From: Polycyclovorans algicola TG408
Lineage (GTDB): Bacteria; Pseudomonadota; Gammaproteobacteria; Nevskiales; Nevskiaceae
Length of the DNA stretch: 64,000 bases
Reading direction: 5' to 3'
Assembly: GCF_000711245.1 (NCBI RefSeq)
Contig: NZ_JOMH01000001.1
Span: forward strand, 1,668,830 to 1,732,829
A program made the position numbers and the translations under genes. Positions 1 to 64,000 of this stretch are shown piece after piece. Under the pieces are notes generated by a model. The model was given only the letters and a program-made list of their open reading frames with translations. It did no database searches and was not told the origin of the DNA. How positions within the stretch are numbered: the first letter of the stretch is position 1; each line of letters opens with the position of its first letter.

Positions 1-336
1 GGCTTCGTCGAAGGCGTGCACACGGCCAACCGCGAGGTCGGCAACGACACCATTTTGTTGCCGGCGGTAGGCGAAATGCTGCAGACCGGTGACGAGGTGG
101 GGCTGATCTTTTTCGAGCGCAACATCCAGTTCGCCTCGATTGTCAGCACCCAGAGTCTGGGCGGCATCACCGGCCTGATCGGCTTCATCGGCGGTGTCGA
201 ACTGCCGCCGATCACCAGCGAACTCAATCCGCTGCTGGGCGTGCTGACCGCGCCGAACCCGCACACCGTTACCGGCGAAGGGGTGGAGCTGCCAATCTTT
301 GAGCCGGGCGTCTTTGCGGGCAGTGGTTGGCGCTAG
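1..336 (+). CDS. C-terminal fragment of an unrecognised protein (5' end outside window)
   Basis: The frame is open from base 1 and ends at TAG 334-336, so only the last 111 residues are seen. The fragment is rich in Gly, Ile, Leu, Pro and Val, with a glycine/isoleucine-rich stretch near the middle and no cysteine. I recognise no family. Its stop codon overlaps the stop of mdoH on the other strand (CTAG at 333-336), so the two genes converge with no intergenic space and no terminator hairpin between them. Reading is supported by consistent codon use; function is unknown. Confidence 0.6.
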
Positions 337-2678
337 GCAAGCACCGATTCATCAGCGCTTACCGCTGATGATTTTTCTTGACGTGGCGCGGCCACGGGCA
401 GTGGAAACACGCTCAAGGCGTCGCTGTCGGCGAGCAGATGATTGCGCTCGCGTGGTGTGAGGGTGTCCGCGCCCTGTTGTGCCAGTTGTTTGATCAGGAC
501 CCGGGTTTCGGCTTTGTCGCGCGGTTTGCGGTTGCGGCGCGGACGCTCGGCGAGCAGGCACAGGGCGTTGACCAGCGGATCGCGCCAGGCGTCGGCAAAG
601 CCTGGCGGCGCCGCACCGGCGCGGCGCAGTGCGGCCTGAAGCCGGCGTAAGGGCCGGGGCGTCAAGGCTTCCTCAGGCGTCAGAAACAGTCGCAGTTCGC
701 GCGCGCCCAGCCCAAGGCCGATTCGTGCGCTGATCACCGACAGCGGCACGGCCAGCACCAGGGACCCGGCCACCGGCAGCAACCACGGCAGAAAGCTGGG
801 GTTGAGCCCGTACACGCCCAACAGCCACGCCAGCCCCAGCACCGTGCCGCCACCGTGGCGACGTATCGCTTCTGACCAGGGGGTCTGGGCGTTGTCGCGT
901 GGCGGTGAGGTCCAGCGCACCGGCAGTCCGAGCAGCGCCATGACCACGTAGCGGGTGTGAAACAGCATACGGATCGGCGCCAGCAGCGCCGAAAACAGCA
1001 TCTCCAGCACGGTGCTGACGAACAGCCGCCCGCGACCGCCAAAGCCGCGCGCTTCGGCGGGCTTCAGGGCAATCAGCAGCGCGGCCAGCAGCTTGGGCAG
1101 CAGCAGCAGGCCAAGGGTGCCGCCGAACAGGCCCACCGCCCACTCTGGCCGCCATTGCGGCCACAGCGGGAACAACTGGTAAGGCTCGGCGAAGTACACC
1201 GGTCCCTGCAGCACGAACACCGCCAGCAGTGCGGTCGACAGCACCAGCGAGGCGAACCACAGCGGCGCCGACAGGTAGGCCATCACCCCGGTCATGAACA
1301 CCGCGCGATGTGCCGGGTGCAGCCCCTGGGTGAAAAACAGCCTGAAGTTCATCAGATTGCCCTGGCACCAGCGCTGGTCGCGCTTCAGTTCGTCGAGCAG
1401 TGTCGGCGGCATTTCTTCCCAAGAGCCGGGCAGGTCGTAGGCGATCCACACGCCCCAGCCGGCGCGGCGCATCAGGGCCGCCTCGACAAAGTCATGGCTG
1501 AGAATTTCGCCCGACAGACCGCCGCGGCCGGGCAAGCGACCGAGCGCGCAGTGGCGCATGAACGGCGCCACCCGCAGGATGGCGTTGTGCCCCCAATAGT
1601 GCGATTCGCCCAACTGCCAGAAGTGCAGCCCGGCGGTGAACAGCGGGCCGTAGACGCGGCTGGCAAATTGCTGGATGCGCGCATAAAGCGTATCGCGGCC
1701 CATGGCCATCGGCGCGGTCTGGATGATGCCGGCGCGCGGGTGCGCTTCCATCAATTGCACCAGCCGTTGCAGGCAGTCTCCCGACATGACGCTGTCAGCG
1801 TCGAGAATCACCATGTAGCGGTAGGCGCTGCCCCAGCGACGACACCAGTCGGCGATGTTGCCGGATTTGCGTTTGATGCGGTGCGTGCGGCGGCGATAGA
1901 AGATGCGGCCAAAGCCTTCGACTTCCCGGGCCAGATCAAACCACGCCTGCAGCTCGGCCACGCGCAGGTCGGGGTCATTGCTGTCACTGAGGATGTACAG
2001 GTCGAAATGCGCGCCCGCGCCGGTCTGCGCCAGTGAGTCCCAGGTGGCACGCACCCCGGCGAACACGCGGCGCACGTCTTCATTGCAGATGGGCACCAGC
2101 AACGCGGTGCGGGCGGCCGGATCAATGTCGTTGTCGACCGTGTCGGCGGCGTTGATGGCGTGTCGATCACCCCCCTTCAGCAACACGAAGAACCCCATGA
2201 TGGCGGTCCAGAAGCCTGCCGAAATCCACGAGAACAGCAGCGCGTACAGCACCAGAATCAGCAGCTCCAGCCCGCTGCTGCCGCCGTAGGGCAGTACGGC
2301 TGTCATCAGGTAGGTGGCCAGCACCGTCTGCGACAGAATCAGCCCGGTCAGCAGCACGCGGCGCGCCCGCCCGGGCGGGTGGGCGCCAGAAGGGCCCGGC
2401 GCGATCGGCGGCGGTTCGGAATCGCCAGGCGCGTTGATGCGTCCGCGGTTGCCGAGCACCGCGCGGCGCAGTGCCGCGGCCAGGCGCAGCAACGGGTTTT
2501 GATTCCACGGCCGGGGGGTCATCGAGGCGCGCGTGAGCGGGGGTGTCGTGAGCAGACGTGCCTCACCGCGACGGTCAACCCCGAAAGCGCTTGAAGCGTG
2601 CGCACCGGCGGAACCGATCAGGCGCTCGCGCGCCGCCTCGCGGGGTGACTGCGGCTTGGTGCCGTCAGCCGGGGTCAA
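333..2678 (-). CDS. mdoH: Glucans biosynthesis glucosyltransferase H (OpgH/MdoH)
   Basis: Inner-membrane family 2 glycosyltransferase that makes and exports the beta-1,2 glucan backbone of osmoregulated periplasmic glucans from UDP-glucose. Visible features are an N-terminal pair of membrane segments, the cytosolic catalytic domain with [11 protein letters not shown], the [15 protein letters not shown] block, [16 protein letters not shown], the DQRWCQGNL acceptor motif, and several C-terminal membrane segments. I chose TTG at 2678. It has an AGGA ribosome site 7 bases upstream and overlaps the mdoG stop by 14 bases, giving 781 residues. An in-frame ATG at 2768 would overlap mdoG by about 100 bases, and ATG 2522 would cut off a conserved N-terminal segment. 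It forms an operon with mdoG. Start uncertain; identity firm. Confidence 0.92.
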
Positions 2679-4206
2679 ACCAGCGTCCTGCGTCGGTGGG
2701 CAGTACCAGATACGCCCAGGTTTCCGAGACGGCCTCGTCGTCGTGCTTGAGCGTGGCGCGGAGTTCAAGCGGGCGGTCGGGCGCCTCGTTGCGGATGCGC
2801 AGACTCAGTCGCCAGCCGTCGGTGACCTCGTTTCGGTACAGCTGTTGCTCGACCACGGTGCCGCGCTCACCCGCCCAGACATCGGCGCGCAGCGACGTGT
2901 CATCCGGCAACGCATCGAGTGCGTCACCTTCAAAGTCGATGTGATACCGCTGTGTGTCATCTTTCGATTGTTGCCAGCCGTGACCCGTGCGTGTCTGCAC
3001 GACGCGAGCCAAAGGCGGTTGGGTTTCAGCGCGCATTTGCCAGCGCAGGTCGTACTCGAGGCGCAGCGGCTGACCGCTTTCTGGCGACATATCGGGCACC
3101 CAGTACGCCACGATGTTGTCGTTGGTTTCGTCAGGCGTCGGAATCATGACCAGCTCCACCCGACCTGCGCCCCAATCGCCGCGCGGTGCCACCCAGGCGC
3201 TGGGTCGCCGTTCGAAGCGGGCCTCCAGGTCCTCGTAGCGGTGAAAGTCGCGATCGCGCTGCATCAGCCCAAAGCCGTGCAACTGCTTGGCCGCGAAGCT
3301 ACTGATCTGCAGCCGCTTCGGGTTGACCAGCGGCCGCCACAGCCATTCGTCATCGACATGCACTGACAGGCCGTCGGAGTCGTGGACTTCAGGTCGATAG
3401 TCGGGCTGCGCGGCGCGCTGGTTCTCGCCGAACAGATACATGCTGGTCAGCGGTGCCAGGCCGAGCTTGCCGCCCTCTTGCCGCACGTGAAGTTCGGCGC
3501 GAACCGTCATGCGCGTGCTCGGTCCCGGGTGCAGTTCAAAGCGGTAGGCGCCGGTCAGGCGCGGGGAGTCCATCAGCGCGTAGATGACCAGATGCCGGTC
3601 CTCTTTTCCGGGGCGGGCAATCCAGAATTCGGTGAATTCAGGGAACTCCTCGCCCGACATCTCGCCGGTGTCCAGCGCCACGCCGCGCGCCGAAAGTCCG
3701 TAGCCCTGTGCCTCACCCAAGGCGCGAAAGTAGCTCGCGCCCTGAAACACCAGCACCTCGTCTTTCTCGTCATTGTCGTTGAGCGGGAAATGCACGCGGA
3801 ACCCTGAAAAGCCCAGCGCCGGGTCGGCGTCACGTACTGCCTCGCGGTCGATCTCGTTGGGACCGTAGTCGAACAGGTCAGGGTCAAAGGGCAGCGGCTT
3901 GACGTCGTCGGCGTCGATCACGTTGATCTTCACCGCCCGCCGGTAGTTGAAGCCCGGGTGAAGAAACTGCACTTCAAACGGCCGGTCCGCGTCGCGCCAC
4001 AGCGACTTTCGCGTGTCGAAGCGAATCGAACGATACCGGTCGTAGTCGAGCGACGACAGCGTTTCCGGCAAGGCGACATCAGGCTTCTGGTAGCCGGACT
4101 CGGCCAGTTCTCGGGCACGCTCACTCAGGGTGTCGAAGTCGAAGGCCTGCGCCCACGTGGGCAGCAGACAGACCAGGACCAGTACGACAGGTTTCGGCAG
4201 CGGCAT
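2665..4206 (-). CDS. mdoG: Periplasmic glucan biosynthesis protein G (OpgG/MdoG)
   Basis: Periplasmic protein needed for osmoregulated periplasmic glucan assembly, acting on the chain exported by OpgH. The mature part matches the OpgG/OpgD family along its whole length: [10 protein letters not shown]-type blocks, [50 protein letters not shown] and [15 protein letters not shown]. The start at ATG 4206 gives a compact signal peptide with hydrophobic core and AQA cleavage site; ATG 4239 would add 11 residues. No strong ribosome site precedes either. The 3' end overlaps mdoH, so the two are translationally coupled. Confidence 0.93.
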
Positions 4207-4489
4207 GGGATGTAGCGGCCTTTGACAGTTGAATGGCATTCACTCGCGCAATTCTTGTGCCGAGGGTGGTCGCGCGATTGAACGCTTTGCCTCGAGCTTG
4301 ATTGCTGCATACATGGTCGGGCCTGTTGGCTGAACAACCCGGGAACGCCTGCATCTGCCGATGTTGCGCACGTCGCGAAAGTGGCCCTAACACCAATGAG
4401 TTATTGGAGCCCGGGCGCCCCGGGGGTACAACGGCATCAGCCCTGACACAGCCACTCTGGCTTTCATCCGGGGGATCGAGAGGACGCCA

Positions 4490-5428
4490 ATGAACCGAAT
4501 GCGCCGCAACCTGGCTTTCGCACTGACACTGATGCTGCTGGGCGGCCTCGCGCACGCGACCGAGCCGATGGTCATCGACCTTTGGCCAGCACAGGTCGCC
4601 GAAAATGGCCCGGTCAATGGGCCGGAGGCGGTGGGTCGCGAGGGCTCCGGCACCGGTGCCGTACGCAATGTCTCGCACGCCCGCCTCGAGGTTTATCAAC
4701 CGGCGCGCCCTAACGGCACGGCCGTGGTGATTGCCGGTGGTGGTGGCTACTTTCGCATCCAGGTGGGTCGCGGCAGCGAGCCGGTGGCCAAGTGGTTGGC
4801 GTCGATGGGCGTGACCGCTGCGGTGATGGTCTACCGCCTGCCTGGCGACGGCTGGGCCCCGGAGGCACCGATTCAGGACGGCCAGCGGGCGATTCGCCTC
4901 CTCCGCGAGCGGGCCACCGAGTTGGCGATTGACCCGAAACAGATCGGCATTCTCGGCATGTCGGCCGGCGGGCATCTGGCGGCGATGACGGCGACCCGCC
5001 ACGCCCACGATTTCTACGAACCGCTTGACGCCGCCGACCGGCAATCGGCGCGGCCGGACTTTGCGGTGCTGCTCTATCCAGTGGTGTCGATGCGCCCGCC
5101 GCTGGACACCACGCGCACCCGCCAGCACATGGACCGCGCGCCCGACGTCGAGCGCATGTTCTCGGCCGAGTTGTGGGTTGATGACAGCACGCCGCCGATG
5201 TTTCTCGTACACGCGCTGGACGACCCCATCGCCCACCCCGACCACAGCCGCGTGATGTTCGAGGCGCTGCAGGCACGGTCGATTCCTAGCGATCTGCTGC
5301 TGCTTGAAACCGGCGGCCACAGTTGGGGCCTGGGGCGGGCCGGTACTGAACCCGCTGCGTGGCCGCTGCGCTTCAGTCGCTGGGCGCGCGAGCACGGCTT
5401 TATGCGCCGCCTTCGCACGGCGCCCTGA
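4490..5428 (+). CDS. Exported alpha/beta-hydrolase (acetyl-esterase-like)
   Basis: A 312-residue secreted serine hydrolase. It has an N-terminal signal peptide ending near AHA (residues 1-23). The oxyanion-type VVIAGGGGY strand is near residue 85. The nucleophile motif GMSAGGH puts Ser158 at the elbow. Asp244/245 lie in HALDDPIAHPDHS and His277 in TGGHSWG, completing a catalytic triad. This layout is typical of the BD-FAE/acetylxylan-esterase branch of the alpha/beta-hydrolase fold; substrate unknown. A GA-rich ribosome site (GAGAGGACGCCA) precedes ATG 4490. It is followed after 62 bases by the porin gene and may belong to the same envelope locus. Confidence 0.8.
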   Translation: MNRMRRNLAFALTLMLLGGLAHATEPMVIDLWPAQVAENGPVNGPEAVGREGSGTGAVRNVSHARLEVYQPARPNGTAVVIAGGGGYFRIQVGRGSEPVAKWLASMGVTAAVMVYRLPGDGWAPEAPIQDGQRAIRLLRERATELAIDPKQIGILGMSAGGHLAAMTATRHAHDFYEPLDAADRQSARPDFAVLLYPVVSMRPPLDTTRTRQHMDRAPDVERMFSAELWVDDSTPPMFLVHALDDPIAHPDHSRVMFEALQARSIPSDLLLLETGGHSWGLGRAGTEPAAWPLRFSRWAREHGFMRRLRTAP

Positions 5429-5490
5429 TCACGTCGCCTTTTTGCAATTGACCGACCGGCACCCAGAGCCGGGCTCACGAGGAGAAGTCC

Positions 5491-6921
5491 ATGAAAATCT
5501 TCACAACCACCGCCATTGCGGGCGCCCTGGGCCTTGGCCTGTTGTCGCCGCCATTGCTCGCCAATCCGTCGCAGGCGGCACTCGTGCAACTGATCGAGCA
5601 GCAGAGCGCACAGATCGAGGCGTTGCAACAGCGTCTCAGCGCGCTGGAATCCGGACGATCCGACACCGACGGCAATGCCGAGATCGAGGCGCTCTACGAC
5701 CAGATCGAGTCCTTGCAATTGCAGATGGCGCAGGTCGGTAGCGGCGGCGGTGCCGGCAGCGGCAATGGCCTGACCAGCTGGCGTCGCGGCGGTCCCGAGT
5801 TCCGCACCGCAGACGGTTTTTACCGCATGCAGTTGCGCGGCCGGGTGATGTTCGATCTGTCGAGCACCGGCGGCTCGAACTTTGACGAGCGCAACATCAG
5901 CGGTACCGAGCTTCGCGCCGTTCGGCTGGGGGCCCAGGGCCAGATCGGCGCCATGCGCTACAAGGTCGATGCCGACTTCGCCAACCAGGCGGTGTCGGTC
6001 AAGGATGCGTGGATCAATTGGGGCTGGCGCGGCTTCGGGCTGCCCATGGAGATCTTTCTCGGCAACCGGCTGAAGGACCGCAGCATTGACGGCAGCAACA
6101 CCCTGGCGCGCAACCCGTTCATGGAGCGCAACGCCGTGGCGCAGGTGGGCGCGGCGGTGAACGGCTATTACGGCCTGGGTGCCAACTACAAGGTGTATGG
6201 ACGCAACTGGCACATCGGCGCCAGCGTCGCCGGCGACCAGATCGACAACGAGGGCAACGAGAACGACTCGGTGACCTATTCGGTTCGCGGTCACCTCAAC
6301 CCGATCAAAACCGGCACCGGCTTCGTGCACCTCGGCAGTTGGTACTACTACGAAGAGCTGGCCGATGACGTCACTGCCATCAACAACGTGCCGCGCATTG
6401 GCCAGAACTTCAACGACAACCTGCGCGTGTCGTCGAGTTCCTTGGCCGACCCCAAGCGCGACGAGGGCTACGGGTTCGAGCTGGGCGGGGTGTACCGCAG
6501 CGTCTGGAGCCTTGCCGAGTGGACCGAGCGGCGCATCGTCGCCGGGATTGGTCCGATGGGTCTCAATGAACGCGTCGATCGCGATGCCTGGTCGGTGTCG
6601 GCCGGCTGGCTGATCACCGGTGAAAAGCCCGGTTTCAGCACCCGCTCGGGCGTTTGGGGCACGACCCGCGTGCTGCGCCCGGTCACCGAGGGCGGCATCG
6701 GCGCCTTCGAGATTGCCGCCCGCGCCGATCACTACGACTTCACCGATGCCCCCAACGGCGCCGACGCCCGTCGCACCACGGTGGGCGTCAACTGGTACCT
6801 CAACAACCACGCACGGCTGATGCTGAATTACGTCGACTGGGAAACCGACAACAAGGTCGGGGCCTTTCAAGGCCCGGACAGCGGCCAGTCGATTGGCATG
6901 CGCGCCCAGGTGCTGTTCTGA
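5491..6921 (+). CDS. OprP/OprO-type outer-membrane porin
   Basis: A 476-residue outer-membrane beta-barrel of the phosphate-selective porin O/P family. It starts with a signal peptide (cleavage near LLA-NP), then a short coiled coil (about residues 28-75, heptad Leu/Ile with Gln-Glu) and a Gly/Ser linker. The barrel follows with alternating aromatic strands, including GFYRMQLRGRVMFD, a motif shared with OprP relatives. It ends in Phe, as outer-membrane barrels do for BamA recognition. The ribosome site GAGGAGAAGTCC precedes ATG. Family members carry phosphate, pyrophosphate or other anions; the selectivity here cannot be read from sequence. Lipoprotein genes follow closely. Confidence 0.82.
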   Translation: MKIFTTTAIAGALGLGLLSPPLLANPSQAALVQLIEQQSAQIEALQQRLSALESGRSDTDGNAEIEALYDQIESLQLQMAQVGSGGGAGSGNGLTSWRRGGPEFRTADGFYRMQLRGRVMFDLSSTGGSNFDERNISGTELRAVRLGAQGQIGAMRYKVDADFANQAVSVKDAWINWGWRGFGLPMEIFLGNRLKDRSIDGSNTLARNPFMERNAVAQVGAAVNGYYGLGANYKVYGRNWHIGASVAGDQIDNEGNENDSVTYSVRGHLNPIKTGTGFVHLGSWYYYEELADDVTAINNVPRIGQNFNDNLRVSSSSLADPKRDEGYGFELGGVYRSVWSLAEWTERRIVAGIGPMGLNERVDRDAWSVSAGWLITGEKPGFSTRSGVWGTTRVLRPVTEGGIGAFEIAARADHYDFTDAPNGADARRTTVGVNWYLNNHARLMLNYVDWETDNKVGAFQGPDSGQSIGMRAQVLF

Positions 6922-6939
6922 AGCCCTCAGGAGACCATT

Positions 6940-9024
6940 ATGAAAATCAAACTCAACACCGCGCCCCTGGCGCCGTTTCGTCTGCCCTCCGCGCTCACCG
7001 TGGCCGGTCTTTGCCTGGGTCTTCAGGGTTGTATCGACGGCACGCAAAGTCCGCCGCCGGAAGTGGTCAACCCTGATCCGGATGTCTGTGCATTCCTGCC
7101 GGTCGACGCCGTCACCTGGAAGGGCGGCAACACCTGGGGTGAAGAGCTGACCGTGTCGCTGGACCCGGACACCATGGCCTACGAAATCACCATCGACGAC
7201 AGCCTGCAGCGCACCGCCGGTACCGTGCTCGGCGGCACCCTGGTGCCGCGCGAGCAGGATTGCACCTACGACAGCGACGAGGCGGGCGCCGTGTTCACCC
7301 TGGCCAGCGACGGCTTGCTGCTGGGCGGCGCAACCGCACCCGACGACGGTGACTTCGCGCCGCTGCTGGCGTTTCGCGACACCTTCAACAATGCAGCCGA
7401 TCCCGAGCGCTTCAACGAAGCGGCCTTCATCGGCAACGTCATTGGCGTGCATGACGCCGGGGCGGGCCAACAATCGCTGGGCGGGGCCAGCCGTCTGCGC
7501 AACGCCGGCACGCTGCAGGTATGCCTGCCGGACGACGCCAATGGCTTCGCGCTGTACGACAACAACTGCGAGCCTCGCGAGCGTGGCTACCTGACGTACA
7601 ACGCCGACCGTGACGTCTTCGAGCGCTACAGCACGCCGCCCGAAGAGCCCACGCCGACCAGCGGCGGAACGCTGAGTGGCTCGGCCATCATCGGCCTGGT
7701 GGGCGAGGACACGGTCATGCTGGAGCTGGTACGCGATGCGGTCGCCGGCTTCGGTCTGCGCCTGCACACCTTGCAGCCCCAGGACAGCAGCGAGGCGATG
7801 CCGCTGGTCGGCGGCAGCTTTGTCACGCTCGATACCGACGGCGGCAACGCCTTCGTCACGGTGACCGACACCGACATCACCCGCGGTGACGCCACTGGCA
7901 CGTTGACGCCTGATACGCCGACGTTCGGTGTGGCTGAAGCCGACGGCGACATCGCCGGCAACCTGATCATCCTCGGTGAGGTCTACGCATTCGTGCCCGC
8001 TGACGAGGGCCCGGCGCTGGCGCTGGGGCTGCGGGCCACCGGTGAGGATGCCGAGCCGACGTTGCCCCCCGTGGCGGCCTGCGGTTTCTTGCCGGATGCG
8101 GCGGCCAGCTACAAGGGCGGCAACACGGCGGGTGAAGAGCTGACGCTGGCACTGGACCCGGACACGCTGGCTTACAGCATCACCATCGACGCCAGCGTGC
8201 AGCGAACGGTCGGCACCGAACTCAGCGGCACGCTGACGCCTGTGGATGAGTGCACCTACAGCACCGACGAAAGCGGCGCCGAGTTCACCCTGGCTTCGGG
8301 CGGCGTGTTGCAGGGCGGCGTGACCGCTGGCGACGGCACCACCGTGCTGCCGCTGCTGGCCTTTGCCGACACCTTCAACAATGCCGAGACGCCCACGGTC
8401 TTTAACCCCGTGGCCTTCATTGCCAACGTCATCGGTGCCCAGCATGACGGCGCGACGGTGTTGCCTTATGGCGGTTCCGGTCGTATCCGCAATGCCGGCA
8501 CCTTCCAGTTGTGCCGCGATGAGGTGAGCGACCGTTTCGTCACCTATTCGCCAGGCTGCGCGCGCACCGACAAGGGCTACCTGACCTACAACGCCGGCCG
8601 CGATGCCTTTGACCTGTTCACCACCGACCCCGAGGGCAGCGCGGTGACCAGCGGCGGAGAACTCAGCGGCTCGATGGTCATCGGTCTGGTCAACGGCAGT
8701 GCGGTGCCGCTGCAACTGGTGCGCGAGTCTGCCGCCAGCCACGGCATGCGCCTGTTCACGCCGCAGGATGCGTTGGCCTCGGGGGTTGCCGATGGCACGT
8801 TCAACACGCTCGATACGGCGGGTGGCAATGCCCGTGTGAGCATTGCGGGCGCCGACTTCAGCCGCGGTGACACATCGGCCCTGCTCAGTTTCGACACGCC
8901 CGTGAGCGGCGTGACCGAGGTCGACGGCGGCGTGTCGGGCAACTTCCTGTTCAGCGGCGGCATTTACGGATTCATTCCGACGGCCGGCGACCCACCGGCG
9001 TTCGAGCTGGGCGTGGTGAACTAA
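6940..9024 (+). CDS. Uncharacterised lipoprotein with two tandem ~310-residue modules
   Basis: A 694-residue predicted lipoprotein: signal peptide with LQGC lipobox, lipidated Cys31. The mature protein is two copies of one module, about residues 48-368 and 377-693. Each opens with a Cys-x-FLPxxA segment and (T/S)(W/Y)KGGNT, then GEELT, LDPDT and DS/AS-(L/V)QRT. Later shared landmarks are FTLAS, LLAF-DTFNNA, AFI-NVIG, RIRNAGT/RLRNAGT, KGYLTYNA/RGYLTYNA, SGG-LSGS and ITRGD/FSRGD. By eye the copies are about half identical. The modules look beta-rich and extracytoplasmic. I recognise no named domain. The gene follows the porin by 18 bases and abuts a lipoprotein hydrolase, so the three likely form one operon. 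Confidence 0.8.
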   Translation: MKIKLNTAPLAPFRLPSALTVAGLCLGLQGCIDGTQSPPPEVVNPDPDVCAFLPVDAVTWKGGNTWGEELTVSLDPDTMAYEITIDDSLQRTAGTVLGGTLVPREQDCTYDSDEAGAVFTLASDGLLLGGATAPDDGDFAPLLAFRDTFNNAADPERFNEAAFIGNVIGVHDAGAGQQSLGGASRLRNAGTLQVCLPDDANGFALYDNNCEPRERGYLTYNADRDVFERYSTPPEEPTPTSGGTLSGSAIIGLVGEDTVMLELVRDAVAGFGLRLHTLQPQDSSEAMPLVGGSFVTLDTDGGNAFVTVTDTDITRGDATGTLTPDTPTFGVAEADGDIAGNLIILGEVYAFVPADEGPALALGLRATGEDAEPTLPPVAACGFLPDAAASYKGGNTAGEELTLALDPDTLAYSITIDASVQRTVGTELSGTLTPVDECTYSTDESGAEFTLASGGVLQGGVTAGDGTTVLPLLAFADTFNNAETPTVFNPVAFIANVIGAQHDGATVLPYGGSGRIRNAGTFQLCRDEVSDRFVTYSPGCARTDKGYLTYNAGRDAFDLFTTDPEGSAVTSGGELSGSMVIGLVNGSAVPLQLVRESAASHGMRLFTPQDALASGVADGTFNTLDTAGGNARVSIAGADFSRGDTSALLSFDTPVSGVTEVDGGVSGNFLFSGGIYGFIPTAGDPPAFELGVVN

Positions 9025-9025
9025 G

Positions 9026-10429
9026 GTGCGCCGGGGCCACACTGACCGGGCCACGCGCGTCGGGCGCATCGCGGGCACGCTGGTGGCAGCCAGTGTGCTC
9101 GGCGCCTGCGGCGGTGGAGGCAGCGGGCACAGCCTTCCGGCCGAGGGGACCGAGGTGCGGCCCATGGCAGTGAGCTGCCCGAGCGGTGTGCCGTCCACGG
9201 TGTCGTGTCTTGCAGGTCAGGACGAACGCGGTGCGTTTTACCTGATCGCCATGCCCGACAACTGGAACGGGCACCTGATGTTGCACGCCCACGGTGGCCC
9301 CAGCCTCGGCGCCCCCACCGCGCAGCGCGTCGAAGATGACCTGAACCGCTGGGCGGTGATGGTGGAGGCGGGATACGCCTGGGCCGGGTCGAGCTTCCGC
9401 CAGGGCGGTGTGGCGGTACGCGCCGCTGCCGAAGACACCGAAAACCTGAGGCGCATCTTCAACGACCACGTCGCCACGCCAGCACGGACGGTGCTCCACG
9501 GCCAGTCCTGGGGCGCGGGGGTTGCGGCCAAGGCGGCCGAAATGTTCACCGCCGAGACCGAGGGCAGCGCGCCCTATGACGGGGTGCTGCTCACCAGCGG
9601 CGTGTTGGCCGGCGGCACGCGCTCCTACGATTTTCGTCTGGACCTGCGGGTCGTGTACCAGTACCTCTGCGATAACCACCCGCGGCCTGACGAGTTGGGC
9701 TATTCGCTGAACATCGGGCTGCCCGTCGCCTCAGACATGACGCGCGCCGACCTGCGCGCACGCACCGCCGAATGTCTGGGGCTCGACCGTTCGGCGTCAC
9801 AGCGCAGCGCAGCGCAACGCGACAAGATTCAGGTCATTGAGCAGGTCATTCGCATCCCGGCCAGCAGCATCCAGGCGCATCTGGAATGGGCCACTTTTCA
9901 TTTTCAGGACATCGTCAGTCGGCGCACCTCGCGGCTGAGCCCCTTCGGCAATACCGGCGCCGTCTATCAGGGATCGGATGACGACGAGGCACTCAACGCC
10001 GGCGTGCTGCGCTATCAGGCCAGTGCAGTTGCCGTGCAGCGTTTCGCCGACGATGCCGACCCGACCGGGCAGATTCCGGTGCCGGTGCTCACCACGCGCT
10101 GGATCGACGACCCCACCGCGTTCGTCGAGCTCGACGCCTTCTTCAAAGACACCATGACTTCAGGCGGCAGCGGCGACCGTCTGGTCCAAACCTTCACCAC
10201 GGCGGGCGCGCACGGCTACATCAGTGACGTCACCTACGCGACGTTGGTCGATCGGTTGCTGCAGTGGGTCGAGACCGGCAGCAAGCCGACGCCGGCGGGC
10301 ATCGCGGCGCGCTGTGAGGATTTGCGTGGCGACTTCGGCGGCGCCTGCAGTTTCGCGCCCGACTTTCAACCGGCGGCGCTGGAAACCCGCGTGGTGCCGC
10401 GTGACCGAGTTGCAGTCCCGTCGTCATGA
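9026..10429 (+). CDS. Lipoprotein alpha/beta-hydrolase of unknown substrate
   Basis: A 467-residue predicted lipoprotein hydrolase. The GTG start lies one base after the previous stop; an Arg-rich n-region leads to a LGAC lipobox (Cys28) followed by GGGG. An oxyanion-hole HAHGGP lies near residue 90, the nucleophile elbow is GQSWG with Ser161, an acid candidate is in RWIDDPTAFVE, and a His in TTAGAHGYIS, giving a full triad. Cysteines at the N and C ends may form disulfides. It is coupled to the duplicated-module lipoprotein upstream and ends in a 4-base ATGA overlap with an alternative start of the response-regulator gene. I cannot name the substrate; esters or polyester oligomers are guesses. 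Confidence 0.75.
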   Translation: MRRGHTDRATRVGRIAGTLVAASVLGACGGGGSGHSLPAEGTEVRPMAVSCPSGVPSTVSCLAGQDERGAFYLIAMPDNWNGHLMLHAHGGPSLGAPTAQRVEDDLNRWAVMVEAGYAWAGSSFRQGGVAVRAAAEDTENLRRIFNDHVATPARTVLHGQSWGAGVAAKAAEMFTAETEGSAPYDGVLLTSGVLAGGTRSYDFRLDLRVVYQYLCDNHPRPDELGYSLNIGLPVASDMTRADLRARTAECLGLDRSASQRSAAQRDKIQVIEQVIRIPASSIQAHLEWATFHFQDIVSRRTSRLSPFGNTGAVYQGSDDDEALNAGVLRYQASAVAVQRFADDADPTGQIPVPVLTTRWIDDPTAFVELDAFFKDTMTSGGSGDRLVQTFTTAGAHGYISDVTYATLVDRLLQWVETGSKPTPAGIAARCEDLRGDFGGACSFAPDFQPAALETRVVPRDRVAVPSS

Positions 10430-10524
10430 CGTCGGTCGCGCCCGGCGTGATCGGCGAGGTGCCGCGCTGGGGCCAGGCGGCAGGTCCGCTTGCATCGATT
10501 GCGGACGCGAACGACCATCACCCC

Positions 10525-11181
10525 ATGAAGCTGGTCATTGCCGACGATCACCCGTTGTTCCGCAGTGCCATTGTCCACGCGCTGGGCGAGCTGACGGCCG
10601 GCCAGCCTCCCGTGGAAGCCTCGAGCCTGCGTTCGCTGGAAGAGGCGGTCCGCGCGCATCCTGATGTCGATCTGGTGTTGCTTGACCTGCACATGCCCGG
10701 CGCGCGCGGTTTTTCGTCACTGGTGTTTCTGCGCGGCGAGCGCCCCGAGCTGCCGGTGATCATCATTTCGTCGAACGCCCATCCGCGCACCATTCGCCGT
10801 GCCGAGCAGTTTGGTGCGGCCGGCTTTGTGCCCAAGTCGGCGCCGGTGGCCCAGATGCTCGACGCCGTGCGCCAGGTCATGGCGGGCGGTATCTGGTTTC
10901 CCGAGCAGGCGGCCGAGACCAGTGAGTCCGATGCCCGGCTGGCCGCCCAGTTGGCGCAGCTCACACCGCAACAGGTGCGGGTGCTGATGTGCATCGCCGA
11001 CGGCCTGCTCAACAAGCAGATTGCTTACGAGTTGGGCCTGGCCGAGAACACCGTCAAGGTTCACGTCACCGCGATTCTGCGCAAGCTGAATTGCTACAGC
11101 CGCACCCAGGCGGCGGTGCTGGTGCGCTCGCTTGAGCCCGATGTGGCGCCGGGCGACGAGGCCCCGGTCGCAGCCGAGTAA
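10525..11181 (+). CDS. LuxR/NarL-family response regulator
   Basis: Two-component response regulator of 218 residues from this start. The receiver has the acidic pair in VIADDHP, phospho-acceptor Asp54 in LLDLHMPG, and the lysine of VPKSAP. The output is a LuxR-type helix-turn-helix (LTPQQVRVLMCIADGLLNKQ..ENTVKVHV). ATG 10525 places the first receiver strand at the N terminus, as is usual for NarL relatives. ATG 10426, which overlaps the preceding stop as ATGA, would add 33 residues with no family match but is possible by translational coupling. It converges with the hybrid kinase gene, with 9 bases between the stops, so they are probably a pair. Confidence 0.85.
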   Translation: MKLVIADDHPLFRSAIVHALGELTAGQPPVEASSLRSLEEAVRAHPDVDLVLLDLHMPGARGFSSLVFLRGERPELPVIIISSNAHPRTIRRAEQFGAAGFVPKSAPVAQMLDAVRQVMAGGIWFPEQAAETSESDARLAAQLAQLTPQQVRVLMCIADGLLNKQIAYELGLAENTVKVHVTAILRKLNCYSRTQAAVLVRSLEPDVAPGDEAPVAAE

Positions 11182-11190
11182 CCGTTGCGC

Positions 11191-13833
11191 TCAGGCGTCA
11201 CGGCTGCGCAGCAAACGCTGGGTCATCAGCGCCCGAAGAGCGGCGGGTGCCACCGGCTTTGACAGCCAGCCCCAGCCCTGCGCGCGGGCCTGCTCACGCA
11301 GCACCTCGTCACGCTCGGCGGTGACCAGAATGAGCGGCACGGGCCGGCCCCAGCGATGCAGCAGTTGCGGCACCAGATCGGGGCCGTGGTCGTCCCCCAG
11401 CCGCACGTCGAGCAGCAGCAGGTCGGGGACCGCATCGGGGGTGGCGGCGTCCAGCACCTGTTCGGCGTTGGCGAGCAGCGTGGTCCTGCAGCCCCAGGTG
11501 TCGAGCAGCGCTGCCAGCCCTTCGCGGACCCGCAAATCGTCGTCGACACACCAGATGTGCCGGCCATTCAATTGTGAGTCACTGACCGCTGGCGTGGGCG
11601 CCGCCGCGCTGATCACCTGCGCCGGATCACCCCGCGCCACCGTGACCGAGAACACGCTGCCGTGGCCCGGCCATGAGCGCAGTCCGACGCGATGTCCCAG
11701 CAGGCGGGCGATACGGTCGACGATGGCCAGACCCAGACCGGCGCCACGCGCCTGCAGATCGCCGCCGCTGTCGAGGCGGCGAAATTCTTCGAAGATCATG
11801 CCTTGCTGCGACTCGGCAATGCCCGGCCCGGTGTCCCATACCTCGATACGTACTTGCTCGCCGGCCTGCCGCACGCCGAGCAGGAGACTGCCGCGCGCCG
11901 TATAGCGCAGGGCGTTGGACAGAAAGTTCTGCACGATGCGCCGCAGCAGTGCCTCATCGCTCATCACCACGGCGCGGGTGCGGTGATAGCGAAAACGCAG
12001 TCCCTTGGCCTCGGCCAACACGCCGATTTCCCGCGCCAGTGAATCGAGCAGCGGACCCAGGGCCAGGGTGCGGCGGCGCACCTCCAGTGCGCCGGACTCC
12101 AGCCGCGAGATGTCCAGCAGGCTGTCGAGAATTTCGTCCTGCGCCGCCAGCGCGCCATCGACGCTGTCGGTGAGGCCGCGCAGCGTTTCCCCCTGGACCC
12201 GGTCGCGCAGCGCCGAGGTGAACATGCGGGCCGCGTTCAGCGGCTGCAGCAGGTCATGGACGGCTGCGGCCACGAAGCGGGTCTTGTAGCGATTCGCGCG
12301 CTCGGCGTCCGACTTGGCCACCTCAAGGTCGCGGGTGCGCTCGTCGATGCGCCGCTCCAGCGTGTCGGCCAGCGAGCGCAGCTCTCGCGCAGCCTGTTTG
12401 TAGGCGGTGATGTCGGCGTAGCTGGTGACAAAGCCACCGTCTGGCAGCGGGTTTCCGCGGATCTCGATGACCGTGCCGTCTGGCCCCTCGCGCTCGTGCA
12501 TGTGCGGTCGACCGGCGCGCAGGTGCTCCAGGCGCCGGGCGATGGTGTCTTCCGCCGGGCCGGCGCCCAGCAGGCCGCGCGAGGCGTTGAAGCGAAGGAC
12601 GTCCTCGATGGGCCGACCGACCTGGATCAGCTCCTGGGGGAAGCGGAACAGTTCGACGTAGCGACGGTTCCAGGCCATCAATCGTTGTTCGGCATCGATC
12701 ACGCAAACCCCTTGCGGCAGGTGCTGAAGGCTGGGGCTCTCGCCGTAGTCGGCGCGGCGCGCGGCCTGCACCAGACCATCCTGGGCGGTGCGCATCTCGG
12801 CGGCGTGCTGCGCGACCAGGCTTTCCAGCTCGATACGACCGCGCTCGCGCATCACGGCCATGCGGCGGCGTTGTTGCAGGTAGAGCACCAGCAGCGTCAC
12901 CAGCAGAAGGCCGCCGGCCACGGCAGCGCTGACCAGTAGGGTGTTGAGTTGCACAGGGGCGAGGGGACGCATCACATGGAGGGTCCAGCCCTGGTCAGGC
13001 AAAGGGCGCGACATCCACAGCATGTCGTCGCGGCCTTCGAGCCGGACCCGACGCGCGTCCGGCAGCGGTTGGTCGCGGTCCTTCAGGGGCATCGTGGTCT
13101 GCGCCGTATCGCCGTACTGGCGGGTTGCCGCGAGGCGTTCACGGGTTTCGGCGTCCAATGGATAAAGGTCGCGGTAGCGCCAGGCGTCCACGCTGCTGAG
13201 AAAAATGACGCCGTAGCGGTCGCTGACCAGCACGGTGTCGGGCAGGTCGCGCCACAGATCCTGCAGCGACTCGAGCACCAGCTTGACCACCACCACGCCC
13301 AGGGTGCGCCCCTCGGCATCCTGAACCGCCTGAGACAGAAAATACCCGGGGACCGACGTGGTGACGCCCAGGGCATAGAAGCTGCCACTTCCCTCGGTCA
13401 GGGCTTCTTGAAAATAGGGTCGAAAGCGATAGTCGACCCCGACGTTGCTGTCGTCCGATGCCCAGTTGCTGGCAGCCACGGCGCGGCCATTACGGTGCAG
13501 CAGCGTCAGTGTCGAGGTGGCGGCGGCGCCGTTGATCTGGCTCAGCTTGCGGTTGAGTTGTTCGGTCAGCGCGGCATCGGTGGATTCGTCGGCCAGCGCG
13601 GCGTGGACCTCCGGGTCCAGTGCCAGCACCGCAGGCAGGACCCGATAGCGTTCGATCAGGGCCTGCAGGGTGTCGTCATGCAGGCGCAGCTGTTCCCGAA
13701 TTTGGTCAGCGTTTGCGACCAGGCTGTAGCGACCGTACTGCGACCCGGCCAGCCAGGCCGTCAAGCCGATCACGGCCGCGACGGCAAGCGTCAGGGCCAG
13801 TCGCTGCGCGCGCGTTTGGGGGGCGTCGTACAT
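11191..13833 (-). CDS. Hybrid sensor histidine kinase with periplasmic Cache-type sensor, PAS and receiver
   Basis: An 880-residue membrane kinase. An N-terminal membrane segment (about 12-30) is followed by a periplasmic DctB/dCache-like sensor (about 35-275, with VGVDYRFRPYFQEAL and GYFLSQAVQ). A second membrane segment near 300 leads to a PAS-7-type domain (PQGVCVIDAEQRLMAWN). A coiled linker precedes HisKA with phospho-His526 in AAVHDLLQPLNAAR, then HATPase motifs (NFLSNALRYT, DTGPGIA, GAGLGLAIV) and a C-terminal receiver with Asp809 in LLLLDVRLGDD. Relatives with this layout sense small organic ligands and regulate catabolic or uptake genes; the ligand is unknown. Its likely partner is the convergent LuxR-type regulator. 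Confidence 0.88.
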   Translation of the reverse strand: MYDAPQTRAQRLALTLAVAAVIGLTAWLAGSQYGRYSLVANADQIREQLRLHDDTLQALIERYRVLPAVLALDPEVHAALADESTDAALTEQLNRKLSQINGAAATSTLTLLHRNGRAVAASNWASDDSNVGVDYRFRPYFQEALTEGSGSFYALGVTTSVPGYFLSQAVQDAEGRTLGVVVVKLVLESLQDLWRDLPDTVLVSDRYGVIFLSSVDAWRYRDLYPLDAETRERLAATRQYGDTAQTTMPLKDRDQPLPDARRVRLEGRDDMLWMSRPLPDQGWTLHVMRPLAPVQLNTLLVSAAVAGGLLLVTLLVLYLQQRRRMAVMRERGRIELESLVAQHAAEMRTAQDGLVQAARRADYGESPSLQHLPQGVCVIDAEQRLMAWNRRYVELFRFPQELIQVGRPIEDVLRFNASRGLLGAGPAEDTIARRLEHLRAGRPHMHEREGPDGTVIEIRGNPLPDGGFVTSYADITAYKQAARELRSLADTLERRIDERTRDLEVAKSDAERANRYKTRFVAAAVHDLLQPLNAARMFTSALRDRVQGETLRGLTDSVDGALAAQDEILDSLLDISRLESGALEVRRRTLALGPLLDSLAREIGVLAEAKGLRFRYHRTRAVVMSDEALLRRIVQNFLSNALRYTARGSLLLGVRQAGEQVRIEVWDTGPGIAESQQGMIFEEFRRLDSGGDLQARGAGLGLAIVDRIARLLGHRVGLRSWPGHGSVFSVTVARGDPAQVISAAAPTPAVSDSQLNGRHIWCVDDDLRVREGLAALLDTWGCRTTLLANAEQVLDAATPDAVPDLLLLDVRLGDDHGPDLVPQLLHRWGRPVPLILVTAERDEVLREQARAQGWGWLSKPVAPAALRALMTQRLLRSRDA

Positions 13834-14525
13834 GGCGGCATCTTTATCCGGAATGGCGAACCGGCACTAGTGCAGCGCCTCCAACCATTCGTTCGTTCGG
13901 GCGGCGCGCTTGAGCAAAGCGCGTTGTGGGACACGACCGACTCTCGTGAGAACTCTCACAGGGCGCGGCGTTCTGGACGAGCGCGTTCTGACGCAACGGG
14001 GTATCGATTCGAAATGGATCGCGCTGTTTATAGGCTGATGATCGAGTAGCCGACGTATTTTCATCGGCGTTTCCCTTCACATCGCGAACTGCGGACGCAA
14101 TCTGTCTGTAAGTGCAAGCAATTTCTTGCTGCGGCGTTGCGAGTGCATCGGAGCCCGACACGTCTTTACTGAGCCGCACGGTGGTCCGAGCCGGCAAGTC
14201 AAGCTACGTGGGCCTTACAAGGTGAGTGATGACGTCACGCTGGCCATGCTGATCTTCGAGCTGCGTTGCCTGCCGGAGCTGTTTGCTGCACCGGCCGCGG
14301 TGGCGGACGCGACATGAATATCCGAGATGTCGTGGCGTTAAGGAGTTTCGGCACATTCGCGGCCACAACCGCAACCCATCGAGGCCAGCACGATCAAGTG
14401 CCATAAACCCAAACGCAAACCTGATCGGCACAAATGGCTGCCCTCCGATGAGCTTTGGCGAATTTCAACGAACGGTCAGTGAGCGGAACGGCGGGTGGCG
14501 GAAGCTGGAGGGCTGAGTAGGCATA

Positions 14526-14543
14526 AAAAATATCGACATTTTT
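14526..14543. promoter_or_regulatory. 18-bp palindrome, probable operator of the GntR-family regulator
   Basis: AAAAAT-A-TCGA-C-ATTTTT is a dyad with a single mismatched pair, far from random in this GC-rich DNA. It overlaps the -35 hexamer (14533-14538) of the only good promoter before the bph genes. GntR-family dimers bind short palindromes of this size and usually repress from such positions. Assignment to this regulator is inferred from position. Confidence 0.6.
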
Positions 14544-14561
14544 AACGAACCAGGTTATAGA
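14533..14561 (+). promoter_or_regulatory. Sigma-70-type promoter of the bph operon
   Basis: TCGACA (14533-14538; 5/6 match to TTGACA) is separated by 17 bases from TATAGA (14556-14561; 4/6 match to TATAAT). Transcription should begin near 14568. This falls after the in-frame TTG at 14565 and supports the downstream GTG 14619 as the regulator's start. Confidence 0.6.
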
Positions 14562-14618
14562 TGTTTGCCTAATTGCGATTACACACGCGGTCAAGCAAAG
14601 GCTGGAGGGACACATCAG

Positions 14619-16789
<2,171 letters not shown>

Positions 16790-16819
16790 CCTGCCGACCG
16801 CCTTTTCCGGAGCACCACC

Positions 16820-17386
16820 ATGACGATTGAAAAACTGGACATCGGCAAGCTTATGCAGATGGGCACAAAGCCAACCGATCCGCTGTTGCAACAAGAGATC
16901 GAGCAGTTCTACTACCGCGAGGCGGTGCTGCTCGACAGTCGCGCCTACGAGGCCTGGCTAGGCCTGATGGAGCCGGACCTCCGATACTTCATGCCGCTAC
17001 GGACCACCCGCATGATGCGCGAGGCTGATCTCGAGTACAGCGGCGACGGCGACTTCGCTCACTTCGATGACACCTACGCCACCCTGTACGGCCGTGTGCG
17101 CAAGGCCACGAGCGAGTTCGGCTGGTCAGAGAATCCGCCCTCGCGCACGCGGCACATGGTCACCAACGTGATGATCAGCCCGAGCAGCGAGTGCGACAGC
17201 TACGAAGTCAGCTCGGCCTTCCTGCTGTACCGGAACCGGCTGGAACGGCAGGTCGATATCTTCGCGGGCGAGCGGCGCGACGTGCTGCGCCGCAGCGCCA
17301 CCGACATGCGATTCAAGATCGCGCGCCGTACGATCCTGATCGACCAGGGCACGCTGTTGTCGAACAACCTCAGCGTGTTCTTTTGA
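16820..17386 (+). CDS. bphA2: Biphenyl 2,3-dioxygenase, small (beta) subunit
   Basis: Structural beta subunit of the alpha3beta3 terminal oxygenase. The 188 residues match the ring-hydroxylating dioxygenase beta family (SnoaL/NTF2-like fold): [27 protein letters not shown] near the N terminus, [21 protein letters not shown], and a C-terminal [20 protein letters not shown] typical of the family. It lies 30 bases after bphA1 with a GGAG ribosome site and is followed directly by the ferredoxin gene. Clusters such as LB400 have a small orf3 after bphA2; here it is absent. Confidence 0.92.
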
Positions 17387-17393
17387 AGGGTGA

Positions 17394-18961
<1,568 letters not shown>

Positions 18962-18975
18962 ACATCGACAACTAG

Positions 18976-20717
<1,742 letters not shown>

Positions 20718-20751
20718 TTCGGGCAGTCCGTTTCCATATCTCGCGTCTTGA

Positions 20752-21633
<882 letters not shown>

Positions 21634-21653
21634 TCTTGTCGCTCGCGAGGTCT

Positions 21654-21832
21654 CTAGGGCTGTCGACAATTGGCCCATCGCTGCGGCCGGGCCCTTCGGG
21701 TTGCTTGCTGTTTTTCCGCCATGCGGCGTTGCGCCTTGGTCATTTGGAATGACCAGATTTCCTCAGTCGCGCCTTGCCTGGCGAAAAAACGGACGGCAAC
21801 GCAGCGATACGGCAATTGTTAACAGGCCCTAG
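21654..21832. repeat. 179-bp self-complementary (MITE-like) element
   Basis: The ends are inverted repeats: CTAGGGCTGTCGACAATTG (21654-21672) and, reversed, CTAGGGCCTGTTAACAATTG (21813-21832), one indel and one mismatch apart. Symmetric internal matches (ATCGCTGCG; GTTTTT-CGCCA) continue toward a central hairpin TGGTCATT-TGG-AATGACCA at 21737-21755, close to the midpoint of the ends. No gene is inside. It lies exactly between bphD and dctA. It could be a mobile-element relic, an attenuator-like structure or both. Confidence 0.6.
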
Positions 21833-21919
21833 TACCTATGCGTTATTGGACAGGCTGGTCTGCACTGCCAGTATGCGGTGCGGTCGCCGAAAGGCCGCGC
21901 AATCAAGGTGGCCTCTGTC

Positions 21920-23338
21920 ATGTCCGATGCGATCACTGCTCCGCTCCGCCCTGTCCGGGCCCGTCCGCCGCTCTGGCATCACCTTTATTTCTGGGTGTTG
22001 GTCGGTATTGCCGTCGGCATCCTGATCGGTCTGTTCGCGCCCGAGCTCGGCGCCAACATGAAATGGATGGCCGACCTGTTCATCAAGACGGTGAAGGTCG
22101 TGATTGCCCCCACCATTTTCGCCACCGTTGCCGTCGGCATCGCCAGCCTGGGCAATCTGGCCAAGGCCGGCGGGCTGGCGCTGCGCACCATCATTTATTT
22201 CCACATCACCACGGTGTTCGCGTTGGGCATCGGTCTGGTCATGATCAACCTGATGGCGCCCGGTGCGTCGTTGGGGCTGGATATCTCGACCTTTGACGCG
22301 TCCACGGCCGAGTCCACCCTGAGTACCGCCGGCGGCATCAGTGGCGGCGGTATCACCGGCTTCATGCTCAACCTGGTGCCGCACTCGTTCATGAGTGCGT
22401 TCGTGGAAGGGCAGTTGATTCAGGTGTTGGTGCTGGCGATTCTGGTGGCTTGCGCGATCACCATGTTGGGGCCTCGCGCCCAGGGCGCGGTCGATGCGCT
22501 GGACACCCTCGCCAAGATCATGTTCGGCATCATCAAGATCATCATGTGGCTGGCGCCCATCGGCGCGATGGGCGGCATGGCGTTCACCATCGGCGAGTAC
22601 GGCAGCCAGATTCTTGGCTCGCTGGCGCAGTTCATGTTCAGTTTCTACCTGACCTGTCTGCTGTTTACCTTCGGCGTGCTCGGGCCGATCTGCTGGTGGT
22701 GCGGCTTCAGCATTTTCAAGTACATCCGCTACATCAAGGACGAACTGCTGATCGTGCTCGGCACCTCGTCGTCCGAAACCGTGCTGCCGCGCATGTTGGT
22801 CAAGCTGGAAGCTGCGGGCGCACCGCGCTCGGTCGTGGGGCTGACCATTCCCACCGGCTATTCCTTCAATCTTGACGGTACCGCCATCTACATGACCATG
22901 GCCGCGATCTTCATCGCCCAGGCCTTCGGCATCGACGTGCCCATCAGCACGCAAATTGGCCTGCTGGTGTTCATGCTGATTTCGTCCAATGGCGCGGCTG
23001 GGGTGACCGGTGCGGGCCTGGTGACCTTGGCCGCGTCACTGGCGGCGTTCGACAGCATCATTCCGCTGGCGGGCATCGCGCTGATCGTCGGCATCGACCG
23101 CTTCATGTCCGAAGCCCGCGCACTCACTAACCTCACCGGCAACGGCATCGGCACCCTGGTGGTGGCGCGCTGGACCGGCCAACTGGACCGCCAGCGGCTC
23201 AACGAGGTGCTCAACAATCCGACCCTGGTCGACGTGGACCAGATGCTCAGCGAGCAATTGGGCGGGGTGGGTTCGTCGCATCCGGTGATTGGCGAAGAAG
23301 GCGATGCCCAAGGCCCGGCGCCGGTCACCGCTCGATGA
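21920..23338 (+). CDS. dctA: Dicarboxylate/amino acid:cation symporter (DctA-like)
   Basis: A 472-residue inner-membrane secondary transporter of the DAACS family, importing C4-dicarboxylates or acidic amino acids with cations. Family motifs include the SSSETVLPRM hairpin loop, PTGYSFNLDGTAIY (substrate- and cation-binding segment) and the SSNGAAGVTGAG re-entrant hairpin. ATG 21920 is preceded by AAGGTGG 9 bases upstream and starts close to the first membrane segment; an upstream in-frame GTG at 21878 would add 14 residues. The substrate among succinate, fumarate, malate or glutamate is not resolvable. Placement after bphD may be incidental. Confidence 0.85.
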   Translation: MSDAITAPLRPVRARPPLWHHLYFWVLVGIAVGILIGLFAPELGANMKWMADLFIKTVKVVIAPTIFATVAVGIASLGNLAKAGGLALRTIIYFHITTVFALGIGLVMINLMAPGASLGLDISTFDASTAESTLSTAGGISGGGITGFMLNLVPHSFMSAFVEGQLIQVLVLAILVACAITMLGPRAQGAVDALDTLAKIMFGIIKIIMWLAPIGAMGGMAFTIGEYGSQILGSLAQFMFSFYLTCLLFTFGVLGPICWWCGFSIFKYIRYIKDELLIVLGTSSSETVLPRMLVKLEAAGAPRSVVGLTIPTGYSFNLDGTAIYMTMAAIFIAQAFGIDVPISTQIGLLVFMLISSNGAAGVTGAGLVTLAASLAAFDSIIPLAGIALIVGIDRFMSEARALTNLTGNGIGTLVVARWTGQLDRQRLNEVLNNPTLVDVDQMLSEQLGGVGSSHPVIGEEGDAQGPAPVTAR

Positions 23339-23443
23339 GCTCTTGAATCGGCCAGCGCTTCGGAGTGGGTTTCAGGCGAAAAATCGTATGCTTCCTTATC
23401 ATTGTCGACCGCAACTGCGATCTCACTGAGACAAGGATCTGAA

Positions 23444-24691
23444 ATGAGCACCCAACCCCTGACGTCCGAAGCCTGGATCATCGATGCCTGCCGCACCCCG
23501 CGCGGCATCGGCAAGCCCGGCAAGGGTGCACTCGCCAGTCTCCATCCGCAGCGCCTCAGTGCCGCCGTGCTCAAGGCGCTGGTCGAGCGCAACAAGCTGG
23601 ACACCGCCCAGGTCGATGACGTGATCTGGGGCGCCAGCAACCAGACTGGCGCGCAAGGCAGCGACCTCGGTCGCATGGCCGCGTTGGACGCCGGCTTTGA
23701 CGTGCGCTCCAGTGGCGTCACGCTGACCCGGTTCTGTGGCTCCGGCATCACCGCCGTGAGTTTGGCGGCCGCGACGATCTCCAGCGGGCAGCAGGACCTG
23801 GTGATCGGAGGGGGAACCGAAATGATGTCGCAGCGCAGCGGCGCACCGGCCTCGCCGTTCCTCGACATGGGCAACCTGCATTTGCGTGCCATGCACCCGC
23901 AGCCGCAGCAGGGCGTGGCTGCCGATGCCATCGCCACGCTGGAAGGCATTGACCGCAACGCGCTCGACCAACTGGCGGTGATCAGCCAACAGCGTGCCGA
24001 TCACGCCATTCGCAACGGCTATTTCAGTCGTTCGCTGATCCCGGTCTATCACGACGACGGCACGCTGGCGCTGGACCGCGAGGAGTTCCCGCGCCCCGGC
24101 ACCACGCTGGAGGCCCTGGCCAAGCTCAACCCGTCATTTGCCGATCTGATGGACCATCCGCTGGATGAGCAGGGCACCACCTATCGCAAGCTGGTGGCGC
24201 AGAAATACCCCGACCTCAAGATCATTCCAGTGCACCACGGCGGCAACTCCTCGGGCGTGGTCGATGGATCTGCGGCGGTACTGCTGGCGTCCGAAAGTTA
24301 TGCCCGCGCCCACGGCCTCAAGCCGCGCGCCCGCGTGATTGCCGCCACCAACATGGGCGACGACCCCACGCTGATGCTCAATGCGCCGGTCCCCGCCGCA
24401 AGAAAAGTGCTGCAGCGTGCCGGCCTCAGCCTCAAGGACATTGACCTTTTTGAAGTGAATGAAGCCTTCTCGGTGGTCGCCGAAAAGTTTATCCGCGACC
24501 TCGACATCGACCGCGAGAAGATCAACGTCAACGGTGGCGCCATGGCGCTGGGCCATCCGATTGGGGCCACGGGCGCCATTCTGATCGGCACCGTGCTCGA
24601 CGAACTGGAACGCCGCGACAAGCAGTTTGGTCTGGTGACGATGTGCGCCGGTGGCGGTATGGCACCCGCGATCATCATCGAGCGAATCTGA
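23444..24691 (+). CDS. Acetyl-CoA C-acyltransferase (thiolase)
   Basis: A 415-residue thiolase, likely beta-ketothiolase of fatty-acid or aromatic beta-oxidation. Catalytic residues are Cys98 (RFCGSG), His371 (ALGHPIGATG) and Cys401 (MCAGGGMA); NEAFSVV is the third conserved block. ATG 23444 has AAGGA upstream; an in-frame ATG at 23402 lacks a ribosome site. A terminator follows directly, so it ends its transcription unit. It could serve acyl-CoA breakdown together with other genes elsewhere; no hydratase or dehydrogenase partner is adjacent. Confidence 0.88.
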   Translation: MSTQPLTSEAWIIDACRTPRGIGKPGKGALASLHPQRLSAAVLKALVERNKLDTAQVDDVIWGASNQTGAQGSDLGRMAALDAGFDVRSSGVTLTRFCGSGITAVSLAAATISSGQQDLVIGGGTEMMSQRSGAPASPFLDMGNLHLRAMHPQPQQGVAADAIATLEGIDRNALDQLAVISQQRADHAIRNGYFSRSLIPVYHDDGTLALDREEFPRPGTTLEALAKLNPSFADLMDHPLDEQGTTYRKLVAQKYPDLKIIPVHHGGNSSGVVDGSAAVLLASESYARAHGLKPRARVIAATNMGDDPTLMLNAPVPAARKVLQRAGLSLKDIDLFEVNEAFSVVAEKFIRDLDIDREKINVNGGAMALGHPIGATGAILIGTVLDELERRDKQFGLVTMCAGGGMAPAIIIERI

Positions 24692-24711
24692 GCGGGCGCT
24701 GCATCAAAGGG

Positions 24712-24732
24712 CCCCGCATCTGCGGGGTTTTT
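24712..24732 (+). terminator. Rho-independent terminator after the thiolase gene
   Basis: Six-base stem CCCCGC / GCGGGG with ATCT loop, followed by TTTTT. It lies 20 bases after the thiolase stop and separates it from the converging LysR gene. Confidence 0.85.
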
Positions 24733-24772
24733 GTTTGAGCCCGTGGTGCCAGTTTGCGATGGACGCAGCCTG

Positions 24773-25672
24773 TCAACCAGGCCACAAGCTGCTCACACCC
24801 TCGCGGATGATTTCGGCCATGCGGGCGGTGGCGCGGCCGCGGTAGTCGCGGTCGGCGAATACCAGATACAGCTCGGCAAAGCGTTCTGCGCCTTCGGTTA
24901 GCGGCAGGGCTTTCAGCACCCCACTTTCGAGTTCGCCCTGGATGGTTTCGGCCGGGTACCAGGCAAAGCCCATGCCCATGACCGCCGCGGCAATCGACGT
25001 GGCCTTGTTGCTCACCGTCCAGCGCTGGTCGGCGCCCAGCCAGATGCCGCTGTCAAGGGTGCGCTGCTGGGCCGAATCGCGAATCACCAGTTGCCGGTGC
25101 GGGCGCAAATCGTCATGGGTCAACGGCCGACCCAAGTGGTGTAGCGGATGGTCTGCATGCGCGGCGGCGACGAAGCGGATGCGCATCAGGTGGTCGCTGA
25201 AAAAGCCCTCGGGCACGTGGCTGGTGATCGCAAATTCCACCCGCCCTTCGGTCAGCGCTTCGACCGTGCCGCCGAGCACGGTTTCGTGCAGGTGGATGCG
25301 AATTTCCGGTCGCTCCAACGCGAAGCGATTGAAGCACTGCAGCAGCAGCCACGTCGGGAAGATCACCTCGACCGCCAGGCGAATATCCGGCGCCCAGCCC
25401 TCGGCCATGCCGCGCGCGCCGAGTTCCAGCGCTTCGGCTTCATCCAGCAGGGTGCGCGCCCGGCGACAGAGCGTTTCGCCCTCGCGTGTCAGGTGCGCCT
25501 TGCGGCCGCGGATTTCGAACACGCGCAGGCCCAGCAGGCGTTCGATCTTCTGCACCGCGTAGGTGAGGGTGGATTGCGATTTGTGGATCAGCTCGGCGGC
25601 CTGCGCATAGCCGCCTGCGTCCACCACCGCCACCAGGGCGCGCCACTGGTCGAGGCTGATTTTGGCCGTCAT
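24773..25672 (-). CDS. LysR-family transcriptional regulator
   Basis: A 299-residue LysR-type regulator. The N-terminal helix-turn-helix (about 5-65; SLDQWRALVAVVDAGGYAQA, SQSTLTYAVQKIE) is followed by a complete periplasmic-binding-like effector domain (about 90-295). It is divergent from the azoreductase gene with 97 bases between starts, and that interval holds a T-N11-A palindrome. This is the classic arrangement for control of the neighbouring gene and of itself. Confidence 0.88.
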   Translation of the reverse strand: MTAKISLDQWRALVAVVDAGGYAQAAELIHKSQSTLTYAVQKIERLLGLRVFEIRGRKAHLTREGETLCRRARTLLDEAEALELGARGMAEGWAPDIRLAVEVIFPTWLLLQCFNRFALERPEIRIHLHETVLGGTVEALTEGRVEFAITSHVPEGFFSDHLMRIRFVAAAHADHPLHHLGRPLTHDDLRPHRQLVIRDSAQQRTLDSGIWLGADQRWTVSNKATSIAAAVMGMGFAWYPAETIQGELESGVLKALPLTEGAERFAELYLVFADRDYRGRATARMAEIIREGVSSLWPG

Positions 25673-25682
25673 ATCTAATCAA

Positions 25683-25718
25683 TCGATAATTATCAGCGAT
25701 AAAATCCGCTTTTATATC
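25683..25718 (+). promoter_or_regulatory. LysR box (T-N11-A) and overlapping azoreductase promoter
   Basis: A T-N11-A site at 25683-25695 contains the perfect palindrome GATAATTATC (25685-25694). Its right half doubles as a -35 candidate TTATCA (25690-25695), 17 bases before TATATC (25713-25718). A second partial dyad (GATAAAA...TTTTATATC) lies between them. The geometry suits LysR control of azoR. Confidence 0.55.
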
Positions 25719-25769
25719 GAATCATGCAAGCGCTCAATGACGGCTCATTCACACACCGGAGTCATCCCC

Positions 25770-26372
25770 ATGAGCACCTTGCTCCAGATCAACACCAGCC
25801 TCTTCGGCGGCGAAGGCCAGTCATCCAAGCTGACCGAGCGCTTCGTGAACGCGTGGACCGCGCGCAACCCCGAGGCCCAGGTGGTGGTCCGCGACCTCAC
25901 CGCTCAGCCGCTGCCGCATCTGGACGGCGCGCGCTTTCAGGCCTTTCTGGCGCCTGCCGAATCCCGCACGGCCGAGCAGCAGGCCATCGTCGCCGAGAGC
26001 GACGCGCTGATTGACGAGGTGCGCAGCGCCGACGTCATCGTGCTGGGCCTGCCGATGTACAACTTCGGCGTGCCCTCGCAACTGAAGGCCTACTTTGATC
26101 ACCTGGCCCGCGCGGGCGTCAGCTTCCGCTACACCGCCAACGGTCCGGAGGGGCTGTTGGGCGGTGCCAAGGTCTACATCCTGGCCGCGCGCGGCGGGCT
26201 TTATCAGGGCACCCCCGCAGACACGCAAACCGGTTACGTCACCACCTTTCTCAACTTCATCGGCCTCACCGACATCGAGTTCGTCTACGCCGAGGGTCTG
26301 GCGATGGGCGACGAACCCAAGCGCGAGGCGCTGGACCGTGCCGCCGAGCGTATCGGCCAACTGGCCGCCTGA
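25770..26372 (+). CDS. azoR: FMN-dependent NADH-azoreductase (AzoR family)
   Basis: A 200-residue flavodoxin-fold reductase that uses NAD(P)H and FMN to reduce quinones or azo compounds; likely physiological role is quinone/electrophile detoxification. Visible are LLQINTSLFGGEGQSSKLTERF (phosphate-binding N-terminal loop), LGLPMYNFGVPSQLKAYFD and LAARGGLY, hallmarks of AzoR. ATG 25770 gives the normal family length; upstream in-frame ATG 25737 would add 11 unlikely residues. A DoxX gene follows after 27 bases, probably in the same operon, under the divergent LysR regulator. Confidence 0.88.
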   Translation: MSTLLQINTSLFGGEGQSSKLTERFVNAWTARNPEAQVVVRDLTAQPLPHLDGARFQAFLAPAESRTAEQQAIVAESDALIDEVRSADVIVLGLPMYNFGVPSQLKAYFDHLARAGVSFRYTANGPEGLLGGAKVYILAARGGLYQGTPADTQTGYVTTFLNFIGLTDIEFVYAEGLAMGDEPKREALDRAAERIGQLAA

Positions 26373-26399
26373 ACCCGTCAACACAAGGAACGACACACC

Positions 26400-26807
26400 A
26401 TGAACACACTCAAGGATTTACTCGACCGCAGTGGCCCGGGCATTGACGTGCTGGCCCGGCTCTTACTGGCGCTGATTTTCATCGGCGCGGGCTGGAGCAA
26501 GATCGGCGGCTATGAGGCCACCCAGGGCTACATGGCGGCGATGGGCGTGCCCGGCGCGCTGCTGCCGCTGGTGATCGTCACCGAACTGGGCGGCGGCCTC
26601 GCCTTGCTGATCGGCTTGCTTACCCGAGTCGCCGGGTTGGGTTTGGCGGTTTTCAGCATCGTTTCGGCCGTGTTGTTTCACGCTGATTTCAGCAACCCGG
26701 TGGAGCAGATCATGTTTATGAAGAACCTGGCGATTGCCGGGGGATTGTTGCTGCTCGTGGCCCACGGCGCAGGCCGTTACAGCGTCGACGCGCGGCTGTT
26801 TCGTTGA
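26400..26807 (+). CDS. DoxX-family membrane protein
   Basis: A 135-residue protein with four predicted membrane segments, starting with LLARLLLALIFIGAGWSKIGGY, a DoxX/YphA-type signature, and GMP-like loop GYMAAMGVPGALLPLVI. DoxX proteins are often encoded beside quinone reductases and linked to oxidative stress, which fits the adjacent azoR. Precise activity is unknown. A strong bidirectional terminator follows. Confidence 0.85.
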   Translation: MNTLKDLLDRSGPGIDVLARLLLALIFIGAGWSKIGGYEATQGYMAAMGVPGALLPLVIVTELGGGLALLIGLLTRVAGLGLAVFSIVSAVLFHADFSNPVEQIMFMKNLAIAGGLLLLVAHGAGRYSVDARLFR

Positions 26808-26822
26808 TGTTGTGGTCAGCCA

Positions 26823-26858
26823 AAAAAACCCCGCTTGCCATCGCAAGCGGGGTTTTTT
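26823..26858. terminator. Bidirectional terminator between doxX and hslR
   Basis: A perfect 16-bp stem: an A-tract plus CCCCGCTTGC, a CATC loop, then GCAAGCGGGG plus TTTTTT. With A- and T-tracts on both sides it can stop transcription of the two converging genes. Confidence 0.9.
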
Positions 26859-26869
26859 GATGTGTGGGG

Positions 26870-27256
26870 CTATAAGTCGTCGAGAAAGCGCTGCTTGAGC
26901 CTGTTGATGAGGCGCCGGTCGCGCTTGTTGGGTCGGCTGTCGGGTGTGGCCGAAGATTCGGATTTTCGCGCCAGCCGGGCGGCCTTGCCGCGTTCGATGC
27001 TGTCGTCGGTTTCGCGGTAGAGCAACTGCGCCTCGGGCGCGCCACGACGCTGATCGGACAGCGCTTCGACCACGACCTCGCGCTCGTCCTGACCTTGTCG
27101 AACGCGGATCAGCATGCCGACACGCACCTCCTTGGCGACCTTGCTACGGTCGCCCTCAACCCGCACATGGCCGGCTTCGATGGCGGTCTTTGCGATGGTG
27201 CGGGTCTTGTAGAAGCGCGCGGCCCACAGCCATTTGTCGAGGCGAACGGCGTCCAT
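26870..27256 (-). CDS. hslR: Ribosome-associated heat-shock protein Hsp15 (S4 domain)
   Basis: A 128-residue RNA-binding protein with an N-terminal S4 domain (RLDKWLWAARFYKTRTIAKTAIEAGHVRVEG) and a basic C-terminal tail. Hsp15 binds stalled 50S subunits carrying peptidyl-tRNA and helps recycling. Length and architecture are normal. It stands alone, converging on the doxX operon. Confidence 0.9.
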   Translation of the reverse strand: MDAVRLDKWLWAARFYKTRTIAKTAIEAGHVRVEGDRSKVAKEVRVGMLIRVRQGQDEREVVVEALSDQRRGAPEAQLLYRETDDSIERGKAARLARKSESSATPDSRPNKRDRRLINRLKQRFLDDL

Positions 27257-27394
27257 CGTGATCAGCGAACTCGGGTTGGTGTGAGCGGACGAGTGTAATC
27301 AGCGGTTCGACCATCTGTCCGCCCAAAGCGGCCCTTGGCTCAATGGCGGAGCGGTGACTGCAGCAGGTTGCGTGACCCCTCACCGCGCCCGTCG

Positions 27395-29464
27395 ATGACT
27401 CCTGGCCTGACCACTGCAATGACGCAACTCCGCACCCGCGGGCTCCAGGCCGTGGGCGCGCCGCTGATGCTGTTCCTGCTGCTGGCGATGATCGTGGTGC
27501 CGCTGCCACCGCTGGCGCTGGATCTGTTTTTCACCCTGAACATTGCGCTGTCATTGGTGGTGCTGCTGGCGGTGCTGTACGTGCTGCGACCGCTTGATTT
27601 CACGGTGTTTCCGACGGTGCTGCTGATCACCACGCTGTTCCGCCTGGCCTTGAACGTCGCCTCGACGCGCGTGGTGCTGCTCAACGGCCACGAGGGCGGC
27701 GACGCGGCCGGCAAGGTCATCGAGGCCTTCGGCAGCTTCGTGATCGGAGGCAACTACGCGGTGGGGTTTGTCGTGTTCATCATCCTCACCATCATCAATT
27801 TCGCGGTCATCACCAAGGGTGCGGGGCGCGTCTCGGAAGTCTCGGCGCGCTTCACCCTCGACGCCATGCCCGGCAAGCAGATGGCCATTGATGCCGATCT
27901 GAATGCGGGCCTGCTCACCCGTGAAGAGGCCAAGGCCAAGCGCGAAGAAGTGCGGGTCGAGGCGGACTTTTACGGCGCGATGGACGGCGCCAGCAAGTTC
28001 GTCAAGGGCGATGCCGTGGCCGGCATTCTGATTCTCGTGGTCAACCTGTTTGGCGGCGTGGCCATTGGCGCCCTCTCGCATGGACTGAGCTTTGGTGAGG
28101 CATTTGCGGTGTATGGCCTGCTGACCATTGGCGACGGCTTGGTGGCGCAGATTCCGGCGCTGCTGCTGTCGGTGGCGGTGGCGATTCTGGTGACGCGCAT
28201 GTCACGCGCCGAAACCATGGCCCAGCAGATGCAGAAGCAAGTGGTCGGCGACGGTCGTGCGCTGGCCATGGCGGCGGGGTTGATGTTCGTGATTGGTCTG
28301 GTGCCGGGTATGCCCAATATGGCCTTCCTGTTGCTTGCGGTTCTGCTCGGCGGGCTCGCTTACCTGTTGCATCGGCGCGCCTTGGCCCAACCGGCCGAAA
28401 GTGGTGAACGCGACGGCGCTCCGAGTGCGCCGGCCGAGTTGGCGTGGGATGACCTGCCGCTGATCGACGCGCTAGGGCTGGAACTCGGCTACCGCCTGAT
28501 CCCGCTGGCCGATGCCACCCAGGGCGGTGAATTGATGAGCCGCATTCGCGGCATCCGCCGCAAGCTCAGCGAAGAGATGGGCTTTCTGTTCCCCGCCGTG
28601 CACGTGCGCGACAACCTGCAGTTGCCGCCGTCGCAGTACCGGATTCTGCTGCACGGTGTCGAGATTGCGTCGGCCGAGTGTCATCCCGATCGCGACCTGG
28701 CGCTGGACGCCGGCCAGGTGCTCGACACGGTTGACGGAATCTCGACACGCGACCCCGCCTTCGGCATGCCGGCGGTGTGGATCGAGCCCGGCAATCGCGC
28801 GTACGCGCAGGCGCAGGGCTACACCGTGGTCGATTGCGCCACGGTGATGGCCACCCACCTGAGCCAGATCTTCAAGCAGCACGCCCATGAGCTGCTGGGC
28901 ATTGAAGAAGCGCAGGCACTGCTCGCCGCCACTGCCCGCCACGCGCCGAAGCTGGTGGAAGACCTGATTCCCAAACAACTGTCGCTGGCGGTGTTCGCCA
29001 AGGTGCTGCAGGGGCTGCTCACCGAGCGTGTCCCGGTGCGCAACCTGCGCGGCATTCTCGAGGCGCTGGCCGAGCACGCGCCGCGCACCACCGACCCGCA
29101 GGCCTTGCTCATTGCCGTGCGCCAGGCCCTGTCGCGGCAAATCGTGGCGGCGCTGGGGCAGAGCACGACCGCTGATCTGCCGGTTTTCACCCTTTCGGCG
29201 CCGCTGGAGCAGCTGTTGCAAGAAGCCTTGCAACACACCAACGCAGTCCTGGAGCCCGGCCTTGCAGACCAGATTCAAAGCGCGCTGCACCAAAACGTCC
29301 AACAGCAGGAGGCCCTCGGCGAACCCACGGTGCTGCTGGTTCCCGGCACGGTTCGCTCGGTGCTGGCGCGCTTTCTCAGAGCCGCGGTTCCGCAGGTCCA
29401 CGTCCTTGCGTTTCATGAATTGCCCGAGACGGCCCGCATTCGCCATCTCGGCACCATCGGTTAG
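27395..29464 (+). CDS. flhA: Flagellar export apparatus protein FlhA
   Basis: Large export-gate subunit of the flagellar type III secretion system, inner membrane. About eight membrane segments occupy the first ~320 residues, with RLALNVASTR and the FHIPEP signature region GKQMAIDADLNAGL. The C-terminal ~340 residues form the cytosolic docking domain, which binds chaperone-substrate complexes. Start choice is uncertain: ATG 27395 and ATG 27419 both lack a clear ribosome site, and an upstream TTG at 27335 is possible. flhB, which often precedes flhA, is not here. It heads the block flhA-flhF-flhG-fliA-cheYZA. Confidence 0.93.
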   Translation: MTPGLTTAMTQLRTRGLQAVGAPLMLFLLLAMIVVPLPPLALDLFFTLNIALSLVVLLAVLYVLRPLDFTVFPTVLLITTLFRLALNVASTRVVLLNGHEGGDAAGKVIEAFGSFVIGGNYAVGFVVFIILTIINFAVITKGAGRVSEVSARFTLDAMPGKQMAIDADLNAGLLTREEAKAKREEVRVEADFYGAMDGASKFVKGDAVAGILILVVNLFGGVAIGALSHGLSFGEAFAVYGLLTIGDGLVAQIPALLLSVAVAILVTRMSRAETMAQQMQKQVVGDGRALAMAAGLMFVIGLVPGMPNMAFLLLAVLLGGLAYLLHRRALAQPAESGERDGAPSAPAELAWDDLPLIDALGLELGYRLIPLADATQGGELMSRIRGIRRKLSEEMGFLFPAVHVRDNLQLPPSQYRILLHGVEIASAECHPDRDLALDAGQVLDTVDGISTRDPAFGMPAVWIEPGNRAYAQAQGYTVVDCATVMATHLSQIFKQHAHELLGIEEAQALLAATARHAPKLVEDLIPKQLSLAVFAKVLQGLLTERVPVRNLRGILEALAEHAPRTTDPQALLIAVRQALSRQIVAALGQSTTADLPVFTLSAPLEQLLQEALQHTNAVLEPGLADQIQSALHQNVQQQEALGEPTVLLVPGTVRSVLARFLRAAVPQVHVLAFHELPETARIRHLGTIG

Positions 29465-29485
29465 CGCAGTCAACGGAGTCGGGGC

Positions 29486-30721
29486 ATGAAGATCAAACGG
29501 TTTCTGGCGGGCAGCATGCGTGAGGCGATGCGCCAGGTGCGCGAAGAGCAGGGCCCCGATGCGGTCATCCTCGCCAGCCACACCCGGCAGGACGGCGTCG
29601 AAGTGGTCGCCGCAGTGGATTACGACGAGGCGCTGATGCGTCAGGCCGTGGCCCGCAGTGAAGCGCCCACCGTCAAGCCCGCCGCAGCCTTGGCCAAAGC
29701 GGCCCCGCGGCCGGTACGGACGGCAAACCCCGAGCCGGCCGAGTCACCGCGCGACAGCCGCCAACTTGAATGGGCCATCGACCCGCAAATTCGCCGCCTT
29801 GAAACCGAGCTGGGCGAGTTGCGCGGCCTGCTTGAGGCGACGTTGGCCGCCACCGAAACCCGCATTGCCCAGGCGCACCCCAACCGGGCGCGACTGCTGG
29901 CCTTGATGGAACAACTCGGCTTTTCGCCGCGCATTGGCCAGAGAATCGCCGCGACCTTGCCGATTGATGCCGACGAAACCCGCACCCGCTGCCTGCCGGT
30001 CGGCTGGTTGGCGAAGCACCTCACCGTCAGCGCCCCGGCGGTGCTGGAAACCGGGGGGCGTGTCGCCCTGATTGGTCCCACCGGCGTCGGCAAAACCACC
30101 ACGCTGGCCAAGCTGGCGGCCCGCGCCGTGCGCCGCTTTGGCTCGCGTCAGGTGGCGTTGATCTCGCTGGATACCTTCCGCATCGGCGCTGAAGAGCAAC
30201 TGTCGACCTACGCCCGACTGCTGGGGGTGCCGCTCTATGTCGCCCAGGCGCCCGAGCAACTGGGCGAGCGCCTACGCGATTTGAGCGACTGCCGCTGCGT
30301 GTTCATCGACACCCCCGGCATGAGCCCGGGCGACGAACGGCTGGTTGCCTCGCTCGACGCCCTTGGCTGCCGCAGTGACGACATTCAAAGCTGGCTGGTG
30401 CTGCCCGCCGGTCAACAGCGCGAAGACCTGGATGCGGCGGTACACCGCTTCAAGCCCGCGCGGCCGACGGCACTGGTGCTGACCAAGCTCGACGAGTGCA
30501 CCCGGTTGGGCGGCGCGCTGTCGGTTGCGCTGGAGCATCAACTGCCGCTGACCGCGCTGTGTGATGGCCAGCGGGTCCCCGAAGATTTCCATTTGGCCCG
30601 TGCCGCCGACGTGGTGTTGCGCGCCATGCAGGTCGCGCGCAAACCGGGCGCCCCCGCCGTGGCCATGCCGCCGCCGATGTCCACCCTCAACGCTGGTCTG
30701 GAGCACGTGCGTCATGGCTGA
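29486..30721 (+). CDS. flhF: Flagellar biosynthesis GTPase FlhF
   Basis: SRP-family GTPase of 411 residues that places the flagellum at the cell pole. The N-terminal basic B-domain (MKIKRFLAGSMREAMRQVREEQG) and an Ala/Pro-rich linker precede the NG domain: P-loop GPTGVGKTT from residue 197, DTFRIGAEEQL, and TKLDE. The G3 motif reads DTPGMSPGD where many FlhF proteins have DTAGxSxxD. It overlaps flhG by 8 bases, consistent with balanced production of the pair. Confidence 0.93.
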   Translation: MKIKRFLAGSMREAMRQVREEQGPDAVILASHTRQDGVEVVAAVDYDEALMRQAVARSEAPTVKPAAALAKAAPRPVRTANPEPAESPRDSRQLEWAIDPQIRRLETELGELRGLLEATLAATETRIAQAHPNRARLLALMEQLGFSPRIGQRIAATLPIDADETRTRCLPVGWLAKHLTVSAPAVLETGGRVALIGPTGVGKTTTLAKLAARAVRRFGSRQVALISLDTFRIGAEEQLSTYARLLGVPLYVAQAPEQLGERLRDLSDCRCVFIDTPGMSPGDERLVASLDALGCRSDDIQSWLVLPAGQQREDLDAAVHRFKPARPTALVLTKLDECTRLGGALSVALEHQLPLTALCDGQRVPEDFHLARAADVVLRAMQVARKPGAPAVAMPPPMSTLNAGLEHVRHG

Positions 30722-31592
30722 GTCCATCATCTCCCGCTTCACCCAGGCCGCCGGATTGCAGCCCCGTAAAGACGGGCATCGCCCGGTGCGTGTGTTGGCG
30801 GTGGCCAGTGGCAAGGGCGGGGTGGGCAAGACCAACGTCTCGGCCAACCTGGCGCTGGCACTGCAATTGGCCGGCGAGCAGGTGTTGCTGATGGACGCCG
30901 ACCTGGGCCTGGCCAATGTTGACGTGCTGTTTGGTCTGCAGCCGATGTTTCATCTGGGGCATGTGCTCGAAGGTCGTTGCACGCTCAATGAGGCGCTGGT
31001 GCAAGGCCCGGCCGGGTTGACCATCGTGCCGGCCGCCAGCGGCCTGAAGCAGATGGCCTCCCTCAGTCACGCCGAGCACGTGGGCCTGATTCGCGCGTTC
31101 TCGGAACTGGCGCGGCCCATCGACACGCTGGTGGTCGACACCGCTGCGGGCATTGCCGACAGCGTCACCACCTTTTGCCGGGCGGCGCAGGACGTGTTGA
31201 TCGTCGCCAACAACGAACCGGCGTCCCTGACCGACGCCTACGCCCTGATCAAGGTGCTGTCACGCGACCACGGCATTCACCGCGCGCAGGTCATCGCCAA
31301 CATGATTCGCTCGGCGGCCGACGGCTACGAGATGTTCGAGCACCTGCGCCGGGTGTCGGAGCGCTTTCTCGACGTGCAACTGAATTACCTCGGCGGCGTG
31401 CCCTACGACGAGTATCTGCAGCGTGCCATTCGTCGCCAGACCGCCGTCGTCGAGGCGTATCCCAGCGCGCCGTCGTCCGTGGCGTTTCGCAATCTGGCGG
31501 CAACGATTCGCAAATGGCCGCCGCCGGAAGGTGCGCGGGGCCATGTCGAGTTCTTCGTCGAGCGCCTGATTGGCGCAGGAGCCTTTGCATGA
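30714..31592 (+). CDS. flhG: MinD-like ATPase FlhG (FleN), flagellar number regulator
   Basis: A 292-residue MinD/ParA-family ATPase that limits flagellar number by opposing FlhF. The deviant Walker A is ASGKGGVGKTN (residues 31-41), with LLMDADLGLANVDVLFG and VVDTAAGIADSV following. ATG 30714 lies inside the end of flhF; the stop overlaps the fliA start (ATGA). The C-terminal part suits an amphipathic membrane anchor. Confidence 0.92.
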   Translation: MAESIISRFTQAAGLQPRKDGHRPVRVLAVASGKGGVGKTNVSANLALALQLAGEQVLLMDADLGLANVDVLFGLQPMFHLGHVLEGRCTLNEALVQGPAGLTIVPAASGLKQMASLSHAEHVGLIRAFSELARPIDTLVVDTAAGIADSVTTFCRAAQDVLIVANNEPASLTDAYALIKVLSRDHGIHRAQVIANMIRSAADGYEMFEHLRRVSERFLDVQLNYLGGVPYDEYLQRAIRRQTAVVEAYPSAPSSVAFRNLAATIRKWPPPEGARGHVEFFVERLIGAGAFA

Positions 31593-32329
31593 ACGCCGTC
31601 GTCGAGGCCTATCGCGCCCAGCAGGTCCCGACCCTGCAAGAGCTGATCACCGCCCACCAGCCGCTGGTGCGGCGCATCGCCTATCACCTGCTGGCCCGCT
31701 TGCCGTCTTCGGTCGAGGTCGATGACCTGCTGCAGGCCGGACAACTGGGGCTCATTGAGGCCGCGCAACATTTTCGCAGCGACGCGGGGGCCAGCTTCGC
31801 CACCTTCGCCGGCATTCGTATTCGCGGCGCCATGCTCGACGAGTTGCGCAAGGGCGACTGGGTGCCGCGCTCGGTACACCGCCGCGCACGCGAGCTGGCT
31901 GACGCCATGCGCCGGGTTGAGGCACGCACCGGCCAAGAAGCGGCCGATGCCGACATCGCCAAGGAACTGGGCATCAGCCTCGGCGAATACCACCAGCATG
32001 TCGAAGACGCCGCGCGTGCACCGCTGTTGTCGCTGGACGGCGCAGCCGAGACCGACCCGTCGATTCTCGAGCGCCTTGCCCATCACGACTCACCCGAAAG
32101 CGATCTGCTGCGCGACGACTTCAAACAGGCATTGGCACGCGGTATCGACCAGCTGCCCGAGCGCGAAAAGCTGGTCATGAGCCTGTACTACCAGGACGAA
32201 CTCAACCTGCGTGAAGTCGGCGTCGTGCTCGGCGTCAGCGAGAGCCGCGTCTGCCAACTGCACGGCCAGGCCCTGGTGCGACTGCGCGCCCGCCTGAGCG
32301 ACTGGACCCATCTTTCCGAAGCCGCCTGA
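31589..32329 (+). CDS. fliA: Flagellar sigma factor FliA (sigma-28)
   Basis: RNA polymerase sigma factor for late flagellar and chemotaxis genes, 246 residues. Region 2 (VDDLLQAGQLGLIEAAQHF, FATFAGIRIRGAMLDELRKGDW), region 3 and region 4 (LPEREKLVMSLYYQDELNLREVGVVLGVSESRVCQLH) are complete. The start overlaps the flhG stop by four bases. A matching FliA-type promoter lies before cheV in this window. No flgM anti-sigma gene was found nearby. Confidence 0.94.
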   Translation: MNAVVEAYRAQQVPTLQELITAHQPLVRRIAYHLLARLPSSVEVDDLLQAGQLGLIEAAQHFRSDAGASFATFAGIRIRGAMLDELRKGDWVPRSVHRRARELADAMRRVEARTGQEAADADIAKELGISLGEYHQHVEDAARAPLLSLDGAAETDPSILERLAHHDSPESDLLRDDFKQALARGIDQLPEREKLVMSLYYQDELNLREVGVVLGVSESRVCQLHGQALVRLRARLSDWTHLSEAA

Positions 32330-32353
32330 CCCGAATCACCACCGAGACCTCCC

Positions 32354-32746
32354 ATGAACCCGAACATGAAAATTCTCATCGTCGACGACTTCTCGACCAT
32401 GCGCCGCATCGTCAAGAACCTGCTCGCCGACCTTGGATTTACCAACACCGCCGAGGCCGACGACGGCGCCACCGCACTACCAATGCTCAAGCAGGGCGGT
32501 TTCGACTTCGTCGTCACCGACTGGAACATGCCCGGCGTGACCGGCATCGACCTGCTCAAGGCGATTCGCGCCGAGCCGTCCCTGGCCAAGTTGCCGGTGC
32601 TGATGGTCACCGCCGAGGCCAAGCGCGAGCAGATCATCGAAGCCGCCCAGGCCGGGGTGAACGGTTACATCATCAAGCCGTTCACCGCCGTCACCCTCAA
32701 GGAAAAACTCGACAAGGTGTTCGAGCGCCTGGCGCAGGCCGCCTAA
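32354..32746 (+). CDS. cheY: Chemotaxis response regulator CheY
   Basis: Single-domain receiver of 130 residues that carries the phosphoryl signal from CheA to the flagellar switch. Asp11, Asp12, phospho-acceptor Asp56 (VVTDWNMPG), Thr86 and Lys108 (IKPF) form the active site. The N terminus [20 protein letters not shown] is typical. Its stop overlaps the cheZ ATG by one base (TAATG). Confidence 0.95.
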
Positions 32747-33303
32747 TGCACACCGACCCGCCACCACCGCCGGAGGGGGCGTTGCGCGATGAGTTGCGCG
32801 GCGTCACCCGTGCGTTTCAGCAGGCCCTGCATAGCCTGCCGTTGGACACGCGCCTGGTCGACGTGGCGCGCCTGGCCCTGCCCGATGCCTGTGCCCGGCT
32901 TGACCATGTGGTGGCGCTCACCGAATCGGCCGCGCACACCACGCTGGACAAGGTTGATGCGCTGCGCGGCAGCCTGGATGCGTCGGGTCGCATCGCCGCG
33001 TCGTTGCCCGAACACACGCGCGGCCGGCTTGAGGCACTGATCCGCGAACAGCGTGGCCACTGTGCCGAGCTCGATGCCGCACAGGCCTACCAGGACCTGA
33101 CCGGCCAGATCATCCGCCGCGTCACGCAGATCATTCGCGGGCTGGAGGCCGATCTGTTGGCGCTGGCCGAGGGGCGCCCGGTGGCGGCGCGCACGCCCGA
33201 GGTGGATCTGTCGCGCGGCTGCGGTCCGGCCATCGCCGAGCTTGACGGCGCCGCGTCGACGCAGGGTGATGCCGATGACCTGCTTGACGCCTTGGGACTG
33301 TGA
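32746..33303 (+). CDS. cheZ: CheY-P phosphatase CheZ
   Basis: A 185-residue helical phosphatase that dephosphorylates CheY-P. The core motif YQDLTGQIIRRVTQII contains the catalytic Gln, and the C terminus DDLLDALGL is the CheY-binding tail. It is shorter than the roughly 214 residues of E. coli CheZ, mainly in the central helices. Translation is coupled to cheY. The presence of CheZ supports a gammaproteobacterial or betaproteobacterial host. Confidence 0.93.
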   Translation: MHTDPPPPPEGALRDELRGVTRAFQQALHSLPLDTRLVDVARLALPDACARLDHVVALTESAAHTTLDKVDALRGSLDASGRIAASLPEHTRGRLEALIREQRGHCAELDAAQAYQDLTGQIIRRVTQIIRGLEADLLALAEGRPVAARTPEVDLSRGCGPAIAELDGAASTQGDADDLLDALGL

Positions 33304-33306
33304 CCG

Positions 33307-35007
33307 ATGACCGACGATCCCAGCCTGCTCGCCGATTTTCTCAACGAGTCCACGCCCCTGCTCGAACGGCTGGGCGACGACCTGATGCGCCTTACCGACG
33401 ACCCATCGGCCGACACCCTGAACGCGGTCTTTCGCGGCTTTCACACCGTCAAGGGCGGCGCCAGCTTCCTTGCGCTCGACGTGGTCGTGGCCCTGTGTCA
33501 CCGCGCCGAAGATGCCTTCGGGCGGGTGCGTGACGGCAAGCTGGAGATCACCGAAGCCCTGATCGACGCCGCGCTGGACGCCGCCCGCGTACTCGACCAA
33601 CAGGTCGCGGCGCTGCACGACGGCACCGAGCCCCAGCCGGCGCCGGCCGAGGTGTTGGCCGCCTTCGACGTGCTGCTGGGGCAGGGTGTCGAAGAACTGA
33701 TCAGCGAAGACGAATTCGAGGCCATGCTCGACCAGCTGCAGGCCGGCGGTGAGATTGCCGTGACGCCGCCGGTCGCGAAGGTGATCACCCAGCCGGTGGA
33801 AAAGCCCGCCGACAAGGCCGCTGCACCGCGCCGGCCTGACACCCAGGTGCGGGTCGACGCCGAACGCCTCGACCGTCTCATGGCGCTGGTGGGCGAACTG
33901 GTGATCGTCCGCAACCGGCTCAAAGCCCAGGGCGGCGAGCGTGCGGACGAGCGGGACGGCACCGAACACGTGCGCCTGCTCGGCGAACTCGACCGCGTCA
34001 CCCTGCGCCTGCAGGATGCGGTGATGCGCTGCCGCATGCAGCCGGTGGGCCGCCTGTTCAGCCGCTTTCCGCGCGTCGCCCGTGACCTGGCCCGAGAGCT
34101 GGGCAAGCAGGTCGAGATCGTGCTGGTCGGTGAAGACACCGACCTCGACAAACACCTGGTCGATGCCCTGGCCGACCCCCTGATTCACCTGGTCCGCAAT
34201 GCCATCGACCACGGCATTGAAACGCCGGCGCAGCGTCAGGCGCTGGGCAAGTCGCCGGTCGGGCGGCTTTGCCTGTCGGCGCAGCAGCGCGGCGACAGCG
34301 TGATGCTGCGCATTGAGGACGACGGCAAAGGGCTGGACCCCGACGCCATCCGTGCGTCGGCGGTGAAGAAGGGCCTGCTCGACGAACCCGCCGCCGCGCA
34401 ACTGAGCGCGACGCAGGCGCGCGAGCTGATTCTCAAGGCCGGCTTTTCGACCCGCGAAGCGGTGTCGGCCGTGTCAGGTCGCGGCGTGGGCATGGACGTG
34501 GTGGCTGCCAGCGTCCGCAGCCTCGGCGGACGGCTGGTGCTCGGCGGTGAGACCGGTCGCGGCACCGTCGTCGAACTGATCCTGCCGCTGACGCTGGCGA
34601 TTCTGCCGACGCTGCGCACCGCCTGTGCCGGACGCTCGCTGGCGGTCCCGCTGCGGCAGATCATCGACCTGCAGCCGTTCGAGCCCGGCAAGGTGCAGTC
34701 ACGAAGCGGGCAAGCGCTGTGGTCGGGCACGCAACCGGCGATTCCGCTGTATTTCCTCGATCAATGGCTGGGCGCGCCACAAGGCCCGCGCAAGCTGCTG
34801 GTGCGGGTCAGCACCCGCCGCGGCGACTGCGGCCTGGTGGTCGATGCCGTGGAAGGCCGCGAAGACATCGTCGTCAAGCCGCCCGGTGCGCTGCTGCGCG
34901 GCCTGCCGGGCTATGGCGGCGCGGCAGTGACCGGTGACGGTCGCATCGCCGTCATTCTCAATCCGGATGAACTCACCGCGCCGGAACGTCCGGCCATGGA
35001 GGCCTGA
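33307..35007 (+). CDS. cheA: Chemotaxis histidine kinase CheA, short form lacking a P2 domain
   Basis: Central chemotaxis kinase, 566 residues. P1 has phospho-His46 in GFHTVKGG. A ~60-residue linker with ISEDEFEAMLDQLQAG follows, then P3 dimerisation (VDAERLDRLMALVGELVIVRNRL), P4 ATPase (HLVRNAIDHGIE, DDGKGLD, SGRGVGMDVV) and P5 CheW-like domain to the end. There is no room for the usual ~100-residue CheY/CheB-docking P2 domain. It follows cheZ by 3 bases and is followed directly by motC, not by cheB. Confidence 0.93.
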   Translation: MTDDPSLLADFLNESTPLLERLGDDLMRLTDDPSADTLNAVFRGFHTVKGGASFLALDVVVALCHRAEDAFGRVRDGKLEITEALIDAALDAARVLDQQVAALHDGTEPQPAPAEVLAAFDVLLGQGVEELISEDEFEAMLDQLQAGGEIAVTPPVAKVITQPVEKPADKAAAPRRPDTQVRVDAERLDRLMALVGELVIVRNRLKAQGGERADERDGTEHVRLLGELDRVTLRLQDAVMRCRMQPVGRLFSRFPRVARDLARELGKQVEIVLVGEDTDLDKHLVDALADPLIHLVRNAIDHGIETPAQRQALGKSPVGRLCLSAQQRGDSVMLRIEDDGKGLDPDAIRASAVKKGLLDEPAAAQLSATQARELILKAGFSTREAVSAVSGRGVGMDVVAASVRSLGGRLVLGGETGRGTVVELILPLTLAILPTLRTACAGRSLAVPLRQIIDLQPFEPGKVQSRSGQALWSGTQPAIPLYFLDQWLGAPQGPRKLLVRVSTRRGDCGLVVDAVEGREDIVVKPPGALLRGLPGYGGAAVTGDGRIAVILNPDELTAPERPAMEA

Positions 35008-35010
35008 GCC

Positions 35011-35751
35011 GTGGATATCGTCAGCCTTGCCGCCATCATCCTGGCCATCGTGTCGGTGATTGGCGGCAGCATTCTCAAGGGCAGCGGCGTGACCGCATTG
35101 CTGTCGGGTGCGGCCTTCATGATCGTGGTGCTGGGCACCATCTCGGCGGTGTGTCTGCACACGCCGGGCGCGACGCTCAAGCGCGCCATGGCCATCGCCA
35201 AGTGGGTGTTCATGCCCCCAAAAAGCAATCCGCATCAGGCCATTGAACAGATCGTCGAGTGGAGCAACACCGCCCGCCGGCAAGGGTTGCTGGCGCTGGA
35301 AGCCTCGGTGGACGCGCAGCCGGATGACTTCATCAAGAAAGGCCTGCAGATGCTCGTCGACGGCGCCGAGCCGGAAACCCTGCGGGCGACGCTGGAGGTC
35401 GAAATCAGCGCCAAGGAGCATCACGACCTGGCCGCCGCCAAGGTGTTCGAGAGCGCCGGCATCTACTCGCCAACCCTGGGCATTATCGGTGCCGTGATGG
35501 GGTTGATGGCGGTGATGCAGAACCTTGCCGACCCGTCAAAACTCGGCGCCGGCATTGCTGCCGCCTTCGTCGCCACGATTTACGGCATCGGCTTCGCCAA
35601 CCTGTTTCTGCTGCCCATGGCCAACAAACTCAAGGCCATCATCCATGCCCGCTCGCGCGACCAGGAGATGCTGGTCGAAGGTCTGGTGAGCATCGCCCGC
35701 GGCGAAAACCCCCGCAACATCGAAGCCCGCCTGTCGGGCTATCTGCACTGA
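35011..35751 (+). CDS. motC: Flagellar stator protein MotC (MotA family)
   Basis: A 246-residue inner-membrane stator subunit. Two N-terminal membrane segments, a cytosolic loop that contacts the rotor (RRQGLLALEA), and two later segments (GIIGAVMGLMAVMQNL, AAFVATIYGIGFANLFLLP) match MotA/MotC. The start is GTG 35011, three bases after the cheA stop. It pairs with motD immediately downstream. Confidence 0.92.
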   Translation: MDIVSLAAIILAIVSVIGGSILKGSGVTALLSGAAFMIVVLGTISAVCLHTPGATLKRAMAIAKWVFMPPKSNPHQAIEQIVEWSNTARRQGLLALEASVDAQPDDFIKKGLQMLVDGAEPETLRATLEVEISAKEHHDLAAAKVFESAGIYSPTLGIIGAVMGLMAVMQNLADPSKLGAGIAAAFVATIYGIGFANLFLLPMANKLKAIIHARSRDQEMLVEGLVSIARGENPRNIEARLSGYLH

Positions 35752-35764
35752 CCGGAGCGCAGCC

Positions 35765-36655
35765 ATGGCCCGCAAGCAACCCCACGAAGATCACGTCAAC
35801 CACGAAGCTTGGGCCATTCCCTATGGCGACCTGGTGACCCTGCTGCTGGCATTTTTTGTCGTGATGTACGCCGTGTCGTCGATCAACGAGGGCAAATACC
35901 GCGTTGCGGCGGCATCGATGTCGGCCGCCTTCGGCGGCACGCCCAAGTCACCGATGCCGATCCAGATTGGCGATCACCTCGCCAAGGGCGACGGCGGTGA
36001 CCAGAAGGCACCGCCGCTCAATGCGCCGGCGCACCGCCAGGAAGGTCGTGAAATGTTGCAGCGCAAGCCCATCTCACAGGCGCGGCCCGACGTACGTCCG
36101 CTGGCCATGACGCCCGACGGTCCAGCGTTGAGGGTGCAGGCCGAGGCCGCCGTGGACCCGACCCTGCAGGCCATCGGCGATGAAATCATCCAAGCCCTGG
36201 CGCCGCTGCTGGCCGACGACATGGTGCGCATCGTTCACCGTCACAGCTGGCTGGAAGTCGAGATCAACACCGACCTGCTCTTCGCCAGCGGCTCGGCCGA
36301 TCTGGCCCACGACGTGCTGCCGGTGATGGACGAGATCGGCCGCATTCTTGCCGGCTTCGACAACCGGGTGCGGGTTGAAGGCCATACCGACGACCGGCCT
36401 ATCAGCACCCGGGTGTTTCCGTCCAACTGGGAACTGTCAGCGGCCCGCGCCGGCACCGTGGTGCGGCGGCTGCGGGATCAGTCGGTGCTGCCCGGTCGCC
36501 TCTCGGTGGTCGGTTACGGCGAGTTTCGACCGCTGGGGGTGAACGATACCCCTGAGGGCCGTCGCCAGAACCGCCGCGTCACGCTGATTGTGCTCGCTGC
36601 CGAACACACCGAAGTGGCCGATGCACCGGCCTCCAACGACACGCCCGAATCATGA
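35765..36655 (+). CDS. motD: Flagellar stator protein MotD (MotB family)
   Basis: A 296-residue stator subunit. The single N-terminal membrane segment carries the ion-binding Asp22 (IPYGDLVTLLLAFFVVMY); the C-terminal OmpA-like domain (LLFASGSADL, RVEGHTDDRP, NWELSAARA, VGYGEFRP, RRVTL) binds peptidoglycan. Asp with no sodium-type signature suggests proton use, but that is inference. Its stop overlaps the cheW start (ATGA). Confidence 0.92.
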   Translation: MARKQPHEDHVNHEAWAIPYGDLVTLLLAFFVVMYAVSSINEGKYRVAAASMSAAFGGTPKSPMPIQIGDHLAKGDGGDQKAPPLNAPAHRQEGREMLQRKPISQARPDVRPLAMTPDGPALRVQAEAAVDPTLQAIGDEIIQALAPLLADDMVRIVHRHSWLEVEINTDLLFASGSADLAHDVLPVMDEIGRILAGFDNRVRVEGHTDDRPISTRVFPSNWELSAARAGTVVRRLRDQSVLPGRLSVVGYGEFRPLGVNDTPEGRRQNRRVTLIVLAAEHTEVADAPASNDTPES

Positions 36656-37125
36656 ACGCTCTTTGTGCCAACGCCGCAAACGACACCGCATTTCCCCCCG
36701 GTCCGTGGTTACTCACGCTGCTCGCCGGCAAGCGTTACGCGCTGCCTGTGCCGTGGCTGCGCGAGGTGATGCGCGGCCAGCCGGCCGACCCCATCCCCGG
36801 TGGCCCGCCGGCATTGCTGGGGGTGATGCACGTGCGCGGCGAGGTGCTGCCGGTGCTCGACCTGCGCCTGCCGCTGGCGCTGCCGCCGCACGACCCGGAA
36901 CAGGTTGGCACGCTGGTGATTGTCGACATTCACCCGGAAAGCTTTGCCTTGCGGGTCGACGCGGTGGCTGACGTGATCAAGATCGAAGCCGACACCATCG
37001 AGCCGCATCACATTGGCGTGCACCCACTGGCGCTTTGCGGGTTTGCGCGGACGCCGCAGGGGTTGGTGCAGATGATTGACCCGCGGGCGTTGTTGCCGGT
37101 GGGGGTGGCGTTGATTGGGGCTTGA
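36652..37125 (+). CDS. CheW-like chemotaxis adaptor
   Basis: A 157-residue protein that is a single CheW domain: a YALPVPWLREVMR strand, PPALLGVMHVRGEVLPVLDLR core and FALRVDAVADVIKIE. Such adaptors couple receptors to CheA P5. It is the last gene of the flhA-motD block. It differs enough from classical CheW that it might be the main CheW or an auxiliary paralogue; no other cheW is in the window. Confidence 0.85.
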   Translation: MNALCANAANDTAFPPGPWLLTLLAGKRYALPVPWLREVMRGQPADPIPGGPPALLGVMHVRGEVLPVLDLRLPLALPPHDPEQVGTLVIVDIHPESFALRVDAVADVIKIEADTIEPHHIGVHPLALCGFARTPQGLVQMIDPRALLPVGVALIGA

Positions 37126-38078
37126 AGGGGGGCGCTTTTGTAGGTTTCATCGGCCGCGCTGCCGGTTTTGACGGGCCTGCTGGTGAGCTGGGTTTCATGA
37201 CCGTCACGGCTCGTTCTGATGGACCTGTCGGCCGGGATTGCCCCCGGCGGTGCAGTTCCCTTTCTTGAAGCACCAAGAAAAGTAACCAAAAGAAGGTGCC
37301 CCACTGCCGGGCCCCGCTGTCGCGGGGTGCCCTGCGCTTCTCGCAGGCGCGGGGCCTCGCTTCAACTCGCTGCGCTCAGACAACCGCGAGTCTGATCCCG
37401 CCCCCGCTGCGATGCTCGGCCCGGTCAGACGGGGGTAAGAAGCAAGAAGCCCGCAGCGCTGCTTCAGACAGTTCCCCTCTCCCACTTTTGTGGGAGAGGG
37501 TGGCCCGAAGGGTCGGGAGAGGGCGCGCCATAGGCGCGTGTCGAATCCAGACGCGAAGGTCTCCGGCACCCTCCGGGCGCCGCCCTCTCCCCTAGCCCCT
37601 CTCCCGCAAGCGGGAGAGGGGAATACAGATTCGCCCGTTTTTGACGTTCTCCCCCTTTGTTTCGGCCGAGCATCGCAGCGGCAGGCGATCAAGGCTTGCG
37701 CTTGTCTGAGCGATAGCGAGTTGCGCAAGCCCGCCTGACGCGAGAAGCGCAGGGACCTTTGGGCTACAAGCCCAAAGCCGAAACATGGGGTGTCTCTTTT
37801 GCTTACTTTTCTAGCAGTAGAAAAGTGAGTGCCCCGCCGGGGGCAGTCCCGGCCAACTGAACCATCAACCCGAGCGTTGAAGGTTTTGAAACCCAAAACG
37901 ACGCAGCGAGCCTGCTGATAGGCGTCGCCGGCGGCAGTCCCGGCTGGCACCACTTTCAAAAGCGGTGAGCGCTTTGAAACCAAACAGGCGCAGATCCGCG
38001 CCTAAACTTTCGGTTAGACGCAAAGCGCGCTGCTTTGAAGCAGACTCCGGCAAAACCAAAAGTCAGAGGAGCGTCGTG
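37126..38078. other. 953-bp gene-free interval before the acyl-CoA ligase
   Basis: Most of this interval is the inverted-repeat element. The right flank (37895-38064) carries two loosely related direct repeats starting TTTGAAACC (37886 and 37974) and ends in a GAGGAG ribosome site (38066-38071) for the next gene. Several short open frames run through the repeat on both strands, but their products are low-complexity translations of it. It separates the chemotaxis block from the flg block. Confidence 0.6.
37190..37894. repeat. ~705-bp imperfect inverted-repeat element with internal hairpins
   Basis: The two halves are imperfect reverse complements about a centre near 37545. Matching pairs include GGGTTTCA / TGAAACCC at the ends, GGCCGGGAtTGCCCCCGGCGG (37233-) against its complement ending near 37855, AGAAAAGTAAxCAAAAGA (37276-; complement near 37795-37811), CCCTGCGCTTCTCGC, CGCTCAGACAA and GCTGCGATGCTCGGCC. 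Near the centre sit two perfect GAGAGGG-type hairpins (37475-37500 and 37596-37621). No gene inside is credible. Similar AAAAGTAA and CCCTCTCCC repeats are, from memory, common between genes in several Gammaproteobacteria. Confidence 0.7.
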
Positions 38079-39635
38079 ATGCAATTTACCCAAGGTCTGC
38101 ACCGCGCGGTGCAGCAGAAGCCCGATGCGGTCGCCACCGTTTGCGGTAACCGGGTCAGAACCTTTCGTGAACTACACGTCCGGGTCGCGCAACTGGCCTC
38201 CGGCATGCGCGAGATCGGCATTCGCCAGGGTGATCGGGTGGGCATTCTGGCGCTGAACTCTGACCGGTACCTTGAGGCGTATCTGGCCATTGCCTGGCTG
38301 GGCGCGGTGGTGAGTCCGGTGAATTTCCGTTGGAGCCCGGCCGAGATCATTTACTCGCTGAAAGATTCGGAATGCAGCGCCCTGTTTATCGACGACACCT
38401 TTGCGCCGCACGCGCCGGCGCTGCGGGAAGGGTGCCCGCTGCTGCGCACCTTGATTTTCTGTGGTGATGGCGCGGCACCGGAGGGCGCCCGCAACCACGA
38501 AGCGCTGATTGCCGGGCATGCCGCCATTGAGGACCTGGAAGTTGGCGACGACGCGTTGTTCGGCATTTTCTACACCGGCGGCACGACGGGCGCGCCCAAG
38601 GGCGTGATGCTGAGCCATCTGAACGTGTGCAGTTCGGCCCTGAGCCTGCTGGCCGAAGGCGCGCTGCCGGAAGGGGCGGTGGGCTTGCACGCCGCGCCGA
38701 TGTTCCATCTGGCCGACATGATGCTGATCACCTGCCTGCTGCTGCGCGGCTGTGAGCACGTGATGCTGCCGGCATTCAAGCCCGATGCGGTGCTTGACTT
38801 GATCGAGTCGCGCAAGATCACCGACCTGTTGCTGGTGCCGGCGATGTTGCAGGCGCTGGTGGATTTTCCGGCGACCAAGGAACGCGACACCAGCAGCGTC
38901 AAGCGCGTGATGTATGGCGCCTCTCCAGCGTCCGAGTCGCTGCTCGACCGCGCCATGGCAGTCTTGCCGAGCACGCAGTTGATGCAGGTTTACGGCATGA
39001 CCGAAACCTCGGCGGTGATGACCGCTCTATCGGACGCCATGCACCGCCCCGAGTCGCGGCATCTCAACAAGGTGCGCTCCGGCGGCCGCAGCAGTTATCA
39101 CGTGCAGGTGCGCGTGGTCGATGGTGACGATCAGGAAGTGCCGCGCGGCGAAGTGGGCGAAATCATTGCCCGTGGCCCGAACATCATGCAGGGCTATCTG
39201 AACAAACCCGATGCCACTGCCGCCGCCCTGAAAGGCGGCTGGATGCACACCGGCGACATGGGTTTTATGGACGCCGACGGCTATGTGTTCATCGTCGACC
39301 GGCTCAAGGACATGATCATTTCTGGCGGCGAGAACATCTACTCGGTCGAGGTCGAGAACGCCATCGCCAAGCACCCCAGCGTCGCAGCCTGCGCGGTGAT
39401 CGGGATTCCCTGTGACGACATGGGTGAAAAAGTGCATGCCACCGTGGTGCTCAAGCCGGACGCGACGCTGGACCAGGACGCCCTCTACGCCCACTGCAAG
39501 GGGCTGATCGCCGGCTACAAGTGCCCGCGCAGCATGGACGTTCGCGATGCCCTGCCGATCTCGGGCGCCGGCAAAATTCTCAAAACCGAATTGCGCAAGC
39601 CTTTTTGGGAGGGCAAGGCGCGCGGCGTCGCCTAG
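38079..39635 (+). CDS. Acyl-CoA ligase (AMP-binding family)
   Basis: A 518-residue adenylate-forming enzyme that activates a carboxylic acid, probably a fatty acid, to its CoA ester. The phosphate-binding loop is YTGGTTGAPKGVMLSH, followed by QVYGMTETSA (A5), TGDMGFMDADGYVFIVDRLKDMIISGGENIYSVEVE (A7-A8) and the C-terminal GAGKILKTELR with the adenylation lysine. ATG 38079 has GAGGAG 7 bases upstream; an in-frame upstream ATG (37965) lies in the repeat flank and is rejected. Substrate is unresolved. It has no flagellar role that I can see and looks inserted between motility blocks. Confidence 0.87.
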   Translation: MQFTQGLHRAVQQKPDAVATVCGNRVRTFRELHVRVAQLASGMREIGIRQGDRVGILALNSDRYLEAYLAIAWLGAVVSPVNFRWSPAEIIYSLKDSECSALFIDDTFAPHAPALREGCPLLRTLIFCGDGAAPEGARNHEALIAGHAAIEDLEVGDDALFGIFYTGGTTGAPKGVMLSHLNVCSSALSLLAEGALPEGAVGLHAAPMFHLADMMLITCLLLRGCEHVMLPAFKPDAVLDLIESRKITDLLLVPAMLQALVDFPATKERDTSSVKRVMYGASPASESLLDRAMAVLPSTQLMQVYGMTETSAVMTALSDAMHRPESRHLNKVRSGGRSSYHVQVRVVDGDDQEVPRGEVGEIIARGPNIMQGYLNKPDATAAALKGGWMHTGDMGFMDADGYVFIVDRLKDMIISGGENIYSVEVENAIAKHPSVAACAVIGIPCDDMGEKVHATVVLKPDATLDQDALYAHCKGLIAGYKCPRSMDVRDALPISGAGKILKTELRKPFWEGKARGVA

Positions 39636-39744
39636 CGCGCCACTTCCCCTGCGCTCAGGACAAGTTCACCCTGCAGGACCCACTGTCGCGGCCTGCTGAT
39701 CAGCCGTCTCGGTGATCGTTCAATCCTTGTGACGGAGTAGCGCC

Positions 39745-40086
39745 GTGAAAATATCCCTGTTGATTCCCTGCCTTCTAGCGGGCCTGTGGATGGGCAGCGC
39801 GTCGGCCGATGACCACGGCAAGCTCACCGATGAGCAGCGCGCCCGCATCGAGGCCCGCTGCGCGGAAAATCCCGAGCGTTGCGAGAAGATCAAAGCGCGG
39901 CTCACTGACGCCAAAGCCCGCTGTGAGGCAGATCCCGCCGCCTGCGAAGCGCGCAAGCAAGAGATCAAGGCGCAGATGAAAGTGCGCGCCGAAGCGCGGC
40001 GCGAAGCCTGCGCGGCCGACCCGGCCGCCTGTGCCGAGAAGCGTGAGGCGATTCGCGAAACGCTGAAGGAGCGGCAGACCCAGTAA
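39745..40086 (+). CDS. Small exported helical protein with three C-x6-C repeats
   Basis: 113 residues with a signal peptide (cleavage after ASA, residue 21). The mature part is highly charged, almost certainly helical, and carries three copies of a C-x2-(N/D)-P-x2-C motif: Cys39/46, Cys60/67 and Cys89/96. Each pair is set seven residues apart in (A)RC..P..CE context. The pairs could form disulfides joining helices, or bind metal. I recognise no named family. A GACGGAG ribosome site lies 9 bases before the GTG codon that can serve as start (39745). It precedes the converging flgA. Confidence 0.65.
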   Translation: MKISLLIPCLLAGLWMGSASADDHGKLTDEQRARIEARCAENPERCEKIKARLTDAKARCEADPAACEARKQEIKAQMKVRAEARREACAADPAACAEKREAIRETLKERQTQ

Positions 40087-40092
40087 GGCGGG

Positions 40093-40746
40093 CTATTGCG
40101 GCACCTGCACGGTGCCGCTGCTGCGCACCACCGCCTCGACACGCTTACCCGAGCTGAGATTTTTCACCGCGATGCGCTGGCCGACACTGCCGTCGGCCAG
40201 CGCTTCGCCTTGCATGCGGATGGTGACCGCCGCCGTTTGTACTTCGATGGCAACCTGGTCGCCACGCCGCACGGTTGGCGCCCGAATGACGTCGGCTGGG
40301 CCCAGCACGCGTCCAGCGGGCAGGGCGCGGCGGGTTTGAAGGCCGAGCACCGATGCCACGTCGTCAAAGGTGCCGTAGCCGGCTGCAGTCGCATCGCGCG
40401 TGACCTGTTCGACATCATCGACACCCAGCGTGGTGTTGCCGGCGACGCTGCGTTTCAGCACCACCACCGCAGTGCCTCCGCTGGCGCGTACCGGCACGTA
40501 GAGCTGCCAACTGGGCTGCCCGCAGCGCAACACCACCGTGGCCTGTCGGTCGCGAACGCTGACCCGTTCGTGCGTCAGGGGCTGTTCGCAGCGTGCGACC
40601 TGCACCCTCGGATCAAGGCTGGCAGTGGCCGGCGCAAAGGGTGCAGCCTGCTCGGCGGTGGACCGCAAAACATCGAGCGGCATGGTTGCCTGCGCCGCCG
40701 AGGTGCCCACAACGATGCAGAGGATCAGCCATGCTTTCATGCGCAT
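40093..40746 (-). CDS. flgA: Flagellar P-ring assembly chaperone FlgA
   Basis: Periplasmic chaperone for P-ring (FlgI) assembly, about 217 residues with a signal peptide (MKAWLILCIVVGTSAAQA). The C-terminal SAF-type domain is clear: PVRASGGTAVVVLKRSVAGNTTL, RALPAGRVL, VRRGDQVAIEV and GQRIAVKNLSSGKRVEAVV, a standard FlgA ending. ATG 40746 or 40740 best fits the signal peptide; the frame is open to 40836. It is divergent from cheV with 120 bases between. Confidence 0.9.
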   Translation of the reverse strand: MRMKAWLILCIVVGTSAAQATMPLDVLRSTAEQAAPFAPATASLDPRVQVARCEQPLTHERVSVRDRQATVVLRCGQPSWQLYVPVRASGGTAVVVLKRSVAGNTTLGVDDVEQVTRDATAAGYGTFDDVASVLGLQTRRALPAGRVLGPADVIRAPTVRRGDQVAIEVQTAAVTIRMQGEALADGSVGQRIAVKNLSSGKRVEAVVRSSGTVQVPQ

Positions 40747-40832
40747 CGCTCTGCGGCTGGCGTGCATCTCTGGGCGCTGCGGTGCGGCTGGCCCGACCAA
40801 TGGGCGACCGCGAAAAATTGCGCCGTTGGCCC

Positions 40833-40859
40833 TCAAGTGTCGGGCCCGTCAGCCGATAG
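40833..40859 (+). promoter_or_regulatory. FliA (sigma-28) promoter of cheV
   Basis: TCAAGTGT at 40833-40840, 11 bases, then GCCGATAG at 40852-40859. Compared with the sigma-28 consensus (TAAAGTTT-N11-GCCGATAA) the spacing is exact and the -10 differs at one base. Transcription would start near 40866, immediately before the cheV ATG at 40867. Confidence 0.7.
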
Positions 40860-40866
40860 GCCGTCC

Positions 40867-41760
40867 ATGAGCGCATTACTTGATCGAATCGACGAGCAGA
40901 CCCGCCTTGCCGGCCATAACCGTCTGGCGCTGTTGATCTTTGGCCTGGGTGGCGATGTGCGCTATGCCGTCAACGTGTTCAAGGTGCTGGAGGTGACCCG
41001 GCCCGGCACCCTGACGCCCGTCGCGGGGGTGCATCCGCTGGTCCAGGGGCTGGCGGAGCTGCGCGGGCAGCTGATGCCGGTGATCGCCCTGCCGCAATGG
41101 CTGGGCGGGGTGGCGCCGACCCAGCCGCAGTGGGTGGTGACCGAATTCAACGGGCGCCGACAGGCGTTCATCGTCGCCCACGTCGAACGCATCGTGCATG
41201 TCGATGTTGCACGCCTGCAGGCGCCCGGCCCCGATGCCGGCGAGGCGCTGACCGGCTTGGTCGAAACCCCGCAGGGCTGGCTGCACTTGCTCGACTTCGA
41301 GCACGTACTGGCCGGCATCATCGGGGAGCCTGCCGAGCTGCCCGAAGCGTGGCAGGGCAAGCTCGGCAGTGACGCGCCGGAAGTGTTGGTCGTCGACGAT
41401 TCGTCAGTGGCACGCGGCCAATTGCAACGCACGCTGACGGCCTTGGGCGCGCAGCCGATTCTGCTCAATGACGGTGCCCAGGCGCTGGCGTGGCTGCTGC
41501 AGGCGTCGGAAAGCGGACGCCTGGCGCGTGTGAAGCTCGTCATCTCCGACTTGGAAATGCCGCAGCTCGACGGCTACGCGCTGACCGCGCGCATCAAGGA
41601 ACACCCACAGCTCAAGCATTTGCGGGTGCTGTTGCACAGTTCATTGTCGGGTCGCTTCAACACCGACCTGGTGGCCAAGGTCGGTGCCGACCGTTTCGTG
41701 CCCAAGTTTTCGTCAGAGGCCCTGGCCAAGGCCATTCTCGAAGACCTTTCAGCGGTCTGA
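40867..41760 (+). CDS. cheV: Chemotaxis coupling protein CheV
   Basis: A 297-residue CheW-receiver fusion that couples receptors to CheA and can be phosphorylated for adaptation. The N-terminal CheW domain (LLDRIDEQTRLAGHNRLALLIF, VNVFKVLEV, GLAELRGQLMPVIALPQWL) is followed by a receiver from about residue 172, with VLVVDDSSVAR, phospho-Asp228 (VISDLEMPQLDG) and a C-terminal FVPKFSSEAL lysine. The ATG is only one base from the predicted FliA-dependent transcription start, and no ribosome site precedes it. It lies directly before flgB, though no cheR follows. Confidence 0.92.
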   Translation: MSALLDRIDEQTRLAGHNRLALLIFGLGGDVRYAVNVFKVLEVTRPGTLTPVAGVHPLVQGLAELRGQLMPVIALPQWLGGVAPTQPQWVVTEFNGRRQAFIVAHVERIVHVDVARLQAPGPDAGEALTGLVETPQGWLHLLDFEHVLAGIIGEPAELPEAWQGKLGSDAPEVLVVDDSSVARGQLQRTLTALGAQPILLNDGAQALAWLLQASESGRLARVKLVISDLEMPQLDGYALTARIKEHPQLKHLRVLLHSSLSGRFNTDLVAKVGADRFVPKFSSEALAKAILEDLSAV

Positions 41761-41833
41761 TCGCGCCGCTGGCGCCCCCGTCGCCGCCCCTTTGCAGGAC
41801 CCGACACAGGTTTTTCCGTCGAGGCACCCGGCA

Positions 41834-42187
41834 ATGAGTGGACCCCTGGCAACACCGCTGTTCGGCATTCACGAGGCTGCACTGGGTTTGCAGTCACGCC
41901 GGCTGGAGCTGATCAGCGCCAACATCGCCAACGCTGACACCCCCGGGTTTCAGGCGCGCGATGTCGACTTCGCCAAGGCGCTTAGCCAACAGCAGCCCGC
42001 CAACGTGCTGCGCACCGGCGCACACGACTATCAGCGTTTTTCGGCCCAGCCCTCGCTGGACGGCAACCAGGTTGATCTGCCCATGGAGCAGGCGGCGTTT
42101 GCCGATGCCGCGCTGCGCTACCAGGCCAGCCTGCAATTTCTTGAATCCCGGGTGCGCGGCCTGATGACCGCGCTCACCGGTCAATAA
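41834..42187 (+). CDS. flgB: Flagellar proximal rod protein FlgB
   Basis: A 117-residue proximal rod subunit. It has the flagellar rod N-terminal motif RRLELISANIANADTPGFQARDVDF and a C-terminal helix (AALRYQASLQFLESRVRGLMTAL). It is at the short end for FlgB. First gene of the flgBCDEFGHIJKL run; ATG 41834 follows the cheV stop by 73 bases. Confidence 0.92.
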   Translation: MSGPLATPLFGIHEAALGLQSRRLELISANIANADTPGFQARDVDFAKALSQQQPANVLRTGAHDYQRFSAQPSLDGNQVDLPMEQAAFADAALRYQASLQFLESRVRGLMTALTGQ

Positions 42188-42198
42188 GGCCCCTCGCC

Positions 42199-42600
42199 AT
42201 GAGCAGCTTCCGCATCTTCGACATTGCCGGCAGCGCCATGCAGGCGCAGTCGGTCCGGCTGAATACCGTGGCGTCCAACCTCGCCAACGCCGACTCGGTG
42301 GCGACCCGCCCCGAAGACGCTTACAAGCCGCGCATGCCGGTGTTTCAGGCAATGCTCGATGCAGAGAACGGCGCCAGTGTTGGCGTGCAGCGCATTGCAG
42401 AATCCACTCGCCCGGCCGAAGCCCGCTTTCAGCCGGGTCACCCGCTGGCCGACGCGCAGGGCTATGTCTACGCACCCGCCGTCAATGCCGTGGAAGAGAT
42501 GGTCAACATGATGTCGGCCAGCCGTTCTTACCAGTCCAGCGTCGAGGCCATGAATACGGCCAAAGAGCTGATGACCCGCACCCTCAACATCGGTCGATAA
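42199..42600 (+). CDS. flgC: Flagellar proximal rod protein FlgC
   Basis: A 133-residue rod subunit with the N-terminal SAMQAQSVRLNTVASNLANADS motif, the internal YVYAPAVNAVEEMVNMMSASRSYQ segment and the C-terminal NTAKELMTRTLNIGR, all diagnostic for FlgC. It lies 11 bases after flgB. Confidence 0.95.
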   Translation: MSSFRIFDIAGSAMQAQSVRLNTVASNLANADSVATRPEDAYKPRMPVFQAMLDAENGASVGVQRIAESTRPAEARFQPGHPLADAQGYVYAPAVNAVEEMVNMMSASRSYQSSVEAMNTAKELMTRTLNIGR

Positions 42601-42602
42601 CC

Positions 42603-43262
42603 ATGGACGCCCTTTCCGCTCTCACCTCCGGCAGCGCCGGTGGCGCCACGCAAGCGAATCCGTCGTTGGGCCAGCAGGATTTCATGCGCCTGCTCATCGC
42701 CCAGTTTCAGGCGCAAAACCCGCTGGAGCCTTTGGGCAACACCGAGTTCATTGGCCAGCTGGCGCAGTTTTCGGTGGTTTCTGGCGTGCAGCAGCTCGAC
42801 AGCAGTTTCAAGGACTTCGCCACCCAACTCACCGGCGACCAGGTGTTGCAGGGCGCCAGCCTGCTCGGCAAGCCGGTGCAGCGCTACAGCGACGCGCTGC
42901 GCCTCGATGACGACGCCAGTGCGGCGATGAGCTTTGACGTGCCCGCCGGCGCCCAACGTGTTGAGGTCGACATCGTCAATGCCAACGGCGTGCGCGTTGC
43001 GCAACTGGTCAGGGACAACCCGGCCAGCGGTGAGCTGAACCTTGCGTGGGACGGCCGCATGACCGACGGCACGCGTGCGCCGGCGGGTACCTATTCATTG
43101 CAGGCACGGGCCGTCGGTGCCGACGCCAGCGCGTCGTTGACGCCGCGTACCGAGGCCATCGTCACCGGGGTCATTCCGTCACCCGAGGGCATGCAGTTGA
43201 TGCTCGATGACGGCACCCGTGCATCGCTGAACGACATCACTCAAATCCGCGCGGCGCGCTAG
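42603..43262 (+). CDS. flgD: Flagellar hook assembly (capping) protein FlgD
   Basis: A 219-residue scaffold that caps the growing hook. The N-terminal motif LGQQDFMRLLIAQFQAQNPLEPLGNTEFIGQLAQFS is the FlgD signature. The C-terminal part has the Tudor/Fn3-like hook-cap domain (LAWDGRMTDGTRAPAGTYSLQA). It is exported by the flagellar system and discarded when the hook is complete. Confidence 0.95.
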   Translation: MDALSALTSGSAGGATQANPSLGQQDFMRLLIAQFQAQNPLEPLGNTEFIGQLAQFSVVSGVQQLDSSFKDFATQLTGDQVLQGASLLGKPVQRYSDALRLDDDASAAMSFDVPAGAQRVEVDIVNANGVRVAQLVRDNPASGELNLAWDGRMTDGTRAPAGTYSLQARAVGADASASLTPRTEAIVTGVIPSPEGMQLMLDDGTRASLNDITQIRAAR

Positions 43263-43293
43263 CCCGCACCCCTTTGTTCCGAGGAGTATCGCC

Positions 43294-44511
43294 ATGAGCT
43301 TTTCCACCGCGCTTTCGGGTCTCAACGCCTCCACCCGCGATCTGGCCGTGACCGGCAACAACATCGCCAACGCCGGCACCACCGGCTTCAAGATGGCCCG
43401 CACCCAGTTCGCCGATGTGTACGCGTCGTCGTCGCTGGGCCTGTCGTCGACGCAGGCCGGTAGCGGCGTGCGGGTGGCGGGCATCCAGCAGCAATTCAGT
43501 CAGGGCAACATCGACTTCACCAACAACGCGCTGGACTTGGCGGTGAACGGCGAGGGTTTCTTCACTCTCAATGCCAATGGCGAGACGGTGTATTCCCGCG
43601 CCGGCGCGTTTGGGCCGGACCGTGAGGGCTACGTCACCAATCCGCAAGGCCACCGATTGCAGGTGTATCCGCCGCTGGCCAGTGGCGGCTTCGACACCGG
43701 CCGCCTCACCGACCTGCAACTGCAGGTGGGCGACGCGCCGCCGCAGCGCACGTCGCGCATCGAGGCCGACATCAACCTGCCGGCTGCGTCGGGCACCGCG
43801 CCCGCCGTGGCATTCGATCCCGCCAATGCCGACAGCTATGCCCACACCACCAGCCTGACGGTGTACGACTCGTTGGGCTCGGCGCACACCGCCAGCCTGT
43901 ACTTCGCGCCCACTGCCACGCCGGGTACCTGGGACGTGCACACCGTGATTGACGGCGCCGTGACCGGGGCGGCCACCCAGGCCAGCTTCGATGCCGATGG
44001 CAATCTGCTCACACCCGCCGGCGGCAGCTTCGTCTTGCCGCCGGTCCCGCAGACCAACGGCGCGACTGATCTGGCGCTGACCGTTGATCTCTCGGGCGCC
44101 ACCCAGTTTGGGGATCGTTTCAACGTCGCCGCCCTGACCCAGGACGGTTATGCCACCGGGCGCCTGACCGGCATCGAAGTCACCCCCGAAGGCATTGCCC
44201 AGGCGCGCTTCACCAACGGCCAGGCGCGTGCGCTGGGTCAGGTGGCGATGGCGACCTTCGCCAACCCGCAAGGCATGCAGGAGCTGGGCGACACGGTCTG
44301 GGCCGAAACCTTTTCCTCGGGCCCGGCGCTGCGCGGCGTCGCCGACAGTGGCAGTTTCGGTGCCATTCAGGCTGGCGCGCTGGAAACCTCGAACGTCGAT
44401 CTCACCGCCGAGCTGGTGCACATGATCAGCGCGCAACGGGCATTTCAGGCCAACGCGCAAATGATCACGACCACTGATCAGATCACCCAGACCGCACTGA
44501 ACCTGCGCTAA
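43294..44511 (+). CDS. flgE: Flagellar hook protein FlgE
   Basis: The 405-residue hook subunit. The N-terminal rod/hook motif (SALSGLNASTRDLAVTGNNIANAGTTGFK) and the C-terminal helix (ETSNVDLTAELVHMISAQRAFQANAQMI) flank the domains exposed on the hook surface. A GAGGAG ribosome site precedes ATG. Length is standard for a hook without large insertions. Confidence 0.95.
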   Translation: MSFSTALSGLNASTRDLAVTGNNIANAGTTGFKMARTQFADVYASSSLGLSSTQAGSGVRVAGIQQQFSQGNIDFTNNALDLAVNGEGFFTLNANGETVYSRAGAFGPDREGYVTNPQGHRLQVYPPLASGGFDTGRLTDLQLQVGDAPPQRTSRIEADINLPAASGTAPAVAFDPANADSYAHTTSLTVYDSLGSAHTASLYFAPTATPGTWDVHTVIDGAVTGAATQASFDADGNLLTPAGGSFVLPPVPQTNGATDLALTVDLSGATQFGDRFNVAALTQDGYATGRLTGIEVTPEGIAQARFTNGQARALGQVAMATFANPQGMQELGDTVWAETFSSGPALRGVADSGSFGAIQAGALETSNVDLTAELVHMISAQRAFQANAQMITTTDQITQTALNLR

Positions 44512-44536
44512 GCCGGCTTGCAGGTAGGAGCTCACT

Positions 44537-45277
44537 ATGGACCGCGCCGCCTACATCGCCATGAATGCCGCTTCGGAAGCGCTGCGCGCGCAGTCGATCA
44601 CGGCACACAACATCGCCAACACCGGCACCTCCGGCTTCAAGGCGTTGCTGACCCACACCGAAGCGAAGAACGTCGACGGGCCGGGTTGGCACTCGCGGGT
44701 CAACGGCGTGCTGCAGCCCGAAACCTGGAACGCCCGGGGTGGCGCGCTGCAGAACACCGGTCGTGATCTGGATATCGCGCTGGCCGACGACCGCTGGCTG
44801 GCCGTGCAGACCGAAGCGGGCGGGGTGGCTTACACGCGCAACGGTGCGCTGCAGATGACCGCCAACGGCCAGGTGCTGGACGGCGAAGGCCGCCTGGTGC
44901 TGAGCGACAACGGCCCGCTGACGCTGCCGCCGCACAGTGAATTGATGATTGCGGCGGATGGCACTGTCAGCCTGACGCCGCAGGGCAGCGAGGCCAACGT
45001 GCGTGCCCAGGTCGGCCGCCTGAACGTGATCGAGGCGGCGCCGAACGAACTTCGCCGCCGACCCGACGGTTTGTTCGAGCCGATGGCAGGCGTCGAAGCA
45101 CGCCCGGCAGCCGGCGCGGTGATGGTCAGCGGCATGTTGGAAGCCTCCAACGTCAATGCCGCCGAACAACTGGTGGCATTGATCGAACACAGCCGCCGCT
45201 TTGAACTGGCGACCAAGGCGATGAAAACGGCCGACAGCCACGGCGAAATCGCCCAGTCACTGATGCGCATTCGTTAA
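44537..45277 (+). CDS. flgF: Flagellar rod protein FlgF
   Basis: A 246-residue rod subunit. The N terminus ([36 protein letters not shown]) and C terminus ([33 protein letters not shown]) match FlgF. GGTAGGAG ribosome site before ATG. It joins the proximal rod to FlgG. Confidence 0.94.
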
Positions 45278-45288
45278 AGGAATTCTTC

Positions 45289-46074
45289 GTGAACCCTGCA
45301 CTCTGGATTGCCAAAACCGGCCTCGACGCCCAGCAGACCCGTCTGTCGGTGGTGTCGAACAACCTCGCCAACGTCGGCACCACCGGCTTCAAGCGCGGCC
45401 GTGCCCAGTTTGAAGACCTGCTGTACCAGACCATTCGCCAGCCGGGTGGGGCGACCAGCCAGCAAACCGATTCGCCCACCGGCCTGATGCTCGGCACCGG
45501 CGTGCGCACCGTCGCCACCGCCAAGGAATACGCGCAGGGCAACCTGCAGCAAACCGGCAACAGCCTCGATGTCGCCATCGACGGCCGCGGCTTTTTCAAG
45601 GTGCTGATGCCCGACGGCAATGCCGCCTTCACCCGTGACGGCTCGTTCAAGACCAATCCGCAGGGTGAGCTGGTGACCGCACAGGGCTACACCCTGGAGC
45701 CCGGCATCGTTGTGCCCGACACCACCCAGAGTTTGACCATCGGTGCCGACGGCACCGTCACCGCGCAACTGCCGGGACAGGCGCAGCCGGTGCAGATCGG
45801 CACACTGACACTCTCCGATTTCATCAATCCCGCCGGCTTGCAGGCACGCGGCGAAAACCTACTGGTGGAAACCGCCGCCAGTGGCCCGGCAAACGAATCT
45901 ACCCCCACGCTCAACGGCCTTGGCGGTCTGGTGCAGGGCGCGCTGGAAAGCTCCAACGTCAACGTCGTCGAAGAGCTGGTGGCGATGATCGAAACCCAGC
46001 GCGCGTATGAGATGAACTCCAAAGCCATCTCGGCCGCCGACGACATGCTGCGCTTCATCACCAACCAGCTCTGA
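45289..46074 (+). CDS. flgG: Flagellar distal rod protein FlgG
   Basis: The 261-residue distal rod subunit, highly conserved: [46 protein letters not shown], the FlgG-specific [14 protein letters not shown]-like segment, and the C-terminal [32 protein letters not shown]. The start is GTG with AAGGA upstream. It abuts flgH. Confidence 0.96.
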
Positions 46075-46080
46075 TCGGCC

Positions 46081-46734
46081 ATGAAAGCGCTACTGCCTCT
46101 GGTTCTGCTGCTGACCGCCTGCGCCGCCCGGCCGGTGGCGCCAGACCCCATGCCCGAGGCCGAACTGCCGCCGTTGCCGCAGGCCGAGCCCGGCGCCATC
46201 TACAACGACGGCATCGCGCTGGACTGGTTTGCCGACACCCGTGCGCGTGATGTGGGCGACGTGCTCACCGTGTTGCTGGTTGAGCAAACCCAGGCGCAGA
46301 CCAGCAGTGCAACGACGACTGGCAAAACCAGCAGCGCCACCTTGACCGGCCCCAATGTGTTCGGGCGACCGGTGACCCGTGGCGGTGTCGAGATTCTCTC
46401 CGGCAGCCTCGGCGGCGACCGCAGCTTTGAAGGCGGCGGCGACTCCACCCAATCCAACCGCCTCACCGGCGCGCTGTCGGTGCGGGTGATTGAGCGGGAT
46501 TCGCGCGGACTGCTGCGCGTCGCCGGGCGTAAGCAGTTGGCGCTCAACCGTGGCGACGAAATGCTCGAGCTGTCGGGCTGGGTGCGCCCCGAAGACATCA
46601 ACCCCGACAACACCGTGCGCTCCGACCGGGTGGCCAGTGCCCAGGTGAAGTACGCCGGGCGCGGCGCGCTGGGCGATGCCAATGCCCAGGGCTGGTTGAG
46701 CCGCTTCTTCAATTCGCCGTTCTTCCCGTTCTGA
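46081..46734 (+). CDS. flgH: Flagellar L-ring lipoprotein FlgH
   Basis: The 217-residue outer-membrane L-ring subunit. The lipobox is LTAC (Cys14). The body shows DTRARDVGDVLTVLLVEQTQAQ, FEGGGDSTQSNRLTG and VIERDSRGLLRVAGRKQLALN, ending with VRPEDINPDNTVRSDRVASAQVKYAGRG, which is standard for FlgH. Confidence 0.95.
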   Translation: MKALLPLVLLLTACAARPVAPDPMPEAELPPLPQAEPGAIYNDGIALDWFADTRARDVGDVLTVLLVEQTQAQTSSATTTGKTSSATLTGPNVFGRPVTRGGVEILSGSLGGDRSFEGGGDSTQSNRLTGALSVRVIERDSRGLLRVAGRKQLALNRGDEMLELSGWVRPEDINPDNTVRSDRVASAQVKYAGRGALGDANAQGWLSRFFNSPFFPF

Positions 46735-46743
46735 GGTCTCGCC

Positions 46744-47892
46744 ATGAAACGCAATGAGCGCAACAAACGACTGCAACGGCAACGGCTGCTGCGTGTCCTG
46801 ATGGTCGTGGGCGTGCTGCTGGCGGTGATCAGCGTGCCCTCGTTCGCCCAGGAAGAGCGCATCAAGGACCTCGCCAGCATCGCCGGCGTGCGCAGCAACG
46901 GCCTGATGGGCTACGGCCTGGTGGTGGGGCTCGACGGCTCGGGTGACCAGACCAGCCAATCGCCGTTCACCGTGCAGGCGCTGCGCAATTTGCTCACGCA
47001 ACTGGGCGTGACCATTCCGCCGGGGGTGAACCCGCAACTCAAGAACGCGGCGGCGGTGATGGTGCAGGCGGAATTGCCGGCGTTTTCCCGTCCCGGGCAG
47101 ATGATCGACATCACCGTGGCCTCGATTGGCAACGCCGGGTCGCTGCGCGGCGGCGCCCTGTTGATGACCGCCCTCAAAGGCGCCGACGGCCAGGTGTATG
47201 CCGTGGCGCAGGGTAACCTCATCGTCGGCGGCTTTGGAGTGGAAGGCCGTGATGGCTCGCGAATTTCGGTCAACGTGCCGTCGGCAGGCCGTATTCCCAA
47301 TGGCGCGACGGTGGAGCGCGCCGCCCCCGCCGCCTTTACCGATGGTCGTGTGGCGCTGCAGTTGCACACCCCCGACTTCACCACCGCCGCGCGCGTTGCC
47401 AGCACCCTGAATGCGGTTTACGGCGCGGGGACCGCGCAGGCCGAAGATGCCGTCACCATTCGTCTGGCGCCGCCACACCCCGATCAGCGTGTGGCGTTTT
47501 TGTCCGAACTGGAAAACGTGCGGGTCGAAGCCGGGCAGGCGCCGGCGCGGGTGGTGGTCAACTCCCGCACCGGCACCATCGTCATTGGCGAGAGCGTGCG
47601 CGTGCGCCCCGCGGCGGTGGCGCACGGCTCGCTGTCGGTCACCATCGCCGAGCGATTCGAGGTCAGCCAGCCCAACCCTTTCGGTGGCGGCGACACGGTG
47701 GTGGTGCCGAACACCGAAATCAGCGTTGCGCAGCAGGGCGACGGCCGCATGTTCCTGTTCGATGCCGGCGTGAGCCTTGCCGAAATCGTCCAGGCGGTGA
47801 ACCAGGTGGGCGCAGCGCCGGGCGACCTCATCGCCATTCTTGAAGCGCTGAAGCAGGCCGGGGCCTTGCGTGCGGAGTTGGTGGTCATCTGA
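46744..47892 (+). CDS. flgI: Flagellar P-ring protein FlgI
   Basis: The 382-residue periplasmic P-ring subunit. It has a signal peptide with a basic n-region and cleavage near SFA-QE (residue 36), then [33 protein letters not shown], a near-universal FlgI opening, and [39 protein letters not shown] at the end. It overlaps flgJ by one base. Confidence 0.96.
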
Positions 47893-48734
47893 TGCTCGCG
47901 ACGCCGCTTGACGGTCGCGTCGACGATCTTCGCGTGACCGCGAAGGCGCAAACCCCCGAAGCCGCGCGCGAAGTGGCGCGGCAATTTGAGGCCCTGTTTG
48001 CCCAGCAACTGCTGTCGGGTTTGCGCAGCACCGCGCAGGTCCCGGGCAGCGGTGTGCAGGATTTGGGCCCCATGCAGTCGATGCTCGATCAACAGATGGG
48101 CGCGCTGCTGACCCACGGCAAGGGCCTGGGTCTGGCCGAACAATTGATGCAGCAGTGGCAACAGTTGGGGCAGGTGGCGGCACCCGTCGCGGGCGAGACC
48201 CGCCACGTGCTTTCAGCACTGGGGACCGGACCTGCGCGCGTCATGCCGGCGGCGCCCGACCCCACGACCTCGTGGCAATCACGGGCACGAAAATTTGTCG
48301 AGGACCTGCTGCCCTTGGCGCGCGAAGCGGCCGGAAAGCTGGGCGTCGCGCCGCAGGCGATCATCGCCCAGGCGGCGCTGGAAACCGGCTTCGGTCGTCA
48401 CCAGCCGGGCGGGCAGTCGAACAACCTGTTCGGCATCAAGGCGTTTGCCAGTTGGCGCGGCGCCAAGGTGCAGGCCGAGACCATCGAAGTGCGGGCCGGG
48501 CACACGCAAACCGAATCGGCTGCCTTCCGCGCTTACGACAGCGTTCGCGACAGTGTTGGCGACTACGTGGCGCTGCTCAGCCAGCCTCGCTATACCGCTG
48601 CTCGGAACACCGGCGCCGATGTGGCCGGTTTTGCACGCGGCTTGCAGCAGGCCGGGTATGCCACCGACCCTGACTACGCCCGCAAAATCACCGACATCGC
48701 CCAGCGCATCGTGCGTGAGGGGTGGGTGCCGTGA
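47892..48734 (+). CDS. flgJ: Flagellar rod cap and peptidoglycan hydrolase FlgJ
   Basis: A two-domain protein of 280 residues. The N-terminal rod-cap domain (about 18-90; VARQFEALFAQQLLSGLRS) precedes a C-terminal glucosaminidase (about 132-280) with catalytic Glu164 in AQAALETGFGRHQPGGQSNNLFGIKA. It cuts the cell wall for rod passage. The dual-domain form is typical of Gammaproteobacteria and Betaproteobacteria. Its stop overlaps flgK as GTGA. Confidence 0.94.
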   Translation: MLATPLDGRVDDLRVTAKAQTPEAAREVARQFEALFAQQLLSGLRSTAQVPGSGVQDLGPMQSMLDQQMGALLTHGKGLGLAEQLMQQWQQLGQVAAPVAGETRHVLSALGTGPARVMPAAPDPTTSWQSRARKFVEDLLPLAREAAGKLGVAPQAIIAQAALETGFGRHQPGGQSNNLFGIKAFASWRGAKVQAETIEVRAGHTQTESAAFRAYDSVRDSVGDYVALLSQPRYTAARNTGADVAGFARGLQQAGYATDPDYARKITDIAQRIVREGWVP

Positions 48735-50062
48735 GTGATTTATTCAGCATTGGCCGCTCGGCGCTGAATGCCTATTCAACGGCGCTGGCCACCACCAGCC
48801 ACAACGTCGCCAACGCCGCGACGCCGGGCTTCAGCCGCCAGCGCGTTGACCTGGTCAACCAGCCGCCCAATGGCGCCATCGGCAACGGTGTGCAGGCAGC
48901 GCAGGTGCGGCGTATCAACGACACCTATCTGCAGTCGCGTCTCACCGATGACGGCGCGGCGGCAAGTCGCCACGGCACCGCGCGCGACCTGCTGATCCGC
49001 GCCGACAAGATGCTCTCTGATCCGCTCGCGGGGCTCGCGGCACCATTGCAGACCTTCAACACGGCAGTGCAGGGATTGATGGCCGATCCGGCGTCGCTGT
49101 CGGCGCGCCGTGTGGTGCTCGCCGAGGCGCAGGGCATGACCGACCGCTTCGCCCAGCTCGACACCGGCTTCGCCCAGTTGGACCGCGAAATCGACGGGCG
49201 TATGGCCAGCACGGTCAGCGCCGCCAATGGGCTGATCGACAACATTGCCAAGCTCAACCAACGCATCGCGCAAAGCACCGGCGGGGCCGGGGGGCTGCCG
49301 CCGGGTGACCTGCTTGACCAGCGCGACGAAGCGGTCCGCCAACTCGCCGAACAGATTGGCGTCACCACCCTGGTGCAGGACAGCGGCGCGCTGTCGGTGT
49401 TTCTCGAGGACGGCCAGCCGCTGGTGCTCGACGGTCAGGCGCGTCACCTGAACCTGGTCGCCACCACGGCGACCGGCCGTTATCGCCTTGAGCTGGACGC
49501 CCCCGGGGGTCCGGTCCCGGTTGGGCGGCCAGCGGGCGGCGTGATGGCCGGCCTTCTGGACGCGCGCGCCCAGGCCGTCGATGCGCCGCGCGCGGCCATG
49601 AGCGTGCTGGCCAGCGAAATCGCCACTGCGTTCAACGCGGCGCAGTCGGCGGGACAAGACCTCGACGGCAATCCAGGCGCAGCCCTGTTCAGCGATCCGC
49701 CCTTGCGGCTTGCCCTCACTGACCCTCGCCAGCTGGCCCCGGCCGGTCCGCCCCCCGCCGGCGTGGCGGACAACAGCGCATGGAACTCGGCGGCGGACTT
49801 CAGTGGCGCCGCCGTGAGCGCGCGTGCGGCCGAGGTCGTCGGCCAGTTGGGCGTCTCGACGCAGCAGGCCGACGCACGTGCCTCGGCCGCCGAGTCGTTG
49901 GCTGGACAAGCCCTGACGGCCCGTGAGTCGGTCTCCGGCGTGAACCTGGATGAAGAGGCAGCCAACCTGCTGCGCTACCAACAGGCGTATCAGGCGGCTG
50001 CCCAAATGATTGCCACCGCCGACACGGTGTTTCAGACCTTGCTGTCAGCGGTGCGGAGATAA
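48731..50062 (+). CDS. flgK: Hook-filament junction protein FlgK
   Basis: A 443-residue HAP1 protein. The N-terminal DLFSIGRSALNAYSTALATTSHNVANAATPGFSRQRV and the C-terminal SGVNLDEEAANLLRYQQAYQAAAQMIATADTVFQTLL are diagnostic. It is about 100 residues shorter than the E. coli protein, mostly in the surface domains. The GTG 48731 start overlaps the flgJ stop. Confidence 0.94.
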   Translation: MSDLFSIGRSALNAYSTALATTSHNVANAATPGFSRQRVDLVNQPPNGAIGNGVQAAQVRRINDTYLQSRLTDDGAAASRHGTARDLLIRADKMLSDPLAGLAAPLQTFNTAVQGLMADPASLSARRVVLAEAQGMTDRFAQLDTGFAQLDREIDGRMASTVSAANGLIDNIAKLNQRIAQSTGGAGGLPPGDLLDQRDEAVRQLAEQIGVTTLVQDSGALSVFLEDGQPLVLDGQARHLNLVATTATGRYRLELDAPGGPVPVGRPAGGVMAGLLDARAQAVDAPRAAMSVLASEIATAFNAAQSAGQDLDGNPGAALFSDPPLRLALTDPRQLAPAGPPPAGVADNSAWNSAADFSGAAVSARAAEVVGQLGVSTQQADARASAAESLAGQALTARESVSGVNLDEEAANLLRYQQAYQAAAQMIATADTVFQTLLSAVRR

Positions 50063-50065
50063 GCC

Positions 50066-50959
50066 ATGCGCGTTGCCACCGAAACCCTGTTTCGCACCTC
50101 CACCGGCTCGATGCAGACGCACACCACGCAGTTGGCCAAGGTCCAGCAGCAGATCAGCAGCGGGCGACAGTTTCAGCATGCGCACGAGGCGCCTGCCGCG
50201 TCCGCCAGCGTCATGGAATGGGAGGCTGCGCTGACCCGTATCGACGCCCAGGGCGCCGCCGCGGGGCGTGCCGGGCATCGGTTGGGGCTGACCGAGAACG
50301 CGCTGGACGATGCACGAGTGATCACCGAGCGCGTCAAGGAATTGCTGGTTTCGGCGGGCAACGGTGCCTTCAACAATCAGGATCGCGCCCTGGTCGCGGT
50401 CGAGCTGGATGGCCTGGCGGCCGACTGGCGGACGCTCGCCAACCGTGACGATGGCAGCGGCCAGCCCCTGTTTGGCGGCACCGCCTTGGGCAATGCATTC
50501 GACGCCGCCGGGGTTTACCGAGGCAGCCCGGACAATCGACGCGTCGAAGTCGCCGACGGCCAGCAGGTGCGTGACGGCATTCCCGGCGACCAGGTGTTCG
50601 GCGACATCGGCGGCCAGAGCAGCTTCGCCTGGCTCGACGCTGCCGTGCTGGCGGTGCGTGAAACCGACCCGGCTGCCCGCAAACTGGCACTGGACGAGGT
50701 GCAGACCGGGGTGGCCGCGATGGCGCTCAACACCGAATCACGCCGCACCGAAGTGGGCGTGCAGCGTGCCGCGCTGGATCGTGCGGCAACCTGGCGAGAC
50801 ACCGCGACGTCCGAACTGACGCAGTCGCTGGCCCGCCTGCGCGACACCGACCTGATCGATGCGGCCACCCGCTTGAGTCAGCACAGCACGCAGTTGTCGG
50901 CCGCACAGACGGCCTATTTGCAGGTGTCGTCACTGTCTCTGTTCGACCGCCTGCGGTAG
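50066..50959 (+). CDS. flgL: Hook-filament junction protein FlgL
   Basis: A 297-residue HAP3 protein. The flagellin-like N-terminal coiled coil (TLFRTSTGSMQTHTTQLAKVQQQISSGRQFQHAHEAPAAS) and C-terminal helix (SLARLRDTDLIDAATRLSQHSTQLSAAQTAYLQVSSLSLFDRL) bracket a small outer domain. It ends the flg run; no flagellin gene follows. Confidence 0.93.
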   Translation: MRVATETLFRTSTGSMQTHTTQLAKVQQQISSGRQFQHAHEAPAASASVMEWEAALTRIDAQGAAAGRAGHRLGLTENALDDARVITERVKELLVSAGNGAFNNQDRALVAVELDGLAADWRTLANRDDGSGQPLFGGTALGNAFDAAGVYRGSPDNRRVEVADGQQVRDGIPGDQVFGDIGGQSSFAWLDAAVLAVRETDPAARKLALDEVQTGVAAMALNTESRRTEVGVQRAALDRAATWRDTATSELTQSLARLRDTDLIDAATRLSQHSTQLSAAQTAYLQVSSLSLFDRLR

Positions 50960-51105
50960 GCTGCGCGCCCCGCGAGGGCCCTTGCGCCCCGGGGCACGAT
51001 CCTTGCTTCGCGCAGGGGTACATTCGCAAAGGGTTCCCGAGTCTGTCTGCAGGCGTTCATTTTGGTTCGCCAGACTGCTGCGGTTTCGGGAACGAGGTAA
51101 CGCTC

Positions 51106-51918
51106 ATGCTTGGTCTACGCATGCTCGGCAGGTCGCCGGCCCTTGGCTTGGCGTTGTTGGGATTGATGAGTTTGGCGCCGGGCGCGCAGGCCGTGGTGCC
51201 GTGCACCGTGGCCACGCAGGTGGGGCCAGAGACGCACTTGGCGGCGACGCTGGGTGATTGCGTCGCGCGCCTGCAGCGCGCCGAAGCCGTTCCTGACGCC
51301 GATGGGCGAATTTACGGGCAGTACGGACCCATCCGCCTGGCCGTCTCGCCGCGCCGGGCGCTGCGCTTTTATGACGACAGCCACACCTGGTCAGTGCTGC
51401 AAGGCCACGGCGGCTGGATCGGCCGAAGCCCTGCAAAGCCGCCGGTTCGCGTTGCCAGGGCACGAAGCGCCATCGGTCAGACGCCTGCTCTGCCAACCGA
51501 CGCTGCGTCAGCACAGCCGACGGCGATGACCTCGCCGGCACGCACGCACGGCGCGCGGCGGCCAACGTTTGCCGAAGCGCTGGAGGCCGCGCTGGCCGCA
51601 CCGCTGCCCGCGCCGGTAGCGCCCGCCCTGAAGCCCGTGCCCGACACCCTGCGCTTGCTGCAGCGGGCGCTGATCAGCCACGGCTTTCAGGCGCGTTCGC
51701 CCAAGGGTGGCGGCTGCGGCGTTCAGGTCGATCAGCAGTGGTATCGGCTGACCACCGCAAGCCTTCCGGACTGCGCGCTGCAGTTGGCGTCGGTGGGCCG
51801 CAAGGCGCCCCGCCTGCGGCTGGTCACCGCAGAATGGAACGGTCAGGCGCTGTGGTTGGGGCCGGACGCGGTTTACCAGAAGAGTCGCAATGGATGGGCG
51901 GTCGCCGCCGGTTATTGA
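51106..51918 (+). CDS. Uncharacterised exported protein with two C-x18-C half-repeats
   Basis: 270 residues with a signal peptide (cleavage near AQA, residue 29). Two regions share a pattern: Cys33-x18-Cys52 and Cys204-x18-Cys223, each with Val two residues after the first Cys and a (S/T)L-x-DC end. Each is followed by a strand region with Gly, Leu, Tyr, Ser and a final Trp. A low-complexity Ala/Pro linker (about 108-180) joins them. I recognise no family. An AACGAGGTAACGCTC ribosome region precedes ATG. It lies alone between flgL and yajC. Confidence 0.65.
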   Translation: MLGLRMLGRSPALGLALLGLMSLAPGAQAVVPCTVATQVGPETHLAATLGDCVARLQRAEAVPDADGRIYGQYGPIRLAVSPRRALRFYDDSHTWSVLQGHGGWIGRSPAKPPVRVARARSAIGQTPALPTDAASAQPTAMTSPARTHGARRPTFAEALEAALAAPLPAPVAPALKPVPDTLRLLQRALISHGFQARSPKGGGCGVQVDQQWYRLTTASLPDCALQLASVGRKAPRLRLVTAEWNGQALWLGPDAVYQKSRNGWAVAAGY

Positions 51919-51996
51919 GCTGGCAGGCACAAACGGCCCGGTCCTGAAGGGGTATGCGATACTCCGCGCCCTCAATTCTCAGGATGGGAGCGTCCA

Positions 51997-52323
51997 GTGC
52001 TCGATTGGTTGATTCCGGTGGCTCACGCCCAGCAGGCGGCACAGCCGAACGCATTTGTGCAGTTCATTCCGCTGATTCTCTTGGTTGTGGTGTTTTATTT
52101 TCTGCTGATCCGTCCGCAGATGAAGCGCAACAAGGAACACAAGGCGTTGATCTCGTCATTGGCAAAGGGCGATGAGGTGATCACCAGCGGCGGCCTCGCC
52201 GGACGCGTGGTGACTTTGGGCGAGGCTTATGTCGGTATCGAAGTGGCCGACGGCGTCGAAGTCAAGGTGCAGAAGCCCGCCATCAGCAGTGTGTTGCCCA
52301 AGGGCACGCTCAAGGCGCTCTAA
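51997..52323 (+). CDS. yajC: Sec translocase accessory protein YajC
   Basis: A 108-residue protein with one membrane segment (FIPLILLVVVFYFLLIRPQMKRNKEHKALI) and a C-terminal cytosolic domain (LAKGDEVITSGGLAGRVVTL) typical of YajC. The start is GTG 51997 with GGGAG upstream. It precedes secD and secF as in most Gammaproteobacteria. Confidence 0.95.
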   Translation: MLDWLIPVAHAQQAAQPNAFVQFIPLILLVVVFYFLLIRPQMKRNKEHKALISSLAKGDEVITSGGLAGRVVTLGEAYVGIEVADGVEVKVQKPAISSVLPKGTLKAL

Positions 52324-52374
52324 TTTGTCGCGGTTGTCATGGAATGCGGGCGGGTTGACCGCCCGTATCGCGTT

Positions 52375-54222
52375 ATGAAGCCCTTTCCGCTTTGGAAAAC
52401 CGTTGTCATCGTGCTCGCCCTTGTGTTCGGGGCCTTGTACGCCGCGCCGAATCTTTTTGGCGACGATCCTGCCGTACAGATCTCGGTTGCCGAGGGTGAG
52501 CTCTCGGCCCTTGATGCGCCAATCGCCACGGCCATGGACGAGGCTGGACTGACGCCGCTGAGCAGCCGGGTTGAAGGCAACCGGTGGGTGGTGCGCTTCG
52601 CCGATGCCGACAGCCAGCTCGAGGCCGCCGAGGTCCTTCGCCGGGCCTTGGGGCGGGGCCCCGTGGTGGCCCTGAGCAGCATGCCGAAAACCCCCACCTG
52701 GCTGATGGAGATCGGTGCCAAGCCGATGAACCTGGGGTTGGACCTGCGCGGCGGCGTGCATTTTTTGCTCGAAGTGGACTTCGATGACATCAACGTGAAG
52801 GCCCAGGAACGTTATCTCAACGACCTGCCGGTGCTGCTACGGCGCGAGAACATTCGCTACACCGGCCGCCGCGAGGCGGGCAATGCGGTGGTCATCGAGT
52901 TTGACGACGCCGAGCGTCAGGCCGTCGCCCAGGCCGCCATCGCCGAGGAATTTCCCGAAGTCGACCTCGTCGTTCAGGGCGCCGGCAGCAAATTCGCACT
53001 CGAGGCGCGGCTGAGCGAAGCCGAGGCGCAGCGACTTGCCGATTTTGCGGTACAGCAAAACCTCACCACGTTGCGCAATCGCGTCAACCAGCTCGGCGTG
53101 GCTGAGCCGATCGTCCAGCGTCAGGGTCCGTCGCGCATCGTCGTGCAGTTGCCTGGCGTGCAGGACACCACCCGGGTCAAGGACCTCCTTGGTGCGACTG
53201 CGACCCTGGAATATCGCGCGGTGTCTGAAGAAGACGCATTTCTGGCTGCCCGCACCGGGGTCGCCCCGGTCGGCACTGAGCTGTTCTACACGCGCGACGA
53301 CGAACGCCCCGTGCTGCTGATGCGCGACACCATCGCCGCCGGCTCACAACTGATCGACGCCTCGGCAACCATTGACGAAAACGGCCAGCCTGCGGTCAGC
53401 GTGACACTTGATGGCAGCGGCGCACGGCGCATGCTGAGCTTTACCGAACGGAATGTCGGCAAGCCCATGGCGGTGTTGTTCCGCGAGCGCGAGGTCATCA
53501 CCAATTACAACGCCAAAGGCGAACCGATTCGCGAAACGCGGCAGATCGAAGAAGTTATTTCCATTGCCACCATTCGCGGCGTCTTCGGCAAGCGCTTTCA
53601 GACCACCGGGCTTTCCAGCGCCGAGGCGCATGACTTGTCGCTGCTGCTGCGTGCGGGCGCGTTGGCCGCGCCGGTCGACATTGTGGAAGAACGTACCGTG
53701 GGCCCGAGCCTGGGCGCCGACAATATTTCGCAGGGGCAATTGGCGGCGGTGATTGGTTTGCTGGTGGTGGTCGTGTTCATGGCGATTTATTACAGCGCCT
53801 TCGGCATGCTGGCCAATATCGCTTTGGTGGTGAACCTGATTTTGATCGTGGCCATCATGTCGATCTTGCAGGCCACGCTGACCATGCCTGGTATCGCCGG
53901 CATCATTCTGACGCTGGGTATGGCGGTGGACGCCAACGTGCTGATTTTCGAGCGTATCCGCGAGGACCTCGCCGACAAAGTCAGTCCGCATGAGGCCATC
54001 GAGTCGGGATTTAGCCGGGCCTTTCTGACCATCGCCGACTCGCAATTGACCACGCTGATTGCGGCGGTCGTGCTGTTTGCGCTCGGCAGCGGACCGGTCA
54101 AGGGCTTTGCTGTGACCCTGACGGTGGGCATTGCCACCTCCATGTTCACGGCCATTGTCGTGACCCGTGCGCTGGTTCATCTGTTTTTCGCGCGTCGCAA
54201 ACTTTCCGGCGTTCCGGTTTAA
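52375..54222 (+). CDS. secD: Protein translocase subunit SecD
   Basis: A 615-residue inner-membrane subunit that, with SecF, uses the proton gradient to complete periplasmic export. The N terminus PLWKTVVIVLALVFGALYAAPNLFGDDPAVQI, the GLDLRGGVHFLLEVD block, VLLRREN, the P1 head domain and the C-terminal six-helix region with TLGMAVDANVLIFERIRED are all present. ATG 52375 matches family starts and gives the E. coli length; ATG 52339 adds 12 residues. Confidence 0.95.
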   Translation: MKPFPLWKTVVIVLALVFGALYAAPNLFGDDPAVQISVAEGELSALDAPIATAMDEAGLTPLSSRVEGNRWVVRFADADSQLEAAEVLRRALGRGPVVALSSMPKTPTWLMEIGAKPMNLGLDLRGGVHFLLEVDFDDINVKAQERYLNDLPVLLRRENIRYTGRREAGNAVVIEFDDAERQAVAQAAIAEEFPEVDLVVQGAGSKFALEARLSEAEAQRLADFAVQQNLTTLRNRVNQLGVAEPIVQRQGPSRIVVQLPGVQDTTRVKDLLGATATLEYRAVSEEDAFLAARTGVAPVGTELFYTRDDERPVLLMRDTIAAGSQLIDASATIDENGQPAVSVTLDGSGARRMLSFTERNVGKPMAVLFREREVITNYNAKGEPIRETRQIEEVISIATIRGVFGKRFQTTGLSSAEAHDLSLLLRAGALAAPVDIVEERTVGPSLGADNISQGQLAAVIGLLVVVVFMAIYYSAFGMLANIALVVNLILIVAIMSILQATLTMPGIAGIILTLGMAVDANVLIFERIREDLADKVSPHEAIESGFSRAFLTIADSQLTTLIAAVVLFALGSGPVKGFAVTLTVGIATSMFTAIVVTRALVHLFFARRKLSGVPV

Positions 54223-54231
54223 GGAATCACC

Positions 54232-55161
54232 ATGCGTTTTTTATCGCGGGTTCCGCGTATCGATTTCATGGCCATCCGCAAGCCGATGATGGTGTTTGCA
54301 GCCTTGGTCACCGTCGTCAGCATCGGATTGGTGATCGCGCGGGGTCTGGCGTTTGGCCTCGACTTCACCGGCGGTGTCCTTGTTGAAGTGAGCTTCGACG
54401 GCCCGGTTGAGTTGGACCCGATTCGCAGCCAGATGGCCGAGATTGGCCTCGAAGGCGCCACGGTGCAGTATTTCGGCACGTCCTCAGATGTGCTGATTCG
54501 TGCGGCCCCTGACGCCGGCGCCGACGCGGACGAAGTGTCGACGCAAATCATTAACACACTGGCGGCGCACGCCGACCTTGCCCCCGAGTTGCGACGCGTC
54601 GAGTTCGTTGGCCCACAGGTGGGCGACGAGCTGGCCACTGACGGTGCATTGGCGGCCTTGTTCGCCATCATCGGCATCCTCATTTATGTCGCGTTCCGGT
54701 TTGAATGGAAATTTGCGCTCGGTGCAATCACCGCCACCGTGCACGATGCGGTGCTGACACTGGGCTTCTTTGCCTTGTTCGGCATTGAATTTGATCTGAC
54801 CGTGCTTGCCGCGATTCTGGCGCTGATTGGTTATTCGTTGAATGACACCATCGTTGTTTATGACCGCATTCGTGAAAATTTCATTGATGCCCGTCGGTCA
54901 AACGCGGTTGATGTGGTCAATCTGTCTGTCAATCAAACGTTGGCACGCACCATCGTCACTGGCGGGACCACACTGTTTGTCCTTTCGGCGCTGTTTTTCC
55001 TCGGCGGTGCTGCGGTTCACAGTTTTTCGATTGCCTTGATCGTCGGGATCATTGTGGGCACCTATTCGTCGGTGTTCGTTGCCAGCAGCATGGTCATCTT
55101 GTTGGGCGTGACGCGCGAGGACATGTTGCCTGCGCAGGAAGAAGTTGACGAAACGCCCTGA
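54232..55161 (+). CDS. secF: Protein translocase subunit SecF
   Basis: A 309-residue partner of SecD, with six membrane segments. Conserved blocks include GLDFTGGVLVEV, EFVGPQVGDELA, YVAFRFEWKFALGAI, HDAVLTLGFFALF and GYSLNDTIVVYDRIREN. An AAGGAATCACC ribosome site precedes ATG, nine bases after secD. Confidence 0.95.
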   Translation: MRFLSRVPRIDFMAIRKPMMVFAALVTVVSIGLVIARGLAFGLDFTGGVLVEVSFDGPVELDPIRSQMAEIGLEGATVQYFGTSSDVLIRAAPDAGADADEVSTQIINTLAAHADLAPELRRVEFVGPQVGDELATDGALAALFAIIGILIYVAFRFEWKFALGAITATVHDAVLTLGFFALFGIEFDLTVLAAILALIGYSLNDTIVVYDRIRENFIDARRSNAVDVVNLSVNQTLARTIVTGGTTLFVLSALFFLGGAAVHSFSIALIVGIIVGTYSSVFVASSMVILLGVTREDMLPAQEEVDETP

Positions 55162-55192
55162 TAATCAAAGCAGGGATTTTCTATAAATCCCC

Positions 55193-55222
55193 TTGGTTTT
55201 TCGGGTTAACAGGCTTTATGAT
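55193..55222 (+). promoter_or_regulatory. Candidate promoter of the H-NS-family gene
   Basis: TTGGTT (55193-55198), an 18-base spacer, then TATGAT (55217-55222), in an unusually AT-rich 90-base gap after secF. AT-rich DNA upstream of an H-NS gene is also consistent with autoregulation. Confidence 0.4.
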
Positions 55223-55253
55223 GCCGGTCCCGGATATTAATTAGAGGAACGTC

Positions 55254-55556
55254 ATGCCGAGCTACAACGAGCTTATTAATCAGATTGAAGCACTGAAGCG
55301 GCAAGCTGAAGATGTTCGTCGTCAAGAGCTGAAGTCGGTCATCGACGAAATCAAGGTGTCGATGGAGAAGTACGGCATTACCCTGTCGGATCTGCAATCG
55401 GCGATGGGTCGCGGTGGCAAGAAGAAAACCACGGTTGCGCCGAAGTACCGCAACCCGGCGGGTGGTCAGACGTGGACCGGTCGCGGTCGCGCGCCGCGCT
55501 GGCTCGCCGATGCCGAGGCCAAAGGTCAATCGCGTGACGCCTTCCTGATTCGCTAA
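55254..55556 (+). CDS. H-NS-family nucleoid protein
   Basis: A 100-residue DNA-binding protein. The N-terminal coiled coil for oligomerisation (NELINQIEALKRQAEDVRRQELKSVIDEIK) precedes the C-terminal H-NS domain YRNPAGGQTWTGRGRAPRWL, which carries a GRGR hook that inserts into the AT-rich minor groove. It resembles the short H-NS types of Burkholderia and Xanthomonas (BpH3/XvH-NS). A GAGGAA ribosome site precedes ATG; a strong terminator follows. Confidence 0.9.
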   Translation: MPSYNELINQIEALKRQAEDVRRQELKSVIDEIKVSMEKYGITLSDLQSAMGRGGKKKTTVAPKYRNPAGGQTWTGRGRAPRWLADAEAKGQSRDAFLIR

Positions 55557-55574
55557 TTGCTGGCAAGCAGATCC

Positions 55575-55602
55575 AAAACCCGGCCGCCGCGCCGGGTTTT
55601 TT
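55575..55602 (+). terminator. Rho-independent terminator after the H-NS-family gene
   Basis: AAAACCCGGC / GCCGGGTTTT stem with a 6-base loop followed by TT, 18 bases after the stop codon. It isolates this gene from the iron-sulfur operon. Confidence 0.88.
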
Positions 55603-55626
55603 ATTGCCCGGCGCCTAAAATAGGGA

Positions 55627-56754
55627 ATGGCCACCTATCTCGACCACAACGCGACAACCCCGATGGCGCCCGAGGTGCTGGAGGCGATGCTGCCCTATCT
55701 GCGCGGGCCCTACGCCAACGCCTCGTCGCTGCACCGTCTTGGTCGGGCGTCACGCGATGCGATCGAGGCCGCGCGTGCCGAGGTGGCCGAGCTTTTGGGC
55801 GCGCAACCGTCACAGGTGATCTGGACCTCCGGCGGCACCGAGGCCAACAACCTGGCCATCAAGGGCGTGATGCACGATGGCGGTCGATTGCTCTATGCGG
55901 CCACCGAGCACCCGGCGGTGATGGAGTGCGCCGAATCGCTGAGTGATGCGCGAACCCAGGTCGAAGCCATCGGCGTTGATGAGGGGGGGCTGATCGATCT
56001 TGACCGCCTGCGGGCGCAGCTTGCGCAATCGCCGGTGACCCTGGTCTCGGTGATGGCGGCCAACAACGAAACCGGCGTCATTCAGGACGTGGCGGGCCTC
56101 GCACGCGCCGTGCATGCCGACGCCGAGGCCCTTTTCCATGTCGATGCCGTGCAGGCGGCGGGCAAAATGGCGGTTGACGTGCAGCGCATGGGCGCCGACT
56201 TGCTGACGGTCTCCAGTCACAAGCTTTACGGCCCCAAAGGGGTTGGTGCGTTGCTGCGCACCGCCCCGGTGGACTTGTGGCCTTTGCATCACGGCGGGGC
56301 CCAGGAAGGTGGTTTGCGCGGTGGCACCGAGAACGTCGCGGCCATCGTCGGCTTCGGCGCGGCGGCGCGGTTGGCCCAGACGCGCCTGGATGCGCGGACG
56401 GTCCATCTGCAGCGGCTGCGTGAGCGCTTCGAGGCCGGTCTGGCGGCAATACCCGGCGTCACGCACTTCGCCGCGCAAAGCCTGCGCTTGCCCAACACCG
56501 TGCAGATGGCCTTGCAGGGCTGGGCCGGCGAGACCTTGCTGATGGCGCTGGACCGGCAGGGCTTCTGTGTCTCCAGCGGCTCGGCCTGCGCCATTGGGCA
56601 CGGTGCGCCCAGCCATGTGCTGGTGGCCATGGGGGTGCCCGATGCGCTGGCCATCGGCGCCATCCGCATCAGTTTTGGCGAGGCCAACACCGACGATGAC
56701 GTGGACCGCCTGCTCGCCGCGCTAACCGGGCTGGCCCGGCAGGGCGCGCGCTGA
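55627..56754 (+). CDS. iscS: Cysteine desulfurase (IscS/NifS family)
   Basis: A 375-residue PLP enzyme that takes sulfur from cysteine as a persulfide for Fe-S assembly. The N terminus YLDHNATTPMAPEVLEAM, the PLP lysine Lys199 (SSHKLYGPKG) and the active-site Cys321 in VSSGSACAIG are clear. It is group I-like but shorter than E. coli IscS (404 residues). The ATG is close to the preceding terminator with a weak AATAGGGA ribosome site. Its stop overlaps the next desulfurase gene. Confidence 0.9.
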   Translation: MATYLDHNATTPMAPEVLEAMLPYLRGPYANASSLHRLGRASRDAIEAARAEVAELLGAQPSQVIWTSGGTEANNLAIKGVMHDGGRLLYAATEHPAVMECAESLSDARTQVEAIGVDEGGLIDLDRLRAQLAQSPVTLVSVMAANNETGVIQDVAGLARAVHADAEALFHVDAVQAAGKMAVDVQRMGADLLTVSSHKLYGPKGVGALLRTAPVDLWPLHHGGAQEGGLRGGTENVAAIVGFGAAARLAQTRLDARTVHLQRLRERFEAGLAAIPGVTHFAAQSLRLPNTVQMALQGWAGETLLMALDRQGFCVSSGSACAIGHGAPSHVLVAMGVPDALAIGAIRISFGEANTDDDVDRLLAALTGLARQGAR

Positions 56755-58301
56755 TGCCCCCCGCCTGGATTGCGCTGGACCACGCTGCCACGACGCCGTT
56801 GGCGCCCGGCGTTTTCAGCGCCATGCGGCCGTGGCTCGAGGACGCTGTGGGCAATCCGGCATCCGATCATCGCGCCGGTCGTGCGGCGCGGGCCGCGGTG
56901 GAGTCGGCGCGCGAGGCGGTGGCTGAGCTGGTCGGCACCCCGGCCGACAGCCTGATCTGGACCAGCGGCGCCACCGAGTCGATCAACCTCGCGATCAAGG
57001 GTGTGCTCGCCTTCCATGGCGATACGCAAGCGCACGTGGTCAGCTCGCGAATCGAACATCGCGCCACGCTCGACACCCTGCGCTGGGTCGCGACACAGGG
57101 CCACAAAGTGACGTTGCTGAGCCCCGACCGATACGGCCAGATCAGCGTCGACGCGGTAATGGCGGCGCTGACGCCGGCGACGCGGCTGGTCAGTCTGATG
57201 TGGGTCAACAACGAACTGGGTACCTGTACCGACGTGCCGACCCTGGCCGCCGCCCTGCGCGCGCGCGGCGTGCTGCTGCACATCGATGCCGCCCAGGCGG
57301 CGGGCTGGCTGCCGATCAACTTGGCTGAAACGCCCATCGACCTGCTGTCGTTGTCGGCGCACAAGCTCGGGGGGCCGAAAGGCATTGGCGCATTGGTGGT
57401 CGGGCGGCGCCCGCGGGTGCGGCTCAGCCCCTTGCTGCACGGCGGCGGTCAGGAGCAGGGCATGCGCTCGGGAACCCTGGCCACGCATCAGATTGTCGGC
57501 TTCGGTGCGGCGGCGATCCACAGACTGCCGCAGCGCCAGGCGCTGGCGGCCCGCACCGTCAGCTTGCGCGAGCAGTTGGCCGCACGGTTGATGGCCGACG
57601 TGCCCAAATTGCAGCGCAACAGCCCGATCAACGGCAGTCCGCACATTCTCAATGTCAGCATTCCCGGAGTGGACGGCGAGAGTCTGCGGGCGAGCGTGCC
57701 GGATGTCCTGCTGTCCAGCGGTTCGGCGTGCTCGTCGGCGACGCGCGAGCCGTCGTTCGTGCTCCGTGCACTGGGGCACGACGACGCACTGGCCGATGCC
57801 TCGCTGCGGCTGTCGCTGGGAGAAGGCAGCACCGAGGCCGATGTGGAGGCCGGCGCCGACCTGATCGCGGCGGCGGCGTGGCGGCTGCGCGGCTTCGCCT
57901 CGGGCCAGAATCCCGCGGCCACGCCGGAACTCGACAACCTGTTTGCTTACATCCCGGCAGTCTGGGCGCGCTTTTGCCGTCCGGATGCGGTGGGTGAACT
58001 GTCCGGGGACGACGTGCGCACCTTGGTGGCCCGCTCGCGCAGCGACGCGGCCTGGCTGTCGGTCAGCGTCCGGGTGATCGACGGCCGCGTGGTCGAGGCC
58101 CGCTATCGGGGTCTGGGGTGTCCGGTCACCCTGGCGGCCGGGCAGTGGTGGGTGGAACAAATTCGTGGCTGTGACGTCTCAGCCTTGCATCGAGACTGGC
58201 TGTCGGCGGTACGGTCGGCGCTTGAAATCGCCCCCGAGAAGTCCCACTGTGCAGTGATGATCGACGATCTGGCGCAGGCCCTGATGGCCACGCCAACGTG
58301 A
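56754..58301 (+). CDS. Cysteine desulfurase fused to an IscU-like scaffold domain
   Basis: A 515-residue fusion. The first ~390 residues are a second cysteine desulfurase (ALDHAATTPLAPGVFSAM, PLP Lys204 in SAHKLGGPKG, persulfide Cys326 in SSGSACSSATREPS). The last ~115 are IscU/NifU-like: VSVRVIDGRVVEARYRGLGC through SHCAVMIDDLAQAL. Cys456 and Cys499 are 43 residues apart, as Cys63 and Cys106 are in E. coli IscU, with His498 before the last Cys. The position of IscU Cys37 holds Ser430, and the Asp39 position is Ala432. Translation is coupled to iscS (one-base overlap). The domain could be a modified scaffold or a regulatory acceptor. Confidence 0.85.
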   Translation: MPPAWIALDHAATTPLAPGVFSAMRPWLEDAVGNPASDHRAGRAARAAVESAREAVAELVGTPADSLIWTSGATESINLAIKGVLAFHGDTQAHVVSSRIEHRATLDTLRWVATQGHKVTLLSPDRYGQISVDAVMAALTPATRLVSLMWVNNELGTCTDVPTLAAALRARGVLLHIDAAQAAGWLPINLAETPIDLLSLSAHKLGGPKGIGALVVGRRPRVRLSPLLHGGGQEQGMRSGTLATHQIVGFGAAAIHRLPQRQALAARTVSLREQLAARLMADVPKLQRNSPINGSPHILNVSIPGVDGESLRASVPDVLLSSGSACSSATREPSFVLRALGHDDALADASLRLSLGEGSTEADVEAGADLIAAAAWRLRGFASGQNPAATPELDNLFAYIPAVWARFCRPDAVGELSGDDVRTLVARSRSDAAWLSVSVRVIDGRVVEARYRGLGCPVTLAAGQWWVEQIRGCDVSALHRDWLSAVRSALEIAPEKSHCAVMIDDLAQALMATPT

Positions 58302-58314
58302 ATGGAGTTTTGCC

Positions 58315-58665
58315 ATGGATGACCCCCAAGTTTTTGCCACCGAAGCGGTTTCCCTGACGGCGGCGGCAGCCACACGCATCCACAAGCAGTTGGCGCAGCG
58401 CGGCAGCGGTGTCGGCCTGCGGGTGGGCGTCAAGCGCTCGGGTTGCTCAGGCTGGGCTTACACGCTCGATTACGCCGACACGGTGGGCGCTGACGACGCG
58501 GTGTTCGAGTCGCACGACGCCAAAGTGGTCGTGGCCCGATCACATCTTGAACAGCTCGGCGGCATCACCGTGGACTTTCAACGTGACGGCCTGAATGAGC
58601 GGTTCGCCTTCATCAATCCCAATGTGAAGGGCACCTGCGGGTGTGGTGAAAGTTTCGCGGTCTGA
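58315..58665 (+). CDS. iscA: Iron-sulfur carrier protein IscA (HesB/ErpA family)
   Basis: A 116-residue A-type carrier that receives and delivers Fe-S clusters. The three family cysteines are Cys44 (KRSGCSGW), Cys108 and Cys110 (GTCGCGESF). GAGTTTTGCC separates it from the fusion gene by 13 bases. It closes a compact iscS-(iscS-iscU-like)-iscA operon that lacks iscR, hscBA and fdx. Confidence 0.9.
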   Translation: MDDPQVFATEAVSLTAAAATRIHKQLAQRGSGVGLRVGVKRSGCSGWAYTLDYADTVGADDAVFESHDAKVVVARSHLEQLGGITVDFQRDGLNERFAFINPNVKGTCGCGESFAV

Positions 58666-58814
58666 ACGGCCACCGGTTTGCGAGGTTTTTCCGGCGTTTC
58701 GCGGTCTATCGGCCCGTGGCGGGGAGGCCGCCGGTTATACTTTGGGGCTTTCTTGTCGGCACCGCGCTGTTCGGGTTGCCGCCTTCACCGTTTCCAATCC
58801 CCAAGGAGTGACCC

Positions 58815-59246
58815 GTGGCTGTTGAACGTACGCTGTCGATTATCAAGCCCGACGCAGTGGCAAAGCATCACATTGGCGAGATCATCGCGCGTTTTGAAAA
58901 AGCCGGCCTGAAGCCGGTTGCCAGTCGCATGATGCACCTCACCGACCGCGAAGCTGGCGGTTTCTACGCCGTGCACGCCGAACGACCCTTCTTCAAGGAT
59001 CTCGTCAGCTTCATGACCAGTGGTCCAGTGCTTGTGTCGGTGCTTGAAGGTGAAAACGCCGTGGCCGCCCACCGCGACCTGATGGGGGCCACTGACCCGA
59101 AGAAGGCTGAAGCCGGCACCATTCGCGCCGACTTCGCCGAAAGCATTGATGAGAACGCCGTGCACGGTTCCGACAGCCTCGAGAATGCGGCGGGCGAGAT
59201 CGCCTACTTCTTCCGGGCCATCGAACTTAGCCCGCGGACCCGCTAA
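58815..59246 (+). CDS. ndk: Nucleoside diphosphate kinase
   Basis: A 143-residue enzyme balancing nucleoside triphosphates. Start GTG with AAGGAG upstream; [12 protein letters not shown] opens the fold, and phospho-His117 lies in NAVHGSDS. Length is normal. A possible -10 element TATACT is at 58736-58741 in the 149-base gap before the gene, with no convincing -35. Confidence 0.96.
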
Positions 59247-59271
59247 GGCCTTGACCGCACTGCCGCGCGCC

Positions 59272-60459
59272 ATGACCACCGAACCAATCCTTGTGGTGCC
59301 CATGCCGGCGGCGGTCAAGCCGTCGGCGGACGGGCGGCGCAACCTGTTCGGCATGGATCGCGTGCAGTTGCGCGATGCCTTCGAAAGCATGGGCGAAAAG
59401 CCGTTCCGCGCCGATCAGGTCATGCAGTGGATCTACCGGCGCGGCGTTGGCGACTTCGAGGCCATGTCCAACCTCAGCAAGGCACTACGTCAGCGCCTGG
59501 CCGAGCATTTCGTGGTCGGCACCCCCGACGCCGTGGCCGAGCAAAAATCAAAGGATGGAACGCGCAAGTGGGGGCTGAGACTGGCCGGTGGCAATGCCAT
59601 CGAAACCGTGTTCATCCCCGAAGGTGATCATGATGCGCCGCCGGTGGCCAGTGGCCAGCCGCGCTATCGCGGCACCTTGTGCGTGTCGTCGCAGGTCGGT
59701 TGTGCGATGGACTGCAGTTTCTGCTCCACCGCCCAGCAGGGCCTGAACCGCAACATGACCACGGCCGAGATCATCGCCCAGGTCTGGTTCGCGGCGAAGC
59801 AGTTGCATTGTGATTTTCAGAATGAGCGCGACATCTCCAACGTCGTGTTCATGGGCATGGGTGAACCCCTGGCCAACTACGGCGCGGTGTTGCCGGCCAT
59901 TCGCATCCTCCTGGATGACTTCGGCTTCGGTCTGTCAAAACGTCGCGTCACGGTGTCCACCAGTGGGTTGATTCCGTTCATGGACCGCTTGCGTGAAGAC
60001 GTCGACACGGCCTTGGCCGTCTCGCTGCACGCGCCGGTCGATGAACTGCGCAACACGCTGGTGCCGATCAACCGCAAGTATCCGATCCGCGATCTGATGG
60101 AGGCCTGCCGCCGCTACACCGCTGGCAAAGATCGCAAGTCGCACATCGTCTACGAGTACGTGATGCTCGACGGTGTGAACGACCAGCCGGCCCTGGCGCG
60201 CGATCTGGCCAAGCTGCTTGGCAACATGCCGGCCAAGGTCAACCTGATTCCCTGGAACCCGTTCCCCGGCGCCGCATACCGCACGTCACGACCCGAAAAT
60301 GTGAAGGCTTTCGCCGACATCCTTCGCCACAAGGGCATTGTCACCACCACGCGCAAGACCCGCGGCGAAGACATTGACGCCGCGTGTGGGCAGTTGGTGG
60401 GCGAAGTGCAGTCGCGGCAAAAGAATCGACTGCGCGGCATTCCGGTGGTGACGCAATGA
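59272..60459 (+). CDS. rlmN: Dual-specificity rRNA/tRNA methyltransferase RlmN
   Basis: Radical SAM enzyme of 395 residues that methylates C2 of A2503 in 23S rRNA and A37 in some tRNAs. The cluster ligands are Cys144, Cys148 and Cys151 (CAMDCSFCSTA); a C-terminal catalytic Cys372 (DAACGQL) is present. ATG 59272 is chosen because the region upstream runs through the end of ndk. The N-terminal extension before NLFGMDRVQLRDAF may be slightly shorter in reality. Its stop overlaps pilF (ATGA). Confidence 0.94.
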   Translation: MTTEPILVVPMPAAVKPSADGRRNLFGMDRVQLRDAFESMGEKPFRADQVMQWIYRRGVGDFEAMSNLSKALRQRLAEHFVVGTPDAVAEQKSKDGTRKWGLRLAGGNAIETVFIPEGDHDAPPVASGQPRYRGTLCVSSQVGCAMDCSFCSTAQQGLNRNMTTAEIIAQVWFAAKQLHCDFQNERDISNVVFMGMGEPLANYGAVLPAIRILLDDFGFGLSKRRVTVSTSGLIPFMDRLREDVDTALAVSLHAPVDELRNTLVPINRKYPIRDLMEACRRYTAGKDRKSHIVYEYVMLDGVNDQPALARDLAKLLGNMPAKVNLIPWNPFPGAAYRTSRPENVKAFADILRHKGIVTTTRKTRGEDIDAACGQLVGEVQSRQKNRLRGIPVVTQ

Positions 60460-61199
60460 GGCGCGTATGGCTGCCGATCATGGCGATGTGCACCGTGCTG
60501 TTGGTCGGCTGCGCGACCACACCGTCGCTGGATGCCGAGACCGAACGCGAGTCCGCCGGTATCCATTTCCAGCTCGGTGTCGAGCACCTGCGACGCAACC
60601 AGTACGGGAAGGCCGAAACCAACCTGCGTCGGTCGCTGGCGCTCGATGATCGCAGCGCCGACACGCACACCGCCATGGGCGTGCTTTACCAGCAGACCAG
60701 CCGCCCCGACGACGCCGAAAAATCGTTCCGCCGTGCGCTGACGCTGTCGCCCGACAACCCGGCAGTACAGAACAACCTGGGCGTTTTTCTCTGCGAGCGT
60801 GACCAGCGCGATGAAGGCGAGCAGTTGCTGCTCAAGGCCGCCCGTTCGGCGCGCTATGTCACGCCGGAGGCGGCGTGGACCAACGCCGCTGTCTGCATAC
60901 GGCCGCTCGCCGCCGATCGTGCCGAGGGTTATCTGCGGCAGGCACTGAGCGTCAACCCCTTGTTTCCCGATGCGCTGCTGCAAATGGCGTCGATCAGTCT
61001 CTCGCAGCAGGAATATCTGCGCGGCCGGGGCTTTCTTTCGCGCTACGAATCGCTCGGGCCGCCGCTGCCTGAATCCCTGTTGATGCGCAGCCGCATTGAA
61101 CGTGCGCTGGGGGATGTGCAAGCGGCGCGCAAGTACGAGCAGCAGTTGCTGACCACTTTCCCCGAATCGCCTGAAGCCGAGCAGGCCGCCCGAGAATGA
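60456..61199 (+). CDS. pilF: Type IV pilus assembly lipoprotein PilF (PilW), TPR repeats
   Basis: A 247-residue outer-membrane lipoprotein that pilots the PilQ secretin. Lipobox LVGC (Cys19), then tandem tetratricopeptide repeats (HFQLGVEHLRRNQYGKAETNLRRSLALD, THTAMGVLYQQTSRPDDAEKSFRRALTLSPD, VQNNLGVFLCERDQ). Overlapping starts tie it to rlmN before and rodZ after, the usual gammaproteobacterial order. Confidence 0.92.
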   Translation: MRRVWLPIMAMCTVLLVGCATTPSLDAETERESAGIHFQLGVEHLRRNQYGKAETNLRRSLALDDRSADTHTAMGVLYQQTSRPDDAEKSFRRALTLSPDNPAVQNNLGVFLCERDQRDEGEQLLLKAARSARYVTPEAAWTNAAVCIRPLAADRAEGYLRQALSVNPLFPDALLQMASISLSQQEYLRGRGFLSRYESLGPPLPESLLMRSRIERALGDVQAARKYEQQLLTTFPESPEAEQAARE

Positions 61200-62101
61200 C
61201 CTCCTCCGATCCCGATCTTTCACCTGACGAACGTGACCCCGGCGCCGTGCCACAGCCGCCGAGCCCGCCCGTGTCGCCACCATCACCCGGCACCCAGCTG
61301 CGCCGTGCCCGAGAGGACGCCCATCTCACCCTCGAAGATTTCGCCGCGCAGACCAAGCTCGCGCTCGGCACCTTGCAGGCGCTGGAGGCCGACGACTTTG
61401 CCGCCCTGCTCGAGCCGGTGTACGTGCGTGGGTACTACCGCAAATGTGCTCGGCTCTTGGGCTTGTCTGAGGAGGCGCTGATCGAGGCCTATAACGCGCG
61501 CGTCAAGCAGACACAGCCGCAGGCACCGGCGCGCATCCGCCTCTCATCCGGCACGGCCGAGAGCCGCAGCGGACTTGGTCGACTGCTCGGGCTACTGATC
61601 TTCGCCATCATCGTCGGTCTGCTCGCCTACTTATGGTTGACCCGGCCCGACGCCGCTCCGTCGGTGGGCGAGGCTGACGGGCAGGCTGTGCCTGAAGCGG
61701 CCATCACCACGACGCCCGCAGTCGATGCGCTGGCCGAGACCGAACCCGCGCCGACCGAGGCGCCGCTCGAGGCCGTGCCCGCGGTGCCCAGCGCGCCGGC
61801 GGCGGTTACCGAGGCGCCGTCGGCAACCGACGCGCCGGATGCCGTTGCGGGCGAACCAACCGTGCGTCTGCAGTTTCGCGAGACCTCGTGGGTGCGCATC
61901 AACGACGCCGAGGGGCAGGCTCTGCTCAATGGCCTCATGGATGGCGGCACCTCACAGACCATCAGCGGCGCGCCGCCGTTGAGCCTGTTTTTCGGCAACG
62001 CCCCGGGCGTGGCGCTGGAGTTCAACGGTCAGCGTGTGGACCTGAGCCCTTACACGCAAAGCAACAGCACCGCGCGGCTGACCTTGCCGCCGACCAACTG
62101 A
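61196..62101 (+). CDS. rodZ: Cell-shape protein RodZ (cytoskeletal helix-turn-helix protein)
   Basis: A 301-residue membrane protein linking MreB to the cell-wall machinery. It has a Pro-rich N-terminal extension, a helix-turn-helix (about 33-105; [45 protein letters not shown]), one membrane segment ([19 protein letters not shown]), an Ala/Pro/Glu linker and the C-terminal periplasmic DUF4115 domain ([19 protein letters not shown]). Overlaps pilF as ATGA. Confidence 0.93.
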
Positions 62102-62114
62102 CGCAGGCCGGGTC

Positions 62115-63227
62115 ATGGTGATGCGCAGCGACCATCAGATTCAGCGCCGAGTCTCGCGCCCGATTCGCGTCGGCCGCGTCACGGTGGGCGGCGACGCGCC
62201 GATCGCCGTGCAGACCATGACCAATACCGACACCGAGAACGTCGCTGCCACGGTTGCGCAGATCCAGTCGGCGCAGAAGGCCGGCGCCGATCTGGTGCGG
62301 GTCTCGGTGCCGACCATCGCCGCCGCAAAAGCCTTTGGCGAGATCAAGAAGGCGGTCGGCTATATGCCGCTGATCGCCGACATTCACTTCAATTACAAAT
62401 GCGGCCTTGCCGCCGCTGAAGCCGGCGCCGACTGCCTGCGCATCAATCCCGGCAATATCGGCAATGAGCGCAAGGTTGACGAGATCGTGGCCTGCGCCCG
62501 GCATCACGGCATTCCCATCCGCATCGGCGTCAATGCCGGCTCGCTGGAAGCCGACCTGCAGGAGAAATATGGCGAGCCCAACTCCGACGCGCTGGTCGAG
62601 TCGGCAATGCGCCACATCGACCTGCTGCTCAAGCGCGATTTTCAGGACTTCAAGGTCAGCCTCAAGGCATCCGACGTGTTCATGACCGTCGAGGCTTATC
62701 GCAAGCTCGCCCACCAGATCGCGCAGCCGCTGCATCTCGGCATCACCGAGGCGGGCGGCTTGCGTGCCGGCGCGGTCAAGAGCGCCATCGGGCTCGGCAT
62801 GTTGCTGGCCGAAGGCATCGGCGACACCCTGCGCGTGTCACTGGCGGCCGATCCCATCGAAGAGGTCAAGGTCGGCTGGGACATTCTCAAATCGCTGCAC
62901 CTGCGCAATCGCGGCATCAATCTGGTGGCCTGTCCGAGTTGCTCGCGGCAGAACTTTGACGTCGTCAAGGTCGTGGCCGAACTCGAAAGTCGCTTTGACG
63001 ACATCGACGAGTCGCTGGATCTGGCGGTGATCGGCTGCGTCGTCAATGGTCCTGGTGAAGCGCGCGAGGCGGCGCTGGGTGTGGCTGGGGGCTACCCCAA
63101 TTCGGTTTACGAGGACGGCAAGATCGCCCACAAGATTCACAACGATCAGCTTGTTGACCGGCTGGAGACGCTGGTGCGCGCCAAGCTCGCCGCGCGCCGC
63201 GCGGCACGCGCCGAGGCGGCCGAATGA
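62115..63227 (+). CDS. ispG: (E)-4-hydroxy-3-methylbut-2-enyl-diphosphate synthase IspG (GcpE)
   Basis: A 370-residue [4Fe-4S] enzyme of the MEP isoprenoid pathway. The N-terminal TIM barrel ([38 protein letters not shown]) and the C-terminal cluster domain with Cys273, Cys276 (CPSC) and Cys308 ([10 protein letters not shown]) are complete. Start ATG 62115 or 62121. Its stop overlaps hisS as ATGA. Confidence 0.95.
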
Positions 63228-64000
63228 AGTTGCAGTCACTGCGCGGTTTCAACGACATCCTGCCCGGCGAAACCGCCGTGTGGCAGCACGTTGAGCAGGT
63301 GGCGCGCGACACCTTCGCCGCCTATGCGTACCAGGAAATCCGCACGCCGCTGCTGGAGCAGACCGCGCTGTTCAAGCGCGCCATCGGCGAGGTCACCGAT
63401 GTCGTCGAAAAAGAGATGTTCAGCTTCGACGACCGAGAAGGCCTGAACCTCAGTCTGCGTCCTGAAGGCACCGCAAGCTGCGTGCGCGCCGGGCTGGAAC
63501 ACGGCCTGCTGCACAACCAGCAGCAGCGGCTCTGGTATGCCGGCCCCATGTTTCGCCACGAGCGCCCGCAGGCGGGCCGCTACCGTCAGTTTCACCAGCT
63601 CGGCGCAGAAGCCTTCGGCATGCCCGGGCCGGAGATCGACGTCGAGGTCATCGCCCTGTCGGCGCGGCTGCTCAAGCGCCTTGGCCTGCGTGATCTGACG
63701 CTGGAGCTCAACTCGCTGGGCAGCGGCGACAGCCGCGCGCGCTATCGCGCGGCGCTGACCACCTTTCTTGAAGGTCACATCGATGCGCTCGACGATGACT
63801 CGAAGCGGCGCCTGGTCAGTAATCCGCTGCGGGTCCTCGACAGCAAAGTGCCAACCACCCAGGCGATTGTCCGTGACGCGCCCAGCCTGCTCGACGCCAT
63901 GAGTGCCGAGGACCGCGCCCACCTCGATGGCGTGCAGCAAGGGCTCAGCGATCTGGGCATCGACTACGTCATGAATCCGCGTATCGTCCGCGGGCTCGAT
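63224..64000 (+). CDS. hisS: Histidyl-tRNA synthetase, N-terminal part (gene runs off the window)
   Basis: The first 259 codons of a class II aminoacyl-tRNA synthetase. [11 protein letters not shown], motif 1 ([33 protein letters not shown]), motif 2 ([44 protein letters not shown]) and the start of the HisA block ([10 protein letters not shown] at the window end) are visible. ATG 63224 overlaps the ispG stop. The order ispG-hisS is normal for Gammaproteobacteria. Confidence 0.96.

Follow-up and report, generated by a model that had tools for sequence, protein, structure and literature searches.

The 64,000-nucleotide stretch of the Polycyclovorans algicola TG408 genome analyzed here (the window) encodes a cysteine desulfurase, IscS2, and an IscU-like domain as one chain. 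Of 61 genomes surveyed, 58 have the IscU-like partner, and none of these 58 retains the first cluster-ligand cysteine, Cys37. As judged from the sequences, the domain is devoid of Cys37 and Asp39, ligands that cluster assembly requires, keeps little of the LPPVK motif, and is linked to IscS2 by overlap or fusion in most of the loci read. Since relatives retain this disarmed scaffold, a second job besides cluster making is suggested. The explanation that we find narrowly probable is that IscU was kept after SUF had taken over cluster assembly, as a cluster-incompetent obligate partner of a sulfur-donating IscS.

The fusion is read as a single open reading frame with no internal stops. Pfam places Aminotran_5 at residues 7-366 and NifU_N (PF01592) at 399-509, the latter with 35.8 bits against a cut-off of 22, and the full-length AlphaFold model has a pLDDT of 87.7 and a pTM of 0.88, bearing out the original prediction that desulfurase and IscU-like domain share one chain. 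A sequencing error joining two genes was rejected: it is very unlikely because a genome of the same genus, G002, has the same fusion at 78% identity, and both the one-contig assembly (3.65 Mb) and fusions in other genera speak against it. Likewise, the IscU-like domain goes beyond chance because its NifU_N score exceeds the curated cut-off, an IscU fold is predicted and the domain recurs in nearly all genomes surveyed.

Features of the iscS1-fusion-iscA locus (window positions)
Feature	Position	Strand	Basis or remark
IscS1, stand-alone cysteine desulfurase, 375 aa	55627..56754	+	Profiles; 1-nt overlap with the fusion
Fusion gene, IscS2 desulfurase + IscU-like domain, 515 aa	56754..58301	+	Pfam/NCBIfam profiles; full-length AlphaFold model
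IscS2 desulfurase domain, residues 1-383	56754..57902	+	Alignment to E. coli IscS
Linker, ~residues 384-398	57903..57947	+	Lies where the IscU-docking C-terminal helix is found in E. coli IscS
IscU-like domain, residues 399-515	57948..58298	+	Pfam NifU_N 399-509; model; IscU fold by Foldseek and VIA-align
Residues 431-433, Asp-Ala-Ala, at E. coli IscU Cys37-Gly38-Asp39; both ligands gone	58044..58052	+	Family alignments
Cys456, IscU Cys63 equivalent	58119..58121	+	Alignment
His498-Cys499, IscU His105-Cys106 equivalent	58245..58250	+	Alignment
IscA-type carrier, 116 aa	58315..58665	+	TIGR02011 127.1 bits, under cut-off 150.6; TIGR00049 106.1 bits, above cut-off 58.8
ndk	58815..59246	+	ORF; position marker of the locus

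In the AlphaFold model of residues 385-515 (pLDDT 93.2) the anticipated IscU fold was recovered by Foldseek and by VIA-align (Z 18-19 to IscU structures). Two of the three IscU ligand cysteines (37, 63 and 106) are retained as Cys456 and Cys499, and these and His498 occupy the IscU positions originally assigned to them. The first ligand cysteine is missing, as had been proposed, although its column holds Asp431 and not the proposed Ser430, which family alignments place one residue off, in the Ala36 column; the replacement of the conserved Asp39 by Ala (Ala433) was confirmed. The LPPVK motif of IscU is the HscA binding site. At the corresponding positions 99-103 the domain reads IAPEK, and 30 of the 34 rows of family f1 have an acidic residue, Glu or Asp, at position 101. 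The NCBIfam equivalog for IscU, TIGR01999, gives 25.9 bits against a cut-off of 192.4.

A PDB search with a profile of the domain, which contained two Castellaniella rows, returned IscU (2kqk, E 5.6e-34) as the best solved-structure match. SufU, the sulfur acceptor for its desulfurase in B. subtilis and M. tuberculosis, has a related fold but is more distant, with an E of 2e-8 in the profile search and a Z of at most 14.9. An origin from SufU is thus not favoured: the domain is nearer to IscU in sequence, fold and locus position. SufE/CsdE, which are persulfide acceptors, are only distantly similar in fold (Z ≤9.0), and the P. algicola genome encodes a separate SufE as its single PF02657 match, at 972378-972731.

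In the IscS2 domain, His102, Asp178, Gln181, Lys204 and Cys326 correspond to E. coli IscS His104, Asp180, Gln183, Lys206 and Cys328, and this catalytic set is intact in 48/48 IscS1 and 58/58 IscS2 rows. Because its scores fall under the IscS equivalog cut-offs (TIGR02006, 381.5 bits vs 643.2; NF010611, 384.3 vs 548), the domain appears to be IscS-like rather than a typical IscS. According to the accessible text of PMC2854127, E. coli IscS docks IscU through the helix Arg379-Lys391, and Tyr3, Tyr11 and Lys103 are the IscS-docking positions of IscU. The full helix is missing in the 27 Nevskiaceae IscS2 rows compared. On the IscU side, all 34 f1 rows have Tyr3, Phe at Tyr11 and Lys or Arg at Lys103. 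The known contacts are only partly retained in family f6, which has lost Tyr3 and in most rows carries Glu or Gln in place of Lys103; this counts against a role as an IscS2 subunit.

As originally described, the fusion is preceded by iscS1 and followed by iscA; by similarity we take the genes further downstream to be ndk, rlmN, pilW, rodZ and ispG, and those upstream to be yajC-secD-secF. The operon also proved to be without iscR, hscBA and fdx, in agreement with the original prediction: E. coli IscR, HscB, Fdx and IscX had no match in any frame of the window, and a single 30-residue HscA match (E 4.5e-4), whose frame overlaps secF, was taken as chance, as was a short 47% hscA match in G002, also in a frame near secF. 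The locus therefore lacks the hscB, hscA and fdx that stand beside iscSUA in an ISC system. A genome-wide check for separate iscU and sufBCD genes identified the IscU-like domain of the fusion as the only NifU_N match in the one-contig genome, and SufB/SufD, SufE and a SufS-like gene away from the fusion locus. Most likely, the clusters of this organism are built by SUF.

Our survey comprised this genome and 60 relatives. Two of the three genomes without an IscU-like partner have loci interrupted by contig ends, and no IscS2/IscU-like locus was found in G040. All 56 rows of the main alignment table lack Cys37, as do G026 and G054, which were examined apart; the table also leaves out G014 and G022, whose contigs end within IscS2 or close to it, G040 and a second NifU_N gene of G037. 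Relatives share the order secDF - iscS1 - iscS2 - iscU-like - iscA - ndk - rlmN - pilW - rodZ - ispG, and by its position the locus is what remains of the ISC operon, reduced to iscS1, iscS2, the IscU-like gene and iscA. At 17 of the 56 junctions the IscU-like gene is fused to iscS2, and 28 of the 39 unfused ones have a possible start codon that shares 1 or 4 nt with the stop of iscS2. Genera g1, g3 and g12 each contain both fused and split genes, and a quick IscS2 tree, with three joins of long branches flagged, has at least seven fused/split changes, in one direction or the other, inside Nevskiales; both speak against a single fusion origin. HscA was above cut-off in 0/61 genomes (and in 1/14 control genomes), weaker matches in all 61 being read as DnaK and its kin. 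CyaY and TusE had no match in the 61 genomes, with an E. coli control positive for both, and MnmA was above cut-off in 60.

Conservation of the remaining ligands depends on the family. In f1, Cys63 and Cys106 are each present in 33/34 rows and His105 in 31/34. Cys63 is lost in G011 and Cys106 in G018. Tyr3, Cys63 and Cys106 are jointly kept in 32 of the 34 f1 rows and all gone in 16 of the 17 rows of the sister families f3 and f6, nearly all of which lack any of the three ligand cysteines. Because Cys is conserved at position 74 in f3, f4 and f6, such domains are not free of all cysteine. Nor is loss of Asp39 universal, since three f3 rows align Asp in this column and G094 keeps Asp39. Fusion and Cys37 loss recur in relatives, but the cysteine conservation holds in f1 and is mostly gone in f3 and f6. 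The high retention of Cys63 and Cys106 in f1 exceeds a purely structural need and counts against a role as subunit only.

The IscU-like domains of relatives show invariant motifs, and 13 of the 14 pairs compared give a dN/dS of 0.09-0.33, including 7 from f3 or f6. Several pairs have dS >1, and some genomes are shared between pairs; the remaining pair, G043/G049, gives 0.68, resting on a dS of 0.01. These values are usually above those of IscA, Ndk and RlmN.

The feature extends across the order Nevskiales, and a similar change occurs in Burkholderiales. Matches came from 53 of 61 genomes around Castellaniella, and the loci of 30 of these 53 were read; among them, all 12 Cys37-less loci show neither hscB nor hscA, and all 18 Cys37-bearing ones show hscA. 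A Comamonas MAG (L168) carries a separate fusion of its own. A UvrB tree of 19 rows, from which G093 was excluded for its short match, gives no resolved placement for G094, G100 and the clade of Castellaniella, with at least two changes of the Cys37 state. The IscS tree clusters all Cys37-less rows, including Nevskiales and excepting Comamonas, and has only two changes; Cys37 may or may not have been lost independently in these three lineages. We read the Nevskiales part of this grouping as long-branch attraction because the loci lie at different positions, secDF/ndk in Nevskiales and uvrB/lysS in Castellaniella, although gene transfer may also account for it.

If IscU was retained as an obligate subunit of IscS2, the IscU-like domain would dock beside the mobile Cys326 loop, stabilize IscS2 and control the access of acceptors; in f1, the Cys499-type position may additionally carry a persulfide. 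Fusion would provide a covalent tether in place of the shortened IscU-docking tail of IscS. The sulfur would serve purposes other than clusters. MnmA-dependent 2-thiolation of tRNA, without a TusE relay, is the most likely one, a probable link suggested by gene presence and absence. Where present, IscS1 could serve tRNA thiolation instead.

The original prediction, which fared differently idea by idea and was partly supported overall, had offered a persulfide relay, a modified scaffold or a regulator of IscS1. A relay built into the chain, in which the Cys326 persulfide passes to Cys499, aided by Cys456 and His498, and is handed on by the IscU-like domain, is possible but rather unlikely. SufE or SufU relays sulfur for SufS in like manner. 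Loss of Cys37 and Asp39 would block iron capture and leave a pure sulfur carrier. The near-invariance of Tyr3, Cys63, His105 and Cys106 in f1, the joint retention and loss of Tyr3 and the two cysteines, and the lack of TusE matches are in line with such a relay. In the available text of PMC11021402, human ISCU accepts the persulfide on Cys138, equivalent to the retained Cys106, whereas Cys69, equivalent to the lost Cys37, is dispensable for transfer. However, the same text has human Asp71 (Asp39) as required for metal-dependent, fast persulfidation, and this residue is lost in the window domain; Cys37, lost as well, is the most likely first sulfur acceptor of E. coli IscU in the accessible parts of PMC2854127 and PMC9769115. 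Moreover, neither cysteine is present in the f3 domains or in most of those of f6, yet these domains look constrained, and one of the two is gone in G011 and in G018.

A reduced scaffold, with a cluster held by Cys456 and Cys499 together with a borrowed Cys326, or a [2Fe-2S] cluster bridged between two domains by two cysteines each, is improbable. Part of the literature is compatible with it: in the sections available, an NFS1 cysteine substitutes for Cys69 as Zn ligand in the human NFS1-ISCU complex (PMC11021402), Tyr3, invariant in f1, drives ISCU2 dimerization (PMC8617193), and mutation of Asp39 stabilizes clusters on IscU (PMC13423590). The same sources state, however, that all three cysteines are essential for de novo cluster formation (PMC8617193) and that iron binding by free ISCU2 requires Cys69 (PMC11021402). 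The borrowed-cysteine scaffold thus has little in its favour, because Cys37 and Asp39 are lost, HscA above cut-off and CyaY were not found in the 61 genomes, nor fdx in the window, and SUF is present.

It is also hardly probable that the domain is a decaying relic, useless after the SUF takeover, drifting to loss and fused by accident. The stepwise loss of ligands across Nevskiales and around Castellaniella and the relatively high dN/dS would fit; against this stand its presence in all but three genomes, two of these being contig-end cases, a dN/dS of ~0.1-0.3 even without ligand cysteines, the invariant motifs, the start/stop overlaps and the repeated fused/split changes. Regulation of the neighbouring IscS1 is very unlikely as the main role, although most of the Nevskiales loci read have iscS1 immediately upstream, because in seven f6 loci (G044, G047, G054, G055, G056, G059 and G060) iscS1 is missing next to the retained iscS2 and IscU-like gene, and five of these genomes (not G044 and G055) have two desulfurase matches in total.

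The domain resembles E. coli IscU of the IscS-IscU complex (3LVL) in fold (3lvl, Z 18.1), in having iscS before and iscA after it, and in Cys63, His105, Cys106, Tyr3 and a basic residue 103, and differs from it in the lost ligands, the altered HscA-binding motif, its joining to the desulfurase, the missing hscBA and fdx at the locus and the lack of a CyaY match. Human ISCU1 in the NFS1 complex is the top VIA-align row (5wlw, Z 19.1, tied with 8rmc), whereas the Asp71 and Cys69 equivalents are missing here and frataxin has no match in the 61 genomes. M. tuberculosis likewise retains IscS in a SUF organism after losing the remaining ISC operon (PMC10848736, available text), but only the single iscS is left there, whereas here iscS2 retains a degenerate IscU and iscA stays. 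Within the open-licence PMC literature we found no report of an IscS-IscU fusion; as to degenerate or unusual IscU, the accessible text of PMC8617193 deals with normal ISCU2, and that of PMC8593673, PMC2682760 and PMC11559095 has no bearing on the fusion.

A broader proposal, tentative and one that may well not hold, is that IscU has a second function which needs no cluster cysteines, as an obligate subunit with which IscS donates sulfur to acceptors such as tRNA, and that this would be the sole function left after SUF takeover and loss of hscBA-fdx. Loss would begin with Cys37 and usually Asp39 and may later extend to Cys63 and Cys106, and repeated fusion would yield a close partner replacing the Tus relay or free IscU in Nevskiales and some Burkholderiales. 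IscU is described as a scaffold with three essential cysteines (PMC8617193, accessible text), yet dozens of genomes here keep an IscU without Cys37, and some retained IscUs lack every ligand cysteine while showing signs of purifying selection and overlap or fusion with IscS. Whether IscU serves IscS apart from holding clusters is now a testable question. The SUF-bearing genomes offer a natural series of the step-by-step dismantling of ISC, and in the single-chain IscS-IscU the mobile cysteine loop could be studied structurally.

The gene joins a desulfurase and an IscU-like domain in one chain, as the original prediction held. The desulfurase part, IscS2, keeps the equivalents of the IscS catalytic residues (His102, Asp178, Gln181, Lys204 and Cys326; reference E. 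coli IscS). NCBIfam IscS and IscU scores of the fusion are far under the equivalog cut-offs, indicating that neither half is a typical member of its family. The IscU-like domain retains Cys456, His498 and Cys499, as had been claimed. The first-ligand cysteine is indeed missing, but the residue in its place was misread by one column: not Ser430 but Asp431 aligns with Cys37 (E. coli IscU numbering here and below), and Ala433 replaces the conserved Asp39 as predicted.

Coordinates of the locus features and of related matches in the P. algicola TG408 genome
Feature	Position	Strand	Details
H-NS-like frame	window 55254-55556		100 aa, between secF and iscS1
IscS1, stand-alone desulfurase	window 55627-56754		1 nt overlap with the fusion
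IscS2/IscU-like fusion	window 56754-58301	+	single open frame, 515 aa
Desulfurase part	fusion residues 7-366		Aminotran_5, 220.7 bits
IscU-like domain	fusion residues 399-509		NifU_N, 35.8 bits (cut-off 22)
SUF core (SufB/SufD) match	genome 3434224		
SUF core (SufB/SufD) match	genome 3436745		
Further desulfurase match	genome 3437509		adjoins SufB/SufD
SufE match	genome 972378		

An AlphaFold model of residues 385–515 from 32 sequences (pLDDT 93.2, pTM 0.86) has the expected IscU fold, and Foldseek and VIA-align group it with IscU (5wlw, Z 19.1; 8rmc, Z 18.9; 3lvl, Z 18.1), compared with Z values of at most 14.9 for SufU and 9.0 for CsdE. Against the PDB, a domain profile that takes in two Castellaniella rows matched E. 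coli IscU with an E-value of 5.6e-34 and SufU with 2e-8. Since fold scores and profile matches favor IscU over SufU, ISC-type IscU is the most likely ancestor of the domain. The full-length fusion was modeled with a pLDDT of 87.7 and a pTM of 0.88, the catalytic loop 321–329 being poorly defined.

The gene neighborhood also agrees with the prediction: IscS1 adjoins the fusion upstream and IscA follows it, succeeded by what we take, by similarity, to be ndk, rlmN, pilW, rodZ and ispG, and E. coli IscR, HscB, Fdx and IscX have no match within the window. A 30-residue HscA match in a frame over secF was taken as chance. The order secD-secF-...-iscS1-iscS2-iscU-like-iscA-ndk-rlmN-pilW-rodZ-ispG is repeated across Nevskiales where contigs extend that far, with trmJ upstream in 12 and iscR in two (G037 and G043) of 16 loci checked against E. 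coli proteins. Compared with the E. coli order trmJ-iscR-iscS-iscU-iscA-hscB-hscA-fdx-iscX, we read the locus as an ISC operon minus iscR (mostly), hscBA and fdx, plus an extra iscS. At the position of trmJ in those 12 relatives, P. algicola carries a frame that we assume to be H-NS-like; related frames occupy the same position in two further genomes (G001 and G002).

A scan of genome contigs yielded 39 loci, whose named genera (Solimonas, Nevskia, Hydrocarboniphaga, Stagnimonas, Stenotrophobium and Sinimarinibacterium) are all Nevskiaceae; some MAGs are labeled otherwise or more broadly, and three loci belong to Castellaniella or Comamonas. A 3-kb contig filed as Verrucomicrobia (L158) holds a Nevskia-like iscS2 and IscU-like gene and is possibly misbinned. 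Among 61 genomes (P. algicola and 60 relatives), the IscU-like partner is present in 58, comprising the 56 rows of our residue table, G026, where it lies on a different contig from IscS2 and is counted without visible adjacency, and G054. The other three either have a contig ending in or near IscS2 (G014, G022) or have no such locus (G040). Cys37 is missing in all 58 partners (56/56 rows, G026 and G054).

In family f1 (34 rows), Cys63 and Cys106 are each kept in 33 rows and His105 in 31, while the docking positions Tyr3, Phe at Tyr11 and Lys/Arg at 103, as well as a Pro following Cys63, are found in all 34. In families f3 and f6 (17 rows), only G052 keeps Cys63 and Cys106, and Tyr3 is missing throughout. 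Position 74, mostly Ala in f1, is a conserved Cys in f6 (12/13), f3 (4/4) and f4 (4/4), with L103, L106 and L112 among the loci. Domain dN/dS was 0.09–0.33 in 13 of 14 close pairs, seven of those pairs from f3 and f6, by a simple Nei-Gojobori estimate with overlapping pairs and some dS above 1. Thus, the domain looks constrained even without ligand cysteines, although in most pairs less so than IscA, Ndk or RlmN.

The fusion itself recurs: 17 of the 56 iscS2/IscU-like junctions are fused (16 and the one in the window). At 28 of the 39 split junctions a possible start codon shares 1 or 4 nt with the iscS2 stop; at the remaining 11 the spacing differs, reaching ∼1.4 kb in G006 and G017 of genus g5, where the gap (L071, L082) apparently holds another gene. 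Fused and split states coexist inside three genera (g1, g3 and g12), and at least seven changes are required on the IscS2 tree. For E. coli, PMC2854127 describes the IscS C-terminal helix Arg379–Lys391 as the IscU docking site and Tyr3, Tyr11, Gly38, Val40, Lys42, 59–64 and Lys103 as the docking side of IscU. Comparison of Nevskiaceae IscS2 rows (the one in the window, 12 other fused ones and 15 split ones) found this helix truncated or a linker in its place, unlike in Castellaniella IscS, which retains it. The covalent tether could be a stand-in for the docking tail.

The IscU-like domain is the sole NifU_N match in the one-contig P. algicola genome, which has four desulfurase matches in total. 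Across the 61 genomes, the SUF core was matched in 60, SufE in 57 and MnmA, above cut-off, in 60, whereas CyaY and TusE (DsrC) were matched in none, with positive E. coli controls. HscA was above cut-off in 0/61; sub-cut-off matches in all 61, at most 645.7 bits vs 708.55, we read as DnaK and kin, and the 14 control genomes gave HscA matches in 12, one above cut-off. E. coli was among the positive controls for the SUF core, SufE, MnmA and HscA searches. From this gene content, it is very likely SUF that builds the Fe-S clusters; the ISC chaperone and frataxin have apparently been lost, and 2-thiolation of tRNA would have to proceed without TusE. Separately from its degenerate IscU-like gene, G035 has a strong NifU_N match (178.4 bits; contig C22, L032) together with several extra desulfurase matches, possibly a NIF system. 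In G037 and G040, SufE was not matched but a NifU_N gene lies beside SUF, so these genomes may use SufU.

A similar change is seen around Castellaniella and Comamonas. In Castellaniella caeni (uvrB-wzb-iscR-iscS-iscU-iscA), IscU reads "GSPAVGQ" instead of "GAPACGD", and hscBA and fdx were not found in the stretch. A separate IscS-IscU fusion occurs in a Comamonas MAG, where Ser and Ala occupy the Cys37/Asp39 positions. This MAG and both Castellaniella genomes carry SUF genes and, next to them, a second NifU_N gene that its location marks as SufU-like. C. caeni and 60 relatives gave matches in 53 of 61 genomes; the 30 loci read were those most similar to a query lacking Cys37, leaving out 23 matching genomes. 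Among these 30, 12 lack Cys37 and have neither hscB nor hscA within ∼1.5 kb, and 18 carry Cys37 and Asp39 along with hscA (18/18) and hscB (17/18). Longer stretches, covering all 12 Cys37-less and eight of the 18 Cys37-bearing loci, contain hscB, hscA and fdx in 0/12 vs 8/8. Ten of the 12 form one clade, and one Cys37-less locus (G094) retains Asp39. Because uvrB and wzb adjoin the locus in all 20 longer stretches, in both states, the loss here most likely took place in situ. Counting Nevskiales, we think that separate losses occurred at least twice and probably three or more times, the trees being compatible with differing numbers.

As reported for human ISCU2 in PMC11021402, Cys69 (Cys37) is strictly required for iron binding by the free protein; Asp71 (Asp39), Cys95 (Cys63) and Cys138 (Cys106) are required for metal-dependent persulfidation, for which Cys69 and His137 are dispensable. 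PMC8617193 describes all three cysteines as essential for cluster formation, and work on the E. coli proteins favors Cys37 as first sulfur acceptor (PMC2854127, PMC9769115). With Cys37 and Asp39 missing, HscA under cut-off, no CyaY match and no fdx at the locus, the domain should not be a scaffold. The analysis shows a complete IscS2 catalytic set, the IscU fold, ligand loss, the remnant locus, linkage and the presence of SUF genes. In our model, the IscU-like domain would dock on IscS2 beside the Cys326 loop, stabilize the enzyme and gate acceptors, and sulfur would exit to MnmA or a similar acceptor. Slow, metal-free persulfide transfer to Cys499 is possible. Five f6 genomes (G047, G054, G056, G059 and G060) have two desulfurase-family matches in total, one of them IscS2; as the second is probably SufS, IscS2 and its partner are likely the sulfur donor for tRNA there.

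Mutual exclusion of ISC and SUF, notably in Gammaproteobacteria, and a lone iscS remaining in a SUF organism have been described (PMC10631705 and PMC10848736, respectively); an IscS-IscU fusion or a family-wide Cys37-less IscU was not found in the literature searched. We read the system as an ISC remnant in which IscU probably serves as a partner of IscS and is now outside the definition of an IscU scaffold; in Nevskiaceae, the sulfur route may include a persulfide on Cys499.
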